Of a stretch of 64,000 nucleotides of DNA, positions 1 through 64,000 are shown one piece after another. This DNA is from Ramlibacter henchirensis (lineage in GTDB: Bacteria; Pseudomonadota; Gammaproteobacteria; Burkholderiales; Burkholderiaceae_C), in the NCBI RefSeq assembly GCF_004682015.1, contig NZ_SMLM01000002.1, forward strand, positions 248,001-312,000. Direction: 5' to 3'. The position numbers were made by a program, and so were the translations under genes. Below the pieces are notes generated by a model. It was not told the DNA's origin and ran no database searches. It saw nothing but the letters and a program-made list of their open reading frames with translations. Numbering within the stretch: position 1 is the stretch's first letter; each line of letters begins with the position of its first letter.

Positions 1-365
1 TCGCGGCGGCGCTGCCCGCCGCGAGCCAGACCCTGATCGATGCGCGTGCGGCGCAACGTTATCGCGGCGAAGTGGAACCGTTCGACGCCGTGGCCGGCCA
101 CATCCCCGGCGCGCTGAATCGCCCCGCCGCCGAGAACCTCGATGCGCAGGGCCGCTTCAAGACGCCGCAGCAACTGCGAGCCGAATTCGATCGCCTCCTG
201 CAGGGCCGCGACCCCGCATCCGTGGTGCACCACTGCGGCAGCGGCGTCAGCGCCGTGCCGAACCTGATCGCGATGGAAGTCGCGGGCTTCGCTCCCACGG
301 GCCTGTATGCGGGCAGCTGGAGCGAGTGGTGCCGCGACCCGAAGCGCCCGGTCGCGAAGGGCTGA
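1..365 (+). CDS. Sulfurtransferase with rhodanese domain, C-terminal part (partial)
   Basis: The reading frame is open from the first bases of the window and stops at TGA 363-365, so the N-terminal part lies outside. The visible part contains a rhodanese-type segment with LIDAR near the start, the [10 protein letters not shown] stretch, and the active-site loop HHCGSGVSA, whose cysteine (codon 234-236) would carry the persulfide. The loop CGSGV(S/T)A resembles 3-mercaptopyruvate sulfurtransferases more than classical thiosulfate sulfurtransferases, so SseA-type enzymes are the best guess. It probably moves sulfur from mercaptopyruvate or thiosulfate to an acceptor in the cytoplasm. Substrate specificity cannot be decided from the fragment. 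A terminator-like hairpin follows directly. Confidence 0.85.
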
Positions 366-372
366 AACGGCG

Positions 373-398
373 AAGGGCCTCGCGGGGCCCTTCTCGTT
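373..398 (+). terminator. Rho-independent terminator after the sulfurtransferase gene
   Basis: AAGGGCC (373-379) pairs perfectly with GGCCCTT (386-392) around a 6-base loop and is followed by CTCGTTT. It begins 8 bases after the stop codon and separates the gene from the leftward lipoprotein gene that ends at 415. Confidence 0.7.
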
Positions 399-414
399 TG
401 CGCGTGGCCGGGAC

Positions 415-837
415 TCAGCGCCCGCCGACCGCGCTTCCCGACGTGCTGTTGCTGCTGCCGGAAGTCGCGGTGCCGCCGGAAGGCGCCGCGCCCATCGTCG
501 CGGTCTGACCCTGGCTCGCGCCCAGCCCGCCGGTGGTGCCGGTGCCCGGACCGGGCGTCTGGCTGCGGCCACCGGCGTCGGCGGTGCCCCGGCCGGTCGT
601 GCCTGGCACCGCGTCACCGCCCGAGGCGCCCGTGTGTGGCGCTGATCCCTTCGCACCCGACGAACCCCCTGGCGGGCCATCGCCGCGCAACGGCACACGT
701 GCCTGCTCGACCGCATTGCCCTTGCCGGGGCTGCCCTGCGCGCTGGGGTTGGCCGTCGCGCCGCTGTCGGCACCGCGACCGCAGGCCGACAGGGCCGCCG
801 CCGCGACGACCGCCAGGGCGATCGCACGCAACGTCAT
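415..837 (-). CDS. Small low-complexity lipoprotein, function unknown
   Basis: This is a 140-residue protein with a lipoprotein signal: a hydrophobic run of alanine and valine followed by the lipobox LSAC, with the acylated cysteine at about residue 19. The mature part is almost entirely Gly, Ser, Ala, Thr and Pro and looks disordered. Near the end it has ATMGA followed by a Ser/Thr/Gly tail, which resembles motifs in two other Ser-rich proteins of this window (837-1307 and 17262-17900). Its ATG overlaps the stop codon of the upstream gene by one base (TGATG), so the two are probably translated together. I do not recognise a family. Confidence 0.7.
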   Translation of the reverse strand: MTLRAIALAVVAAAALSACGRGADSGATANPSAQGSPGKGNAVEQARVPLRGDGPPGGSSGAKGSAPHTGASGGDAVPGTTGRGTADAGGRSQTPGPGTGTTGGLGASQGQTATMGAAPSGGTATSGSSNSTSGSAVGGR

Positions 838-1307
838 CAGCGGGTGCTCGTGCCCGTGGAGCCCGACGAGCTGGAGGCGCCCATCGAACCCGAGCTGCCG
901 CTCGCGCCGCCGGAGCTGCCCGACGAGCTGGGGGACGAGCTGGCCGAGCCGGAGCTGCCCGAACCGCTGCCCGAGCTGCTGGGCGAGCTGGAAGCCGAGC
1001 CACCCATCGTGGTGGAGCCGCCGGCGGAACCGGAGCTGCCCGACGTGCTGGGAGAAGTGCTGGCGGAGCCGGAGCTGCCCGCGCTGCCCGAGGTGCTGGG
1101 CGAAGTACTGGCCGAGCCCGACGCGCCGCCGCTGTTGGATCCGCTGGATCCGCCGGCCGTGCTGCTGGACGCGCCGCCGGGCTGCGATCCACCGCCCGCG
1201 CCGGCCGAGCCGCCACCGCCGCCTTCCTTGCCACAGGCAGCCAGCGACATCGCGGCGGCGACGATCACCGCCAGGGCGGTGCCGCGAGAGAGTTGGGAAG
1301 CGTTCAT
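837..1307 (-). CDS. Serine/glycine-rich repeat lipoprotein, function unknown
   Basis: This 156-residue protein starts at the ATG at 1307, which is preceded by a good ribosome binding site (AAGGAG); an upstream in-frame start at 1388 lacks one. A signal peptide ends in the lipobox LAAC. The mature protein is built from Ser, Gly, Ala and Thr, with four degenerate copies of a GSASTSPSTSGS-like unit and the recurring motif TMGGS or SMGAS. Such a sequence cannot fold into a globular domain and may form a flexible envelope-attached extension. The promoter region carries the GTCCTACA box at 1436-1443. The gene is the first of a two-gene unit with the lipoprotein ending at 415. Confidence 0.7.
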   Translation of the reverse strand: MNASQLSRGTALAVIVAAAMSLAACGKEGGGGGSAGAGGGSQPGGASSSTAGGSSGSNSGGASGSASTSPSTSGSAGSSGSASTSPSTSGSSGSAGGSTTMGGSASSSPSSSGSGSGSSGSASSSPSSSGSSGGASGSSGSMGASSSSGSTGTSTR

Positions 1308-1385
1308 CTGGAACTCCTTGGTTGGTGTCGGTATGGGGACGTAGGTATGGGGACGTAGAAATGGCAGCCCTCGCTGCCTGATTAG

Positions 1386-1443
1386 CACTCTAGGTGGGCA
1401 CCGCAGCCCAGTTGTCGTCCCGTACTGTTGAAGCCTGTAGGAC
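1386..1443 (-). promoter_or_regulatory. GTCCTACA-type promoter upstream of the Ser-rich lipoprotein
   Basis: Read leftward, GTCCTACA (1443-1436) is followed, 49 bases from start to start, by CCTAGAGTG (1394-1386), which would serve as an extended -10 element. Around the box the sequence forms AGCCTG-N5-CAGGCT. The same arrangement recurs at five to seven other loci in the first 20 kb. No -35-like hexamer is visible, which suggests dependence on an activator. Confidence 0.5.
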
Positions 1444-1475
1444 AGGCTCTGCCTCCCCGCCGCAACGGCAGAGGC

Positions 1476-1976
1476 TCAGGCCAGGGCCCCGACCAGCAGT
1501 TCTTCGCGCAGAGCTTCCGGCACGGCCTGCAGTTCGCCCTTGCGCTCGCGCAGGAGCTCGCCCAGCCGCTGCAGGTCGATGCCGCTCCTGCGCGCCTTGG
1601 GGAACATCTCCTCGCGCTCTTCGCGCACGTGGTGCTCGATGTATTCGCCCAGCACGGTGACCTTGGCGTCGTACAGCTCCTCGTGCGGGTCCATCGAGAG
1701 GATCTGCACGATCAGGTCCTTCGCGCTCGCGTGCTCGACCTCGGCCTCGTCCATCAGGTCGTCGTCACGGATGGCCTCGCGCACCGGCGGATAGAACAGT
1801 TCCTCTTCGAGCTTGGCATGGATGGTCAGCTCCATGCAGATCTGCTCGGCCAGCGCCTTGCGGCGCGCTTCCGGCGCGTCGTTGGCGGCGAGTTCGCGGT
1901 ACTCCTGGAACAACTGGCGCACCGCGCGATGGTCCGCGTCCAGCAGTTCCAGGGCGTCCTGCTTCTTTTCGCTCAT
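1476..1976 (-). CDS. Hemerythrin HHE-domain protein
   Basis: The start at 1976 gives 166 residues and has GGGGAG as ribosome binding site. The protein is a four-helix hemerythrin-like domain. The expected di-iron ligands are visible: the histidine of DADHRAV near the start, HAKLEEE in helix two, EVEHASA in helix three and YIEHHVREEREEMF in helix four. Proteins of this family bind O2, NO or iron and are often linked to oxidative or nitrosative stress. The gene lies 17 bases after a small hydrophilic protein gene (1994-2185) and probably shares its GTCCTACA promoter. The exact ligand is unknown. Confidence 0.9.
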   Translation of the reverse strand: MSEKKQDALELLDADHRAVRQLFQEYRELAANDAPEARRKALAEQICMELTIHAKLEEELFYPPVREAIRDDDLMDEAEVEHASAKDLIVQILSMDPHEELYDAKVTVLGEYIEHHVREEREEMFPKARRSGIDLQRLGELLRERKGELQAVPEALREELLVGALA

Positions 1977-1993
1977 GTGGGCGCTCCCCTTCT

Positions 1994-2185
1994 TCAGCGG
2001 CTGCCGCCGCTTTCCTTGTCGGTCTTGTCGGTCTCTTTCATGGCGGACTCGCTCGCGCTGGAGCGGCCCTCGTCCTCGTTGCCGCTCTCCGCGGTGCCCG
2101 CGTCCTCGGCCTGCATGTCGCTGTTGGGAATGCGCCTGCCCTGCTGCGGCTCGCCACCGGCGGCCGGCTTCTGGTCCGGTTCCAT
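1994..2185 (-). CDS. Small acidic disordered protein, function unknown
   Basis: This 63-residue protein is very hydrophilic and rich in Glu, Asp, Ser and Gly, with no hydrophobic core. It begins with MEPDQKPAAGGEPQQG. A clear ribosome binding site (CAGGAG) precedes the start, and the GTCCTACA promoter lies just upstream. The gene leads the unit with the hemerythrin. Small proteins of this composition are common in stress regulons, but I recognise no family. Confidence 0.65.
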   Translation of the reverse strand: MEPDQKPAAGGEPQQGRRIPNSDMQAEDAGTAESGNEDEGRSSASESAMKETDKTDKESGGSR

Positions 2186-2214
2186 GGAAACTCCTGCTCG
2201 TAATGCTGTCGCCC

Positions 2215-2274
2215 AACTCTAGGCAAGCGGCGTTCCCTGGCCCTGTCAGCATGCCTCTGCCGGTGCTGTAGGAC
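2215..2274 (-). promoter_or_regulatory. GTCCTACA-type promoter upstream of the hemerythrin unit
   Basis: GTCCTACA (2274-2267, leftward) lies 51 bases before CCTAGAGTT (2223-2215). The putative -10 ends about 30 bases before the start codon at 2185. Confidence 0.5.
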
Positions 2275-2294
2275 GGCGGGCAGAGCGCCGGCGA

Positions 2295-3623
2295 TCAGGC
2301 GCGGCGGCCGGACCTTCGTTCGTACAGCATCATCAGCGGCGTCACGGAAATGCCGTGCAGCAGGATCGACGTCACCACCACGGCCAGGGTGAGCGCGGCG
2401 AGCTGATGCGCCAGGTCCTGCGGCAGCCCGTGGTTGATCGCGTACAGCAGGTAGTAGAGCGAGCCGACGCCGCGGATGCCGAACCAAGCGATCAGCCGCC
2501 GCCGCACCGGCATCGTGCGCGTGCCCACCAGGCCGAGGCCCACCGCGGCCGGCCGGATGACCAGCAGCAGCAGCGGCACGAACCACCAGTGCGCCGCCGC
2601 AAGCTCCCATTGCACGGCCCACAGCAGCGCGCCGATGGTGACCACGACCGCGACTTCGCCGATGCGCTCGAGCTGCTGGTTGAAGCCGAGCACCGCCTGC
2701 GCCATGTATTCCGGCGCGTGCTTCGGGTCGACCGCCATCGTGTCGGCCAGGCTCTTGTCCGCCAGGGCGGTGGCCTGCTCCACCGCGGCACGGCTCTCCT
2801 CCGGCGACGGACTCTGCGACTGCACGAGCTGCCGCAGCGCGACGCCGGCGGCGAACACCGCGAGGAAGCCGTAGGCGTGGACCAGGACGGCCACGCCGTA
2901 GGCCAGCGCGATCAGCCCGAGCGCGAGGAAGTCGTCCAGCCCGACGGCCTCTTCGTGTTCGCGGCGCAGGAACAGCACGAGGCGGCCGACGGCGATGCCC
3001 AGTCCGGCGCCGATGCCCAGGCCCGCGGCCACGGCCCAGAGCAGGTCCACCGACCACCAGCGCCAGGCGCCCTCGCCCAGCTCGTGGAGGCCGAGCAGGC
3101 CCAGCCCCAGCATGACGAACGGAAAGGCCGTCCCGTCATTGAGCCCGCCTTCGCCGGTGAGCGCGAAGCGCAGCTGATCCTGGTCGGTCGGTCGCTGCAC
3201 CTGCACGTCGGATGCGAGCACCGGGTCGGTGGGCGCGATCACCGCGCCGAGCAGGATGGCGGCGCCCGGCGACAGGTCCATCCACGCCCAGCCGACCAGC
3301 GCAATGAGGCCGACCGTGATCACCATCGAGACGGTCGCCAGCCGCAGCGGCAGCAGCCAGCGCCGGTCCTTGAGGCCGTGACCGAGCTTGAGTCCCGCGG
3401 CGAAGAGCGACACGAGCACGACCACTTCGGTCAGGCGCTCGAGCAGGACGGGCTGGCTGAGGGGCGTCACCTGGATCCAGCCCAGCCACCACGGGCTGAC
3501 CGCCACGCCGACGGCCAGGTACATCATGGCGGTCGACAGCGGCAGGCGCGTGAGCACCGTGGCGCTGAGCGCCATGAGGATCAGCAGCAGCCCGATCAGG
3601 ACGGACCAGAGCGCGAACAGCAT
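2295..3623 (-). CDS. CPA1-family sodium (cation)/proton antiporter
   Basis: This 442-residue membrane protein has about 12 predicted transmembrane segments. Diagnostic motifs of the NhaP/CPA1 family are present: APTDPVLASDVQV in the ion-binding helix, with the conserved aspartate, and GEGGLNDGTAFPF in the next one. It would exchange cytoplasmic Na+ or K+ for protons at the inner membrane and support pH and salt tolerance. A hydrophilic stretch at about residues 270-325 (SPSPEESRAAVEQ and following) is an internal cytoplasmic loop rather than a C-terminal tail. The next gene (3660-4028) lies upstream on the same strand. Confidence 0.92.
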   Translation of the reverse strand: MLFALWSVLIGLLLILMALSATVLTRLPLSTAMMYLAVGVAVSPWWLGWIQVTPLSQPVLLERLTEVVVLVSLFAAGLKLGHGLKDRRWLLPLRLATVSMVITVGLIALVGWAWMDLSPGAAILLGAVIAPTDPVLASDVQVQRPTDQDQLRFALTGEGGLNDGTAFPFVMLGLGLLGLHELGEGAWRWWSVDLLWAVAAGLGIGAGLGIAVGRLVLFLRREHEEAVGLDDFLALGLIALAYGVAVLVHAYGFLAVFAAGVALRQLVQSQSPSPEESRAAVEQATALADKSLADTMAVDPKHAPEYMAQAVLGFNQQLERIGEVAVVVTIGALLWAVQWELAAAHWWFVPLLLLVIRPAAVGLGLVGTRTMPVRRRLIAWFGIRGVGSLYYLLYAINHGLPQDLAHQLAALTLAVVVTSILLHGISVTPLMMLYERRSGRRA

Positions 3624-3659
3624 GCGGCGGGATCGGGCGGCCGCCTGTCGCGCGCCGCG

Positions 3660-4028
3660 CTAGCGGCGGCCGGTCACGTCCTTGGCGTCGGGATCGCTGG
3701 GGCCGTTGCGGTCCGAGAGGCCGGGGCCGGGCGACTTGCCCACTTCGCCGGAATCACCGCCCTGCGCGGACCAGGTGCCCTGGGTGCGGGTGGTGTTGCC
3801 GCGCGGGCGCAGTTCGTCGTCGTCGTCGAGGTTCACCGAGCCGCCGCCCATCGGCTTGTCGTCGGCCGCGCCGTGGTCACGCTCGTTGACGCCGCTGGGC
3901 GCGACCAGGTCCGGCTGGCGGTCGCTGGTCACGCCCACCTTGCCGGGACCGTCGCCCGCATAGGGCTTGGTCGTCTGGTCCGCGTCCTTGCGCGCGGTTT
4001 CGTCGGGGGAACGGTTCTGGTCGGGCAT
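3660..4028 (-). CDS. Hydrophilic disordered protein, function unknown
   Basis: The protein has 122 residues, mostly Asp, Gly, Pro, Ser, Lys and Arg, without hydrophobic segments. It begins MPDQNRSPDETARKD and contains an acidic patch (NLDDDDEL). A GCAGGAG ribosome binding site precedes the start. It is placed between an alpha/beta hydrolase gene and the antiporter gene, all leftward, and could be co-transcribed with both. It resembles other tiny disordered proteins in the first 20 kb. No family is recognised. Confidence 0.6.
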   Translation of the reverse strand: MPDQNRSPDETARKDADQTTKPYAGDGPGKVGVTSDRQPDLVAPSGVNERDHGAADDKPMGGGSVNLDDDDELRPRGNTTRTQGTWSAQGGDSGEVGKSPGPGLSDRNGPSDPDAKDVTGRR

Positions 4029-4065
4029 GGGAGGTCTCCTGCAGTCCTCCCCGATGCTCGGGCGC

Positions 4066-4953
4066 TCAGCTCACCGCGGCTGTAGGCGACCCGCCGGACG
4101 GCGCGTAGGAAACCGGGGCGGCGGCCAGGCCCGCCAGGCCGATCAGGGCCGACGCGATGCCTTGCCGGAAGGAAGGGTGCTCGTGGACGTCGCCGTGGCC
4201 CGCGCCTTCCACCAGCAGCAGCTGGCATTGCGGCAGCACCTTGCGCAGCGCCTCGCTGTGGTGATGGCCGATCAGCTCGTCGCGGTCGCCGTGCACCAGC
4301 ATGACCGGTCCCTTGATCTTCGCAAGCATGTCCGCGGTCGCGAGCGGATAGCGCAGCACCCGGCTCGGCACCCACGGATAGTGTTCGTCGGCCAGCGCGC
4401 GCATGCTGCTGTAGGCCGAGATCAGGAGCGTCAGGTCCGGCGGCCAGCCGGCTTCGCACAGTTCGGCGGACAGGCCCGCGGCGAGCGCGGTTCCCAGCGA
4501 CTGGCCCGAGACCACGATGCGCCGGCCTTCGTACTGGGTGGCGACTTCGTTCCAGACCGCGCGCACGTCGGAGCGCAGCTGCGCCTCGCTCTCGATGCGG
4601 CCGGTGCTCTTGCCGTAGCCGCGGTAGTCCATCATGACCACGTCGAAGTTCAGCTCGCGGAAGGCGTCGAGGCCCACGAACCACTTGCGCAGGTTGCCCG
4701 AGTTGCCGTGCAGGTAGAACACCACGCCGCGCGGGTCGGGCAGCTTCAACTGCGCCACCGACAGGCGCGCGCCGGGGACGTCCACCATGAACTCGCGCAC
4801 GTCGGGGTCGGTGAAGAGGGGCTGGTCGGACGGCAGCGGTGCCGGCTCGAACAGCAGCTGTTCCTGGCGGAACCAGAGCCAGGCGATGGCGGCGCCGTAA
4901 AGGGCGGCGCCCAGCGCCGGCACGGCGATCAGCGGAGCGAACATCCTGCGCAT
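4066..4953 (-). CDS. Alpha/beta hydrolase, membrane-anchored (ABHD13/BEM46-like)
   Basis: The 295-residue protein begins with one hydrophobic helix (residues about 6-27) that probably anchors it in the inner membrane. An alpha/beta-hydrolase fold follows: the oxyanion region YLHGNSGNLRKW, the nucleophile elbow SGQSLG with the catalytic serine, the acid in HGDRDELIG, and the catalytic histidine in GAGHGDVHEH. This order is typical of serine esterases or thioesterases related to eukaryotic ABHD13/BEM46. The substrate is unknown. The gene lies upstream of the disordered protein gene at 3660-4028. Confidence 0.88.
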   Translation of the reverse strand: MRRMFAPLIAVPALGAALYGAAIAWLWFRQEQLLFEPAPLPSDQPLFTDPDVREFMVDVPGARLSVAQLKLPDPRGVVFYLHGNSGNLRKWFVGLDAFRELNFDVVMMDYRGYGKSTGRIESEAQLRSDVRAVWNEVATQYEGRRIVVSGQSLGTALAAGLSAELCEAGWPPDLTLLISAYSSMRALADEHYPWVPSRVLRYPLATADMLAKIKGPVMLVHGDRDELIGHHHSEALRKVLPQCQLLLVEGAGHGDVHEHPSFRQGIASALIGLAGLAAAPVSYAPSGGSPTAAVS

Positions 4954-5155
4954 GGCGAGTCCTCCGTTTGCGGACCTTCGGTCCTTTCGCGCGTCAGCGC
5001 GGTGAGCCCCTGCATCGCCATGGCATCTCCCTTCATGCCGGCATTTGGACTGCTTCGCCGGCTTGTTGCATGCATGGTGCGAGCAGGCGAAACGGGCGCC
5101 GTGTCGGCGCCCGCAGGCTCATCATGTAGGAGAACGGCTGGGCTTGGCGTGCGCG

Positions 5156-5893
5156 TCAGCGCCGGTACAGGGCGTTCAGCCGCGCGCGTTCGGCGGGGCC
5201 GAGGCGAAGGCCTTCGCGCAGGTAGCCTTCGATGCCGCCGTAGTCCTGGTCGATGGCGTCGAACGCGGCCTGCAGGAACTCCGGCCGCACCCCCCACAGC
5301 ACGGCGGCCGCACGCGGCTCGAGGTGGTGCCAGAAAGAGGACGGCGGCTTGAGCCTGTCGTTCGTCAGGAGGTAGTCGTGCATCACCTCCTCACGCGTGG
5401 CACCGAGCGCATGCAGCACCAGGGCGGCGGCGAAGCCGGTGCGGTCCTTGCCCGCGGTGCAGTGGAACACCGTGGGGTCGTCCGATTCGAGCAGGTGGTT
5501 GAAGAACTCGGCGAAGCGGTGGGTGCTGGTGCGCACGAAGCCCCGATAGGTGTCCTGCATGTGGCCGACCACGTCGTCCTCGGAGAGCTTGTGCCCCTGC
5601 GCGGTGAGTTCGGACAGCACCTGCACGATGGTCGGCTCGATCGCCAGCGAGTGCACCTGGACCTTGGGCAGCGCACACACGGCCGACGTCCGCTCGTCGA
5701 CCCCGCGGAAGTCCAGCACGCGGCGGATACCCAGGGCCAGGATCTGCCGCGCGTCGTTCGCGTCCAGGGCGCCCAGGTGGTCCGACCGGAAAAGCACGTT
5801 GCGCCGCACCGGCACGCTGCGCACGCCGGCGGCGAGGTCGCGGAAGTTGGACGGATTGGCGGGCAACGAGAGGACAGCGGACATCGGACACAT
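5156..5893 (-). CDS. Tyrosine-protein phosphatase (Tyr/Ser phosphatase family)
   Basis: The protein has 245 residues, or 242 if translation starts at the second ATG (5884). The N-terminal segment NFRDLAAG and the pair FRSDHL and VLDFRG are typical of the IphP/LipA-like bacterial phosphatases. The signature P-loop HCTAGKDRTG carries the catalytic cysteine and arginine (CX5R). Family members hydrolyse phosphotyrosine, phosphoserine or phosphoinositides. No signal peptide is apparent, so it should be cytoplasmic. It stands alone, with about 200 bases between it and the hydrolase gene downstream. Confidence 0.9.
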   Translation of the reverse strand: MCPMSAVLSLPANPSNFRDLAAGVRSVPVRRNVLFRSDHLGALDANDARQILALGIRRVLDFRGVDERTSAVCALPKVQVHSLAIEPTIVQVLSELTAQGHKLSEDDVVGHMQDTYRGFVRTSTHRFAEFFNHLLESDDPTVFHCTAGKDRTGFAAALVLHALGATREEVMHDYLLTNDRLKPPSSFWHHLEPRAAAVLWGVRPEFLQAAFDAIDQDYGGIEGYLREGLRLGPAERARLNALYRR

Positions 5894-5984
5894 TGTCGGG
5901 CAGGCGCCCTTCCATTCCCAGCGGGAGTGGTGAATCGACCGCAGCGCATGGCGGAAGCGTGACGCAAGCCTCGCCCATGCGCAT

Positions 5985-6008
5985 GAAAAAGCCCGGCTGC
6001 GCCGGGCT
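5985..6008 (-). terminator. Terminator after the small basic protein gene
   Basis: AGCCCGGC (5990-5997) pairs with GCCGGGCT (6001-6008) around a 3-base loop. On the minus strand the hairpin is followed by TTTTT. It would end transcription of the gene at 6065-6280. Confidence 0.7.
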
Positions 6009-6010
6009 CT

Positions 6011-6067
6011 CTGGACCCCCGCTTGCGCGGGGATGACGCTTCGCGCGCTACGCGCTTCGAAGCGTCA
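6011..6067. repeat. dRS3-like intergenic repeat plus adjoining inverted repeat
   Basis: CTGGA-CCCCCGC-TTGC-GCGGGG-ATGACGC (6011-6039) matches the form of the common bacterial intergenic repeat TGGATCCCCGC...GCGGGGATGACG (dRS3-like). It is directly followed by a 10-bp perfect inverted repeat, TGACGCTTCG (6034-6043) and CGAAGCGTCA (6058-6067), whose right arm includes the stop codon of the leftward gene. Confidence 0.5.
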
Positions 6068-6280
6068 CTTGCTCTTGCTGCGGTTGGTGTTGCCGGTGGC
6101 GCGTTCGCTTTGCGCCTTGCTGTTCTGGTTGCTCACCTTGGCGCCCTTGCTGCCGGCCTCCGCGCGGCTCATGCTGCCGCTGTTGGCCTGGCCACGGCTG
6201 CCGCGGCTGCCGCTGCTGCCTGGGCTCTTGCTGCCGCCGCTCTTGCTCCCGCTGGATGCGGATGACTTCGAAGATGCCAT
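6065..6280 (-). CDS. Small Ser/Gly/Lys-rich protein, function unknown
   Basis: Starting at 6280 with an AGGAG ribosome binding site, this 71-residue protein consists nearly entirely of Ser, Gly, Lys, Arg, Ala and Asn (MASSKSSASSGSKSGGSK at the start, NRSKSK at the end). It is basic, has no signal peptide and is probably disordered in the cytoplasm, loosely like GsiB or KGG-type stress proteins, although no clear repeat of those families is present. The promoter carries the GTCCTACA box. A terminator follows. Confidence 0.65.
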   Translation of the reverse strand: MASSKSSASSGSKSGGSKSPGSSGSRGSRGQANSGSMSRAEAGSKGAKVSNQNSKAQSERATGNTNRSKSK

Positions 6281-6332
6281 AGCTTGCTCCTGGTTTATGA
6301 CGCCCCGCGCACCGCGCGCCCGGGCGTGCGCT

Positions 6333-6390
6333 GACTGTAGGTGCCGCCCCGCGATCGTCTGTCGGTGAGGGACAAGCGGGTCTGTAGGAC
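6333..6390 (-). promoter_or_regulatory. GTCCTACA-type promoter upstream of the small basic protein
   Basis: GTCCTACA (6390-6383, leftward) is followed after 49 bases by CCTACAGTC (6341-6333), a variant of the shared CCTAGAGT element. Confidence 0.5.
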
Positions 6391-6471
6391 AACTCGGGGC
6401 GCGCGGCGGCGGCGCATCGGGCGCCCGCAACGCGGCGCTCAGCCGCCAGGCGGTTTGCTAAGGTGCGGCCC

Positions 6472-7305
6472 ATGAAACGCCGCATGCTTTCCACCCTGCT
6501 GCTCGCCCTGTGCCTGGGCGCCGGCGCCCGCGCCCAGGGCGGCGAGGAGGTGCCCTTCATCACCTCGCCGGACAACGTCACCCTCGAGATGCTGCGCCTG
6601 GCCGGCGTCGGCCCCCGCGACCACGTGATCGACCTCGGCTCGGGCGACGGCCGCATCGTGATCCTGGCCGCGCGCCGTTTCGGAGCCAGCGGTCTGGGCG
6701 TGGAGATCGACCCCCAGCTGGTCGCGGCCAGCCGCAAGTCGGCGCAGGAAGCGGGCGTGGCGGACCGCGTCTCCTTTGCCGAACAGGACCTGTTCAGGAC
6801 CGACCTGTCGCCCGCGACAGTCGTCACGATGTACCTGCTGCCGGAAGTGAACCTGCAGCTGCGCCCCGCCCTCCTGAAGCTGCGGCCCGGCACGCGCGTG
6901 GTCTCGCACGACTGGGACATGGGCGACTGGAAGCCCGACCGCACCTCCGTGCTGGACGTTCCGGACAAGAAGGTGGGCCTGAACAAGACCAGCCAGGTCC
7001 ACCTGTGGGTGGTGCCCGCGCAGGTGCAGGGCCTGTGGTGCGGCACCGGGCCTCTGCGTGAATTCAGCCTCCGGCTGAACCAGCACCACCAGGACGTCGA
7101 AGGGGAGCTGCTGCGCAAGGGCCGCAGCCGCACGATCACGGGAAAGGTCGAAGGCAACGTGCTGCGCACGCAGGAAACCAGGGTGGGCGTGCTCGTGCTG
7201 GAGAAGCAGGGCGAGGAGCTGAAGGTGACCGAGGGCGACGGTCCGCTCGCCCTTGCGCGGGGCACCTCCTTCCGCCGCGGCGGGAACGGCAGCTGCACCG
7301 GCTGA
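6472..7305 (+). CDS. SAM-dependent methyltransferase with N-terminal signal peptide
   Basis: The start at 6472 gives 277 residues beginning MKRRMLSTLLLALCLGAGARAQG, a typical Sec signal peptide with a cleavage site after ARA. The class I methyltransferase core follows: motif I DLGSGDGRIVI (about residue 53), an acidic end of strand two in GVEIDP, and LFRTDLS further on. The C-terminal third (from about residue 190) is a beta-rich extension of unknown role. An exported SAM enzyme is odd because SAM is cytoplasmic, so the leader may be a membrane anchor or the annotation of export may be wrong. The substrate is unknown, possibly protein lysine. Confidence 0.8.
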   Translation: MKRRMLSTLLLALCLGAGARAQGGEEVPFITSPDNVTLEMLRLAGVGPRDHVIDLGSGDGRIVILAARRFGASGLGVEIDPQLVAASRKSAQEAGVADRVSFAEQDLFRTDLSPATVVTMYLLPEVNLQLRPALLKLRPGTRVVSHDWDMGDWKPDRTSVLDVPDKKVGLNKTSQVHLWVVPAQVQGLWCGTGPLREFSLRLNQHHQDVEGELLRKGRSRTITGKVEGNVLRTQETRVGVLVLEKQGEELKVTEGDGPLALARGTSFRRGGNGSCTG

Positions 7306-7336
7306 GGCAGGGCCTGTGACGGCGGACAATGCCGTG

Positions 7337-8254
7337 ATGTCCGCCGCCGCCCTGCCCTGGATCTGGATCCCCATCGTCCTGTGGGCGGCGCTCGCGCAAA
7401 CCGCGCGCAATGCGGCCCAGCGCTCGCTGGTCGCCCGGGCCGGAACGCTCGGCGCGACGCTGGCGCGCTTCCTCTATGGCCTGCCGTTCGCCGCCGCCTG
7501 GGTGGCGTTGCTGCACCTGCTGCCGGGCACGGCCGCGCCGGTGCCGCAGTTCAACGCGGCGTGGGTGGGCTGGCTGCTGCTCGGCGCCGTGAGCCAGCTC
7601 GCGGCCACGGCCTTCCTGCTGGCGGCGATGAAGCAGCGCAGCTTCGTCGTCGGCGTGGCGTTCTCCAAGACCGATGCCTTGCAGGTCGCACTGTTCGCGA
7701 CGCTGTTCCTGCGCGAACTGCCGGGCTGGGCGACGCTGCTGGCGATCGCACTCGCGACGGCGGGCGTGGTGCTGCTTTCGCTGCCGGTCAAGGGCGCGGC
7801 GAAGGTCGAATGGACCGGCAGCGCGGCGCTTTGGGGACTGGCCTCGGGGGCGGGCTTCGCCATGTCCGCGGTGGGCTATCGCGGCGCGGCGCTCGCCTTG
7901 CCGGACGTTTCACCTTGGATGTCGGGCGCGTGGGGCGTGCTGTGCGCGCAGGCGGCGCAGACGCTGCTGCTGGGCGGCTGGCTCGCCTGGCGGTCGCCCG
8001 ATTCGCTGCGCGCGATCGCCGCCGCCGGGCGCGTGTCCACCGCCGCGGGGTTGATGGGCGCGCTGGCTTCCATCGGCTGGTTCACCGCCTTCGCGCTCAC
8101 CACCGCGGCCAACGTGCGCACGCTGGGACTGGCCGAAGTGGTGTTCAGCTACCTGGTGTCGCACCGCCTCCTGCGCGAGAAGATCGCGCCGGTGGAGAGG
8201 CTGGGATTGGCGCTGGTGGTCGCGGGGCTGCTGGCGATGTTCGCGACGCTCTGA
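7337..8254 (+). CDS. EamA/DMT-superfamily transporter
   Basis: The start at 7337 gives 305 residues with about ten hydrophobic segments in two similar halves, as in the drug/metabolite transporter superfamily. The first half shows the conserved pattern RNAAQRSLV in a loop and AVSQLAATAFLLAAMKQRSFVVGVAFSKT; the second half ends with AEVVFSYLVSHRLLREKI and a final helix, which is the typical EamA end. It would export or import a small metabolite through the inner membrane; the substrate is unknown. It follows the methyltransferase gene by 31 bases on the same strand, so co-transcription is likely. Confidence 0.85.
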   Translation: MSAAALPWIWIPIVLWAALAQTARNAAQRSLVARAGTLGATLARFLYGLPFAAAWVALLHLLPGTAAPVPQFNAAWVGWLLLGAVSQLAATAFLLAAMKQRSFVVGVAFSKTDALQVALFATLFLRELPGWATLLAIALATAGVVLLSLPVKGAAKVEWTGSAALWGLASGAGFAMSAVGYRGAALALPDVSPWMSGAWGVLCAQAAQTLLLGGWLAWRSPDSLRAIAAAGRVSTAAGLMGALASIGWFTAFALTTAANVRTLGLAEVVFSYLVSHRLLREKIAPVERLGLALVVAGLLAMFATL

Positions 8255-8389
8255 ACGGCGACCCGAAGGCCTCCTCTTGCCGCTGGGGCTCGCGACCGCG
8301 CCCCACGAGAGCGGTCGGCCGGCTCCTACAGCCCGCGCCGGGGCTTTCGAAAAACACTGGGCTCACGTTCCCATTGCCGGGGTCGCATC

Positions 8390-8713
8390 GTGCAAGAACT
8401 GGAATTTCGCACCCTCCTCTACCGGTACTTCTTCTTCGGCTGGCTGTTCAAGGACGTCACCCGCGGCACCCTGTTCGAGCGCGCGGCCGCGTGGCGCTAC
8501 AACCGCGAGCAGGCCCGCTGGCTGCCGCTGTACCTGCGCCGCTGGATGTGGTGGGGGCTGGCCTTCTACGGCCTGGGGGGCGTGGTGGAGATGATCCTGG
8601 AGTCGCCGGTGCTCTCGCTGCTGTTCTACGTGCCCAGCGCGCTCAGCGTGCCGGTGAGCGCCGTCACCGTGGCCGCGTGGATCGGCCTGAAGGCTCTCCC
8701 CGGGCCGTTGTGA
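8390..8713 (+). CDS. Small membrane protein, function unknown
   Basis: The protein has 107 residues and appears to start with GTG at 8390. The N-terminal half is aromatic and basic (TLLYRYFFFGWLFKDV), followed by hydrophobic segments at about residues 50-75 and 78-102. It is probably an inner membrane protein with two helices. No family is recognised. A perfect 10-bp stem-loop follows the stop codon. Confidence 0.6.
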   Translation: MQELEFRTLLYRYFFFGWLFKDVTRGTLFERAAAWRYNREQARWLPLYLRRWMWWGLAFYGLGGVVEMILESPVLSLLFYVPSALSVPVSAVTVAAWIGLKALPGPL

Positions 8714-8716
8714 AGG

Positions 8717-8740
8717 CCGCCGCGCCAGGCGGCGCGGCGG
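8717..8740. terminator. Stem-loop between convergent genes
   Basis: CCGCCGCGCC (8717-8726) and GGCGCGGCGG (8731-8740) form a perfect 10-bp stem with an AGGC loop between the convergent genes ending at 8713 and 8750. There is no T-tract, so it may only stabilise the 3' ends. Confidence 0.5.
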
Positions 8741-8749
8741 ACCGGGGCA

Positions 8750-9274
8750 TCAGAGCCTGGAGAGGTCGGTGATCGCGTCGACCACCATCGAGGTGCCCAC
8801 TGCGATCAACAGGATGTCGGCCGCGACGCGGACGTACTTGTGGCCGACCGGCGGCGGCGGCAGCTGCACCAGGACCTGGGACGGCACGGGGTAATGGACC
8901 ACCGCGGTCGGCAGCGGCTGGCCCACGTTGTACTTCTTCGCCTGTCCGGGCGGCATGCAGCCGTTGCCCTTCTTGGCCAGCCCGGGCGGACAGCCCTTCC
9001 CGCCACCGTAGCTCTCGCCCCAGGAGACGCGGATCGCCTGGCGGTCGCGGTCGTTGAAGTAACCGCCGACGCGCGCCTCGCGGTGGCCGCCGCCCTTCTT
9101 CTCATGCTTGTGGGCATGCTTGCCGCCGCCGTCGTGGTCCTTGCCACCCCCCTTGTGCTTGTGACTTCCACCGCCGCCCCAGTCGGGCTTTTCTGCCAGG
9201 GCCGGGCTGCCGAGCGCCAGGACCAGGGCTGCCAGCAGCCCCGCGCACCAGGTCTTGTGGTCGATTTGCTTCAT
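8750..9274 (-). CDS. CigR/RcnB-like periplasmic protein
   Basis: The start at 9274 has an excellent ribosome binding site (AGGAGG). The 174-residue protein has a signal peptide ending in PALA, a histidine-, glycine- and lysine-rich region (about residues 28-65) that could bind metal, then the conserved core GKGCPPGLAKKGNGCMPPG, the segment VGQPLP, and a C-terminal VRVAADILLIAVGTSMVVDAI. This order is characteristic of the CigR/RcnB family; CigR is described as an anti-virulence regulator and RcnB as a periplasmic nickel/cobalt homeostasis protein. A 7-bp inverted repeat lies in its upstream region (9313-9332). Confidence 0.75.
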   Translation of the reverse strand: MKQIDHKTWCAGLLAALVLALGSPALAEKPDWGGGGSHKHKGGGKDHDGGGKHAHKHEKKGGGHREARVGGYFNDRDRQAIRVSWGESYGGGKGCPPGLAKKGNGCMPPGQAKKYNVGQPLPTAVVHYPVPSQVLVQLPPPPVGHKYVRVAADILLIAVGTSMVVDAITDLSRL

Positions 9275-9312
9275 TCGCTCCTCCTCGGGAAGACGGGAAC
9301 ACTCCCAAGGCG

Positions 9313-9332
9313 CCACTGTGGCTCAACAGTGG
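9313..9332. promoter_or_regulatory. Inverted repeat, possible operator of the CigR-like gene
   Basis: CCACTGT (9313-9319) and ACAGTGG (9326-9332) form a perfect 7-bp inverted repeat with a 6-base spacer, 39-58 bases upstream of the start at 9274. The binding protein is unknown. Confidence 0.35.
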
Positions 9333-9390
9333 ACAGCCCCGCGTGAAGCAGGCGCGAAAAACGTGAAAAAAAGCAGCGGTTTTGCGGCGA

Positions 9391-10944
9391 TCAGACAGCC
9401 GCCAGGGCCGGCGCGACCGCCGTCTTGCCCAGCCCGAGCCTCTCCGGCGAGATGTACTGCTGCCGGTAGATCTCGAAAGGCATGGAGTCGCGCGCCTCGA
9501 TGTCGCGCTGCTCCTGCAGCGACTGCTGGCTCAGGGCATCGAAGCGCGCCTGCTGCGCACTGCTGAACGGCAGCGACAGCAGCTTGTTGTGCGTCTGCAG
9601 GGAGTGCGCACGGGTGAAGCCGATGAAGGAGTCGGCGTGGTCGCGCGCCATCACCTCCAGCACGCGGGCCGAAGGCAGCAGGGCCGGGTCGGCGAGCATC
9701 GCGCGCGCGGCGCGCAGCGCGTCGGCGTGGTCGCTGGCGCCATGGGCCGCATCCAGCGCCGCCGCGGCCGGCGCGAAGGCGTCCAGCAGTTCCTCGGCCC
9801 ACTCCGTCAGGTGGACTTCGCCGCGGCCGCGTTCGAGCTTCAGGCCCGGCTGGCGGCCGAAGGCCGCGGTGCGGTGCTGGTTGCGGCCGATCTGCGCGAT
9901 CTCCGCCGGCGTGTCCGGCGGGCTGTCGGCCAGCAGGCAGTGCAGCAGGAACACGTCGAGGAATCGCAGCGTGGTCGCCTTGATGCCGACCGGCACGAAA
10001 GGGTCCAGGTCGAGCAGGCGCACCTCGATGTATTCGACGCCGCGCTCGCGCAGCGCATGCAGCGGCCTCTCGCCCGGGAAGATCACGCGCTTCGGGCGGA
10101 TCGGCCCGTAGAACTCGTTCTCGATCTGCAGCAGGCTGGTGGCCAGCTGGTTGTACTCGCCGCCGGGGTTCGTGATGCCCACCGCTTCGTACGCGGGGTA
10201 CGGGCGGGTGAGCGCCTCCTGCAGCGATGCCGCGTAGCCGTCCAGTCCGTTGTAGCTGACCGCCAGGCTGGCCTGCGCGTCGCTCTGGTAGCCCAGGCGG
10301 CCCATGCGAAGCGACGTGCCCCAGGGCATGAACATCGTGCCTTCGCCCAGCGCCTGCAGGTCATGCTGGCGGCCCGCGACGAACGACGAGCAGACCGCCG
10401 GCGAGGCGCCGAACAGGTACAGCAGCAGGAAGGCGTGGCGGCGGAAGTTGCGGATGAGCGCGAAGTACTGGTCGCTGCCCACGCCCGGCATGGACCAGTT
10501 GTAGTGGATGCCCGAGATGGTCTGCATGCGCCGGCCGTAGCGGTGCGCCAGCCCCATGCGGTAGACGCTCTTGGCGCGCCCGACGTTGGACGAGCCGTAG
10601 CGGCCGATCGGAATCGTCTCGTCGGCCGGCAGGTTGCACGGCATGCTGGAGACCCACAGCATCTCGTCGCCGAGCGCGCGCACCACGTACTGGTGGATGC
10701 GCAGCAGTTCCTCCAGGCAGGTCTCGGGCGTGGCATGCACGCCGGTGATCAGCTCGAGCTGCGACTCGCTGTAGTCGGTGGTGATGTGCGGATGCGTGAG
10801 CGCGGAACCCAGCGCGGCCGGATGCGGCGTGAGCGCCAGCGTGCCGGCCCGCGTGGCCCTGAGGCTTTCCTTCTCGATGCCGCGGCGGATGCCCCGCAGC
10901 CGCTCGGCGGCAATCTGGTTGAGGGCGTCTTGCAGTCGGCTCAT
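9391..10944 (-). CDS. gshA: Glutamate-cysteine ligase
   Basis: The protein has 517 residues from the ATG at 10944, close to the 518 of E. coli GshA. It catalyses ATP-dependent joining of glutamate and cysteine, the first step of glutathione synthesis. Conserved features include GIEKESLR near the N-terminus, TTDYSESQLELIT with the metal- and substrate-binding glutamates, the central VYRMGLAHRYGRRMQTISGIHYNWS, and NEFYGPIRPKR. The order matches class I (gamma-proteobacterial type) enzymes. It reads leftward and ends 116 bases before the CigR-like gene starts. A longer frame to 10998 exists, but MSRLQDALNQ is the usual start style. Confidence 0.95.
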   Translation of the reverse strand: MSRLQDALNQIAAERLRGIRRGIEKESLRATRAGTLALTPHPAALGSALTHPHITTDYSESQLELITGVHATPETCLEELLRIHQYVVRALGDEMLWVSSMPCNLPADETIPIGRYGSSNVGRAKSVYRMGLAHRYGRRMQTISGIHYNWSMPGVGSDQYFALIRNFRRHAFLLLYLFGASPAVCSSFVAGRQHDLQALGEGTMFMPWGTSLRMGRLGYQSDAQASLAVSYNGLDGYAASLQEALTRPYPAYEAVGITNPGGEYNQLATSLLQIENEFYGPIRPKRVIFPGERPLHALRERGVEYIEVRLLDLDPFVPVGIKATTLRFLDVFLLHCLLADSPPDTPAEIAQIGRNQHRTAAFGRQPGLKLERGRGEVHLTEWAEELLDAFAPAAAALDAAHGASDHADALRAARAMLADPALLPSARVLEVMARDHADSFIGFTRAHSLQTHNKLLSLPFSSAQQARFDALSQQSLQEQRDIEARDSMPFEIYRQQYISPERLGLGKTAVAPALAAV

Positions 10945-11094
10945 GGGATCGTTGTTCGCCCTCGGGGACAGGCCGCAGAAGTTAACACCTTTGGGCAATT
11001 CCTGCAGCGCACGCCGGAATCGCGGATGCGCTAGGCGTCCCTCATCCGGATGGCGCCTGCGCCGGTCGCGCGCAGGTGGGCTGGCAACCGCGCG

Positions 11095-11766
11095 TCAATC
11101 GCGCGCCAGCACCTTGAGCAGCCAGGCGTTGAGGTCCTCGATCTCCTCCAGGCACACCGAATGCGCCATCGGGTACTCGTGCCAGCTCACGTCGTAACCC
11201 ATCGCGCGCAGCAGCTCGCAGGACTCGCGGCCGCGCTGCGGCGCCACGACGTTGTCGTAGGTTCCATGCGCCATGAAGATCGGCGTGAGCGCATTGGCGT
11301 CGCTGCGCTCGGCCGTGGTCGTGGCGGCCAGCGGCACGTAGCCCGAGAGCCCGACGATGCCCGCCAGCCTCTCGGCATGCCGCAGGCCGGTCAGCAGCGC
11401 CATCGCGCAACCTTGCGAAAAGCCGGCCAGCACGATGCGCGACGCCGGCATGCCGCGCGACTTCTCGCGTGCGAGCAGCGCCTCCACAGCGGTGAGCGAG
11501 CTGCGCAGCCCGGCCTCGTCCTCGCGCCGCACGAGGTCGGCGCCGAGGATGTCGTACCAGGCCCGCATGCGGTAGCCGTTGTTGATCGTCACCGGCATCA
11601 CCGGCGCGTGCGGAAAGACGAAGCGCACCGGCCCGACGGGCTGCAGGCGCAGCTGGCTGGCGATCGGCACGAAGTCGTTGCCGTCGGCGCCCAGGCCGTG
11701 CAGCACGATGACGGTCGCGGACGGCTGCGGCGCGGTCTCGATCTCGATGGCGTCGAGCAGGCTCAT
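11095..11766 (-). CDS. Carboxylesterase/phospholipase of the EstB type
   Basis: This 223-residue alpha/beta hydrolase has the oxyanion motif LHGLGADGNDF at the front, the nucleophile motif LAGFSQGCAMAL with the catalytic serine, the acid in AHGTYDNVV, and the histidine in PMAHSVCLEE. This is the standard layout of the carboxylesterase/acyl-protein thioesterase family, and the length is typical. It would hydrolyse short-chain esters or acyl groups in the cytoplasm. It is divergent from the HPF-like gene at 11872, with the GTCCTACA box between them. Confidence 0.9.
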   Translation of the reverse strand: MSLLDAIEIETAPQPSATVIVLHGLGADGNDFVPIASQLRLQPVGPVRFVFPHAPVMPVTINNGYRMRAWYDILGADLVRREDEAGLRSSLTAVEALLAREKSRGMPASRIVLAGFSQGCAMALLTGLRHAERLAGIVGLSGYVPLAATTTAERSDANALTPIFMAHGTYDNVVAPQRGRESCELLRAMGYDVSWHEYPMAHSVCLEEIEDLNAWLLKVLARD

Positions 11767-11805
11767 GTGAGGGGAAAGGGACGTCTGAACGAAGGGGCCG
11801 CCATT

Positions 11806-11851
11806 GTCCTACACCCCATGCGCAGCCGTGTGGCCACACTGGCCTGGAGCA
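11806..11851 (+). promoter_or_regulatory. GTCCTACA box upstream of the HPF/RaiA-like gene
   Basis: GTCCTACA (11806-11813) lies 59 bases before the start codon at 11872, in the orientation of that gene. A weak partner, CCTGGAGCA, begins at 11843, 37 bases after the box; this spacing differs from the 49-51 seen elsewhere, so the promoter call is weaker. Confidence 0.35.
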
Positions 11852-11871
11852 AGCATGAAAGGAAGCGTGCA

Positions 11872-12234
11872 ATGCAGGTTCAGGTGAACACGAGCAACGG
11901 TATCGAGAACAAGGAAAGCCTGGAGCGCTGGGCGAGCGACTTCCTCAACGACTCGCTGGACCGTTTCGGCCAGGACATCACGCGCATCGAGGTCCAGCTG
12001 CGCGACACCAACAGCGGCAAGAAGGGCGCGGACGACAAGCGCTGCACGCTGGAAGCGCGCATCGCGGGACGCGACCCGGTGGCGGTCACGCACCACGCGC
12101 CTTCGCAGGACGAAGCCGTCCGGGGTGCGACGACGAAGCTGATCCACGCGCTGGAGCACACGCTGGGCAAGCTCGACCGGCACCAGCATCGCGGCCGCGA
12201 CACCATCCGCCGCGACCCGACATCGGTCCTGTAG
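11872..12234 (+). CDS. HPF/RaiA-family ribosome-associated protein
   Basis: The start at 11872 gives 120 residues. The sequence follows the ribosome hibernation factor fold: an N-terminal strand VQVNTSNGIE, a helix ending RWASDFLNDSLDRF, strand DITRIEVQLRDTN, strand CTLEARIAGRDPVAVTHHAP and a final helix DEAVRGATTKLIHALEHTLGKL. It lacks the C-terminal dimerisation domain of long HPF. Such proteins bind the 30S subunit and stall or store ribosomes under stress. The GTCCTACA box upstream fits a stress role. A likely relative is the RaiA-like protein of other Burkholderiales. Confidence 0.85.
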   Translation: MQVQVNTSNGIENKESLERWASDFLNDSLDRFGQDITRIEVQLRDTNSGKKGADDKRCTLEARIAGRDPVAVTHHAPSQDEAVRGATTKLIHALEHTLGKLDRHQHRGRDTIRRDPTSVL

Positions 12235-12393
12235 CGGCCGTCAGTACGCCACCGGCGCGCTGTAGCGCGCGTCGCGGTGCCAGTCCCACCAAGTCTCCTG
12301 CGCGGCGCGCGATCGCTGCGCGGGGGCCGTGTGCGTCCGTGCGCCATCTCGATCTACGATCCGCCCGTTCAACATGCAACGGAGGTTCTGGAC

Positions 12394-13206
12394 ATGGCCA
12401 TGGACGTGATCGACTACGAGATCCGCGGTGCGGAGATGCAGTTCGTCGAGGTGGAACTCGACCCGGGCGAGGCCGCGATCGGCGAGGCGGGCAGCATGAT
12501 GTTCATGGACGCCGGCATCGCGATGGACACGGTGTTCGGCGACGGCAGCGCGCAGCAGGGCGGCCTGTTCGGCAAGCTGCTCGGCGCGGGCAAGCGGCTG
12601 GTGACGGGCGAATCGCTGTTCACCACGATCTACAGCAACAACTCGGGCACCAGGCAGCGCGTGGCGTTCGCCGCGCCCTACCCCGGCAAGATCCTGCCGA
12701 TGGACCTGCGCCAGCTGGGCGGCACGCTCATCTGCCAGAAGGACGCGTTCCTGTGCGCCGCCCGCGGCGTGTCGCTGGGTATCGCGGTCCAGCAGCGCCT
12801 GTCCGCCGGCTTCTTCGGCGGCGAGGGGTTCATCATGCAGAAGCTCGACGGCGACGGTCTCGCCTTCGTGCATGCCGGGGGCACCGTCGTGCGGCGCGAA
12901 CTGCAGGCCGGCCAGACGCTGCTGGTGGACACCGGCTGCGTGGTCGCGTACACGCCCAGCACCAGCTTCGAGATCCAGTACGTCGGCAAGATCAAGACTG
13001 CGCTCTTCGGCGGCGAAGGCCTGTTCTTCGCGAAGCTCTCGGGCCCGGGCACGGTCTGGCTGCAGAGCCTGCCGTTCTCGCGCCTGGCCTCGCGAGTGTT
13101 CGCCGCCGCGCCGCAACGCGGCGGCTCCCGCGAGGAGGGTTCGGCGCTCGGCGGCTTCGGCGCGGGCGGGCTGCTCGGGGGCGTGCTGGGCGGCGACGAC
13201 GAATGA
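12394..13206 (+). CDS. TIGR00266/AIM24-family protein
   Basis: The ATG at 12394 is preceded by GGAGG and gives 270 residues. The sequence [31 protein letters not shown] at the front, split here by rough positions 4-35, is diagnostic of the TIGR00266 (AIM24, formerly DUF124) family, as are the later segments [14 protein letters not shown] and [21 protein letters not shown]. The fold is a beta-helix-like trimer. The function in bacteria is not established; the mitochondrial relative AIM24 helps inner membrane organisation. The C-terminus is glycine-rich ([12 protein letters not shown]). Confidence 0.88.
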
Positions 13207-13357
13207 CGGGGCGTGATCGTTCGACGCGCGACGCACAAGCTTCTCCTGCTCGACCGTGACGCGAGCACCACACAACGCCGCGGCGCACGCGTATATTGGT
13301 TGCGCGCCCGGCACGCGCGCCGGCGCCGTTCCCTTCCAACCGTACAAGGAGCCCGTG

Positions 13358-13708
13358 ATGAACCTGAAGAAGATGATTTGCCGTGGCCTGGTGGTGTCGA
13401 CGCTCGCGCTGTCCTTCCAGACAGCCGGGGCCGGGATGATCGGTGCGGACCAAGCCGCGCCGGGTGCGGCGCAGACGGATCGCGCAATGGTGCTGGAGGT
13501 GCTGGCCCGCGCGGACACGACTTCGCGGCTGGAAGCGATGGGCGTGGATCCGAACCAGGCGCGCGACCGCGTCGCCGCCATGAGCGACCAGGAGGTCACG
13601 CAGCTCGCTTCCGACATGCGCGAAGCGCCCGCCGGCGCGGATGGCGGCACCGTGCTGCTCGTGCTGGTGATACTGGCCGCGATCTGGTACTTCGGGTTCC
13701 GCCGCTGA
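13358..13708 (+). CDS. PA2779-family small membrane protein
   Basis: The ATG at 13358 follows an AAGGAG site. The 116-residue protein has an N-terminal signal or anchor segment (residues about 7-25), a short helical domain with ARADTTSRLEAMGVDPNQARDRV and the motif MSDQEVTQLA, and a C-terminal transmembrane helix VLLVLVILAAIWYFGF. This layout matches the PA2779 family, which is usually found directly before a PA2778-type cysteine peptidase, as here. A candidate -10 box (TATATT, 13292-13297) lies upstream. The molecular role is unknown. Confidence 0.8.
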   Translation: MNLKKMICRGLVVSTLALSFQTAGAGMIGADQAAPGAAQTDRAMVLEVLARADTTSRLEAMGVDPNQARDRVAAMSDQEVTQLASDMREAPAGADGGTVLLVLVILAAIWYFGFRR

Positions 13709-13743
13709 TGCGCGCCGCCGGACGACCGGCATGCCGCATTCCG

Positions 13744-13771
13744 AAGCCCGCCTGATGCGGGCTTGGTTTTT
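13744..13771 (+). terminator. Terminator-like hairpin overlapping the start of the PA2778-type gene
   Basis: AAGCCCGC (13744-13751) pairs with GCGGGCTT (13757-13764), with loop CTGAT, and is followed by GGTTTTT. The candidate ATG at 13755 sits in the loop and right arm. It looks like the end of the PA2779-type transcript but may act as an attenuator for the next gene. Confidence 0.6.
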
Positions 13772-14732
13772 CGCGCTGCGCGCATCCCTCGCCGCCGTGC
13801 TGGTGCTGGTGGCGGCCGGCTGCGCGCAGATGGTGCCGCAGACGCTGGCGCTGCGCAGCGGCTGGCCGGCCGGCGTGCCGCAGAGCATCCAGCTCGAGGA
13901 CGTCCCCTTCTTCCCGCAGAACGAGTACCAGTGCGGCCCCGCCGCGCTGGCCACCGTGCTGGCCCACACCGGCGTGCCGATCACGCCGGAGCCGCTGGTG
14001 TCGCAGGTGTACGTGCCGGCGCGACGCGGCAGCCTGCAACTGGAGATGCTCGCGGCCGCGCGCCGCAACGGGCGCATCTCGTACGTGCTCGCGCCGCGCT
14101 ACTCCGACCTGCTGCGCGAAGTGGCCGCGGGCAATCCGGTGCTGGTGCTGCAGGACATCGGCGCGCTGTCGCAGCAGTGGCACTACGCCGTCGTCAACGG
14201 ATTCGACTACCCGAGCGGCACGGTCTACCTGCGCTCGGGCACCACGGCGCGGCTGGAGATGCCCTTCACCGCCTTCGAGCGCACCTGGATGAAAAGCGGC
14301 TACTGGGCCATGGTGGTCACGCCGCCCGACCGCATTCCCGTCACGGCCACCGAGGACGCGTGGACCAACGCCGTGCTCGCACTGGCGAGAGTGGCCGACC
14401 CGGAGCGCGTCGCCCTCGCCTTCGCGACCGCGCTTCGCCGCTGGCCCGACAACCTGGCCGCCGCCGTGGGGCTGGCCAACCAGCTGCACGCGCGCGGCGC
14501 TCTGGCGCAGGCCACCGAAGTGCTGCGAGAGGCTCGGCGGCGCCATCCGGCCTCGGCCATCGTCGCCAACAACCTGGCCCAGGTGCTGTCCGACCAGGGC
14601 CAGCAGCGCGAGGCCCTCGCTCTCATCGAGCAGGCCGCTTCCGACCCGCGCAATCCCTTCGCTTCCGAGATCCGCAGCACGCGCGAAACCATCGTCGAGC
14701 GCATGAGGCAGGCCGGCACCGCCACGCGGTAG
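13755..14732 (+). CDS. PA2778-family cysteine peptidase lipoprotein with TPR-like tail
   Basis: From the ATG at 13755 (an ATG at 13731 is also possible) the protein has 325 residues. A signal peptide ends in the lipobox VAAGC. Residues about 40-190 form a papain-like C39-type domain: the catalytic cysteine in NEYQCGPAALATVL and the histidine in QQWHYAVVNGFD are visible. The C-terminal third is helical and TPR-like (NLAAAVGLANQLHARG, NNLAQVLSDQGQQREA). PA2778 proteins are thought to be envelope cysteine peptidases of unknown target. It pairs with the PA2779-type gene 46 bases upstream, and a terminator-like hairpin covers its start. Confidence 0.85.
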   Translation: MRAWFFALRASLAAVLVLVAAGCAQMVPQTLALRSGWPAGVPQSIQLEDVPFFPQNEYQCGPAALATVLAHTGVPITPEPLVSQVYVPARRGSLQLEMLAAARRNGRISYVLAPRYSDLLREVAAGNPVLVLQDIGALSQQWHYAVVNGFDYPSGTVYLRSGTTARLEMPFTAFERTWMKSGYWAMVVTPPDRIPVTATEDAWTNAVLALARVADPERVALAFATALRRWPDNLAAAVGLANQLHARGALAQATEVLREARRRHPASAIVANNLAQVLSDQGQQREALALIEQAASDPRNPFASEIRSTRETIVERMRQAGTATR

Positions 14733-15107
14733 GCCCGAGGACGGCGCGCGGTCCGGGCACGCGCCTACAGCCGCACAAGCAGCCTGCCTGCGGCGTGCGA
14801 CCGGGTCGCTCCCCACACTTCCCCTTGTGCCCGCCGGGTGCCGCGCCACGAGACAGGTATCGGTCTTCCGCGATCCACTGCGAAACGAACGAACATTGTC
14901 CAGCGGCCGCGGTGGGCCATTTACCTTGCCCGCTTCCGCCACCGTGTCGCGCCACACCCGCGACGCGGCGAAAACTCCCCCCGCCGCGTTAGCAACCGCC
15001 CACGCGCGGAGACGTGTTTGCGCACTGCCCGCAGCGCGTTCCGCCTACAACCCGCGCGCGCGCCGCTTCCTACCCTGCATGCATCACCTTCCAGCAGGGA
15101 GCGTCCC
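14733..15107. other. Intergenic region without a supported gene
   Basis: These 375 bases between the peptidase gene and the DUF4864 gene show no convincing short gene and no clear terminator or operator. The last 15 bases hold the ribosome binding site (CAGGGAG) of the next gene. Base composition is like the neighbours. Confidence 0.5.
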
Positions 15108-15551
15108 ATGAACCGGCATTCCGTTCGATTGTTCGCGCTGATCGTCATGGCGCTGGCGGCCCTCGGCGCCCACGTTCGCGCGGTTGCCAGTCCGCTCGCC
15201 GAGCCGGAAGCTTCCCGCGTTCGGGAGGTGATCGTCGCGCAGCTGTCGGCGCTGGCGGTGGACGATGCCGACAAGGCCTTCGAGACCGCCACCCCCGAGG
15301 TGCGCGCGGCCATCGGCAGCTCCAACCGCTTCCTCGCGATGGTGCGAGGCGTCTATCCGATGGTCTACCGCCCCGCTTCCGTCAGCTTCCACAAGCCGCA
15401 AGAGGAAGACGGCAGCGTGCTGCAGCTGGTCGAGATCAAGGACACGGACGACAAGTCCTGGCTCGCGCTGTTCGCGCTAGAACGCCAGCCTGACAGCAGC
15501 TGGCGCATCAGCGGCTGCGTGGTGGCGGAGAACCACTGGCAGTCGATCTGA
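15108..15551 (+). CDS. DUF4864-family secreted protein
   Basis: The start at 15108 gives 147 residues. A signal peptide ends near HVRA. The mature domain shows the DUF4864 pattern: REVIVAQLSALAVDDADKAFETATP, then a segment VRGVYPMVYRPASVSF, and a C-terminal WRISGCVVAENHWQSI. The fold is probably NTF2-like, so it may bind a small ligand in the periplasm. No biochemical role is known. A strong bidirectional terminator follows. Confidence 0.8.
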   Translation: MNRHSVRLFALIVMALAALGAHVRAVASPLAEPEASRVREVIVAQLSALAVDDADKAFETATPEVRAAIGSSNRFLAMVRGVYPMVYRPASVSFHKPQEEDGSVLQLVEIKDTDDKSWLALFALERQPDSSWRISGCVVAENHWQSI

Positions 15552-15574
15552 ACGGGCGGGTGCGCTTGGAAAAA

Positions 15575-15597
15575 AAAGCCGGGTGACGCCCGGCTTT
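15575..15597. terminator. Bidirectional terminator
   Basis: AAAGCCGGG (15575-15583) and CCCGGCTTT (15589-15597) form a perfect 9-bp stem with loop TGACG, flanked by A7 on the left and TCTT on the right. It serves the convergent DUF4864 and L,D-transpeptidase genes. Confidence 0.85.
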
Positions 15598-15619
15598 CTT
15601 CATGGTGCTGCGCGCAGCT

Positions 15620-16249
15620 TCACAGCTGCACGAAGAGATCGCGCACCGATTGCGTTTCCGGCAGCACGTACACCACGCCACGACGCGAGCCCAGGAGCGG
15701 CTCGATCACATCCACGTAGAAGGCCACCGGCACGACTACGCAGCCCAGCGATACGCGGCGCTCGTGCGGCTGCGAATGCTCCAGCCTCGCAGCGCGCACC
15801 TGGTGGGCACGGCCCGGGCGCAGCCGGTGCAACGCAAGCGCGGCGTTGTAGTCGAGCCAGATCACGTGCTCGCCTTCGAGGTTGCGGCCCGGCTGCGTGA
15901 GGAAGCGGCCGGCCGGCGTGGTTCGGTCTTCCGGGGCCAGCTCGCCGGTCTGTGCGCGCTCCCCGACGCCCGGCACGCTGTGGTCACCCGGCTCGGCGCC
16001 CAGCAGCACAGGCGTGCTCGCGAGCATCCGGCCGTTGCCTTCGAAGACGAACAGGCGCGCCGCCTTCTTGTCGACGATGAGGTAGGGGCGACCTCCTGCA
16101 TCGTGGGTGTCCTGCACGAACTCGGCCATCTCGCGCGCGTCGGCCGAAGGCTGCTGCCGCTCGAAGCCCGCATCGAGATTGCCCGCGGTGGCGGCGCACG
16201 CGACGACCCACGCGGCGCACAGCAGCGCCGCCCTGCTCTTCCATTGCAT
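15620..16249 (-). CDS. L,D-transpeptidase (YkuD domain), first of a tandem pair
   Basis: The start at 16249 gives 209 residues with a signal peptide (about residues 1-23). The YkuD catalytic domain spans about residues 50-205. It includes YLIVDKKAARLFVFEG, the TTPAGRF substrate loop, a conserved histidine in ALALHRLRP and the catalytic motif RRVSLGCVVVP, whose cysteine is the nucleophile. Such enzymes form 3-3 crosslinks in peptidoglycan or attach proteins to it, in the periplasm. A paralogue with the same layout follows at 16401-17195. Confidence 0.88.
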   Translation of the reverse strand: MQWKSRAALLCAAWVVACAATAGNLDAGFERQQPSADAREMAEFVQDTHDAGGRPYLIVDKKAARLFVFEGNGRMLASTPVLLGAEPGDHSVPGVGERAQTGELAPEDRTTPAGRFLTQPGRNLEGEHVIWLDYNAALALHRLRPGRAHQVRAARLEHSQPHERRVSLGCVVVPVAFYVDVIEPLLGSRRGVVYVLPETQSVRDLFVQL

Positions 16250-16400
16250 CCGAAAGTCCCCGTGTTCCCGCTGCGGGCGGGCTCTTCTGCGCTGCCGCAC
16301 CCGCAGCGGCTCAGCTTCCGGCAATGCTAGCGGCGCTCAGCAGCCGCAAGCCGGCATCGGGGATCGATGGATGGGTTCGCGCGGGAGCCCGTGCGCAAAT

Positions 16401-17195
16401 TCACGCGGGCGCGGTCCGTGTGCCGCGCCAGCGCGTGGCCACGTCGTAGGAGCCGAACTGCTGCTGCACCGGGCGCGTTTCGGGCAGCACGTAGACGACG
16501 GCGCCGGTGCCGCGCACCGCGGGCAGCAGGGCGTGTTCGTAGAAGTCCACGGGCAGGTTGATGCAGCCGAACGAGATGCGGTTGTCGTCCGGGGTTTCGG
16601 AGGCGAGGCGTTCCAGGCGGCGCTCGGCCTTCACGTTGGCGCGCACGCGATGCATGGACACCGCGAGGTCGTAGGAGACCCAGACGATGTCCTCGCCCTG
16701 GGCGTTGACGCCGGGTTCGGCCACGAACCGGCCGGCCGGCGTGGTCTTCTCCTCCGGCTGGATCTGCGACAACGGCTTCTCGCCGATGCCCGGTACGGCG
16801 TCGTCCCCGACCGCGGAGCCGATCAGGCTGGGCGTGTGCGCCACCAGCACGCCTTGCGGATCGAACAGCCACACGTGCGCCTGTTGCTTGTCGATCACGA
16901 CGTACGAGCGGCCGCCGGCATCTCCGGAATCCAGGGCCCAGTCGGCGACATGCCGCACGTCGGGCGTGGGCTGCTCGCCCGCGAACGTCGCGAACCGGGG
17001 AAGGTGCGGCGCGGACTTGAGCTTCGGCGCGACCTTCGCGGCGGGTTCACCCTGCTGCTGCGGCTGGCCATACCACCAGCCCACTGCCGCCGATCCGCAA
17101 AGGAGCGCCGCGACCAGGGTCGCGCGCACCCCATCGCCTTTCTTCGCAGGCTGATCGGTTCGCCGGGACGTCGTGGGGAGCCAGGGAAATCGCAT
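16401..17195 (-). CDS. L,D-transpeptidase (YkuD domain), second of a tandem pair
   Basis: This 264-residue paralogue has an N-terminal transmembrane anchor (about residues 24-42) instead of a clean signal peptide, then a Pro/Lys/Ala linker. The catalytic domain repeats the landmarks of its neighbour: YVVIDKQQAHVWLFD, EEKTTPAGRF, VSMHRVRA and the catalytic RISFGCINLP. The two genes are 151 bases apart on the same strand, so tandem duplication is likely. It probably acts on peptidoglycan from the inner membrane side of the periplasm. Confidence 0.88.
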   Translation of the reverse strand: MRFPWLPTTSRRTDQPAKKGDGVRATLVAALLCGSAAVGWWYGQPQQQGEPAAKVAPKLKSAPHLPRFATFAGEQPTPDVRHVADWALDSGDAGGRSYVVIDKQQAHVWLFDPQGVLVAHTPSLIGSAVGDDAVPGIGEKPLSQIQPEEKTTPAGRFVAEPGVNAQGEDIVWVSYDLAVSMHRVRANVKAERRLERLASETPDDNRISFGCINLPVDFYEHALLPAVRGTGAVVYVLPETRPVQQQFGSYDVATRWRGTRTAPA

Positions 17196-17211
17196 GGCGA
17201 GAGTCTCAACG

Positions 17212-17238
17212 AAAAAGGGCGGGCCCGCAGGCCCGCCC
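17212..17238 (-). terminator. Terminator after the Ser-rich protein gene
   Basis: GGGCGGGCC (17217-17225) pairs with GGCCCGCCC (17230-17238), loop CGCA. On the minus strand the stem is followed by TTTTT. It ends the gene at 17262-17900. Confidence 0.8.
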
Positions 17239-17261
17239 CTTGTGTGCGGCGGGCGTGCCGC

Positions 17262-17900
17262 TTAGTTGCGGTCGGCGCGGGCGGCGCGGCTGCCGCTGGC
17301 GTCGCTGGAGCTGCCCGAGCCCATCGTGCTGCTGCTGGAGCTGCTGCCGCTGGAACCCATCGTGCTGCCGCTGCTGCTGGGCGTGCTGGCCGAGCCGGAA
17401 GCGGTCGACGGCGAGCTGGCCGAGCCCGAAGAACCGGCGGTGGAGCCGGAGGCCGGGGGCGTCGTGCTGGAGCTGGAGCTCGAGCCGCCGCTGGCGCCCA
17501 TCGACGTGCCGCTGCTGCTCGGCGAGCTGCTCGAGCCGCTGCTGGCGCTCGGGGTGCTGGCGGAGCCGCTGGCGCTCGGGGTGCTGGTGGAGCCGCTCGC
17601 GGCCGGCGTGCTGCTGCTGCTCGAGGAGCTCGGGGTGCTGCTGGAGCCGCTGGCGCTCGAGCCGCTGGTGCTCGGGGTGCTGCCGGAAGCGCCCATCGTG
17701 CCGGTGGTGCCCGTCGACGTGGAACGGTCCTGCGGGTTGGTCGTGCCGGCGGTGCCGCTGGCGCTGCCGCTGCCGCCGCTGGTGCTGGAGGCGGAGCCGC
17801 TGGTGCCGCTGCCGGAAGCGCCGGCGCTCTGGGCGATGGCGTAACTGCCGAAGGCCAGGGCGGCCGCGGCCGCCACCGTGGTGAGGGTTGTCTTGATCAT
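17262..17900 (-). CDS. Secreted serine-rich low-complexity protein, function unknown
   Basis: The 212-residue protein has a signal peptide ending in AIAQS and then a mature region of about 190 residues made almost only of Ser, Gly, Ala, Thr and Pro. It contains recurrent units of the form GSASTPSxSG and several (T/S)MG(A/S)SG motifs. Both are shared with the Ser-rich lipoprotein at 837-1307, 16 kb away, although this one has no lipobox. It ends with a charged tail (RAARADRN). Its promoter carries the GTCCTACA box, and a terminator follows, so it is a single-gene unit. No known family is recognised. Confidence 0.7.
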   Translation of the reverse strand: MIKTTLTTVAAAAALAFGSYAIAQSAGASGSGTSGSASSTSGGSGSASGTAGTTNPQDRSTSTGTTGTMGASGSTPSTSGSSASGSSSTPSSSSSSSTPAASGSTSTPSASGSASTPSASSGSSSSPSSSGTSMGASGGSSSSSSTTPPASGSTAGSSGSASSPSTASGSASTPSSSGSTMGSSGSSSSSSTMGSGSSSDASGSRAARADRN

Positions 17901-17977
17901 GTCTAACTCCTTGATTCAACTGCCCACGAGGGGGTTCGGATGGAAAGGCGCCGGCAGTTGTTGGCACCGGCTGACCA

Positions 17978-18037
17978 AAGATTAGGTCGCCCCGCACGAG
18001 CCTCGAAGTGGGTTTAGAACGGCAGGGCCTGTAGGAC
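17978..18037 (-). promoter_or_regulatory. GTCCTACA-type promoter upstream of the secreted Ser-rich protein
   Basis: GTCCTACA (18037-18030, leftward) lies 51 bases before CCTAATCTT (17986-17978), a weaker form of the shared CCTAGAGT element. Confidence 0.45.
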
Positions 18038-18059
18038 CGCCACTGTCACGATTTGCTGC

Positions 18060-18248
18060 TCAGTAGCCGCGGCTCGAACCCTGCGGCAAGGCGCCGGAAG
18101 GCTCCCAGCCATCGAACTGCAATGCGGGGTTCGCGCACTCGAATCCGAGGGCGAATTCGTCGTCTCCCGCGGGGAGGTACGAGTGATCGCGCGCGTCGTC
18201 GGCGGCGGAGTCGAACGGGGACAGGAGTTGCTGCAGGAGGCGCGCCAT
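18060..18248 (-). CDS. Small acidic protein, function unknown
   Basis: The ATG at 18248 follows GGAAGG and gives 62 residues. It starts MARLLQQLLSPFDSAADD, an amphipathic segment, and continues with an acidic, aromatic part (EFALGFECANPALQFDGW). There is one cysteine. I know no family. A GTCCTACx box (18345-18338) lies upstream at the same distance as in other members of the group. Confidence 0.55.
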   Translation of the reverse strand: MARLLQQLLSPFDSAADDARDHSYLPAGDDEFALGFECANPALQFDGWEPSGALPQGSSRGY

Positions 18249-18287
18249 GGTGACTTCCCTTCCGGCGGTGTCGTCCGCCTCAGCAGC

Positions 18288-18345
18288 ATGATGGCCGGAT
18301 GAGCCACAGCGCGACATGGGCCGCCGCCGCACCGCACGGTAGGAC
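18288..18345 (-). promoter_or_regulatory. Possible GTCCTACC-type promoter upstream of the 62-residue protein
   Basis: GTCCTACC (18345-18338, leftward) differs by one base from the common box. At the expected 51 bases is CCATCATGC, a poor match to CCTAGAGT. The spacing supports the call more than the sequence does. Confidence 0.3.
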
Positions 18346-18350
18346 GGCGC

Positions 18351-18614
18351 CTACGCCTGGGCCCGGTGGTGCTCGGGAGGCTCGGTCTTGGAGACGCCGC
18401 GGATGTTCAGGGCGGCCAGCGCCACCTGCAGTGCGATGAGCGCCCACGCGCCGTCATGCCAGCCCCAGACGGCCCACAGCACGTTGCTCGCGAGGAAGAC
18501 CCAGAACCCCACGTTGCGGCGATCCTTGCGGTTGGAGGCCACCAGCCACGCGGCCAGCAGGCTGGCAGCCATGGCGGGCCACTGCAGCAAGTCGATCCAT
18601 TCGGAAAATTCCAT
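18351..18614 (-). CDS. Small multi-pass membrane protein, function unknown
   Basis: The start at 18614 gives 87 residues with three hydrophobic helices: WPAMAASLLAAWLVAS, VGFWVFLASNVLWAVWGW and GAWALIALQVALAALNI. The basic loop NRKDRRN between the first two suggests its cytoplasmic side. The repeated Trp/Gly pattern is reminiscent of half-size PnuC-like or semiSWEET-like proteins, but that is only a resemblance. The gene has a GTCCTACA box promoter only 17 bases from its start codon. Confidence 0.6.
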   Translation of the reverse strand: MEFSEWIDLLQWPAMAASLLAAWLVASNRKDRRNVGFWVFLASNVLWAVWGWHDGAWALIALQVALAALNIRGVSKTEPPEHHRAQA

Positions 18615-18622
18615 GGGCCGCA

Positions 18623-18680
18623 ACACTAAGGCGCGAGCGGCGCGGGCCGCGCCAGTGACAGCCCCCGGCGCCTGTAGGAC
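18623..18680 (-). promoter_or_regulatory. GTCCTACA-type promoter upstream of the small membrane protein
   Basis: GTCCTACA (18680-18673, leftward) is 49 bases before CCTTAGTGT (18631-18623). Confidence 0.45.
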
Positions 18681-18684
18681 TCGG

Positions 18685-19599
18685 TCAGGCCGCGGCGCGC
18701 CGCCCGAAGGTGCGCTTGGCCAGCGCGACGCCGCCCATCACCACGCCGCCCGCGACGATGCCCACTACCGCGTGGGCAAGCAGCGGCAGCAGCGTGCCCG
18801 CGAAGGCGGGCAGGCCCTCGGCCGCGTGCTCCACCGCGTGTTCGAGCGCCGGCACGCCGTGCGTGAGGATGCTGCCGCCCACCAGGAACATGGCCGCGGC
18901 GCCGGCCAGCGAGAGCGCCTTCATCAACCACGGCGCGATGCGCAGGATGGCGTTGCCCACCGAGCGGCGCACCCCCGCGCCGGTGCGCGCGAGCCACAGG
19001 CCAAGGTCGTCGAGCTTCACGATGCCGGCGACCAGGCCGTAGACGCCCACGGTCATCAGCGCCGCGATGCCCACGAGCACCGCGATGCGCGTGGGCAGCG
19101 CTTCCGCGGCGACGGTGCCCAGGGCGATGACGATGATCTCGGCGGACAGGATGAAGTCGGTGCGCACCGCGCCCTTGATCTTGTCCTTCTCCAGCGCGAT
19201 CACGTCGACGGCGGGATCGGCCAGCGTGCGCTCCAGCGCCCGCACCCGCGCGTGGTCGTCCTCGTGGTGCAGGAAGCGGTGGGCGATCTTCTCGAAGCCT
19301 TCGAAGCACAGGTACGCGCCGCCGATCATCAGCAGCGGCAGCACCGCCCAGGGCGCGATGGCGCTGATGGCGAGCGCCGTGGGTACGAGGATCAGCTTGT
19401 TGATCGCCGATCCCTTGGCCACCGCCCACACTACGGGCAGCTCGCGATCGGCCGCGACGCCGGACACCTGCTGCGCATTGAGCGCGAGGTCGTCGCCCAG
19501 GACGCCAGCCGTCTTCTTGGCCGCGACCTTGGTCAGAAGGGACACGTCGTCCAGGATCGTCGCGATGTCGTCCAGCAGGGCGAAGAAACTCGAGGCCAT
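18685..19599 (-). CDS. DUF808 family (YedI-type) membrane protein
   Basis: The start at 19599 gives 304 residues, the usual length of the family. The N-terminal MASSFFALLDDIATILDD and VAAKKTAGVLGDDLALNAQQV are diagnostic of DUF808/YedI, as is the central YLCFEGFEKIAHRF and ALEKDKIKGAVRTDFILSAEI. About six membrane helices are visible. The biochemical role is unknown. It ends 70 bases before the next leftward gene begins, so it need not be in the same unit. Confidence 0.9.
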   Translation of the reverse strand: MASSFFALLDDIATILDDVSLLTKVAAKKTAGVLGDDLALNAQQVSGVAADRELPVVWAVAKGSAINKLILVPTALAISAIAPWAVLPLLMIGGAYLCFEGFEKIAHRFLHHEDDHARVRALERTLADPAVDVIALEKDKIKGAVRTDFILSAEIIVIALGTVAAEALPTRIAVLVGIAALMTVGVYGLVAGIVKLDDLGLWLARTGAGVRRSVGNAILRIAPWLMKALSLAGAAAMFLVGGSILTHGVPALEHAVEHAAEGLPAFAGTLLPLLAHAVVGIVAGGVVMGGVALAKRTFGRRAAA

Positions 19600-19639
19600 G
19601 TGTGGTGGGTCCGTGTGTTGGGCGTGCCTATGATCGCTG

Positions 19640-19927
19640 ATGGATGACAGCGAGGTCGGTGCAGTGGTGTGGCGGGTGACGATCGGGGTGGGCGGCCCCA
19701 GCTTCGACGCGCCGCAGGACCAGACCCTGCTTCGCTCCGCCGAGGCCGCGGGATGGCCCTTCCCGAGCTCCTGCCGCAACGGCAGCTGCCGCACCTGCAT
19801 GCAGCGCATGCTCTCGGGCGAGGTGAGCTACCGGATCGAGTGGCCCGGCGTGCTCGCGGAGGAAAAGCGCGAAGGCTGGGTGCTGCCCTGCGTGGCGCAC
19901 CCGGCGGCCGACATCGTGCTGGAGTGA
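19640..19927 (+). CDS. Plant-type 2Fe-2S ferredoxin
   Basis: The protein has 95 residues and a single ferredoxin domain. The cluster motif is SSCRNGSCRTCMQR (Cys-X4-Cys-X2-Cys), with the fourth cysteine about 30 residues later in LPCVAHP. It would carry single electrons in the cytoplasm for an unknown reductase or oxygenase. It is divergent from the YedI-type gene, with 40 bases between the start codons, and faces a 59-residue gene on the other strand. Confidence 0.88.
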   Translation: MDDSEVGAVVWRVTIGVGGPSFDAPQDQTLLRSAEAAGWPFPSSCRNGSCRTCMQRMLSGEVSYRIEWPGVLAEEKREGWVLPCVAHPAADIVLE

Positions 19928-19938
19928 GGCGGCTCGCC

Positions 19939-20118
19939 TCACGTGTTCCCGTGGACGTACGGAGACCGTGGCTTCTGGTCCTCGCGCGCGGGATGCTTCC
20001 CGGCCTGGTCGTCCGGGTGATGGATGGTGTCGTTCGTCCCCTCGGGCACCTCGTCCTTCTCGGGCGGCGGCAACTCGTGCGGGGGCATGGTGTCGGGGGC
20101 GGAAGCGGGCTTGTTCAT
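19939..20118 (-). CDS. Very small hydrophilic protein (59 residues), function unknown
   Basis: A 59-codon frame runs from ATG 20118 to TGA 19939. The product begins MNKPASAPDTMPPHELPPP and ends RSPYVHGNT. It is rich in Pro, Asp, Glu and His and has no hydrophobic core. Support comes from the well-formed GTCCTACA promoter just upstream (20136-20171) and its resemblance to other tiny disordered products in this region. No strong ribosome binding site is seen: GAGGACCACCGTC precedes the ATG. Confidence 0.5.
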   Translation of the reverse strand: MNKPASAPDTMPPHELPPPEKDEVPEGTNDTIHHPDDQAGKHPAREDQKPRSPYVHGNT

Positions 20119-20135
20119 GACGGTGGTCCTCGCCC

Positions 20136-20171
20136 CACTCTAGGAACGCGGCCATGGCGGACATGTAGGAC
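20136..20171 (-). promoter_or_regulatory. GTCCTACA-type promoter with short spacing
   Basis: GTCCTACA (20171-20164, leftward) lies only 27 bases before a perfect CCTAGAGTG (20144-20136). This is 22-24 bases, about two helical turns, shorter than in the other promoters of the group. Confidence 0.5.
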
Positions 20172-20222
20172 GGCGGCGCATGGACACGGCCGTGCAGCGC
20201 GCCTGATGCATGATCCGGCTCC

Positions 20223-20957
20223 GTGACAAATCTCTCGCGCCTGCTCTTCCTTGCCGTCGCGCTGGTGGCCGTTCCGGCGGTTCGTGCTACGGCGCCGCGA
20301 TCCGAGGTGCCCTTCGAAGACACCATGGCCCAGCGCACGATGGCCTGCACCATCTGCCACGGTGCACAGGGCCGCGCCGGCCCCGACGGCTACTACCCGC
20401 GCATCGCCGGCAAGCCCGCCGGCTACCTCTACAACCAGCTGCTCAATTTCCGCGACGGCCGCCGCCACTACTGGCTGATGACGCGCCTGCTGGATCCGCT
20501 CTCCGAGGACTACCTGCTGGAGATGGCGCAGCATTTCGCGCAGCTGGACCTGCCGTACGCGCAACCGCCCACGCCGAAGGCGACGCCGGAAGTGCTCGAG
20601 CGCGGACGGCAGCTCGCGCTGCAAGGCGTCCCGGGCACGAACCTGCCCTCGTGCGCCGGCTGCCATGGCGAAGCGCTCACCGGCATCCAGCCGAACACGC
20701 CGGGCCTGCTCGGCCTCTCGCGCGACTACCTGAATGCGCAACTCGGCGCCTGGCGCACCGGGCAGAGGCGAGCGCATGCGCCCGACTGCATGGCGCAGAT
20801 CGCGCGCGCCCTCTCGCCCGAGGACCTGGTGGCGGTCGCCAGCTGGCTGGCCGCGCAGCCGCTGCCCGCGCAGCCGCGAGCGGTGGAGCACCTCGAGCAT
20901 CGGGCGCCGATGCCATGCGGCAGCGCGATCCTTCCGGCCGGGAGGCAGCGGCCGTGA
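20223..20957 (+). CDS. Diheme cytochrome c (c4-like)
   Basis: A GTG at 20223 gives 244 residues with a signal peptide ending near VRA. Two heme-binding motifs, CTICH (about residue 41) and CAGCH (about residue 142), lie in two similar halves, as in cytochrome c4. The segments GYYPRIAGKPAGYLYNQLLNFRDGRR and SRDYLNAQLGAWRTGQR are typical of this family. It should act as a periplasmic electron carrier. Its stop overlaps the GTG of the next cytochrome gene (GTGA), so the two are translationally coupled. Confidence 0.9.
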   Translation: MTNLSRLLFLAVALVAVPAVRATAPRSEVPFEDTMAQRTMACTICHGAQGRAGPDGYYPRIAGKPAGYLYNQLLNFRDGRRHYWLMTRLLDPLSEDYLLEMAQHFAQLDLPYAQPPTPKATPEVLERGRQLALQGVPGTNLPSCAGCHGEALTGIQPNTPGLLGLSRDYLNAQLGAWRTGQRRAHAPDCMAQIARALSPEDLVAVASWLAAQPLPAQPRAVEHLEHRAPMPCGSAILPAGRQRP

Positions 20958-22213
20958 AGCGGGTCCTGCTGGTCCTCGCCCTGCTCGTCCTGGCTGCCGC
21001 GGGCTGGGTCTGGTACGTGAACTACGGCGACCACGACCCCGGCCCGTCGGCCGCTGCGGGGCCGGCGTCGGTGGAGCGCGGTGCCTACCTGGCGCGCGTG
21101 GGCAACTGCATGGCCTGCCACACCGACCGCGGCGGCGCGGCGTGGGCGGGCGGCCGCGCGATCGACACGCCGTTCGGCATCGTCTATTCGAGCAACCTCA
21201 CGCCCGACGCCCGCACGGGCCTGGGTTCATGGACCGCCGACGACTTCTGGCGCGCCCTGCACCACGGCCGATCGCGCGACGGCCGGCTGCTCTATCCCGC
21301 CTTCCCCTACCCGAACTACACCGAGGTGACCCGCGCCGATTCCGACGCGATGCATGCCTACCTGCGCACCGTGCCCGCGGTCGAGCGCCAGAACACGCGG
21401 CACGCGCTGCGCTGGCCTTACAGCACGCAGGCCGCGCTGGCCGTGTGGCGCGCGCTCTACTTCCGCCCCGGCGTGTACGAGCCCGACCCCGAGCAATCGG
21501 CCGAGTGGAACCGCGGCGCCTACCTGGTGCGCGGCCTGGGCCACTGCGCGGCCTGCCACACGGCGCGCAACGTGCTGGGCGCCAGCAGCGAGATGATGGA
21601 CCTGTCGGGCGGCCTGATCCCGATGCAGAACTGGTACGCGCCTTCCCTCGCCGCGGCCAGTGAAGCGGGTGTCGCGCACTGGAGCCCCAAGGACATCGCG
21701 CGCCTGCTGCGCGACGGCGCGAGCGCGCAGGGCACGGTGCTCGGGCCGATGGCGGAAGTGGTGCTCTACAGCACGCAGTACCTCACCGACGCCGACGCGG
21801 TCGCCATGGGTGTGTTCCTGAAATCGCTGCCGCAGATCCCGCCTTCGGAGCCCGGCCCCACGCCGCCCGTCGATCCCAAGGTGGCCGAACGCGGCGCGCG
21901 CATCTACTCGCAGCACTGCGCCCAATGCCACGGCCTGCGTGGCGAAGGCGTGCCCGGCGCCTATCCGCCGCTGGCCGGCAACCGCGCCGTGACGCTGCCC
22001 ATCACCGCCAACCTCGTCCAGGTCGTGATGGGGGGCGGCTACCCGCCCGCGACGGAAGGCAATCCGCGCCCCTACGGCATGCCGCCTTACGTGATGCTGC
22101 TCAACGACGCCGACGTCGCCGCCGTGCTCACGCACCTGCGTACGTCGTGGGGCAATCGCGCGGGGCCGGTGAGCGAGCTGGACGTCGCCCGCCAGCGCGG
22201 CGGCCCGCGCTGA
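20954..22213 (+). CDS. Triheme membrane-anchored cytochrome c (dehydrogenase cytochrome subunit type)
   Basis: From the GTG at 20954 the protein has 419 residues. One N-terminal hydrophobic helix (VLLVLALLVLAAAGWVWYV) anchors it. Three heme motifs follow: CMACH, CAACH and CAQCH. The layout, with YLARVGNCMACHTDRGG, SSNLTPD and YPAFPYPNYTEVT, is that of the cytochrome subunit of alcohol, aldehyde or gluconate dehydrogenases, which passes electrons to ubiquinone or an oxidase. No dehydrogenase subunit is near, so the pair with the diheme protein is an orphan electron-transfer unit. Confidence 0.88.
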   Translation: MKRVLLVLALLVLAAAGWVWYVNYGDHDPGPSAAAGPASVERGAYLARVGNCMACHTDRGGAAWAGGRAIDTPFGIVYSSNLTPDARTGLGSWTADDFWRALHHGRSRDGRLLYPAFPYPNYTEVTRADSDAMHAYLRTVPAVERQNTRHALRWPYSTQAALAVWRALYFRPGVYEPDPEQSAEWNRGAYLVRGLGHCAACHTARNVLGASSEMMDLSGGLIPMQNWYAPSLAAASEAGVAHWSPKDIARLLRDGASAQGTVLGPMAEVVLYSTQYLTDADAVAMGVFLKSLPQIPPSEPGPTPPVDPKVAERGARIYSQHCAQCHGLRGEGVPGAYPPLAGNRAVTLPITANLVQVVMGGGYPPATEGNPRPYGMPPYVMLLNDADVAAVLTHLRTSWGNRAGPVSELDVARQRGGPR

Positions 22214-22216
22214 CGG

Positions 22217-22964
<748 letters not shown>

Positions 22965-22998
22965 GGCTGGCCAAGGCAAGCGGCTGCGCGCCGCGGCC

Positions 22999-24609
22999 TC
23001 ACTCCGGTCCGCCCGAAGGCAGCGGCCCGGCTTCCCCGGCCGGCGCATGTCCGCCGCCCGCACCGGGCTTGCGGCGTCGGCGGCGGCGCTTCTTGGGCGC
23101 GTCGGCGCCCGCGCCGTCGGGCCCCCGCGCGGGCTCGGCCGCCTCCGCGGAGGACTCGGGCGGCAGCGGCGCACCCGCGGCGGGGCGTTCGGCGGGCGAC
23201 GCCTTCTCCTGCGGCTTGACCACGCGCACGCGACGCGCGCCCTTCTGATGCTCCTGCCGCACCTGCGCGACGAGGTCCTCGCGCTCCTGGTCGTCGGCCT
23301 GGCTGAACTCCTGCCACCAGTCGGCCAGCACGACGTCGACTTCGCCCGCGTCGGCGCGCAGCCGCATGAAGTCGAAGCCGGCGCGAAAGCGCGGCTGCTC
23401 GATCAGGCTGAAAGGCGTGTTGCCGGTGCGCCGCTCGAAGCGCGGCTGCATCATCCAGATCTCGCGCATGTCGGCGCCCAGCTTGCCGCGGCCCGACACG
23501 TCCCCGATGCGCGAATCGAACACGTCGTCGATCGCGCCCTGCAGCGCGGGAAACGGATGCTCCTTGCGCGCGAGGCGCTGGGCCCAGCCCTCGCGCACGT
23601 CGGACCAGAGCACGCACGAAAGCAGGAAGCTGGGCGCGACCGGCTTGTCCTCGGCGACGCGCCGGTCGGTGTCCTGCAGCGCGGCGCGCACGAAAGGCTG
23701 CTCGCTGCGCTCGACGATCAAATCGAGCAGCGGGTAGATGCCCTTGTCCAGGCCCAGCGCCTTGAGCTGCTCGATGGTGGCGACCGAATGCCCGGTCTGC
23801 AGCAGCTTGAGCATCTCGTCGAACAACCGGCTCTGCGGCACGTCGGCCAGCAGCGCAAGACAGGGCTTGATGGCCGCGGCGGTCTTGGCCTCGAGCTTGA
23901 AGCCGAGCGGACTGAGCTTGGCCACGAACCGCACGGCGCGCACGATGCGCACCGGGTCCTCGCGGTAACGCGTGGTAGGGTCGCCGATCATCCGCAGCGT
24001 GAGCTTGCGCGCGTCCTTCATGCCGCCGTGGTAGTCGACCAGGGTGCGCGTCTCCGGGTCGTAGTACATGGCGTTGATGGTGAAGTCGCGCCGCGTCGCG
24101 TCCTCCTCCTGCGGGCCCCACACGTTGTCGCGCAGCACGCGTCCGGTCGCATCCACGGCGTGCTTCATGCCCGCCAGCTCGCTGCGGCTGGTCTTCTCGT
24201 TGCCGGCCACCGCCTCGGCGGCCGCGTTGTCCATGTAGGCGCGGAAGGTGGAGACCTCGATCACCTCGTGCTCGCGGCCGCGGCCGTACACCACGTGCAC
24301 GATGCGGAAGCGCCGTCCGATGATGAAGGCGCGCCGGAACAGCCCCTTGACCTGCTCCGGCGTGGCGTCGGTGGCGACGTCGAAGTCCTTGGGGCGCAGG
24401 CCGAGCAGCAGGTCGCGCACCGCGCCGCCCACGATGTAGGCCTGGAACCCGGCCTCCTTGAGCGTGTGCACCACGTTGAGCGCGCGCTCGTCCACCAGGG
24501 AGGGATCGATGGCGTGTTCCTGGGGACCGATCTCCTGGCGCTTGCCGAAGCGGGGCTTGCGGCCGGCGCCGCCGGCGCCCAGCAGGCGGTCGATGAATTT
24601 CTTGATCAT
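22999..24609 (-). CDS. pcnB: Poly(A) polymerase I
   Basis: The 536-residue protein starts at ATG 24609, which overlaps the stop of the HAD gene (ATGA). The nucleotidyltransferase head has YIVGGAVRDLLLG and the metal-binding KDFDVATDATPEQV. The segment RRDFTINAMYYD and the later RFRAGFDFMRLR belong to the family core. The tail is strongly basic (KKRRRRRRKPG), as in RNA-binding poly(A) polymerases. It adds poly(A) to RNA 3' ends to promote decay. The length is in the usual range. Confidence 0.95.
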   Translation of the reverse strand: MIKKFIDRLLGAGGAGRKPRFGKRQEIGPQEHAIDPSLVDERALNVVHTLKEAGFQAYIVGGAVRDLLLGLRPKDFDVATDATPEQVKGLFRRAFIIGRRFRIVHVVYGRGREHEVIEVSTFRAYMDNAAAEAVAGNEKTSRSELAGMKHAVDATGRVLRDNVWGPQEEDATRRDFTINAMYYDPETRTLVDYHGGMKDARKLTLRMIGDPTTRYREDPVRIVRAVRFVAKLSPLGFKLEAKTAAAIKPCLALLADVPQSRLFDEMLKLLQTGHSVATIEQLKALGLDKGIYPLLDLIVERSEQPFVRAALQDTDRRVAEDKPVAPSFLLSCVLWSDVREGWAQRLARKEHPFPALQGAIDDVFDSRIGDVSGRGKLGADMREIWMMQPRFERRTGNTPFSLIEQPRFRAGFDFMRLRADAGEVDVVLADWWQEFSQADDQEREDLVAQVRQEHQKGARRVRVVKPQEKASPAERPAAGAPLPPESSAEAAEPARGPDGAGADAPKKRRRRRRKPGAGGGHAPAGEAGPLPSGGPE

Positions 24610-25292
24610 GGATGGGAAGCGAACAGGTCCAGTATGCGCCAGCCGCGCTGGAGGGCCAGGCGGCGCAAGGTGTCGTCGGCGTTGGTGGCCACGGGGTGGT
24701 CGCAGCGCTCGAGCAGCGGCAGGTCGTTGGGCGAATCGGAGTAGAAGGTGGTCTCCACCTCGTCCCAACCCAGGCCCTGCGCGGCCAGCCACTCGCCCAC
24801 TCGCGTCACCTTGCCCGCGCGCAGCGACGGCTCGCCGTCGATCTCGCCCGTGATCCAGCCGTCCGGCCCGAGGACGAGGCGAACCGCGATGAGTTCCTCG
24901 ACGCCGAAGACTCGCGCGATCGGCTCGGTGACGAATTCGTTGGTGGCGGTGACGATGGCGACGCGGTCGCCCGCGCGCTGGTGGCCGCGCACCAGCTCCA
25001 GCGCCTGGGGCCGGACCACCGGCGCGATGACCTCCCGCATGAAGCGCTCGCGCGCCGCAAGCGACGCCTCGCGGCCCTTCAGCCGGATCGCGTCGGTGGC
25101 GAAGCGCACGTAGGCGTCCACGTCCAGCGTGCCGGCCTTGTAGTGCGCGTAGAACTCGTCGTTGCGCCGCTTGAATTCCACCGGGTCGGTCCAGCCGATC
25201 GCCTGCGTGAAGACGCCCCAGCTGTAGTCGGAGTCGATCGGCAGCAGGGTGTGGTCCAGGTCGAACAGGGCGACCTTCGTCTTGCGCGTCAC
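24606..25292 (-). CDS. HAD-superfamily (IB) phosphatase, SerB-like
   Basis: A GTG at 25292 overlaps the stop of hda (GTGA) and gives 228 residues. The HAD motifs are clear: ALFDLDHTLLP with the nucleophilic DxD, IVTATNEF as motif II, a lysine in AGKVTRV and YSDSPNDLPLLE as motif IV. The cap resembles subclass IB enzymes such as phosphoserine phosphatase or the CicA/HisB-like group. The substrate is not known. Both ends overlap neighbours by four bases, so its production is coupled to Hda and PcnB. Confidence 0.88.
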   Translation of the reverse strand: MTRKTKVALFDLDHTLLPIDSDYSWGVFTQAIGWTDPVEFKRRNDEFYAHYKAGTLDVDAYVRFATDAIRLKGREASLAARERFMREVIAPVVRPQALELVRGHQRAGDRVAIVTATNEFVTEPIARVFGVEELIAVRLVLGPDGWITGEIDGEPSLRAGKVTRVGEWLAAQGLGWDEVETTFYSDSPNDLPLLERCDHPVATNADDTLRRLALQRGWRILDLFASHP

Positions 25293-25963
25293 TCGTTCTC
25301 CAGCATCGACTTGATCAGCGGGATGGTGATGGCGCGCTGGGTCTGCAGCGCATAGGCGTCCAGCTCCTCGAGCAGCTGCATCAGGCTGCCCAGGTCGCGC
25401 GAGAAGCGCGTGAGCATGAAGTCCATCACCTCGTCGCCCAGGAACACGCCGCGCGCGTCCGCCGCCTGGCGCAGCACCGCACGCCGCTCCGGCTCCGACA
25501 GCAGCTGCAGCTGGAAGACGTGGCCCCAGCCCAGTCGCGTGCGCAGGTCTTCCCGCAGCTGCAGGTGCGCGGGCGGCAGCAGCCCGGCGGCGAGCACGCC
25601 GCGCTGCAGGGCCTGGGCGCTCACGAACCAGCTGAAGGCCGCGTGCTGCTGCACGGCGGTGTACAGGTGCACGTCGTCCAGCAGCACCACCGCCCAGCGC
25701 TCGTCGAAGGGCGGCGGCTCGAGCACCGCGGCGTCCAGCCAGCCGGCCGAAGCGCCCTGCTCCCGCAAGGCTTCGCGCACCGCCCGCAGCAGGTGCGTCT
25801 TGCCGCTCGCCGGCGGCCCCCACAGGTAGGTGGGCACGGGTGAGCGGGTCGGGCTGCCCACCCAGAGCTTCAGGTGCGCGACCGCGGGCTCGTTCGGTCC
25901 GGCGAAGAAGGCCGACAGGGTCGGCGCACGCGCCATCCCGATGGGAAGCGGAATCTGCTTCAT
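25289..25963 (-). CDS. hda: DnaA regulatory inactivator Hda
   Basis: This 224-residue AAA+ protein begins MKQIPLPIGMARAPTLSAF. The start carries the short QxPLxI-type clamp-binding motif (KQIPLPI), Walker A is GPPASGKTHLL and Walker B VVLLDDVHL. Hda works with the sliding clamp to stimulate ATP hydrolysis on DnaA and so prevents re-initiation of replication. It is next to perM and opposite purM, an order conserved in many betaproteobacteria. Its ATG overlaps the perM stop by four bases (ATGA). Confidence 0.92.
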   Translation of the reverse strand: MKQIPLPIGMARAPTLSAFFAGPNEPAVAHLKLWVGSPTRSPVPTYLWGPPASGKTHLLRAVREALREQGASAGWLDAAVLEPPPFDERWAVVLLDDVHLYTAVQQHAAFSWFVSAQALQRGVLAAGLLPPAHLQLREDLRTRLGWGHVFQLQLLSEPERRAVLRQAADARGVFLGDEVMDFMLTRFSRDLGSLMQLLEELDAYALQTQRAITIPLIKSMLENE

Positions 25964-27030
25964 TCCTGGTACAGGCGGCTGCCCATGTAGCCGTCGCGCA
26001 CGCGGCGGATCGCCACCAGCAGCACCGCGCTGGCGGGCAGCGCCACCAGCACGCCGAGGAAGCCGAACAGGTAAGCGAACGCCAGCAGCGCGAAGATCAC
26101 CGCCAGCGGATGCAGGCCGATGCGCTCGCCCACGAACCGGGGCGTGAAGTAGAAGCCTTCGATGACCTGCCCCGCGCCGTACACGACCGCCACCATCACC
26201 AGCGCCTTGGCCGAGGCGAACTGCAGCAGCCCGGCCAGCAGCGCCAGTACCAGCCCGATGCCGAAGCCCAGGTAGGGCACGAACATCGCCAGCCCGGTGA
26301 ACAGCCCGATCGGCACGGCGAGGTCGAGCCCGAACAGCGCCAGGCCCAGCGAATAGAAACTCGCCATCGTGATCATCACCAGCAGCTGGCCGCGCAGGTA
26401 CTGCCCGAGCACCTGGTCGCACTCCTGGGTGAACGAATCGACGGCGGGCCGCATGCGAGGGGGCACCAGTTCCAGCACGCGATGGACGAAGCGGTCCCAG
26501 TCCAGCAGCAGGTAGAACAGCGCCACCGGGATCAGCACGGCGTTGAAGAGGAGCGTGAACACCACGCTGCCGCCGATCTTCAGCGAGGGCAGCACCCGCG
26601 ACAGGGCCTCCTCGTAGTTCGTGTTCAGGTAGCGCATCACCTGCGCCCGCAGGCTATCCAGGTCCAGCGCGACGTTGACCCCGTACTGCGCCAGCCAGGG
26701 CCGCACGGTCTCGTCCAGCCAGCGGAAGAGCACCGGCACCTGCTCGCGCATCAGCGGGATCTCCTTGACCAGGATCGGCAGCACCAGCAGCGACAGCGAA
26801 AAGAGGACGAAGATGAACAGCAGTTCCACCACGACCACCGAGACCACGCGCGGCACCCATCCGCGGCCCGCCTCGTCGAGGCGGTCGACCAGCGGCGTGA
26901 GCGCGTAGGCGAGCACGGCGCCGACCACGAACGGCGTGAGCACCGGACCGAGGGCGCGCAGGGCGAGCAGCGCCAGCAAAGCGATCGCGGCCCAGAGCGC
27001 GGCGCGCTTTTGCGTGGGGGTGAATTGCAT
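25960..27030 (-). CDS. AI-2E-family transporter (PerM-like)
   Basis: The 356-residue protein has about eight membrane segments, two at the N-terminus separated by a short charged loop, then a longer soluble region and a C-terminal block. The signature stretch FVPYLGFGIGLVLALLAG and PRFVGERIGLHPLAVIFALLAF is diagnostic of the AI-2E/PerM family. Family members export autoinducer-2 or act in ion and pH tolerance; which applies here is unknown. It heads the leftward operon through hda, the HAD gene, pcnB and folK. Confidence 0.9.
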   Translation of the reverse strand: MQFTPTQKRAALWAAIALLALLALRALGPVLTPFVVGAVLAYALTPLVDRLDEAGRGWVPRVVSVVVVELLFIFVLFSLSLLVLPILVKEIPLMREQVPVLFRWLDETVRPWLAQYGVNVALDLDSLRAQVMRYLNTNYEEALSRVLPSLKIGGSVVFTLLFNAVLIPVALFYLLLDWDRFVHRVLELVPPRMRPAVDSFTQECDQVLGQYLRGQLLVMITMASFYSLGLALFGLDLAVPIGLFTGLAMFVPYLGFGIGLVLALLAGLLQFASAKALVMVAVVYGAGQVIEGFYFTPRFVGERIGLHPLAVIFALLAFAYLFGFLGVLVALPASAVLLVAIRRVRDGYMGSRLYQE

Positions 27031-27131
27031 GAGGGTGGGACGACGCTGCGCGGAGGCGGGCGGACAGGGGTGCCGCCGGTAAAATCCTGCAAATTCTATC
27101 GGGCGCCCTCGCGCTTGCCGCCCTCCCTCCC

Positions 27132-28178
27132 ATGAGCCAGACCCCCCTTTCGTACAAAGACGCCGGCGTCGACATCGATGCCGGCGATGCGCTGGTCGAG
27201 CGCATCAAGCCCCTGGCGAAGAAGACCTTGCGCGAAGGCGTGCTGGCCGGCATCGGCGGCTTCGGCGCGCTCTTCGAAGTGCCCAAGCGGTATCGCGAGC
27301 CGGTGCTGGTGAGCGGCACCGACGGCGTGGGCACCAAGCTCAAGCTCGCCTTCGAGTGGGGCATGCACGACACGGTCGGCATCGATCTCGTCGCCATGAG
27401 CGTGAACGACGTGCTGGTGCAGGGCGCCGAGCCCCTCTTCTTCCTGGACTACTTCGCCTGCGGCAAGCTGGATGTGGACACCGCCGCCCGCGTGGTGGGC
27501 GGCATCGCCCGCGGTTGCGAGCTGTCGGGCTGCGCCCTGATCGGCGGCGAGACCGCCGAGATGCCGGGCATGTACCCGCCGGGCGAATACGACCTGGCCG
27601 GCTTCGCGGTCGGCGCGGTGGAGAAGTCCGGCATCCTCACCGGCCGCGAGGTCGCGCCCGGCGACGTGGTCCTGGGGCTCGCGTCGAGCGGCGTGCATTC
27701 CAACGGTTTCTCGCTGGTGCGCAAGTGCATCGAGCGCGCGGGGGCGGCGCTGCCCGCCACGCTGGATGGCCGGCCGTTCCGCGAAGCCGTGATGGCGCCC
27801 ACGCGGCTGTACGTCAAGCCGGTGCTGGCGGCGCTCGCGCGCCATCCCGCTGCCGGCGGCGGCATCAAGGCGCTGGCCCACATCACGGGCGGCGGCCTGC
27901 TCGAGAACATCCCGCGCGTGCTGCCCGAGGGCACGGCCGCGCGCCTGAAGGCCGGCAGCTGGCCGCGCAGCGAGCTGTTCACGTGGCTGCAGCGGACCGC
28001 GGGCATCTCCGACCACGAGATGAACCGCACCTTCAACAACGGCATCGGCATGGCCGTGGTGGTCGGCGCCGCACAGGCCCAGGCGGTCGCGATCACGCTG
28101 CGCGCCGAAGGTGAAAACGTGCACGAGATCGGCGTCATCGCCGAGCGCGGCACGGGGCCGGCCGTGGCCATCGGCTGA
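27132..28178 (+). CDS. purM: Phosphoribosylformylglycinamidine cyclo-ligase
   Basis: The 348-residue protein catalyses the ATP-dependent closure of the imidazole ring to give AIR in purine synthesis. Landmarks are [20 protein letters not shown] at the start, the [14 protein letters not shown] segment, [34 protein letters not shown] and [23 protein letters not shown] candidate -10 box (27080-27085) lies upstream in the 101 bases shared with the divergent perM gene. Confidence 0.97.
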
Positions 28179-28188
28179 GCGCGCGCCG

Positions 28189-28860
28189 ATGGCGGTGCTC
28201 GACAACGTCTTCTGGCACGCGCTGTCCGATACGCAGCGTCACTTGACGCTCGGCACCGGGAACGTCCGCCGTTATTCCTCCGGCTTGCCGCCGCTGCTGG
28301 CGTTCGCCGATCCGCGCCATCCGCACCTGGACGAACTGGCGCCGTTCTGCGCGCCGGGAGAGCGCTTCTATGCGGCCGATTGGAGGGGCGATGCCCCGCC
28401 CGGCTGGCAGATCGAACTCGAGACGACGATGGAGCTGATGGTCTGGTCCGGCGGCGCCGTGTCCGAGGAGCCGATCGAGGCCGTGCGGCTGGGCGCGGAC
28501 CATGTCGAGCACATGGTCGAGCTGGCCACGCTCACCAAGCCGGGCCCGTTCGGGCCGCGCAACCTGGAGCTCGGCACCTACCTGGGCTGCTTCGAGCAAG
28601 GACGCCTGGCGGCCATGGCGGGCGAGCGGACGCAGGCCGGCGCCCTGCGCGAGGTGAGCGCCATCGCCACCCACCCCGACTTCCAGGGCCGCGGGCTCGC
28701 GCGAAAACTGGTCAAACGCATCGTCGCCAACCAGCTCGCGCGCGGCGAAACGCCATTCCTGCACGTCATGAGCAGCAACGCGGGGGCGCTGCACCTTTAT
28801 CGGCAATTGGGGTTCGAGGTGTACCGCACGTGCGCCGTGCGGGTTGTCGCGAAGACCTGA
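28189..28860 (+). CDS. GNAT-family N-acetyltransferase
   Basis: The start at 28189 gives 223 residues. The C-terminal GNAT fold carries the acetyl-CoA motif VSAIATHPDFQGRGLARKLV (about residues 158-177) with the Q/RxxGxG/A signature, and the closing segment FLHVMSSNAGALHLYRQLGFEVYRTC. The N-terminal half (FGPRNLELGTYLGCF and before) may hold the acceptor site. The acceptor is unknown. It follows purM by 10 bases and may be co-transcribed. Confidence 0.88.
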   Translation: MAVLDNVFWHALSDTQRHLTLGTGNVRRYSSGLPPLLAFADPRHPHLDELAPFCAPGERFYAADWRGDAPPGWQIELETTMELMVWSGGAVSEEPIEAVRLGADHVEHMVELATLTKPGPFGPRNLELGTYLGCFEQGRLAAMAGERTQAGALREVSAIATHPDFQGRGLARKLVKRIVANQLARGETPFLHVMSSNAGALHLYRQLGFEVYRTCAVRVVAKT

Positions 28861-28864
28861 GACG

Positions 28865-29722
28865 TCAGCCGTTATTCCGGGCGCGGCGCAAGTCGGCCAC
28901 CCGGTCCGCGATGGCGTCGATGTCCAGCGAATCCTGCGCGTGGATGAGGTAGGTTTCCAGGTCCAGCACGGCCAAGGCCGCATGGCCCTGCTCCGCGTGC
29001 GCAAGACCGCGGTCCCGGTACTCGGCCCAGGCATCGGGCAGCAGGATCAGCAGCCTGTCCTGCACCGCGATCAGCCGCTGCCAGTCTTCCTGCGCGCGGT
29101 GGATCTCCTTCAGGTTGCGCAGCATGCGGGCGATGATGTCGCGCGGCGGCGCGGCCTGCAGGTACAGCCCCAGCGGAACCTCGAAGTCGTCGACCAGGCC
29201 GCTGCGGCGCTTGTACGGTTCGAGACGCTCCGACAGTTCCTCCCGCGAGAGCGACTGGCCGGTGAACGGGTCGATCACCACCTGGCCCTTGGGCAGGTTG
29301 ACCTTCACCATGAAGTGTCCGGGGAAGCACACGCCCCGCGCGTGCAGGCCCAGGCCCTGGGCCAGCTCGATCCACAGCACCGCCAGCGAGATCTGGATGC
29401 CGCGGCGCGTGCGCAGGACCACGTTGAGGTAGCTGTTGTCCGGGTCGCAGTAGTCGTTGACGTTGCCGCCGAACGAGAGGTCGCGGAAGAAGAACTGGTT
29501 GAGCGCGCGCAGCCGCTGCAGGGGCGCCGCATCGGCCGGCAGGCGGCGCTTCAGGCGAGCGAGGAGCTGGTCGACATCGCCCAGCACCTGCTGCACGTCG
29601 AGATCGGGGTATTCGTCCTGGGCGATGCTGGCGGCGGTCTCCAGCAGGGGGAAATGGTCGTCGTCCTGAACCAGGGAACGGAAGTATTCCAGCGGAGTCG
29701 GGACTTCGAAATTCAGCGCCAT
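28865..29722 (-). CDS. SirB1/YchA-family transglutaminase-like protein with TPR tail
   Basis: ATG 29722 follows AAAGGAC and gives 285 residues. The SirB1 core is recognisable in LRALNQFFFRDLSFGGNVNDY, the segment RRGIQISLAVLWIELAQGLGL, and GVCFPGHFMVKV. These correspond to the transglutaminase-like fold. The last 90 residues are TPR-like (EIHRAQEDWQRLIAVQDRLLIL, AEYRDRGLAHAEQGHAALAVLDLE). In E. coli the YchA relative lies by prmC; the function is unknown. It converges with the acetyltransferase gene with a 4-base gap. Confidence 0.88.
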   Translation of the reverse strand: MALNFEVPTPLEYFRSLVQDDDHFPLLETAASIAQDEYPDLDVQQVLGDVDQLLARLKRRLPADAAPLQRLRALNQFFFRDLSFGGNVNDYCDPDNSYLNVVLRTRRGIQISLAVLWIELAQGLGLHARGVCFPGHFMVKVNLPKGQVVIDPFTGQSLSREELSERLEPYKRRSGLVDDFEVPLGLYLQAAPPRDIIARMLRNLKEIHRAQEDWQRLIAVQDRLLILLPDAWAEYRDRGLAHAEQGHAALAVLDLETYLIHAQDSLDIDAIADRVADLRRARNNG

Positions 29723-29782
29723 GGTGTCGTCCTTTGTAGTGGACCGCTCCCCCAGCGTCAAGGCGACGGTCGAGGGGGGTTG

Positions 29783-31348
29783 TCAGCGCGTGACAAACTG
29801 CCTCAGCTGAACTCCCGCGGCCCAGAGCGCGCCGAAGTAGATCGCGGCCGCGGCCGCGAGCATGCCCGCGAGCAGCGCGACCCGCAGCGACGCTTGCGCG
29901 CGCAATTCGGTCCACGGGAACTGCGCCGAGGCCCACATCAGGAACACGGCCAGCAGCGCGGTCGCCGCGATCACCTGCAACAGGAAGCGCCCCCAGCCCG
30001 GCGCGGGCCGCCAGCTGCCCCGGCGCAGCAGCCCGACGAGCAGCCAGCCCGCGTTGATCAGCGCGCCGAGACCGATCGACAGCGCCAGGCCCGCGTGCTT
30101 GAACAGCGGCACCAGCCCGAGGTTCATCAGCTGCGTGAGCACGAGCACCACGATCGCGATGCGCACCGGCGTCCTCATGTCCTGGCTGGCGTAGAAGCCC
30201 GGGGCCAGCACCTTGATGCCGACCAGGCCCAGGAGGCCCACGCCGTAGCCGGCCAGCGCGAGGGAGACCTGCAGCACGTCGCTGTCGCGGAACGCGCCGT
30301 AGTGGAACAGCGTCGCCACCAGCGGATGCGCGAACACCAGCAGCGCCGCCGATGCGGGCGCGGCGAGCAGCAGCACCAGCCGCAAGCCCCAATCGAGCAT
30401 GGCCGAATAACGCTCGTCGTCGCCGGCGCCGCGGGCGGCCGCGAGCTGCGGCATCAGCACCACGCCCAGCGCCACGCCCAGCAGCGCGGTCGGGAACTCC
30501 ATCAGGCGGTCGGCGTAGAACAGCCAGGTCACGCTGCCGGTGGGCAGGTGAGAGGCGATCTGCGTGTTGATCAGCAGCGAGATCTGCGCGACGCTGACCC
30601 CGAGCAGCGCCGGCCCCATGAGCGAGAGCACGCGCCGCACGCCGGGATCGCGCCAGGCTTCGCGAATGCGCGCGACGCTCACGCCGATGCGCGGCAGCAG
30701 GCCGAGGCGCGCGAGCGTCGGGATCTGGATCCCGAGTTGCAGCACGCCGCCCAGCATGACGCCCGCGGCCATCGCGTAGATCGGCTCGATGCCGCGGTCG
30801 CGGAAGAACGGAGCCCCGAGCCACGCCGCCAGGATCATCGCGATGTTCAGCAGCACCGGCGTGGCGGCCGGGACAGCGAAGCGCCGCCAGGTGTTCAGGA
30901 TCCCGGCGGACAGCGCCACCAGCGACATGAAGCCGATGTACGGGAACATCCAGCGCGTCATCAGCACTGCGGCGTCGAACGCCTGCGGGTCCTTGCCCAG
31001 GCCGCTGGCGAGCGCCCAGACCAGCACCGGCGCCGCGGCGACGCCGATCACGCTCGCGGCCAGCAGCACCCAGGCCAGCACCGTGGCCACCGAGTCGATC
31101 AGGCGCCGCGTGGATTCGTCGCCCTGCTGCGCCTTGGTGTGCGCCAGCGACGGCACGAAGGCCTGGCTGAACGCGCCCTCGGCAAACAGGCGGCGGAACA
31201 GGTTGGGGATGCGGAAGGCCACGTTGAAGGCGTCGGTCATTGCGCTGGCGCCGAAGAAGGCCGCCATCAGAAGGTCCCGCAGGAGGCCCGTCACGCGTGA
31301 GGCCAGGGTCAGCAGCGAGACGGTGGAAGCGGCTTTGAAAAGACTCAC
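29783..31348 (-). CDS. murJ: Lipid II flippase MurJ
   Basis: The 521-residue protein has about 14 transmembrane helices. The N-terminus SLFKAASTVSLLTLASRVTGLLRD and the following AFNVAFRIPNLFRRLFAEGAFSQAFVP are diagnostic of MurJ, including the essential arginines of that loop. It flips lipid II to the periplasmic face for peptidoglycan synthesis. The gene is divergent from rpsT, which is the usual arrangement in betaproteobacteria. Confidence 0.97.
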   Translation of the reverse strand: MSLFKAASTVSLLTLASRVTGLLRDLLMAAFFGASAMTDAFNVAFRIPNLFRRLFAEGAFSQAFVPSLAHTKAQQGDESTRRLIDSVATVLAWVLLAASVIGVAAAPVLVWALASGLGKDPQAFDAAVLMTRWMFPYIGFMSLVALSAGILNTWRRFAVPAATPVLLNIAMILAAWLGAPFFRDRGIEPIYAMAAGVMLGGVLQLGIQIPTLARLGLLPRIGVSVARIREAWRDPGVRRVLSLMGPALLGVSVAQISLLINTQIASHLPTGSVTWLFYADRLMEFPTALLGVALGVVLMPQLAAARGAGDDERYSAMLDWGLRLVLLLAAPASAALLVFAHPLVATLFHYGAFRDSDVLQVSLALAGYGVGLLGLVGIKVLAPGFYASQDMRTPVRIAIVVLVLTQLMNLGLVPLFKHAGLALSIGLGALINAGWLLVGLLRRGSWRPAPGWGRFLLQVIAATALLAVFLMWASAQFPWTELRAQASLRVALLAGMLAAAAAIYFGALWAAGVQLRQFVTR

Positions 31349-31370
31349 CGGCTCAAGTGTAGCGGCCGAG

Positions 31371-31400
31371 TTGGAGGCAAGTGGGCGCTTCGCTTACAAT
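31371..31400 (+). promoter_or_regulatory. Sigma-70 promoter of rpsT
   Basis: TTGGAG (31371-31376) and TACAAT (31395-31400) are spaced by 18 bases and lie 47 bases before the rpsT start codon. Confidence 0.6.
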
Positions 31401-31446
31401 GGAGGGCTTTGCTGGCAACATCCTCAGACACCGAAGGAATCACACC

Positions 31447-31755
31447 ATGGCTTCTGCCAAACCCAAGAAAAAGAACCCGCGCCTTGCGTCGGGCCGCAAG
31501 CGCGCCCGCCAGGACGTCAAGCTGAACGCCGCGAACACCTCGCTGCGCTCGAAGTACCGCACCGCCGTCAAGAACGTGGAGAAGGCCGTCGCCTCCGGCG
31601 ACAAGGCCAAGGCCACGGAACTGTTCGCCAAGGCCCAGAGCATCGTCGACACCGTCGCCGACAAGGGCATCTTCCACAAGAACAAGGCTGCTCGCGACAA
31701 GAGCCGCCTCTCGGCCAAGGTCAAGTCCTTGTCCGCCTCGCAAGCTTCCGCCTGA
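31447..31755 (+). CDS. rpsT: 30S ribosomal protein S20
   Basis: The 102-residue, strongly basic protein begins [24 protein letters not shown]. It has the S20 pattern [21 protein letters not shown] and [21 protein letters not shown] near the C-terminus. S20 is a primary 16S rRNA binding protein of the small subunit. The gene is preceded by a good promoter, and a very stable 17-bp terminator hairpin lies about 70 bases after the stop. Confidence 0.97.
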
Positions 31756-31823
31756 GCTTCAATCAGGTGAACCCGCCCGGGCTTCCAAAGAAGCCCGCCG
31801 TTTGAACCGGGTGCGCTGCCAGC

Positions 31824-31861
31824 AAAGCAAAAGAGCCGTCGAAAGACGGCTCTTTTGCTTT
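31824..31861. terminator. Strong bidirectional terminator between rpsT and the DUF3579 gene
   Basis: AAAGCAAAAGAGCCGTC (31824-31840) pairs perfectly with its complement (31845-31861) around a GAAA tetraloop. The 17-bp stem has A- and T-rich flanks, so it can stop transcription from either side. Confidence 0.9.
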
Positions 31862-31872
31862 GCGGCTTGCTT

Positions 31873-32181
31873 TCAGCGAGGCGGACCGACGTCGCGCTCC
31901 TCGACCTTCAGGTCGTTGTCCTTCGCGAAGTTCATGACGAAGTCCCAGGCCATCGGCTCCGCCTTGCGCAGGTCGCTGTGCACGACGACGGTCTTCACGC
32001 CGTCGATCACGTGCGGCACGCACCAGGGCGAGTAGCTCAGGTGGCTTCCAGGCGTCGCGCCGCCGGGCCGGAAGGCGCTCATCACACCCGCCAGGCGCTC
32101 GGCCCAGTCGCTCGGCCGGAAGGTGCGCCCATCCCGGGTGATGCCCTGGATGAAGATTTCTCTGGCGGCGGAGGAAGGCAT
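31873..32181 (-). CDS. DUF3579-family protein
   Basis: The start at 32181 gives 102 residues, beginning MPSSAAREIFIQGITRDGRTFRP. The conserved WAERLAGVMSAF, the central YSPWCVPHVIDGVKTVVVHSDL and MAWDFVMNFAKDNDLKV match the DUF3579 family, which is found mostly in betaproteobacteria and often next to argD-argF, as here. Its function is unknown. The TCTTATATAAGA palindrome lies 66 bases upstream of the start. Confidence 0.85.
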   Translation of the reverse strand: MPSSAAREIFIQGITRDGRTFRPSDWAERLAGVMSAFRPGGATPGSHLSYSPWCVPHVIDGVKTVVVHSDLRKAEPMAWDFVMNFAKDNDLKVEERDVGPPR

Positions 32182-32246
32182 TCGGGGGTGGCGAATCGGC
32201 GCGCCGCCGCTGGGGATCGCCCATGCTGCAACGCACAAGTATTCTA

Positions 32247-32258
32247 TCTTATATAAGA
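32247..32258. promoter_or_regulatory. TCTTATATAAGA palindrome upstream of DUF3579/argD
   Basis: This is a perfect 12-bp palindrome in the 235-base divergent region between the DUF3579 gene and argD. The identical sequence occurs at 55017-55028 next to a GntR-type regulator gene, which makes that regulator a candidate binder. Confidence 0.5.
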
Positions 32259-32360
32259 CCTGCGATCGGCTTCCCAGCGCCTGCTTGCACCCCTCGCCAC
32301 GCAACGCCATGCATGGCTGTGATGCGGAATCGGCAAGCAGCGCGCGCGAACCGTGTGCCT

Positions 32361-32404
32361 AAAATCGGGCCTCAACGGCTCACGCGTTGAGCCGATTTTC
32401 TTTT
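32361..32404 (+). terminator. Terminator-like leader hairpin before argD
   Basis: AAAATCGG (32361-32368) and CTCAACG (32371-32377) pair with CGTTGAG (32385-32391) and CCGATTTT (32392-32399), leaving a 2-base bulge and a 7-base loop. It is followed by CTTTT. It ends 12 bases before the argD start, so it may attenuate argD-argF or sequester its leader. Confidence 0.5.
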
Positions 32405-32416
32405 CTGGAGAGCTCA

Positions 32417-33610
32417 ATGGCCCTTATCGAGGCGGCGTCGCCCCACACGATGAACACCTACGGCCGCGTGCCGATCGCGTTGTCGCACGGCCAAGGCTCG
32501 CGAGTGTGGGACATCAACGGCAAGCCGTACCTCGACGCTCTGGCCGGGATCGCGGTGAACACGCTGGGGCACAACCATCCCAAGCTCGTCCCCGCGCTGC
32601 AGGACCAGATCGCCAAGATCATCCACAGCAGCAACTACTACCACGTGCCCAACCAGGAGAAGCTCGCCGCGAAGCTGGTCGAGATCTCTGGCATGACGAA
32701 CGCGTTCTTCTGCTCGACCGGGCTGGAGGCCAACGAGGCTGCGATCAAGCTGGCGCGCAAGTTCGGGCATGACAAGGGCATCGAACGCCCGCAGATCGTG
32801 GTCTACGAAAAGGCCTTCCACGGCCGCAGCATCGCCACGCTTTCCGCCACCGGCAATGAGAAGGTGCAAAAGGGCTTCGGCCCGCTGGTGGAAGGCTTCA
32901 TCCGCGTCCCGCTCAACGACATCGGCGCGCTCAAGGCCGCGACCGAGGGCAACAAGGATGTTGTGGCCGTGTTCTTCGAGACCATCCAGGGCGAAGGCGG
33001 CATCAACCCGATGCGCATCGAGTACCTGCAGCAGGTGCGCCTGCTGTGCGACCAGCGCGGTTGGCTGCTGATGATCGACGAGGTGCAGTGCGGCATGGGC
33101 CGCACCGGCAAGTGGTTCGCCCACCAGTGGGCCGGGATCGTTCCGGACGTGATGCCGCTGGCCAAGGGCCTGGGCTCGGGCGTGCCGATCGGCGCCGTCG
33201 TCGCCGGTCCGAAGGCGGCCAACATCTTCCAGCCGGGCAACCACGGCACGACGTTCGGCGGCAATCCGCTGGCGATGCGTGCGGGCGTCGAGACGCTGCG
33301 CATCATGGAAGAGGACAGGCTCCTGCAGAACGCGGCCGAGGTGGGCGGCTACCTGAAGGACGCACTGACGCGCGAGCTCGGGAGCGTCAAGGGTTTCAAG
33401 GAGATCCGCGGCCAGGGCCTGATGATCGGAATGGAGCTGGACAAGCCCTGCGGCGCTCTGGTCAACCGCGCGGCGGAGGCGGGGCTGCTCATCAGCGTGA
33501 CGGCCGATACCGTGGTGCGGCTGCTGCCGCCACTGATCTTCACCCGCGCGGAGGCCGACGAGTGCGTGGGCATCCTGGCGCCGCTGGTGAAAGCGATCCT
33601 CGCGGAATGA
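32417..33610 (+). CDS. argD: Acetylornithine aminotransferase
   Basis: The 397-residue PLP enzyme converts N-acetylglutamate semialdehyde to N-acetylornithine in arginine synthesis. The phosphate-binding STGLEANEAAIKLARK, the WLLMIDEVQCGMGRTG segment with the cofactor aspartate, and the PLP lysine in PLAKGLGSG are present. GTTFGGNPLAMRA and the C-terminal LLPPLIFTRAEADE fit the subgroup-II fold. A GGAGAG site precedes the start. Its stop overlaps the argF start by four bases. Confidence 0.96.
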   Translation: MALIEAASPHTMNTYGRVPIALSHGQGSRVWDINGKPYLDALAGIAVNTLGHNHPKLVPALQDQIAKIIHSSNYYHVPNQEKLAAKLVEISGMTNAFFCSTGLEANEAAIKLARKFGHDKGIERPQIVVYEKAFHGRSIATLSATGNEKVQKGFGPLVEGFIRVPLNDIGALKAATEGNKDVVAVFFETIQGEGGINPMRIEYLQQVRLLCDQRGWLLMIDEVQCGMGRTGKWFAHQWAGIVPDVMPLAKGLGSGVPIGAVVAGPKAANIFQPGNHGTTFGGNPLAMRAGVETLRIMEEDRLLQNAAEVGGYLKDALTRELGSVKGFKEIRGQGLMIGMELDKPCGALVNRAAEAGLLISVTADTVVRLLPPLIFTRAEADECVGILAPLVKAILAE

Positions 33611-34563
33611 GCATGCCGATCCAGCACTACCTGCAGTTCAGCGACCTCACGGCCGATGACTATGCCTGGCTGTTCGAGCGCGCCGCGGTCATCAAGCGCA
33701 AGTTCAAGTCGTACGAGAAGTACCACCCGCTGGCCGACCGAACGCTGGCCATGATCTTCGAGAAGGCGTCGACCCGCACGCGGGTGAGCTTCGAGGCCGG
33801 CATGTACCAGCTGGGCGGCAGCGTCGTGCACCTGACCACCGGTGACACCCAGTTGGGCCGCGCCGAGCCGATAGAGGACAGCGCCAAGGTGATCAGCCGC
33901 ATGGTCGACCTCGTGATGATCCGCACCTTCGGGCAGGACAAGATCGAGCGGTTCGCCGAACACTCGCGCGTCCCCGTGATCAACGGGCTGACGAACGAAT
34001 TCCACCCCTGCCAGATCCTGGCGGACATCTTCACCTTCTTGGAGCACCGCGGCCTGAATTCGGAAGGCATGCCGGACCCGGCATGCCTGGCGGGCAAGAC
34101 GGTGGCGTGGGTGGGCGACGGCAACAACATGGCCAACACCTGGCTGCAGGCGGCCGACCTGCTGCGGTTCACGGTCCACGTGAGCACGCCGCGCGGCTAC
34201 GAGGTGGACCAGGCCGTCGCCGGCGTGCGCAGCCGCGACAGCTACAAGGTGTTCAAGAACCCGATGGACGCCTGCCGCGGCGCGGACCTGGTGACGACCG
34301 ATGTGTGGACCAGCATGGGGTACGAGGCCGAGAACGAGGAACGCCGCAAGGCCTTTGCCGATTGGTGCGTGGACGAGGAGATGATGAAGGCCGCCAAGCC
34401 GGACGCGCTGTTCATGCACTGCCTGCCGGCGCATCGCGGCGAGGAGGTTTCCGCCGAGGTGATCGACGGGCCGCAGTCCGTGGTTTGGGACGAGGCGGAG
34501 AACCGGATGCACGTGCAGAAGGCGCTGATGGAGTTCTTGCTGCTCGGACGCGTTTCGAGCTGA
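33607..34563 (+). CDS. argF: Ornithine carbamoyltransferase
   Basis: ATG 33607 overlaps the argD stop (ATGA) and gives 318 residues. The carbamoyl-phosphate site EKASTRTRVSFEAGM, the NEFHPCQILADIFT loop with its HPxQ motif, and the ornithine-binding loop LFMHCLPAHRGEEVSAEVIDG are all intact. It makes citrulline from ornithine in the arginine pathway. It converges with the next leftward gene with only 3 bases between the stops. Confidence 0.97.
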   Translation: MSMPIQHYLQFSDLTADDYAWLFERAAVIKRKFKSYEKYHPLADRTLAMIFEKASTRTRVSFEAGMYQLGGSVVHLTTGDTQLGRAEPIEDSAKVISRMVDLVMIRTFGQDKIERFAEHSRVPVINGLTNEFHPCQILADIFTFLEHRGLNSEGMPDPACLAGKTVAWVGDGNNMANTWLQAADLLRFTVHVSTPRGYEVDQAVAGVRSRDSYKVFKNPMDACRGADLVTTDVWTSMGYEAENEERRKAFADWCVDEEMMKAAKPDALFMHCLPAHRGEEVSAEVIDGPQSVVWDEAENRMHVQKALMEFLLLGRVSS

Positions 34564-34566
34564 CCT

Positions 34567-34947
34567 TCATTGCGCCGCACGCTGCGCAGCCGGCGCCGCA
34601 GCCAACGTCATCAAGCCCAGCTTCACCAACCTGGACTCGATGGCCCACCGCGTGCGCCCCAGCGCAGCCGCAAGGTCCTTCGTCGGCGTCCCCGCATCGA
34701 ACCCGAGCCGCAGTTGTTCATCGTCATCCGGCGCCCAGGGCTTGCCCGTGTTCGGCGGCGCATCCGCCTTCATGCGGCGCGGCTTCGCCATCCCATTCGC
34801 GCCCTCGAGCGCCTGCGCCGCCACGAACAACGCCCGGATCACCGGGGGTGCTTTGTACGGGCTGTCCTCCGGCATCACCTCGCCGGTGACCGGATGGATG
34901 CCCTGGGCCGGGGTGCCGATAATCTCGCGCGCAGTTTGCAGTTCCAT
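34567..34947 (-). CDS. Protein with C-terminal HTH-like segment, function unknown
   Basis: The 126-residue protein begins MELQTAREIIGTPAQGIHPV. The middle part, RALFVAAQALEG, is a short helix, followed by a basic linker. The C-terminal segment DLAAALGRTRWAIESRLVKLGL looks like a helix-turn-helix of the kind that recognises DNA. AGGGAG lies before the start. It may be a small regulator; the family is unknown to me. A terminator-like hairpin lies just upstream of its start codon. Confidence 0.7.
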   Translation of the reverse strand: MELQTAREIIGTPAQGIHPVTGEVMPEDSPYKAPPVIRALFVAAQALEGANGMAKPRRMKADAPPNTGKPWAPDDDEQLRLGFDAGTPTKDLAAALGRTRWAIESRLVKLGLMTLAAAPAAQRAAQ

Positions 34948-34960
34948 GGTTCTCCCTTTC

Positions 34961-34989
34961 GAAGAAGAAAAGCTGTATCTCCATACAGC
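34961..34989 (-). promoter_or_regulatory. Leader hairpin with T-rich tail before the HTH-like gene
   Basis: GCTGTAT (34972-34978) and ATACAGC (34983-34989) form a 7-bp stem with loop CTCC. On the minus strand it is followed by TTTTCTTCTTC and ends 14 bases before the ATG at 34947. It could be an attenuator or an operator of the HTH-like protein. Confidence 0.45.
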
Positions 34990-35027
34990 CCGTCCGCAAC
35001 GGCCCGGATGGGCCTGGCGTTGACAGC

Positions 35028-35348
35028 ATGTCGGACCCCCACCCCTGCCTGAGCTGCGGCGCCTGCTGCGCCGCTTTCCGCGTCGACTTCGCCGTCCACG
35101 AACTGGATGAGATGGGCGGCAGCGTGCCGGCCGGGCTGGCGGTCGAGGTCAGCGGCAGCACCTGGCGCATGCGCGGCACCGACCACGTCCCCATGCGTTG
35201 CGCGGCGCTCATGGGCAAGGTCGGCGAGAACGCCGCGTGCGGCATCTACGAGTGGCGGCCCAATCCCTGCCGCGAGCTCGAGCCGGGCAGTCACGGTTGC
35301 GAGAAGGCGCGGGCGCGTCACGGACTGCCGCCGCTGCCGGCCTTCTGA
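35028..35348 (+). CDS. YkgJ-family cysteine cluster protein
   Basis: The 106-residue protein has an N-terminal cysteine cluster, PCLSCGACCAAFRV, and further cysteines in MRCAAL, AACGIYEWRPNPCRE and HGCEKA. This CxxCGxCC...C pattern is that of the YkgJ (formerly UPF0153) family, which probably binds zinc or an iron-sulfur cluster. The function is unknown. It is 74 bases upstream of kynB on the same strand but not clearly part of the kyn operon. Confidence 0.85.
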   Translation: MSDPHPCLSCGACCAAFRVDFAVHELDEMGGSVPAGLAVEVSGSTWRMRGTDHVPMRCAALMGKVGENAACGIYEWRPNPCRELEPGSHGCEKARARHGLPPLPAF

Positions 35349-35422
35349 TGCGCTCCGGTAAATCCGGGTCCTGTTGGCATTAACCGACACCACGCGGTTT
35401 TCGGGCGGTCCACACTCGGCGC

Positions 35423-36049
35423 ATGCAACGCCTCTGGGACATCTCGCCCCCGGTCGATGCGCGTTCCCCCGTCTTCCCCGGCGACACGCCGTACAGCCAG
35501 TCGTGGGCCGCGCAGATCGCGCCCGGCTGTCCGGTCAACGTGAGCAGCATCACCCTCTCGCCCCACGTCGGCGCGCATGCGGATGCGCCGCTGCACTACG
35601 ACCCCGAGGGCGTGCCCGTCGGCGCGCTCGATCTGGATCCCTACCTCGGCCGCTGCCGCGTGATCCATGCGATCGGCAAGCGGCCGCTGGTTGAGTGGAG
35701 CGACCTCGCGCACGCTGTGGGCGACCTGCCGCCGCGCGTGCTGGTGCGCACCTACGAACGCGCACTGCTCGATCGGTTCGACAACGACCTGAGCGCCTTC
35801 GCGCCGGAGACCATCGAGCGACTCGCCGATGCCGGCGTGCGCCTCGTCGGCATCGACACGGCCAGCATCGATCCCGCCGACAGCAAGGCGCTCGCCAGCC
35901 ACCAGGTGATCCGCCGCCGCGGCCTTCGCGTACTCGAGAACCTCGTGCTCGACGACGTCCCGGAAGGCGACTACGAGCTGATCGCCCTGCCCCTCAAACT
36001 GATGACGGCCGACGCCTCTCCCGTGCGCGCCGTCCTGCGCCGCCCATGA
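35423..36049 (+). CDS. kynB: Kynurenine formamidase
   Basis: The 208-residue protein hydrolyses N-formylkynurenine to kynurenine and formate in tryptophan breakdown. The metal-binding motif HVGAHADAPLHYD (HxGxHxD) and the later GIDTASIDPADSK segment with LENLVLDDVPEGDYELIALPLK are typical of bacterial KynB. Its stop overlaps the kynU start by four bases (ATGA). It is the first gene of kynB-kynU-kynA. No kynR-type regulator lies beside it. Confidence 0.95.
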   Translation: MQRLWDISPPVDARSPVFPGDTPYSQSWAAQIAPGCPVNVSSITLSPHVGAHADAPLHYDPEGVPVGALDLDPYLGRCRVIHAIGKRPLVEWSDLAHAVGDLPPRVLVRTYERALLDRFDNDLSAFAPETIERLADAGVRLVGIDTASIDPADSKALASHQVIRRRGLRVLENLVLDDVPEGDYELIALPLKLMTADASPVRAVLRRP

Positions 36050-37308
36050 CCACGACCCTGCAAGACTGCCGCGCGATGGACCAGAACGATCCGCTGCGCA
36101 AGCTGCGCGATCTTTTCGTTCTGCCGGAAGGGGTCGTGTACCTCGACGGCAACTCGCTTGGTCCTTTGCCGAAGGCGACCGCCGCGCGCGTCGCGGCCGC
36201 CGTGGAACAGGAGTGGGGCCAGGGCCTGATCCGCTCCTGGAACACCGCGGGCTGGTTCGAGATGCCGCGCCGCGTGGGCGATCGCATCGGCGCGTGGATC
36301 GGCGCGCGCGAAGGCGAAGTCGTGGCCACCGACACCACGTCGATCAACCTGTACAAGGTGCTGAGCGCCGCGACTCGCATCGCGTCCGCCGACGCGCCCG
36401 GCCGCAAGGTGGTGCTCAGCGAGCGCAGCAACTTCCCGACCGATCTCTACATCGCGCAGGCCTTGTGCGAGGAGCGCGGCTGGTCGCTGCGGCTCGTTGA
36501 CGCAGGGCAGCTGGAGTCGGAGCTGCGCACCGGCGACGTCGCCGTGCTGATGCTCACGCACGTCAACTACCGCACCGGCTCCATGCACGACATGGCGGGG
36601 CTCACCGCCCTCGCCCACCGTCACGGCACGCTGGCGATCTGGGACCTGGCCCACAGCGCGGGCGCGGTGCCGGTCGACCTGCACGCAGCCGGCGCCGACT
36701 TCGCGATCGGCTGCGGCTACAAGTACCTGAACGGCGGTCCGGGCTCGCCCGCGTTCGCGTGGGTCCATCCACGCCACGCGGACCGCTTCTGGCAACCGCT
36801 GGCCGGCTGGTGGGGCCATGCCGCGCCGTTCGAGTTCACGCCGGAGTACCGGCCCGCGCCCGGCATCGCGCGCTACCTTTGCGGCACGCAGCCGGTGCTG
36901 AGCATGGTGGCGCTCGACTGCGGGCTGGACGCGATCGATGCCGCGCGACCGCTGGGCGGCATGCAGGCGCTGCGGGCCAAGTCGCTCGCGCTCACCGACC
37001 TGTTCATCGCGCTCGTCGAGCAGCGCTGCGACGGCCAAGGCCTTTCGCTCGTCACGCCGAGAGAGCACGGCCGGCGCGGCTCGCAGGTCTGTCTTGCCCG
37101 TGCGGAGGGTGCGTTCGCGATCGTGCAGGCGCTCATCGCGCGCGGCGTGATCGGGGACTTCCGCGCGCCCGACATCCTGCGTTTCGGCTTCACGCCGCTG
37201 TACCTCGAATATGAAGACGTATGGAAAGCCGTGGAGCAATTGCGCCAAGTCCTCGAGACGGGCGAGTGGCGCCGGCCCGAGTTCAACCGCCAGCAGGCCG
37301 TGACATGA
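36046..37308 (+). CDS. kynU: Kynureninase
   Basis: The 420-residue PLP enzyme cleaves kynurenine to anthranilate and alanine. It has [14 protein letters not shown] at the front, the substrate loop [14 protein letters not shown], the aspartate-containing [16 protein letters not shown] and the Schiff-base lysine in [20 protein letters not shown] overlaps exist with both kynB and kynA. Anthranilate could enter tryptophan resynthesis or the benzoate-type catabolic routes. Confidence 0.96.
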
Positions 37309-38153
37309 GCGAGCACCGCAAACCCGAGGACATCGTGCACGCGGAAGGCGCGCAGCTGGATTTCAGCCGTGCGATGAGCTACGGCGACTACCTGCAGCTG
37401 GACCGCATCCTCACCGCGCAGAAGCCGCTCTCGCCCGACCACAACGAGATGCTGTTCATCATCCAGCACCAGACCAGCGAGCTGTGGATGAAGCTGATGC
37501 TGCACGAGCTGCGCGCGGCCATCGAGTGCGTCTCGCGCGACCAGCTGGGGAGCGCGTTCAAGATGCTGGCGCGGGTGTCGCGCATCATGGAGCAGCTGGT
37601 CCACGCCTGGGACGTGCTGGCGACGATGACGCCGCCGGAATACAGCGCGATCCGGCCCTACCTGGCCAGCTCCAGCGGCTTCCAGAGCGCGCAGTACCGC
37701 TGCATCGAGTTCGCGCTGGGCAACAAGAACGCGGCGATGCTCAAGCCGCATGAGCACCGGCCCGACCTGCTGGCGCAAGTGCGCGCCGCCTACGAGGCGC
37801 CTTCGCTGTACGACGAGTCGCTGCGCCTGCTGGCGCGCCGCGGCCTCCCGATGCCCGCCGAATACATCGAGCGGGACTGGACGCAGCCCTACGTCGAGAG
37901 CGCGCAGGTCGAGCAGGCCTGGCTGGTGGTCTACCGCGACCCCGAGCGCCACTGGGACCTTTACCAGCTGGGCGAGGAGCTCACCGACCTGGAGGACGCC
38001 TTCCGCCTCTGGCGCTTCCGGCACGTGACCACCGTGGAGCGCGTCATCGGCTTCAAGCGCGGGACAGGCGGCACCGGCGGCGTGTCCTACCTGCGCAAGA
38101 TGCTGGACGTGGTGCTGTTCCCGGAAATCTGGAAGCTGCGCACCGACTTGTGA
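37305..38153 (+). CDS. kynA: Tryptophan 2,3-dioxygenase
   Basis: The 282-residue heme enzyme opens the indole ring of tryptophan. It shows the family pattern [43 protein letters not shown] with conserved substrate and heme residues, and [21 protein letters not shown] near the end. It is the third gene of the kyn operon, although it catalyses the first step. Its stop overlaps a possible GTG start of the next gene. Confidence 0.96.
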
Positions 38154-38177
38154 GTTCGCGCTTCGAAACTTTACAAT
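38148..38177 (+). promoter_or_regulatory. Sigma-70-like promoter of the HTH-GHKL-STAS gene
   Basis: TTGTGA (38148-38153) and TACAAT (38172-38177) are spaced by 18 bases at the very end of kynA. A transcript would begin near 38184, about 17 bases before the ATG at 38201. Confidence 0.5.
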
Positions 38178-38198
38178 CGAGCGAGATTGTCAAGTTTC
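38165..38198. promoter_or_regulatory. Long inverted repeat over the -10 region, candidate autoregulatory operator
   Basis: GAAACTT-T-ACAATC (38165-38178) and GATTGT-C-AAGTTTC (38185-38198) form 14-base arms with one mismatch and a 6-base centre. The repeat covers the TACAAT box and ends 2 bases before the ATG at 38201. Confidence 0.55.
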
Positions 38199-38200
38199 CG

Positions 38201-39256
38201 ATGCCGCGTCCCTCCCGCCTCCCCAGAGAAGTCGTCGCCCAGTGGACGACGGAGCACGTGTCGTCGAACCCGGACGACCTCACTGCGGCATTGGCACGCC
38301 GGTTCGGGGTCACCCGCGCTGCAGCGGCAGGAGCGGTGAAGCAGCTCGAGGCCCACGGCTACGTCCTGCGTACCAAGGGAGGCACACGCCCGAGCTTCAC
38401 GGCGGGCCCCGCCCGCTGGATCAGCCGCCGCTACACGCTTCCACAAGCGGACGAGCAACTGCTCTGGGAGCGCGATTTCCTTCCGTGGATGTCCGCGGCG
38501 CCCAACATCCTGAACATCCTGCACCACGGGTTCACCGAAATCGTCAACAACGCCAACGACCATTCCGGCGGCCATGAGCTCCAGATCGACTTCCAGGCCA
38601 GCGCCGAGTTCATCTTTCTCGGGATCATGGACGACGGTGTCGGCATCTTCCGCAAGATCGCCGATACCCTGCGGCTGCCTGATCCCCGGTTTTCCCTGCT
38701 GGAACTCTCGAAGGGAAAGTTCACCTCGGACGCACGCCAGCACTCGGGGGAAGGCATCTTCTTCACCTCGAGGATGTTCGATGCCTTCTTTCTCGAGGCG
38801 AACCAGCTGGGCTATCGCAAGTTCAATGTCGGCGACCAGGAAGGGCGGCTCGAATCGCAGGATCTCACCTTGCGCGACCATGATGGCCAGCCGCTCGGCA
38901 CCGGCGTCATGATGTTCATCGACGCGGACAGCACGCGCACGACCCGCTCCGTCTTCGAGCGCTTCACGCCGGACGCGCCGGACGACTTGTCGTTTGCCAG
39001 GACCGTGGTGCCCGTCAAGCTCGCCAGCCTGGGCAACGGGAACCTGCTTTCGCGCTCGCAGGCGAAGCGCCTCGTGAATCGCATCGACCAGTTCAAGGTC
39101 GTGGAGCTGGACTTCTCGGGCGTCGACGAAATCGGCCAGGCGTTCGCAGACGAAATCTTCCGTGTGTTCGCGCGAGCCCACACCGAGGTGCAGCTGGTCC
39201 CGAAGAACACCTCCAGCTACGTGGACGGCATGATCCGCCGCGTTCGCGCAGCCTAG
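38201..39256 (+). CDS. HTH - GHKL ATPase - STAS-like (DUF4325) fusion protein
   Basis: The ATG at 38201 gives 351 residues; a GTG at 38150 overlapping the kynA stop would add 17. Residues about 5-75 look like a winged helix (DLTAALARRFGVTRAAAAGAVKQLEAHGYV). Residues about 100-240 form a Bergerat ATPase fold: N-box EIVNNANDHSGG (113-124), G1 box DDGVGI (144-149) and G2-like HSGEGIFFTSRMFD (181-194). Residues about 282-345 are the STAS-like DUF4325 domain (VVELDFSGVDEIGQAFADEIF). By analogy to SpoIIAB/SpoIIAA pairs it could be a one-chain partner switch that also binds DNA. That is inference; no function is known to me. Confidence 0.8.
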   Translation: MPRPSRLPREVVAQWTTEHVSSNPDDLTAALARRFGVTRAAAAGAVKQLEAHGYVLRTKGGTRPSFTAGPARWISRRYTLPQADEQLLWERDFLPWMSAAPNILNILHHGFTEIVNNANDHSGGHELQIDFQASAEFIFLGIMDDGVGIFRKIADTLRLPDPRFSLLELSKGKFTSDARQHSGEGIFFTSRMFDAFFLEANQLGYRKFNVGDQEGRLESQDLTLRDHDGQPLGTGVMMFIDADSTRTTRSVFERFTPDAPDDLSFARTVVPVKLASLGNGNLLSRSQAKRLVNRIDQFKVVELDFSGVDEIGQAFADEIFRVFARAHTEVQLVPKNTSSYVDGMIRRVRAA

Positions 39257-40422
39257 GCGCCGTACAGCCAGGGCAGGTCCAGCAGCCGCTCGCCCCCGAT
39301 CCGCATCGACAGGTTCCGCGCCAAGCGCAGCGCGCCATCGGCATGGAAGATCCAGCCATTGCGTCGCGAGCGCGCCTGCACCCGGGCGCAGCGCTGCCAG
39401 CGGTCCAGCGCGAATCGGCGCAGGGAGGTCGGCACGTCGAGCACCCGGTCGCTGCAGGCGGCCAGCACCTTTTGCAGCGCCAGCGCGTCCTCCAGCGCCA
39501 TGCCGGCCCCCTGCGCGAGATAAGGTCGCATGGGATGCGCGGCATCGCCCAGCAGGACGGCGCGGCCTAGGGCCATTGCGTTCTCGCTGCGCAGCGGGGG
39601 GCGGTCGTGGACCGGCCATAGGCGCCAGTGATCCACGGTTTCGACCAGCGCCTGTAGTTCTCGGCAAGACGCTCGCGCGACCGCACGCAGTTCGCCGTCG
39701 CCCGCGTCCTGGTCCCACGCCGCTTCGGCGCGGCCTTCGATGAAGGCGACGATGTTCAGCGCCTCGCCGCCGCGGACGGGGTAGCGCACCAGGTGCATGC
39801 GCGGCCCGAGCCAGGCCTGGACTTCCTGCTGGCGCAAGGAAGCAGGCAGCTGCGCCATCGGCAGCAAAGCGCGGTAGGCGACGTGCCCGCTGGCCGGCGC
39901 TGGGCCATCGCCAAGCAGCTGGGTTCTCAGCGCACTCCACACGCCGTCGGCCACCGCGAGCGCGTCGGCTTCCACCATCGTGCCGCCCACCAGGTCCGCC
40001 TGCGCCGTTTCGCCATCGACCCGCGCGCCCGCGATGGCGTGGCCGGCGTGCAGGTGCGCGCCGGCTTGCGCGGCCGCATCCAGCAGCACCGTGTGCAGGT
40101 CGGCGCGGTGCAGGGTCAGGTAAGGCGCCGCGTAGCGCTCTCGTGCCGTGGCGCCCAGGCGCAGGACGCCGAGCTCGCGTCCGTCGACCGCGTCACGCAC
40201 CGAGAGGCGCGGCGGCTCATAGGGCCGCAGCGCGGGATGATCCAGCAGGTTCCACTCGCGCAGGATGCGCGTTGCGTTCGGCCCGAGTTGCAGCCCGGCC
40301 CCCGCTTCCGCGAAAGCCGCGGCCTTCTCGAACACGCGGACCTCCCAGCCCGCCGCACGCGCGCCCACCGCGGCCGCGAGCCCCGCGATGCCGCCTCCCG
40401 CGACGAGGATGTCGTGTGCCAT
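39253..40422 (-). CDS. FAD-dependent aromatic monooxygenase (salicylate hydroxylase-like)
   Basis: The 389-residue flavoprotein belongs to the PHBH-type group A monooxygenases. The dinucleotide motif GGGIAGLAAAVGA is at the N-terminus, the DG motif is in AVADGVWSALR, and the second FAD motif is RAVLLGDAAHPMRPYLAQGAGMALED. It would hydroxylate an aromatic acid with NAD(P)H and O2. The proximity to kyn genes could suggest a kynurenine or anthranilate derivative, but salicylate- or hydroxybenzoate-type substrates are just as possible. Its TAG overlaps the TAG of the convergent fusion-protein gene (CTAG). Confidence 0.85.
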   Translation of the reverse strand: MAHDILVAGGGIAGLAAAVGARAAGWEVRVFEKAAAFAEAGAGLQLGPNATRILREWNLLDHPALRPYEPPRLSVRDAVDGRELGVLRLGATARERYAAPYLTLHRADLHTVLLDAAAQAGAHLHAGHAIAGARVDGETAQADLVGGTMVEADALAVADGVWSALRTQLLGDGPAPASGHVAYRALLPMAQLPASLRQQEVQAWLGPRMHLVRYPVRGGEALNIVAFIEGRAEAAWDQDAGDGELRAVARASCRELQALVETVDHWRLWPVHDRPPLRSENAMALGRAVLLGDAAHPMRPYLAQGAGMALEDALALQKVLAACSDRVLDVPTSLRRFALDRWQRCARVQARSRRNGWIFHADGALRLARNLSMRIGGERLLDLPWLYGA

Positions 40423-40480
40423 CGCGGCGCATTGTGCCGCGATGTGATGCGGATTCAGCCGGCGCTTGCCGCTTCAGGCA

Positions 40481-43348
<2,868 letters not shown>

Positions 43349-43463
43349 CGGGTCCTCCTGCCGTGATGAGTTCTTGGTTGGAGCAGGGCTGCTCGGGGCA
43401 AGCATTGTGCCGCCGCGGGCGTCGGCATGGGGACAGGAGGGACGTGCCCGCCGGGGGCGCGAA

Positions 43464-44651
43464 TCAGGCGGGCAGGTAGCGGACGGCGAGCACTCCGTCG
43501 ATGGCGCGAAGGGTCTCGAGCACGTCGTCGCTCACCGCGCTGTCCACGTCCACCAGCGTGTACGCCATCTCGCCGCGCGACTTGTTGACCATGTTGTGGA
43601 TGTTCAGGCCCGCGTGCGCCATCGCGGTGGAGATCTGGCCCACCATGTTCGGCACGTTGGCGTTGGCGATGCCCACGCGATAGGCCGATTCGCGCGCCAT
43701 CGACACGGCGGGGAAGTTCACGGCATTGACGATGTTGCCGTTCTCCAGGTAGTCGCGCAGCTGCTCCGCCACCATGACGGCGCAGTTGTCCTCGGCTTCC
43801 CGCGTGGACGCACCCAGGTGCGGCAGCGCGATCACCTTCGGGTGGCGCAGGACCGCCGCGCTCGGGAAGTCGCACACATAGCGGCCCAGGTGGCCGGAAT
43901 CGAGCGCACGCAGCACCGCGGCATCGTCCACTACGCCTTCACGGGAGAAATTGAGCAGCACCGCGCCGGGCTTCATCAGGCGAACGTTGTCGGCGTTCAC
44001 CATGTGGCGCGTGGCGTCGACCAGCGGGACGTGCAGCGACACGAACTGCGCGTTCCTCAGCACCTCGGACACGCTGGCCGCCTTGCGCACCTGCGAAGGC
44101 AGGCTCCAGGCCGCATCGACAGTGATCTCCGGGTCGTGCCCCAGCACGTTCATGCCCATCTGGATCGCGGCGTGCGCGACCAGGCAGCCGATCTTGCCGA
44201 GACCGATCACGCCGAGCGTCTGGCCGGCAAGCTCGAAACCCGCGAAGGGCTTCTTGCCGTTCTCGACCTGTTCGTCCAGGCCTGGCGCTGCCGGGTCCAG
44301 CGACTCGACGAAGCGCAATGCCCCGGGCAGGTTGCGCGCCGCCAGCAGCATGCCGGCCAGCACCAGCTCCTTGACCGCGTTGGCATTCGCGCCTGGCGCA
44401 TTGAAGACCGGAACGCCGCGCGCGCTGAGGACCTTGACGGGGATGTTGTTGGTGCCCGCGCCGGCGCGCGCGATGGCCTGCACGCTGGCGGGGATGTCCA
44501 TCGAATGCATGTCGGCCGAGCGCACCAGCACCGCATCCGGCGCGTCGATGGACTTGCCGACCTGATAGCGGCCGGCCGGCAGCCGCTGCAGGCCCAGCTC
44601 GGAAATCTGGTTCAGCACCAGGACCTGGAACGGCCGCGCGGCATTAGCCAT
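43464..44651 (-). CDS. serA: D-3-phosphoglycerate dehydrogenase
   Basis: The 395-residue protein oxidises 3-phosphoglycerate in serine synthesis. The Rossmann motif GVIGLGKIG, the catalytic histidine in [15 protein letters not shown], and the arginine region [14 protein letters not shown] are present. A C-terminal ACT domain (about residues 320-395) suggests feedback by serine. Its start overlaps the serC end by 8 bases, so serC-serA form a serine operon. Confidence 0.93.
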
Positions 44652-45726
44652 GCTGCTTCTCGAATTCCTGCATGTAGGCGACCAGCGCCTTCACGCCTTC
44701 GATGGGCATCGCGTTGTAGATCGACGCGCGCATGCCGCCCACCGAGCGGTGGCCCTTGAGCTGGATCATTCCTCGCGCCTGCGCGCCCTTGAGGAAGGCT
44801 TCGTCGAGCGAGTCGTCCTTGAGCTTGAAGGGCACGTTCATCAGCGAACGGTCCTCCTTCGCGACCGGGTTGCGGTAGAAGCTGCTCGCGTCCAGGTAGT
44901 CGTAGAGGATGCGCGCCTTGGCGCGGTTGTGTTCTTCCATCGCCGCCAGGCCGCCATTCGCCTTGACGTGCCTGTAGACCAGCCCGGCGATGTAGATCGC
45001 GTAGGTCGGCGGCGTGTTGTACATGGAGTCGTTCTCGGCCTGCAGCTGGTAGTTGAAGGCAGAGGGCGTGATCGGCAGCGCATGGCCGAGCAGGTCGTCG
45101 CGCACGATCACCACGGTCACGCCGGACGGGCCCATGTTCTTCTGCGCGCCGGCGTAGATCAGGCCGTAGCGGCTGACGTCGATCGGCCGCGAGAGGATGT
45201 TGGACGACATGTCGGCCACCAGCGGCACGCTGCCTGTGTCGGGCGTCCAGTGGTACTCGACGCCGCCGATGGTTTCGTTCGAGCAGATGTGGACGTAGGC
45301 GGCCTGGGGGTCCAGCTTCCACTCCGACTGCTTCGGGATCGCGGTGAACTTGCTGGCCTCGCCGGTGGCGGCCGTGTTGACCTTGCCGTAGTTCTTCGCT
45401 TCCTTGACCGACTTCTTGGACCAGTCGCCGGTGACCACGTAGTCGGCCGTGCCGGTGCGGCCGATCAGGTTGAGCGGAACGATCGCGTTCTCGCCGATCG
45501 CGCCGCCCTGCATGAAGAGCACCTTGTAGTTGGACGGAATGCCCATGAGCTCGCGCAGCATCGCCTCGGCCTCGGCATGGATAGCGATGAACTCCTTGCC
45601 GCGGTGGCTCATCTCCATGACCGACATGCCGCTGCCGTGCCAGTCGAGCATCTCCTCGGCGGCCTGGCGCAGGACGGCTTCGGGCAGGGTGGCGGGTCCG
45701 GGGCTGAAGTTGAAGACGCGGGGCAT
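44644..45726 (-). CDS. serC: Phosphoserine aminotransferase
   Basis: The start at 45726 ([19 protein letters not shown]) gives 360 residues; an ATG at 45783 is in frame but unusual for the family. The PLP lysine is in [47 protein letters not shown] and [17 protein letters not shown] are family landmarks. It converts 3-phosphohydroxypyruvate to phosphoserine and may also serve pyridoxine synthesis. It overlaps serA by 8 bases. Confidence 0.95.
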
Positions 45727-45796
45727 GAAGGGCTTCTCGGGCAGTGTTGAAAGGGAGTCGGACAGCATACAAGAAGCCCCCATGCCCCTGCCGGGC

Positions 45797-46207
45797 TCAG
45801 CCCAGCGCGGTGCGAGGCGTGGCAGCGCCGCGCCTCAAACCCATCCACTGCAGGTCCGCCAGCACCAGCACGGCGACCGCTTGCGCGGCGATCCAGGCGA
45901 TGCCCAGGGCGGTGGGCTGCAGCAGCGCGACCACCGCAGCGCAACCGATCGCCCACGCCACATTGCCGATGGCAAACAGGGCGACCCAGCCGCGCGGCGG
46001 CACTTCACGCGTCGCCGCCCACGCAGCCATCAGCGCATACGCGACGAGGAAGATGCCGCTGTCCAGCAGCAGCGTTTGCGGCAAGCCGAAGAGGCGCGGC
46101 AGCGCATCGATCGCGCTCAGCTGCAGCGTGCCCGTCGCCAGGCACGAGGCCGCGTCGGCCCAGAGCACGCCGCGAAGGAATCGGGGGGAAGAAGCGAAAG
46201 TGGACAT
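45797..46207 (-). CDS. Membrane protein, four helices, function unknown
   Basis: The 136-residue protein has four hydrophobic segments, for example [54 protein letters not shown] and [18 protein letters not shown]. It may be a small permease-like or ligand-sensing membrane protein. It is divergent from an MmyB-type XRE regulator at 46319, with a palindromic site between them, so it is probably controlled by that regulator. Confidence 0.7.
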
Positions 46208-46264
46208 GGAGAAGCTCCCGGTGGGTTGGACAGGCCTTCATCGTGGTCGCGCCCCCTCACCCGG

Positions 46265-46287
46265 TCCATGACGTCCCAGGTCATGGA
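46265..46287. promoter_or_regulatory. Palindromic operator between the membrane protein and the XRE regulator
   Basis: TCCATGAC (46265-46272) and GTCATGGA (46280-46287) form perfect 8-bp arms with a 7-base spacer in the 111-base divergent region. The position fits control of both genes by the regulator at 46319. Confidence 0.6.
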
Positions 46288-46318
46288 AGCGCCGCGCGCA
46301 GGGCCTAGCATTCGCCCC

Positions 46319-47143
46319 ATGAGCTCCGCCACCGCGCTTGCCCGCCCCGCCGCCCCGCAGCCCTTCGGGGCGCACTTGCGCCATTGGCGGCAGCACCGCC
46401 GACTGTCGCAACAAGGTTTGGCCGAGGAGGCCGAAATCTCCACCCGCCACCTGAGCTTCGTGGAAACCGGGCGGGCCCTGCCCAGCCGCGAGATGGTGAT
46501 GCGGCTGGCGGAGCGCCTGAACGTGCCGCTGCGCGAGCGCAATGCGATGCTGGTCGCGGCGGGCTATGCGCCGATGTACCGCGAGCGGCCGCTGGACGAT
46601 CCGGCGCTCTCACCAGCTCGCGAGGCCGTGGAGCTGATCCTGCGGGCGCACGAGCCCAACCCGGCGCTCGCCGTGGACCGGCACTGGAACCTGGTGGCCG
46701 GCAACCGGATGCTGCCGCACGTGATGGCCGGTGCCGACCCGCAGCTGCTGCAGGGCCGCGTCAACGTGCTGCGCCTGAGCCTGCACCCGGGCGGGCTGGC
46801 GCCGAGGATCGTCAACCTCGGCCAGTGGCGCGAGCATCTGTTCGAGCGCCTTCGCCAGCAGGTGCAGGCCACCGGCGACTCGACGCTCGCGGCATTGCTG
46901 GAGGAGTTGCGCGCCTATCCCGTGCCGGAAGGCGCGCACGACACACGGCTGGAAGGCGAGCACGTGGGCGTGGCGCTGCCGCTGCAGATGCGAACGCCCG
47001 ACGGCAGCGTGCTCACCTTCATCAGCACCACGACCGTGTTCGGCACCGCGGTGGACGTGACGGTGCAGGAGCTGACGCTGGAAACCTTTTTCCCGCTGGA
47101 TGCCGCGACAGGCGAGGCGCTGCGGCGCATCGCCTCCGCGTGA
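46319..47143 (+). CDS. XRE-family regulator with MmyB-like ligand domain
   Basis: The 274-residue protein has an N-terminal HTH (FGAHLRHWRQHRRLSQQGLAEEAEISTRHLSFVETGRALPS, about residues 16-56). The C-terminal domain (about residues 100-270) has the MmyB pattern NPALAVDRHWNLVAGNRMLP and the ending TTVFGTAVDVTVQELTLETFFPLDAAT. Related regulators repress a divergent oxidoreductase or transporter and respond to a small ligand. Here the divergent neighbour is a membrane protein. It ends 4 bases from the convergent SbmA-like gene. Confidence 0.9.
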   Translation: MSSATALARPAAPQPFGAHLRHWRQHRRLSQQGLAEEAEISTRHLSFVETGRALPSREMVMRLAERLNVPLRERNAMLVAAGYAPMYRERPLDDPALSPAREAVELILRAHEPNPALAVDRHWNLVAGNRMLPHVMAGADPQLLQGRVNVLRLSLHPGGLAPRIVNLGQWREHLFERLRQQVQATGDSTLAALLEELRAYPVPEGAHDTRLEGEHVGVALPLQMRTPDGSVLTFISTTTVFGTAVDVTVQELTLETFFPLDAATGEALRRIASA

Positions 47144-47147
47144 TGCG

Positions 47148-48164
47148 TCAGGCCGCGCCGGCGGGTTGCGGCTGCGCGTCCGCCGGCGGGCCGCCGGCCT
47201 TGATCTGCATCTCGAAGGCGCGCAGGCGCTTGTAGACCGACATCAGTTCGACGATGGTGCTCCAGCTGAGCACGAGGAACTGGAAGGCGCTCTCCACCCG
47301 GCCGAAGGCGCGCACGATCTGCTGCATCACGCCGAGGGTGACGACGCCGGCCACCAGAGTCGGCCCGAGCGCCACGTAGGGCACGAGCACGCCGACCTGG
47401 AGGTAGGACCACTTGGCCACGTCGAAGTACAGGTAGTGGAAGAACAGGGTGAAGTAGTTGCGCCGCACGTTGCCGAAGAGGCGCCCGACTTCCGGCGGCT
47501 GAGCCCGGTCGTGGTGGTCCTCGCCGTACACCAGCTCCTTGCGGTAGGCCGCCTCCACGCGCTGGTTCTGGAACTGCAGGCCGGGCAGCTTGATGCCGAC
47601 CACCGCCAGCAGCACGGTGCCGCCGAGCGCGAAACCGATGGCCACCCACACCAGCGAGTAGTGCACCGGCCCGATCCACGGCAGCTCGGTGACCTTGGCC
47701 GACAGCCCGGCCAGGATCGGCAGGAAGGCGAACAGCACCATCAGGCTGCGCATGAACTCGATGCCCAGGCCCTCCATGATCGAGGCGAAGCGCATCGTGT
47801 CCTCCTGCACGCGCTGCGCCGCGCCCTCGATGTGGCGCAGCTTGTCCCAGTGCGCCATGTAGTAGTCGTTCATCGCCGTGCGCCAGCGGAAGATGTAGTG
47901 CTTGATGAAGAAGTCCAGCACGACGGCCACCATGACGAAGATCATCGCGATGTTCAGGAAGGTCTGCAGCTGGTCCCAGTACTCGGCGATGGTGATGCTG
48001 CCGGGCTTGGCCAGCGCCTTCTGCACCACGTCGTAGAAGGTGCCGAACCACTCGTTGATCTTCACGTCGAGCTGCACCCGGTACCAGGTGGCGAAGAGGA
48101 TGAGCGCGGTACCGGCGATCGACCAGTGGAACCACTGGCGCGACAGGAAGAAGGACTTGAACAT
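47148..48164 (-). CDS. sbmA: SbmA/BacA-family peptide transporter
   Basis: The 338-residue protein starts MFKSFFLSRQWFHWS. The family pattern is in NEWFGTFYDVVQKAL, FFIKHYIFRWRTAMNDYYMAHWDKLRHIEGAAQRVQEDTMRF and the C-terminal LVLSWSTIVELMSVYKRLRAFE, shown here in parts. It is the membrane half of ABC-like peptide importers, driven by the proton gradient, and imports antimicrobial peptides such as microcins or bleomycin in E. coli. The natural substrate is unknown. It is shorter than E. coli SbmA (about 406). Confidence 0.88.
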   Translation of the reverse strand: MFKSFFLSRQWFHWSIAGTALILFATWYRVQLDVKINEWFGTFYDVVQKALAKPGSITIAEYWDQLQTFLNIAMIFVMVAVVLDFFIKHYIFRWRTAMNDYYMAHWDKLRHIEGAAQRVQEDTMRFASIMEGLGIEFMRSLMVLFAFLPILAGLSAKVTELPWIGPVHYSLVWVAIGFALGGTVLLAVVGIKLPGLQFQNQRVEAAYRKELVYGEDHHDRAQPPEVGRLFGNVRRNYFTLFFHYLYFDVAKWSYLQVGVLVPYVALGPTLVAGVVTLGVMQQIVRAFGRVESAFQFLVLSWSTIVELMSVYKRLRAFEMQIKAGGPPADAQPQPAGAA

Positions 48165-48326
48165 TCTGGCGATCCTCGGTTCGGGGTCGCAGATGCTAAC
48201 CGCTGCTCGTCTGCGCACGAGGTGTCGGAGCGGCCGCACATCCGTCGGCGGACGCTTCCGACTGCCGGGGCTGCGGACCGGCGCCCACACTCGCGGCAAC
48301 CTCCCCGACAGATCGAAGGAATACCC

Positions 48327-48824
48327 ATGAGCAAGGACAAGACCCCCCACGAGCGCCTGTGGGAAATGATCAAGGACATCCGCTTCGGCATGCTGACCCA
48401 CCGCCATCCCGAAGGCGGCCTGCATGCCCATCCCCTCACGACACAGGGCAAGGCGCTGGGCGAGAAGGGCGTGCTGTACTTCTTCGTCTCACGCGCGACG
48501 GAAGTCGGCCAGCGCCTGCGCACCGACGGCAACGTCAACGTCTCCTATTCCGATCCGCACAAGGACGTCTACGTGTCCATCACCGGCCGTGCCGTGGTCA
48601 GCGAGGACATGGATGCCAAGCAGCGCCTGTTCAACCCGATGGCCAAGGCCTGGTTCCCGGGCGGCCCCACCGATCCCGACCTGGAACTGGTGGAGGTGCA
48701 CATCACCCACGCCGAGTACTGGGACGTGAAGGAAAGCAAGCCGACCCAGCTGTTCAAGATGGCGGCCGCGGCCATCAGCGGCGAGCGGCCCAAGCTGGGC
48801 GAGCACAAGGAAGTCGCGGTCTGA
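48327..48824 (+). CDS. Pyridoxamine-phosphate-oxidase-like (general stress) protein
   Basis: The 165-residue protein has the split-barrel fold of the PPOX family: DIRFGMLTHRHPEGGLHAHPLTTQ at the N-terminus, LYFFVSRATEVGQRLRTDGNVNVSYSD in the middle and YVSITGRAVVSEDMD next. It matches the general stress protein 26 subgroup, which binds FMN or a similar flavin, with no confirmed enzyme activity. It is divergent from sbmA. GAAGGAA is its ribosome binding site. Confidence 0.88.
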   Translation: MSKDKTPHERLWEMIKDIRFGMLTHRHPEGGLHAHPLTTQGKALGEKGVLYFFVSRATEVGQRLRTDGNVNVSYSDPHKDVYVSITGRAVVSEDMDAKQRLFNPMAKAWFPGGPTDPDLELVEVHITHAEYWDVKESKPTQLFKMAAAAISGERPKLGEHKEVAV

Positions 48825-48852
48825 CCCCCCAACCCGAACCGAAGGAAGCACC

Positions 48853-49479
48853 ATGGAGACGACGAGCCAGCGGCTGTGCGCGGCCGCGATTGCATTGACG
48901 ATCACCGCCATCGCCGGCGGCGCGGCCTGGGCGCGCGGCGGCGCCGGGGCTGCGGCGGGGGCGGCAGGCGGCGGCGCGGCAAGTACCGGCACGGCCACCG
49001 GTGGCGCGGCCGGCGGTGGAACGGCGGCTGGCGGAACCACCGGCGGCACGGCGACCGGCGGAGCTGCGGGCGGCGGCGCGGCTGGAGGCGCTGCTGCCAG
49101 TGGCGGCGCGGGCACCGGCGCTGCGGGCACTGGCGGTGCTGCGAGCGGCGGGACCGCCGCCGGCGGGACCGGTTCATCCGGCGGAACCGGCGCAGCGGGT
49201 ACTTCGGCCGGCGCTGGAGCCGGAACGAGCGGCGGAACGGGAGGCGGCGCTGGAACGAGCGCAGGTGGCGGGACCGGCGGTGATTCCGCCGGCGCGGGCG
49301 CGGATGCCGGCGTCGCGGTACCCGGCACCGGGTCGGGTGCGGCGGGCACCAATACCGCCGGACCGGGCAGCGCCCCGGCCACGACCGCGGGCACGGACAC
49401 CGGTTCCACGGGTTCGACCGGCACGCTGGGCGGTGCTCCGGCCGGGGGCCCGAGCGGCACCCGGTTGCCGAGCCGCTGA
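48853..49479 (+). CDS. Secreted glycine-rich low-complexity protein, function unknown
   Basis: The 208-residue protein has a signal-peptide-like N-terminus (LCAAAIALTITAIAGGAAWA) followed by Gly, Ala and Thr repeats such as GGAASGGTAAGGTGSSGGTG, in the style of PE-PGRS or collagen-like proteins. It has no cysteine motif and no lipobox. The strong codon bias for GGC or GCG in both strands invites caution, but AAGGAAG precedes the ATG and a terminator follows the stop. I know no family. Confidence 0.55.
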   Translation: METTSQRLCAAAIALTITAIAGGAAWARGGAGAAAGAAGGGAASTGTATGGAAGGGTAAGGTTGGTATGGAAGGGAAGGAAASGGAGTGAAGTGGAASGGTAAGGTGSSGGTGAAGTSAGAGAGTSGGTGGGAGTSAGGGTGGDSAGAGADAGVAVPGTGSGAAGTNTAGPGSAPATTAGTDTGSTGSTGTLGGAPAGGPSGTRLPSR

Positions 49480-49489
49480 CGCCAAGAAA

Positions 49490-49509
49490 AAGCGGCCCGA
49501 GGGCCGCTT
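49490..49509. terminator. Bidirectional terminator between the Gly-rich gene and acnB
   Basis: AAGCGGCC (49490-49497) pairs with GGCCGCTT (49502-49509) around CGAG. It is flanked by AAAA on the left and TGTCCTTTCC on the right, and the genes on both sides converge on it. Confidence 0.75.
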
Positions 49510-49531
49510 GTCCTTTCCTGCGCTGCGAGCG

Positions 49532-52117
49532 TCAGGCGGGCACGGTGTCGGCCACCTTGCGGAAGTCCTCGATCCGGTCGAAGTTCATGTACTGGTAGAT
49601 CTTGTCGCCGTTGGCGTTGATCACGCCGATGTCGGCCATGTACTCATCGCGTGTCGGGATGCGGCCCAAGCGCGAGCAGATCGCCGCCAGTTCGGCGGAA
49701 CCCAGGAACACGTTGGTGTTCTTGCCCAGCCGGTTGGGGAAGTTGCGCGTGCTGGTGGACATCACCGTCGCGCCCTCGCGCACTTGCGCCTGGTTGCCCA
49801 TGCACAGCGAACAGCCGGGCATCTCCATGCGCGCACCCGCGACGCCGAGCACGCCGTAGTGGCCTTCCTCGGTGAGCTGCTTCTGGTCCATCCTGGTCGG
49901 CGGCGCGACCCACAGCTTGACCGGGATGTCGCGCTTGCCTTCCAGCAGCTTCGAAGCGGCGCGGAAGTGGCCGATGTTGGTCATGCACGAGCCGATGAAG
50001 ACTTCGTCGATCTTGGCGCCCGCGACGTCGGAGAGCGTCTTCACGTCGTCCGGGTCGTTCGGGCAGGCGACGATGGGCTCGGTGATCTGGGCCAGGTCGA
50101 TCTCGATCACGGCGGCGTACTCGGCGTCCTTGTCCGCCTTGAGCAGCTTCGGATCCTTCAGCCAGGCTTCCTGCGCGGCGATGCGGCGGGCCAGCGTGCG
50201 GGCGTCGGCGTAGCCGTTGGCGATCATCCAGCGCATCAGGGTGATGTTGCTCTGGATGTACTCCATCACCGGTTCCTTGTTCAGATGCACGGTGCAGGCC
50301 GCGGCGGAGCGCTCGGCAGAGGCGTCGGACAGCTCGAACGCCTGTTCCACCTTCAGGTCGGGCAGGCCCTCGATCTCCAGGATGCGGCCGGAGAAGACGT
50401 TCTTCTTGCCGGCCTTGGCCACCGTCAGCAGGCCCTGCTTGATGGCGTATAGCGGGATCGCGTTGACCAGGTCGCGCAGCGTCACGCCGGACTGCATCTT
50501 GCCCTTGAAGCGCACCAGCACCGACTCGGGCATGTCCAGCGGCATCACGCCGGTGGCGGCGGCGAAGGCCACGAGGCCGGAGCCGGCCGGGAAGCTGATG
50601 CCGATCGGGAAGCGCGTGTGCGAGTCGCCGCCCGTGCCCACCGTGTCGGGCAGCAGGAAGCGGTTGAGCCAGCTGTGGATCACGCCGTCGCCCGGGCGCA
50701 GCGAGACGCCGCCGCGGGTGGAGATGAACTCCGGCAGCTCATGGTGCGTCTTGACGTCCACCGGCTTCGGGTACGCCGCCGTGTGGCAGAACGACTGCAT
50801 GACGAGGTCGGCCGAGAAGCCCAGGCACGCCAGGTCCTTCAGCTCGTCGCGCGTCATCGGCCCGGTGGTGTCCTGCGAACCCACCGACGTCATCTTCGGC
50901 TCGCAGTAGGTGCCCGGGCGGATGCCCTGCCCCTCCGGCAGGCCGCAGGCGCGGCCGACCATCTTCTGCGCCAGCGTGAAGCCCTTGCCGCTGTCCTTGG
51001 GCGCCTGGGGCAGGCGGAACAGCGTCGAAGGCGGCAGGCCCAGCGCTTCGCGCGCCTTGGCCGTGAGGCCGCGGCCGATGATCAGCGGGATGCGGCCGCC
51101 GGCGCGCACCTCGTCGAACAGCACTTCGCTCTTGACCCTGAACTCGGCGATCACCTGGCCGTTCTTCAGCGCCTTGCCTTCGTAGGGGCGCAGCTCGATC
51201 GTGTCGCCCATCTCCATTTTCGAGACGTCCAGCTCGATCGGCAGCGCGCCCGCGTCTTCCATCGTGTTGTAGAAGATCGGCGCGATCTTGCCGCCCAGGC
51301 ACACGCCGCCGAAGCGCTTGTTCGGAACGAACGGGATGTCCTCGCCGGTCCACCACAGCACGCTGTTGGTGGCCGACTTGCGCGAGGAGCCGGTGCCCAC
51401 CACGTCGCCGACATAGGCGACCAGGTGGCCCTTGGCCTTGAGCTCCTGCAGCAGCTTCATCGGGCCGCGCTTGCCCTCCTCGTCCGGCACGATGCCCGGG
51501 CGCGGGTTCTTCAGCATCGCCAGCGCGTGCAACGGGATGTCGGGGCGGCTCCACGCATCGGGCGCAGGCGACAGGTCGTCGGTGTTGGTCTCGCCGCCCA
51601 CCTTGAACACGGTGAGCGTCATCGACTTCGGCACCTCGGGACGCGAGGTGAACCACTCGGCGTCGGCCCAGCTTTTCAGCACGGCCTTGGCGTTGGCGTT
51701 GCCCTTGTCGGCCTTTTCCTTGACGTCATGGAACTGGTCGAACATCAGCAGCGTCTTCTTGAGCGCTTCCGCCGCGACGGCGCCGACTTCCGCGTCGTCC
51801 AGCAGGTCGATCAGCGGGCCGATGTTGTAGCCGCCCAGCATAGTGCCCAGCAGCTGCGTGGCCTTCTCGCGGCTGATGATCATGCACTTCTCGCTGCCGA
51901 GCGCCACGGCGGCCAGGTAGCTGGCCTTGACCTTGGCGGCATCGTCCACGCCGGCCGGCACGCGGTGGGTGATCAGGTCCAGCAGGAAGTCGGCCTCCGC
52001 GGCCGACGGGTTCTTCAGCAGCTCGATCAGGCCGGCCGTCTGTTGCGCGGTCAGCGGCAGCGGCGGGATGCCGAGCGCCGCGCGTTCGGCGACGTGGGAC
52101 ACATAGGCTTGCAGCAT
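49532..52117 (-). CDS. acnB: Aconitate hydratase B
   Basis: The 861-residue protein is the bifunctional aconitase/2-methylisocitrate dehydratase B typical of beta- and gammaproteobacteria (about 865 residues). The N-terminal HEAT-like domain ([21 protein letters not shown]) is followed by the swivel and catalytic domains. The cluster cysteines are in [17 protein letters not shown] and [13 protein letters not shown]. It interconverts citrate and isocitrate in the TCA cycle. It is the last gene of the leftward group mdh, CitE-like lyase, periplasmic protein, acnB. Confidence 0.97.
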
Positions 52118-52144
52118 GGATTCTCCGTCTTGGGTGCGTTGGTG

Positions 52145-52846
52145 TTAGTTGGTACGGGCGGGCGATTCGGGCGCCGGCGCAGGGGCTGCCGGTGCGGACG
52201 AGCCGGCCGGGAAGGTGACGGTCGCGGACGCGGGCGCGGAAGCCGGCGTGCCGGGCGGCTGCGCGGCGGCTCCGGCCTGCGCGGGCGTCGGCGCGTCGAG
52301 GATGCTGGGACGCGGATTGCGCTTGAGTTCCTCGGCGAAAGTGATCTGCTGCGGGCTCTGGCACTCGTCGGCCAGGCGCCGGCCGAGCTTTTGGCTCATC
52401 AGCATCGACTTGTTGCCCAGCTGCAGCCACATCGCGCCGCGCTTCGGGTCCTCGAGGCGGATCGCGCCCGTGCGGCTTTCCACCGGGTGCATCAGGAAGC
52501 GATAGCCCTTGGTGCTCACGACGAAGAGGCCGGTGCGGCGCGCCCCGCGCACCTTCACCGTGGCGCCGAGCTCGCACGGCATGTCGCCGACGTAGACCTG
52601 CTTGGCGATCTCGAGGTCGGCGTCGCTGATCTTGATGCTGGGGTCGTCGTCGATCGGCGTGACTTCCTCGACCGCCTTCTGCGCGGAGCGCGCCAGGGCC
52701 GGCTTGGTGCCGCTCGCCTTGTTCGCCGCGGGCGAGGAAGCGGCCTGCGACTTCTTTTCGGCCGGGGCCGTGACCGTCTGGGCCAGGGCCGGCGCGGCCG
52801 CGGCGATCCACAGCGCCGCAGCGGCGCCGATGAGGGTGGCTTGCAT
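52145..52846 (-). CDS. Periplasmic protein between acnB and the CitE-like gene, function unknown
   Basis: The start at 52846 gives 233 residues with a signal peptide ending in ALAQT. The central domain (about residues 75-165) contains DLEIAKQVYVGDMPCELGATVKV, FLMHPVESRTGAIRLEDPKRGAMWLQLGNKSML and LADECQSPQQI. The C-terminus is a Pro/Ala linker-like tail. Two cysteines (MPCEL and DECQS) could form a disulfide. I recognise no named family. It sits between acnB (28 bases after it) and the CitE-like gene (23 bases before it). Confidence 0.75.
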   Translation of the reverse strand: MQATLIGAAAALWIAAAAPALAQTVTAPAEKKSQAASSPAANKASGTKPALARSAQKAVEEVTPIDDDPSIKISDADLEIAKQVYVGDMPCELGATVKVRGARRTGLFVVSTKGYRFLMHPVESRTGAIRLEDPKRGAMWLQLGNKSMLMSQKLGRRLADECQSPQQITFAEELKRNPRPSILDAPTPAQAGAAAQPPGTPASAPASATVTFPAGSSAPAAPAPAPESPARTN

Positions 52847-52869
52847 GCTTGTCTCCGTCTTCAATGTGT

Positions 52870-53864
52870 TCATGCGCCGGCGAACCAGCGCTGGGCCTCG
52901 GCCGGCATCCGGCTCGTCGTGCGGTGCGCCCTTTCGAGCACCTGCCAATGGAACCGGTAGCTGGCGCGGTCGTGCAGCTTGCCTTCGAAGCTGATCGGCG
53001 CCCAGTCAGCCTGCTCGGCTTTCTCGAGGATGCGCACGGCCTGGGCGATCTCGCCTTCGGTCGGCGCAAGCGCTTCCAGGATCGGGCGGATCTGGTCGGG
53101 ATGGATGCTCCACATGCGCGTGAAGCCGAACTCCGCATTGGCGCGGCGCGCGGCCGCGCGCATCGCGTCGCGGTCCTGGAACTCGGTGACCACGCTGTGC
53201 GAAGGCACCTTGCCGTGCGCGTGGCAGGCCGAGGCGATCTCCAGCTTGGCGCGCACCACCAGCGGATGCGTGAACTGGCCCTGCGCGCCCATGCCGTGTT
53301 CCGGGATGGCGCCACCATGGGCGGACACGAAGTCCATCAGGCCGAAGCTGAGGGACTGGATGCGGGGATGGGCGGCGATGTCGAACGCGCGATGCACCGC
53401 CGCGGGCGACTCGATCAGCGCATGCAGCGGCAGCTGCGGGGCCCGGGCCTCGTCCAGCGCGCGCGAGGCGATGTCGACGTCGGCGGTCGACTCCACCTTG
53501 GGCAGCATGACGTGCGCCAGGCGCGTTCCTGCGCGGCCGACGATGGTCTGGATGTCCTGGGCGAACGCGGGATGGTCCACCGGATGCACTCGCACCGCCA
53601 CGCGCGCCTGCGGATCGGCGCCAAGCGCCAGCTCCGCGACCAAGGCCGCATGCTCCGCCTCGCCGCCCACCGGCGCGCCGTCCTCGCAATCGAGCGAGAC
53701 GTCGAACACGCAGGCGCCGAACTCGCGCGTCATCTCAGCCTGCAGCTGCAGGCTCTTGCGCATCCGCGACTCGACGCCGCTGTAGTGGTCGCAGACCGGA
53801 AGCGATCCGGTCTGCGCCTGGGCGCCCAGCAGGACTTCGCGGGGATGCGCGGGCGTGGCTGGCT

Positions 53865-53868
<4 letters not shown>
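52870..53868 (-). CDS. HpcH/HpaI aldolase / citrate-lyase-beta (CitE)-like protein
   Basis: A TTG start at 53868 overlaps the mdh stop by four bases (TTGA) and gives 332 residues. The TIM-barrel pattern of CoA-ester lyases is visible in [70 protein letters not shown] and [10 protein letters not shown]. The acidic residues of the magnesium site are conserved. Candidates are malyl-CoA, citramalyl-CoA or beta-methylmalyl-CoA lyase; the substrate is not known. The tight coupling to mdh hints at a role close to malate. Confidence 0.85.
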
Positions 53869-54851
<983 letters not shown>

Positions 54852-55016
54852 GGAGGTTCTCCGAAAGTGGGTTAAAGCGACAGGTGGCGCGTGCGGCGCG
54901 TGACCGGAAGGGGAGCGGCTGTGGCTCGTCGGACCGGCGGAACCGGTGGGCAGTGCCCGGACGGAACAGGCGGCGAGTTTACCCGCTCGGGACAGCGCCG
55001 GTCAATTTGTCTTATG

Positions 55017-55028
55017 TCTTATATAAGA
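55017..55028. promoter_or_regulatory. TCTTATATAAGA palindrome, probable GntR operator
   Basis: A perfect 12-bp palindrome lies in the 207-base region between mdh and the divergent GntR gene, 31 bases before the latter's ATG. A further half-site TCTTAT (55010-55015) precedes it with a 7-base period. The identical palindrome is at 32247-32258. Confidence 0.65.
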
Positions 55029-55058
55029 TATGATCCGGCTTGCCGAAAGCTGACGACC

Positions 55059-55841
55059 ATGCCCGCCCTGCCCCCTTTCGACGACGCCGCGCCAGATGCC
55101 GTGCCGGTGCAGGCTGCACCGTCCTTCAGCCCGCTGTACCAGCAGATCAAGGGCCTGATCCTGCAGAGCCTGCAGGCGGGCGAATGGAAGCCCGGCGAGG
55201 CCATTCCCAGCGAGATGGACCTGGCATCGCGCTTCCGCGTCAGCCAGGGCACCGTGCGCAAGGCCATCGACGAGCTCGCGGCCGAGAACCTGGTCGTGCG
55301 CCGCCAGGGCAAGGGCACCTTCGTCGCGACGCATGCCGAGCAGCATGTCCAGTACCGGTTCCTGAAGCTGGTGCCCGACAGTGGCGACCGCGATGAGGAA
55401 GGGCCGGCCGAGCGCTCGATCCTGGAGTGCCGCCGCACCCGGGCCTCGGCCGAAGTCGCCCGCGCTCTCGGGCTGCGCACCTCCGACGCGGTGGTGCAGG
55501 TGCGGCGCGTGCTCGCGTTCGCGGGCGTGCCGACCATCCTGGAGGACATCTGGCTGCCCGGCAGCGCATTCAAGGGCCTGTCGGCCGAGCAGATGGCGGA
55601 TTTCCAGGGGCCGACCTATGCGATGTTCGAGCTCGAGTTCGGTGTGCGCATGGTCCGCGCCGAAGAGAAGATCCGCGCCGTCGCGGCCGATGCGCAGCAG
55701 GCGCAGCTGCTGCGGGTGCCGACCGGCTCGCCCTTGTTGAGCGTGGAGCGCATCGCCTTCACGTACAACGACGTGCCGATGGAGCTGCGCCGCGGCCTCT
55801 ACCGCACCGACAACCGGCACTACCGCAACGAGCTCAGCTGA
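55059..55841 (+). CDS. GntR-family regulator with UTRA domain
   Basis: The 260-residue protein has the GntR winged helix at about residues 22-90: SPLYQQIKGLILQSLQAGEWKPGEAIPSE, with the recognition part FRVSQGTVRKAIDELAAENLVVRRQGKGTFVA. The rest is a UTRA (HutC-type) ligand domain ending with VERIAFTYNDVPMELRRGLYRTDNRHYRNEL. It lies between mdh and sdhCDAB, so it probably controls TCA genes in response to a small carbon or amino acid ligand. It probably binds the palindrome at 55017. The ligand is unknown. Confidence 0.92.
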   Translation: MPALPPFDDAAPDAVPVQAAPSFSPLYQQIKGLILQSLQAGEWKPGEAIPSEMDLASRFRVSQGTVRKAIDELAAENLVVRRQGKGTFVATHAEQHVQYRFLKLVPDSGDRDEEGPAERSILECRRTRASAEVARALGLRTSDAVVQVRRVLAFAGVPTILEDIWLPGSAFKGLSAEQMADFQGPTYAMFELEFGVRMVRAEEKIRAVAADAQQAQLLRVPTGSPLLSVERIAFTYNDVPMELRRGLYRTDNRHYRNELS

Positions 55842-55980
55842 GCCGGTCTTCTCTCGAAAAAAACGCGTCGCGTTTTTCGAGTGAACGTATCGGTTTGTTG
55901 CGTTGCAATAGAATTTTGGGTTGTCCGCGCATCGCGGGCGTCACGCGCCAACCCGACTCCCCCAGAAAGCCAAGCCCCCC

Positions 55981-56415
55981 ATGACAGTTGCCCAGAAGCA
56001 GCGGCCGGAATTCAGGAACATCAACGCGTTTCGGGACCTCCCGAGCTACCGGCTGCCGGCGCCGGGCTGGGTGTCGATCCTGCACCGCATCAGCGGCGTG
56101 CTGATGTTCCTGCTGCTGCCGTTCATCATCTGGATGTTCGACACCTCCATCTCGTCCGAACTCTCCTTCGCGCGTTTCCGCTCCGCCTTCGAAAGCGGAC
56201 TGGGCTTCGTCCCAGGCTGGTTCATCAAGCTGGTCGCGCTGGCCCTGATCTGGTCCTACCTGCACCACTTCATCGCCGGCGTGCGCCACGTCTGGATGGA
56301 CGTGAGCCACGCCGCCACGACCAAGCAGTTCGGCGGCTCGTCGGCCAAGGTGACGCTGGTGCTCAGCCTCGCCCTCACCGTCATGCTGGGCGCGAAGCTG
56401 TTCGGCCTGTACTGA
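55981..56415 (+). CDS. sdhC: Succinate dehydrogenase cytochrome b556 subunit
   Basis: The 144-residue membrane protein has three helices and the heme-binding histidines in VSILHRISGVLMFLLLP (about residue 35) and SYLHHFIAGVRHVWMDV. The N-terminus RPEFRNINAFRDLPSYRLP is typical of beta-proteobacterial SdhC. It anchors SdhAB to the inner membrane and binds ubiquinone and heme. It is the first gene of sdhCDAB-sdhE-gltA. A possible stem-loop (55853-55881) lies between it and the regulator gene. Confidence 0.95.
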   Translation: MTVAQKQRPEFRNINAFRDLPSYRLPAPGWVSILHRISGVLMFLLLPFIIWMFDTSISSELSFARFRSAFESGLGFVPGWFIKLVALALIWSYLHHFIAGVRHVWMDVSHAATTKQFGGSSAKVTLVLSLALTVMLGAKLFGLY

Positions 56416-56435
56416 TCCCTGGAAAGAAACAAACG

Positions 56436-56822
56436 ATGGCTGTCCCCAAGAGACAAGGTCCGGTGAACTACGGATCGCGCCGCACCGTGGTCGGCGCCCA
56501 CTACGGCATGCGCGACTGGCTGAGCCAGCGCGTCACGGCGGTGCTGATGGCGGTGTTCACCGTCCTGGTGCTCGCGCAGGTGATCCTGTCGCGCGGCCCC
56601 ATCGGCTACGACAAATGGGCCGGCATCTTCGCCAGCCAGTGGATGAAGGTGCTGACCTTCTCGGTGATCGCCGCGCTGCTCTGGCATGTGTGGGTCGGCA
56701 TGCGCGACGTGCTCATGGACTACGTCAAGCCGATCTGGCTGCGGCTGTCGCTGCAGGTGTTCGTGATCGTGTGGCTCACCGGCTGCGCCGGCTGGGCGGT
56801 CCAAGTCCTGTGGAGAGTCTGA
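56436..56822 (+). CDS. sdhD: Succinate dehydrogenase membrane anchor subunit
   Basis: The 128-residue protein has three transmembrane helices. SQRVTAVLMAVFTVLVLAQVI, a heme-ligand histidine in LLWHVWVGMRDVLMDYVKP and LSLQVFVIVWLTGCAGWAVQVL are visible. SdhD completes the quinone site with SdhC. It follows sdhC with a 20-base gap and precedes sdhA by 4 bases, so the operon is tight. Confidence 0.95.
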   Translation: MAVPKRQGPVNYGSRRTVVGAHYGMRDWLSQRVTAVLMAVFTVLVLAQVILSRGPIGYDKWAGIFASQWMKVLTFSVIAALLWHVWVGMRDVLMDYVKPIWLRLSLQVFVIVWLTGCAGWAVQVLWRV

Positions 56823-56826
56823 AGCA

Positions 56827-58635
56827 ATGGCCTACAGCAGCAAGAACATCACCCGCCGCCGCTTCGACGTCGTGATCGTCGGCGCCGGCGGCTCCGGCAT
56901 GCGCGCCTCGCTCCAGCTGGCGCGCGCCGGCCTGAACGTGGCCGTGCTTTCCAAGGTCTTCCCGACCCGCTCGCACACCGTCGCGGCCCAGGGCGGCATC
57001 GGCGCGTCGCTGGGCAACATGTCCGAGGACAACTGGCACTACCACTTCTACGACACCGTCAAGGGCTCCGACTGGCTGGGCGACCAGGACGCCATCGAGT
57101 TCATGTGCCGCGAAGCGCCCCGGGTCGTGTACGACCTCGAGCACATGGGCATGCCGTTCGACCGCAACCCCGACGGCACGATCTACCAGCGTCCCTTCGG
57201 CGGCCACACGGCCAACTACGGCGAGAAGCCGGTGCAGCGCGCCTGCGCCGCGGCCGACCGCACCGGCCACGCGATGCTGCACACGCTGTACCAGCAGAAC
57301 GTCAAGGCCCGCACCAGCTTCTTCGTCGAGTGGATGGCGCTGGACCTGATCCGCGATGCCGAAGGCGACGTGGTGGGCGTGACGGCGCTGGAGATGGAAA
57401 CCGGCGACCTGCACATCCTGGAAGCCAAGACCACGCTGCTGGCCACCGGCGGCGCGGGCCGAATCTTCGCGGCCTCGACCAACGCCTTCATCAACACCGG
57501 CGACGGCCTGGGCATGGCGGCGCGGGCCGGCATCCCGCTGGAGGACATGGAGTTCTGGCAGTTCCACCCGACCGGCGTGGCCGGCGCGGGCGTGCTGCTG
57601 ACGGAAGGCTGCCGCGGCGAAGGCGCCATCCTGCTCAACAGCAACGGCGAGCGCTTCATGGAGCGCTACGCGCCCACGCTGAAGGACCTGGCGCCGCGCG
57701 ACTTCGTCTCCCGCTCCATGGACCAGGAGATCAAGGAAGGCCGCGGCTGCGGCCCCAACAAGGACTACGTGCTGCTCAAGCTCGACCACCTGGGCGCCGA
57801 CACGATCCACAAGCGGCTGCCCTCGGTGTACGAGATCGGCGTCAACTTCGCCAACGTCGACATCACCAAGGAGCCGATCCCGGTGGTGCCCACCATCCAC
57901 TACCAGATGGGCGGCATCCCGACCAACATCCACGGCCAGGTCGTGGTGCAGAACGCGGACAGCCACAACGCGGTGGTCAACGGCCTCTACGCGGTCGGCG
58001 AATGCTCCTGCGTGAGCGTGCACGGCGCCAACCGACTGGGCACCAACTCCCTGCTGGATCTGCTGGTGTTCGGGCGCGCTGCGGGCAACCACATCGTGGA
58101 GTTCTCGAAGAACAGCAAGGCGCACAAGCCGCTGCCTTCGGGCGCCGCCGACATCACGCTGGAGCGCCTGGCGCGCCTGGACGCGGCGGGCTCCGGCGAA
58201 TACGCCCAGGACGTGGCCAACGACATCCGTGCCAGCATCCAGCTGCACGCGGGCGTGTTCCGCACGCAGGCCGGCATGGACGAAGGCGTGCGCAAGATCG
58301 CCGCCATCCGCGAGCGGGTGAATGCCATCGCGCTGAAGGACAAGTCCATGGTGTTCAACACCGCGCGCGTCGAGGCGCTGGAGGTGGAGAACCTGATCGA
58401 GTGCGCGCAGGCCACGATGGTGTCGGCCGCCGCCCGCAAGGAATGCCGCGGCGCTCACACGGTGAGCGACTACGAGCGCCCGGCCGATGACCCGGTCGCC
58501 CCGCTGGGCCGCGACGACGCCAATTGGATGAAGCACTCCCTCTGGCACAGCAGGACGAACAGCCTGACCTACAAACCGGTCAATCTCAAGCCCCTGACCG
58601 TCGAGAGCGTGCCGCCCAAGGTGCGCACCTTCTGA
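56827..58635 (+). CDS. sdhA: Succinate dehydrogenase flavoprotein subunit
   Basis: The 602-residue flavoprotein oxidises succinate to fumarate. FDVVIVGAGGSGMRASLQLARAGL binds ADP, the covalent FAD histidine is in RSHTVAAQGGIGASLG, and the catalytic region contains HPTGVAGAGVLLTEGCRGEG and the arginines of ACSVSVHGANRLGTN-like CSCVSVHGANRLGTNSLLD. The C-terminus WHSRTNSLTYKPVNLKPL is standard. It uses the SdhE protein for flavin attachment, which is encoded downstream. Confidence 0.98.
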   Translation: MAYSSKNITRRRFDVVIVGAGGSGMRASLQLARAGLNVAVLSKVFPTRSHTVAAQGGIGASLGNMSEDNWHYHFYDTVKGSDWLGDQDAIEFMCREAPRVVYDLEHMGMPFDRNPDGTIYQRPFGGHTANYGEKPVQRACAAADRTGHAMLHTLYQQNVKARTSFFVEWMALDLIRDAEGDVVGVTALEMETGDLHILEAKTTLLATGGAGRIFAASTNAFINTGDGLGMAARAGIPLEDMEFWQFHPTGVAGAGVLLTEGCRGEGAILLNSNGERFMERYAPTLKDLAPRDFVSRSMDQEIKEGRGCGPNKDYVLLKLDHLGADTIHKRLPSVYEIGVNFANVDITKEPIPVVPTIHYQMGGIPTNIHGQVVVQNADSHNAVVNGLYAVGECSCVSVHGANRLGTNSLLDLLVFGRAAGNHIVEFSKNSKAHKPLPSGAADITLERLARLDAAGSGEYAQDVANDIRASIQLHAGVFRTQAGMDEGVRKIAAIRERVNAIALKDKSMVFNTARVEALEVENLIECAQATMVSAAARKECRGAHTVSDYERPADDPVAPLGRDDANWMKHSLWHSRTNSLTYKPVNLKPLTVESVPPKVRTF

Positions 58636-58691
58636 CGGCAGCCCTTACGTAATTCCACGGCGGCACGAAGCTCCTACATTTGCCCTACGAC

Positions 58692-59396
58692 ATGCAAAAA
58701 CGCACTTTCCAGATCTACCGCTACGACCCGGACAAGGACGCCAAGCCGTACATGCAGACGGTCGAGATCACGCTCGAGGGAAACGAGCGGATGCTGCTGG
58801 ACGCCCTGATGAAGCTCAAGGCGCAGGACCCGACTCTCTCCTTCCGGCGGTCCTGCCGCGAAGGCGTGTGCGGCTCGGACGCCATGAACATCAACGGCAA
58901 GAACGGCCTGGCCTGCCTGACCAACATGCTCACGCTGAAAGGCACGATCGTCCTGAAGCCGCTGCCGGGACTGCCGGTGGTCCGCGACCTGATCGTGGAC
59001 ATGACGGACTTCTTCAAGCAGTACCACTCGATCAAGCCCTACCTCGTCAACGACAGCATCCCGCCCGAGAAGGAGCGCCTGCAGTCGCCCGAGGAGCGCG
59101 AGGAGCTCGACGGGCTGTACGAGTGCATCCTGTGCGCCAGCTGCTCGACCAGTTGCCCGAGCTTCTGGTGGAACCCGGACAAGTTCGTCGGCCCCGCCGG
59201 CCTGCTGCAGGCCTACCGCTTCATCGCCGACAGCCGCGACCAGGCGACCGCCGAGCGCCTCGACAACCTCGAGGACCCGTACCGCCTGTTCCGCTGCCAC
59301 ACGATCATGAACTGCACCGACGTCTGCCCCAAGGGCCTCAACCCCACCGCGGCGATCGGCAAGATCAAGGAGCTGATGGTCCGCCGGGCCGTCTGA
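58692..59396 (+). CDS. sdhB: Succinate dehydrogenase iron-sulfur subunit
   Basis: The ATG at 58692 gives 234 residues (a TTG at 58680 is also in frame). The three Fe-S clusters are visible: 2Fe-2S in [22 protein letters not shown], here split ([12 protein letters not shown] and KNGLACLTN), 4Fe-4S in [16 protein letters not shown] and 3Fe-4S in [16 protein letters not shown]. It passes electrons from FAD to ubiquinone. It precedes sdhE by 7 bases. Confidence 0.97.
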
Positions 59397-59403
59397 AGCC
59401 GCG

Positions 59404-59670
59404 ATGGGCGAAGCCCTGCTCGACGAACATGCGGTCGGCAAGCTGCGCTGGCGCTGCCGCCGCGGATTGCTGGAGAACGACCTGTTCCTCGAGCGGTTCT
59501 TCGCGCGGCACGGCGCCTGTCTCACGCCGCGGCAGGGCCAGCTTCTCGAGGAGCTGATGCAGCTGTCCGACAATGACCTGATGGACCTGCTGCTGTGCCG
59601 CCGCGAGCCCGCGGGCGAGCTGGACCGCCCCGAGATGAGGCAGCTGCTGCAGCTGCTGCGCAGCCGCTGA
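59404..59670 (+). CDS. sdhE: FAD assembly factor SdhE
   Basis: The 88-residue protein is a small helical bundle. It carries the conserved motif RRGLLENDLFLERF (RGxxExD), needed for covalent attachment of FAD to SdhA, and the later DNDLMDLLLCRREP. It is the usual fifth gene of the sdh operon in betaproteobacteria, just before gltA (30 bases). Confidence 0.92.
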   Translation: MGEALLDEHAVGKLRWRCRRGLLENDLFLERFFARHGACLTPRQGQLLEELMQLSDNDLMDLLLCRREPAGELDRPEMRQLLQLLRSR

Positions 59671-59700
59671 GGCGGCCACCGATTTGAAGAAGGAACCGAC

Positions 59701-61011
59701 ATGAAACTCGCCGACAACAAAGCCACCCTGTCGTTCAGCAACGGCAGCCCCAACGTCGAGCTGCCCGTCTACCAGGGCACGATCGGCCCGGACGTGATCG
59801 ACATCCGCAAGCTGTACGCGCAGACCGGCATGTTCACGTACGACCCGGGGTTCATGTCGACCGCGTCGTGCCAGTCGACCATCACGTATATCGACGGCGA
59901 CAAGGGCGAGCTGCTGTACCGCGGCTATCCCATCGAGCAGCTGGCCACCCAGTGCGACTTCCTGGAGACCTGCCACCTGCTGCTATACGGCGAGCTGCCG
60001 AACGAGACCCAGAAGAAGGAGTTCGTCTCGCGCGTGACCAACCACACCATGGTCAACGAGCAGATGCAGTTCTTCCTGCGCGGCTTCCGCCGCGACGCGC
60101 ACCCGATGGCGGTGATGACTGGCCTGGTGGGCGCGCTGTCGGCCTTCTATCACGACAGCACCGACATCAATAACCCGCAGCACCGCGAGATCTCGGCCAT
60201 CCGGCTGATCGCCAAGATGCCGACGCTGGTCGCCATGGCCTACAAGTACGGCATCGGCCAGCCGTACACCTACCCGAAGAACTCGCTGTCCTACACCGCG
60301 AACTTCATGCGGATGATGTTCGCGACGCCGTGCGAGGAGTACGAGCCCAACGACGTGCTGGTGCGCGCGATGGACCGCATCTTCATCCTGCACGCCGATC
60401 ACGAACAGAACGCTTCCACGTCCACGGTGCGGCTGTGCGGCAGCTCGGGCACCAACCCGTTCGCCGCCATCGCGGCCGGCGTGGCGTGCCTCTGGGGCCC
60501 GGCGCACGGCGGCGCCAACGAGGCGGCGCTGAACATGCTGGAAGACATCCAGCAGATGGGCGGCGTGGCCAAGATCGGCGAGTTCGTCGGCAAGGTCAAG
60601 GACAAGAACTCGGGCGTGCGCCTGATGGGCTTCGGCCACCGCGTGTACAAGAACTACGACCCGCGCGCCAAGCTGATGCGCGAGACCTGCCACGAGGTGC
60701 TGGACGAGCTGGGGCTGGAGAACGATCCCTTGTTCAAGCTGGCGATGTCGCTCGAGAAGATCGCGCTCGAAGACGAGTACTTCGTCTCGCGCAAGCTCTA
60801 CCCCAACGTGGATTTCTATTCGGGCATCGTGCAGCGCGCCATCGGCATCCCGGTCAACCTGTTCACGGGCATCTTCGCGCTGGCCCGCACCGTGGGCTGG
60901 ATCGCGCAGCTGAACGAGATGATCGGCGACCCGGAGTACAAGATCGGGCGCCCGCGCCAGCTGTACACGGGCGCGACGAAACGCGACGTCAAGCCCCTCG
61001 CCCAGCGTTGA
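59701..61011 (+). CDS. gltA: Citrate synthase
   Basis: The 436-residue type II citrate synthase condenses acetyl-CoA and oxaloacetate. The catalytic histidines are in [14 protein letters not shown] and [22 protein letters not shown] [15 protein letters not shown], and the catalytic aspartate is in [11 protein letters not shown]. The N-terminal domain has the usual small beta-part of hexameric NADH-sensitive enzymes. A GAAGGAA site precedes ATG 59701. It ends the sdh operon, and a terminator follows. Confidence 0.97.
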
Positions 61012-61043
61012 GTCACAAGCCCGCTTCGGCGGCTCTCGACAGG

Positions 61044-61067
61044 AAGGCCGCGCAAGCGGCCTTTCTT
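61044..61067 (+). terminator. Terminator after gltA
   Basis: AAGGCCGC (61044-61051) pairs with GCGGCCTT (61056-61063) around GCAA, followed by TCTTCTT. It separates the sdh-gltA operon from leuC. Confidence 0.85.
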
Positions 61068-61141
61068 CTTGGGACTGCCCCTAAGGAAGGGCGCGTGAGT
61101 CCCCGGCGAATAAAATCCCATCCTTCAGCCGGAAGCACGCC

Positions 61142-62563
61142 ATGGGACGCACCCTCTACGACAAGATCTGGGACGAGCACGTCGTCCACACCGAGGAAGA
61201 CGGGACCGCCATCCTGTACATCGACCGCCACCTGGTGCACGAAGTCACCAGCCCGCAGGCGTTCGAAGGCCTGCGCGAGACGGGCCGCAAGGTCTGGCGC
61301 ATCAGCTCCGTCGTCGCCACGGCCGATCACAACACGCCGACGACCGGCTGGGAGCGCGGCTACGACGGCATCGAAGACCCGATCAGCAAGGAGCAGGTGA
61401 CCACGCTCGATCGCAACATCTCGGAGTTCGGTGCGGCGGCCTACTTCCCGTTCCTGTCCAAGCAGCAGGGCATCGTGCACGTGATCGGTCCCGAGCAGGG
61501 GGCGACGCTTCCCGGGATGACAGTCGTCTGCGGCGACTCGCACACGTCCACGCACGGTGCGTTCGGCGCCCTCGCCCACGGCATCGGCACCAGCGAGGTG
61601 GAGCACGTGCTCGCCACGCAGACGCTGCTGGCCAAGAAGGCGAAGAACATGCTGATCCGCGTCGACGGCCAGCTGGGCCGAGGCGTGACGGCCAAGGACA
61701 TCGTGCTGGCCATCATCGGCCGCATCGGCACCGCCGGCGGCACTGGCTACACGATCGAATTCGGCGGCTCCGCGATCCGCTCGCTGACGATGGAAGGCCG
61801 GATGACGGTCTGCAACATGGCGATCGAGGCCGGCGCGCGCGCGGGCATGGTTGCCGTCGACGAAAAGACGATCGAGTACCTGAGGGGCCGGCCGCTCTCG
61901 CCGTCGGGCGTGGAGTGGGACCAGGCCGCCGCCTACTGGCGCACGCTGCGCTCCGATCCCGACGCCAGGTTCGACGCCGTGGTCGAACTCGATGCCTCGC
62001 AGATCGTTCCGCAGGTTACCTGGGGCACCTCGCCCGAGATGGTGCTGGGGGTCGACGGCCGTGTGCCCGATCCCGACAAGGAGAAGGACGCCAACCGGCG
62101 CGGTGCGATGGAGCGCGCCCTGGACTACATGGGCCTGGAGCCCGGCAAGCCGATCAACGACATCTTCGTCGACAAGGTGTTCATCGGCTCGTGCACCAAC
62201 AGCCGCATCGAGGACATGCGCGAGGCCGCCGCGATGGTCAAGAAGCTGGGGCAGAAGGTCGCCCGCAACGTCAAGCTGGCGATGGTGGTCCCGGGGTCGG
62301 GCGTGGTGAAGGAGCAGGCCGAGCGCGAGGGCCTGCACGAGATCTTCAAGGCCGCGGGCTTCGACTGGCGCGAGCCGGGCTGCTCGATGTGCCTCGCGAT
62401 GAACGCGGACCGGCTGGAGCCCGGCGAGCGCTGCGCGTCGACCAGCAACCGAAACTTCGAAGGCCGGCAGGGCGCGGGCGGCCGCACCCATCTCGTGAGC
62501 CCCGCGATGGCGGCCGCCGCGGCGGTGCACGGCCATTTCGTCGACGTCCGCCAGTTCGCCTGA
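61142..62563 (+). CDS. leuC: 3-isopropylmalate dehydratase large subunit
   Basis: The 473-residue protein isomerises 2- and 3-isopropylmalate with LeuD, in leucine synthesis. The 4Fe-4S ligands are in [17 protein letters not shown] and [14 protein letters not shown], and [33 protein letters not shown] is diagnostic of LeuC, quoted in parts. It starts a leuC-leuD-leuB group after the gltA terminator. A candidate -10 (TAAAAT in CGAATAAAATCCC) lies about 35 bases upstream of the ATG. Confidence 0.97.
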
Positions 62564-62576
62564 GGACCCCAGGAGC

Positions 62577-63227
62577 ATGAACAAGTTCACCGTGCACAAG
62601 GGCGTGGTCGCCCCCATGGACCGGGAGAACGTCGACACCGACGCGATCATCCCCAAGCAGTTCCTCAAGTCGATCCGCAAGACCGGTTTCGGCCCCAACC
62701 TGTTCGACGAGTGGCGCTACCTCGACCCGGGCTATCCGGGGCAGGACCCGGCCAGCCGCAAGCCGAACCCGGACTTCGTGCTGAACCAGCCGCGTTACCG
62801 CGGCGCCTCGATCCTGCTGGCGCGCAAGAACTTCGGCTGCGGCTCCTCGCGCGAGCACGCGCCCTGGGCGCTGGAGCAGTACGGCTTCCGCGCGCTGATC
62901 GCGCCGAGCTACGCCGACATCTTCTTCAACAACAGTTTCAAGAACGGCATCCTGCCGATCGTGCTGCCGGAGGCCACGGTCTCCAGCCTGTTCGACGAGG
63001 TGAACGCCTTCCCGGGCTACGAGCTCACCATCGACCTCGAGCGGCAGGTGATCGTCAGGCCGCAGGGCGAGGAGATCGCCTTCGATGTGCAGCCCTTCCG
63101 CAAGTACTGCCTGATCAACGGATTCGATGACATCGGCCTGACGCTGCGGCACAGGGACAAGATCAAGGCCTTCGAAGCCGAGCGCCTGGCCGCCAAGCCC
63201 TGGCTCGCCCACACCCTGAACGGATGA
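62577..63227 (+). CDS. leuD: 3-isopropylmalate dehydratase small subunit
   Basis: The 216-residue protein is the swivel-domain partner of LeuC. It starts [29 protein letters not shown] and has the conserved [21 protein letters not shown] loop, here quoted in parts. It follows leuC by 13 bases; the small entericidin-like gene often found between leuC and leuD in relatives is absent. Confidence 0.96.
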
Positions 63228-63231
63228 CAAG

Positions 63232-64000
63232 ATGAAGATTGCAGTGCTGCCGGGCGATGGCATCGGCACCGAGATCGTGGCCGAGGCAGTCAAGGTCCTG
63301 AAGGTCCTGGACCTCAAGTTCGAGATGGAGACGGCGCCGGTCGGCGGCGCGGCGTACGAGGCACATGGCCATCCGCTGCCCGAGTCGACGCTCAAGCTCG
63401 CGAAGGCGGCCGACGCCATCCTGTTCGGCGCGGTGGGCGACTGGAAGTACGACAAGCTCGAACGCGCGCTGCGTCCGGAGCAGGCCATCCTCGGCCTGCG
63501 AAAGCACCTGGGCCTGTTCGCCAATTTCCGTCCGGCGATCTGCTACGAGCAGCTCACGCATGCTTCGAGCCTCAAGCCGGAGCTGGTGGCGGGACTGGAC
63601 ATCCTCATCATCCGCGAGCTGACCGGCGACATCTACTTCGGCCAGCCGCGCGGCCGCCGCACCGCGCCCGATGGTCACTTCCCCGGGACCGAAGAAGCGT
63701 TCGACACGATGCGCTACACGCGCCCGGAGATCGAGCGCATCGCGCACGTCGCGTTCCAGGCCGCCCGCAAGCGCAGCAAGCGCGTGACCAGCGTGGACAA
63801 GGCCAACGTGCTCGAGACGTTCCAGCTGTGGAAGGACGTGGTCACCGAAATCGGCAGGCAGTACCCGGACGTGGCGCTGGACCACATGTACGTGGACAAC
63901 GCGGCCATGCAGCTGGTGAAGGCGCCCAAGAAGTTCGATGTGGTGGTCACCGGCAACATGTTCGGCGACATCCTGTCCGACGAAGCGGCGATGCTCACCG
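63232..64000 (+). CDS. leuB: 3-isopropylmalate dehydrogenase (partial)
   Basis: The N-terminal 256 codons are present and the gene is cut by the window end. LeuB oxidises and decarboxylates 3-isopropylmalate with [18 protein letters not shown] starts the protein, and the motif [35 protein letters not shown] with its substrate arginines, quoted in parts, follows. The metal-binding aspartate region is [10 protein letters not shown] and [10 protein letters not shown]. It starts 4 bases after leuD. Confidence 0.96.

Follow-up and report, generated by a model that had tools for sequence, protein, structure and literature searches.

A widespread family of single-chain winged-helix, GHKL and DUF4325 proteins that lack the canonical acceptor and have a candidate operator upstream of their own gene

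Partner switching normally relies on a GHKL kinase that phosphorylates a STAS partner. In the stretch of Ramlibacter henchirensis DNA analysed here (the window, 64,000 nucleotides), a gene beside kynA encodes a DNA-binding winged helix (wHTH), a GHKL ATPase domain and a STAS-like DUF4325 domain in one protein, raising the question of whether such a chain could act as a switch by itself and, if so, upon what. Our results are best read as pointing to an ATP switch that is mobile, has no partner and represses its own gene, a variation on the CapKS and VapKSC systems that would operate without canonical phosphorylation.

Three domains on one chain, in a large and patchily distributed family

A preliminary description of the locus had placed the wHTH, GHKL and DUF4325 parts on one chain in that order, and this is confirmed by the predicted fold, by the motifs (Table 1) and by the profile search it had proposed as a check, in which Pfam PF14213 (DUF4325) scored 60.6 bits on the whole protein against a curated cut-off of 23. 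Its frame for the gene began at GTG 38150, as opposed to the probable ATG at 38201. The MarR_2-type winged helix scores 26.3 bits against a curated Pfam cut-off of 27, and its model follows the order helix-helix-helix-hairpin; further, Arg39 and the wing residues Thr62 and Pro64, the latter two just past residues 9-60, are invariant across 46 aligned homologs. Structure prediction, likewise proposed earlier, yielded a GHKL ATPase fold of the SpoIIAB branch, and the GHKL site, described at the outset as intact, does appear so, the N-box, G1 and lid motifs of that branch all being present. Beyond Pfam, PADLOC held no family for the window protein, PHROGs returned phrog_3364, of unknown function (E 5e-7, residues 91-183; other rows weaker), and Foldseek with the DUF4325-domain model gave no match at E 0.001 or better.

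Table 1. Coordinates of the switch gene, its domains and motifs, its upstream elements and its neighbours within the window
Feature	Position	Strand	Remarks
kynA (tryptophan 2,3-dioxygenase)	37221..38153	+	left neighbour
Sigma-70-like promoter match, TTGTGA, 18, TACAAT	38148..38177	+	consensus match only
Inverted repeat GAAACTTTACAAT...ATTGTCAAGTTTC	38165..38198	.	candidate autoregulatory operator
Operator half-site ACTTTACAAT	38168..38177	+	candidate
Operator half-site ACTTGACAAT	38186..38195	-	candidate
One-chain wHTH-GHKL-DUF4325 protein	38201..39256	+	351 aa; ATG 38201 the probable start
Winged helix, MarR-like	38225..38380	+	residues 9-60
GHKL domain, SpoIIAB-like	38408..38935	+	residues 70-245
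N-box EIVNNANDHS	38537..38566	+	residues 113-122
G1 box DDGVGI	38630..38647	+	residues 144-149
Lid motif HSGEGIFFTS	38741..38770	+	residues 181-190
DUF4325 STAS-like domain	38972..39253	+	residues 258-351, boundaries as cut for folding
LSRSQAKR motif	39047..39070	+	residues 283-290; possible alternative acceptors
IGQAFADE	39131..39154	+	residues 311-318; Gln313-Ala314 at the place of the relatives' acceptor Ser/Thr
FAD-binding monooxygenase-like gene	39253..40422	-	right neighbour, convergent; stop codons of both genes overlap

The same description had taken the fusion to be singular. A phmmer search rules out a unique fusion, as 7,942 of 7,999 scored database proteins pass E 0.001 against the window protein; since DUF4325 is also present in all 120 matches listed (292-380 aa), the wHTH-GHKL-DUF4325 arrangement is common. 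This large family was already visible in Pfam rows and in source names, its members being called, for example, STAS-like domain-containing protein in the databases. Its distribution is patchy: within a sample of relatives, 5 of 61 genomes (the window's own included) had a match covering most of the protein and 7 of 61 any match at all, while a class-level sample gave whole or partial matches in 30 of 274 genomes. By tblastn, the family had no match in 50,697 phage and 72,556 plasmid records; a control search with kynA, covering the plasmid set only, matched 129 plasmid records. The word DUF4325 does occur in published papers in an open-licence full-text listing, and within that open-licence literature, which leaves subscription journals and preprints outside its scope, we found no description of a wHTH-GHKL-DUF4325 single chain. 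The part of PMC13373217 available to us treats two- and three-gene systems and makes no mention of such a chain.

Genomic setting and candidate operator

The closest relative with kynA (locus L135) carries both the kynA and the FAD gene, each about 87% identical to those of the window, and there the two converge with hardly any space between them (kynA ends at 2418, the 388th codon of the FAD gene lies at 2435). Relative to this arrangement, the window has ~1.1 kb extra between the two genes, comprising the candidate operator and the switch gene only, and in all 24 of the further kynA loci fetched the switch gene is missing from this site. The gene has a G+C content of 64.4% against 69.2% for the window, and homologs fall below their flanks in 66 of the 77 loci tested. 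No neighbouring family recurs in more than seven loci (crude ORF calls, at least 80 aa), the most recurrent, in seven, being ABC ATPases at varied positions, and a same-strand gene lies within 60 bases downstream in 11 of 79. The best reading of these comparisons is that the switch gene is a mobile single gene, probably inserted at the kynA site together with its own operator. Two loci hold additional copies: in L010, at about 9130-9394, a second, decayed switch gene lies downstream of the intact one and has a tandem operator to itself, and in L108 an extra copy of the C-terminal DUF4325 part (3430-3675) lies downstream of the full-length gene.

The upstream repeats were compared across 84 loci, namely the window itself (L001), L003-L005 and L009-L088, with L002 dropped for a match on the minus strand of its locus and L006-L008 for having no match at 1e-10; some of the 84 are near-duplicates, so counts over them are not independent. 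An octamer, TT[GT]ACAAT, was first seen among palindromes upstream of homologs and occurs exactly in 56 of the 84 upstream stretches (120 bases each). When these sites were turned into a weight matrix, the dominant spacing between neighbouring same-strand sites was 22 bases (40 cases) or 21 bases (29 cases). Such a 21-22 bp pair was present in 48 of 84 loci versus none of 616 control regions, taken upstream of the other ORFs of these loci, and at least one site occurred in 69 of 84 versus 41 of the 616 (control regions from crude ORF calls). As the matrix had been trained on these very loci, two further tests were run. Among 16 new loci (19 full-length relatives found, less three identical to training loci), seven had the 21-22 bp pair and nine any site, the seven without one being mostly more distant relatives. 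In a test free of any motif, the top-scoring direct repeat in the 100 upstream bases, whatever its letters (spacings 10-40), had a spacing of 21-22 and a score of at least 8 for 59 of 84 loci versus 3 of 623 controls.

The window is one of the 25 loci without such a direct repeat at score 8. Its pair is inverted rather than direct, so its operator is inferred from the half-sites that it shares with the repeats of its relatives, and on this comparative support the earlier proposal that the repeat at 38165-38198 is a DNA target becomes probable. The inverted pair occurs once in its own genome, with nothing else within three mismatches, and a weak match (6 of 10 bases) lies 22 bases before the left half-site. 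A layout close to that of the window is found in L031, L071, L084 and L087, where a near-perfect palindrome, its letters unrelated to TTKACAAT, has a direct copy 22 bp upstream, such that an inverted copy stands beside a second direct copy.

Could the repeats be nothing other than sigma-70 promoter elements, a TTGACA -35 and a TACAAT -10 set 17-18 bp apart, with no operator at all? The 21-22 bp spacing of the octamers does set the TTGACA of copy one and the TACAAT of copy two at the -35/-10 distance, so that a promoter may be embedded in the repeats, and the promoter match of the window itself uses TACAAT. Against this stand three same-strand copies in 18 of 84 loci, the complete absence of the pair from the 616 other upstream regions, and the agreement of the varying base of the octamer, which is identical in both copies in 41 of 46 loci (23 G-G, 18 T-T, 4 G-T and 1 T-G; Fisher 5e-8, with relatedness not corrected). 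Moreover, where the octamer is missing, the geometry is often preserved in other letters (L030, L031, L056, L065, L071, L084 and L087), and in other subfamilies the 21-22 bp spacing is held by unrelated sequences, specifically TATGTTGTCGA in L056, GGTTTATATTT in L065 and CCTTTAAGAAAA in L071. Given the third copies, the agreeing variable base and the change of letters at constant spacing, we regard promoter elements alone as a highly improbable account, and comparison strongly supports repeats that are read by a protein and form a candidate operator of the gene that they precede. An activator, bound upstream of the promoter in a nucleotide-dependent form and raising the expression of its own gene, would suit the loci in which copies lie 60-100 bases upstream of the start; most copies, however, are no more than about 60 bases from the start codon, and the site of the window overlaps the sole predicted promoter match in 38000-38300, the second hexamer of which falls inside the left half-site, leaving activation a slim prospect.

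By strict patterns, the switch gene is the only target of the candidate operator. In a set of 26 genomes of 1.1-9.1 Mb, we counted 25 occurrences of the exact direct pair, spread over 21 genomes, versus three of a reversed control pattern; 21 of the 25 are the gene's own, their letters consistent with the octamer comparison, two are third copies and one belongs to the decayed copy of L010. The one remaining pair, at G344:C246:4889-4917, could be assigned to no copy of the gene. When wHTH residues were compared between G-form and T-form operators, no residue stood out clearly as setting specificity, and the signal followed relatedness.

The missing acceptor and the proposed switch

That the chain might phosphorylate its own STAS-like domain, as first proposed, is now doubtful. 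Among 398 genomes of the phylum we found 31 DUF4325 matches, seven in one-chain wHTH proteins and 24 in others, and Ser or Thr occupies one or both of the two acceptor positions in 24 of the 24 others and in none of the seven, which read Gln-Ala in the window, L161, L163, L164 and L183, Pro-Gly in L181 and His-Gly in L185. In a profile comparison, DUF4325 of the window type (A2) matched that of the split class (A3) with a probability of 95.6 and E 1.1e-8, aligning IGQAFADE with VTQSFIDE. The second acceptor position is Ala in 123, Gly in four and Ser in two members of a 129-sequence set (83 of the 84 loci plus the 46 rows of alignment A1, overlapping in part). We have set aside canonical self-phosphorylation as the main reading, and by these comparisons it is unlikely in the window protein. 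On our reading, 13 of these 24 DUF4325 matches have a GHKL-type gene next to them and five are fused to one, and none was seen in the crude ORF list for the remaining six (L159, L168, L169, L177, L178 and L179). Single chains of STAS-GHKL-DUF4325 architecture, about 400-425 aa long, occur in L182 (1741-3021), L184 (366-1565), L186, L187 and L188 (745-2016) and keep the acceptor Ser; loss of the acceptor thus goes with the wHTH architecture and not with fusion as such, and phosphorylation in cis is more plausible for these chains.

The switch that we propose would work in three steps. In the first, for which comparative support is strong, the winged helix would bind half-sites directly upstream of its own start, mostly tandem direct repeats 21-22 bp apart in relatives and an inverted pair overlapping the predicted promoter in the window, and because of this overlap it would presumably repress its own gene. 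In the second, the STAS-like domain, which cannot be phosphorylated at the canonical site when that site is Gln-Ala, would dock with the GHKL domain or pair with another copy, serving as a pseudo-substrate or a permanent dimer arm much as an acceptor-to-alanine mutant of CapS or SpoIIAA might. The available part of PMC13373217 reports that the CapS acceptor sits in the dimer interface and that phosphorylation breaks the dimer; by analogy, the Gln-Ala domain may be a pairing arm that is permanently unphosphorylated. In the third, ATP binding or turnover, or a ligand such as ssDNA, would shift the GHKL-STAS arrangement and loosen the grip on DNA, such that expression of the gene would rise. DNA damage or ssDNA as the signal is suggested only by analogy with CapK, which the same source reports to be activated by ssDNA. 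Comparison across relatives brings out the candidate upstream operator, the lack of an acceptor, the conserved GHKL motifs and the solo gene; that the switch is driven by nucleotide rather than by phosphorylation is what we infer. As a counterpoint, the catalytic-type Glu of the N-box is retained in 107 of the 109 sequences in which the pattern was found (out of the 129), and this fits a working kinase better than a purely conformational switch.

Two further readings would keep the kinase at work. The GHKL domain could phosphorylate its own STAS-like domain at a non-canonical residue, Ser284 or Ser286 of LSRSQAKR, and so control DNA binding, in line with the intact GHKL motifs and with the invariance of both Ser in the 46 A1 sequences and the recurrence of the strict pattern SR[ST]QAK in 109 of 129. 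The canonical site is Gln-Ala, however, LSRSQAKR lies N-terminal to the acceptor loop and is not known to have a precedent as an acceptor, which together make this reading unlikely. Alternatively, an unlinked STAS protein could be phosphorylated in trans, as CapK does CapS, with the wHTH only setting the level of the protein; the conserved N-box Glu favours this, as does the report, in the part of PMC13373217 seen, that deletion of the N-terminal HTH of CapK had no effect in a reporter. Yet the genome of the window encodes a single DUF4325 protein, and, of its three STAS matches, two look like SulP-type transporters and the third like an MlaB-type protein next to an ABC ATPase, such that DUF4325 and STAS profiles reveal no obvious STAS partner; together with the want of a conserved neighbour in the crude ORF calls (at least 80 aa), this renders a kinase acting in trans decidedly improbable.

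Returning to the nucleotide-driven autorepressor, we consider the proposal as a whole, an autoregulator complete in itself that passes from genome to genome as one gene together with its operator, to be about evenly poised between right and wrong. More tentatively, and with doubt outweighing confidence, it may be a widespread one-gene element of a new kind in which a GHKL-STAS switch without canonical phosphotransfer lets a wHTH control its own gene, the operator travelling along and the only strict target being the element itself; it might then be a one-gene response to stress or phage, with the protein as its own output. The firmer and more specific result is a widespread wHTH-GHKL-DUF4325 family, undescribed in the open-licence literature, that appears to target itself, to be related to CapKS and VapKSC, and to lack the acceptor. 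If the proposal is true, a GHKL-STAS switch run without an acceptor, over several phyla and with one operator geometry, would represent a second way of running such a switch, and the family would offer a one-protein system in which to study partner switching.

Relation to CapKS, VapKSC and other partner-switching systems

The link to VapKSC goes via the split class. VapS (PDB 9Z7O) is, by sequence, a DUF4325-type protein, matched at E 2.6e-12 with split-class DUF4325 proteins as queries and at 3.6e-19 with their profile. The A2 profile searched against the PDB did not find VapS, returning only two designed helical proteins (E 0.49 and 1.3), and for this reason the link passes through the split-class proteins and the comparison of A2 with A3. 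On the kinase side, Pfam gave no family for the split kinases of L162 and L170; among PDB entries, a profile built from nine STAS-GHKL proteins found CheA and histidine kinases, SpoIIAB and STAS chains, and it matched the window family with a probability of 98.0. In the part of PMC13373217 on which we draw, VapKSC comprises three genes, with VapK a STAS-GHKL kinase and a PIN toxin as output, and Ser48 of VapS is the proposed VapK target on the basis of S48E and S48A mutants and an AlphaFold model, the activity of VapK not being directly testable; to place Ser48 we took the deposited chain to carry a tag of 18 residues.

A gene for a protein of 140-219 aa lies beside the DUF4325 gene (Ser acceptor) in L162 (1724-2188) and L165 (1750-2193), and similar downstream ORFs stand beside Ser-acceptor DUF4325 genes in L168, L173, L174, L175, L176 and L178; a STAS-GHKL gene is also present in L162, L165, L173, L174, L175 and L176. 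These proteins occupy the place of the PIN toxin of VapKSC, and several have a hydrophobic N-terminus by eye. Two were searched, with no Pfam match for either and one weak PADLOC match, to PDC-S05 (E 0.003), for that of L162.

Set beside these systems, the window protein recombines familiar parts. The SpoIIAB/SpoIIAA and RsbW/RsbV pairs are separate chains with a Ser acceptor and a sigma factor as output, whereas the window protein carries a wHTH and no acceptor. According to the portion of PMC13373217 seen, CapK is an HTH-STAS-GHKL protein and CapS a STAS-wHTH protein whose acceptor Ser is conserved; the capS gene lies directly after capK, and an immune operon comes next in 348 of 443 cases. 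Both CapKS and the window protein have HTH, GHKL and STAS parts and bind or would bind DNA, CapS as an autoregulating repressor and the window protein by presumed autorepression. The former, however, is two chains with an acceptor Ser, while the latter is one chain, in the order wHTH-GHKL-STAS instead of that of CapK, with Gln313-Ala314 in the loop where VapS and CapS types have Ser or Thr, and with no operon, the next gene being the convergent FAD monooxygenase-like gene and not one of capS type. With VapKSC, as far as that source describes it, the window protein shares a GHKL domain and a DUF4325-type domain, and it differs in having neither the N-terminal STAS of the kinase, nor the acceptor, nor the toxin; genes for a separate STAS protein and a PIN toxin do not adjoin it in the window. 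The STAS-GHKL-DUF4325 single chains have the same order of GHKL and DUF4325, but with an N-terminal STAS and an acceptor Ser where the window protein has a wHTH and no acceptor. These comparisons set DUF4325, whose name marks it as a domain of unknown function, alongside the CapKS and VapKSC systems, themselves recently reported, and the presence or absence of the acceptor offers a testable sequence rule for which of its members are phosphorylated.
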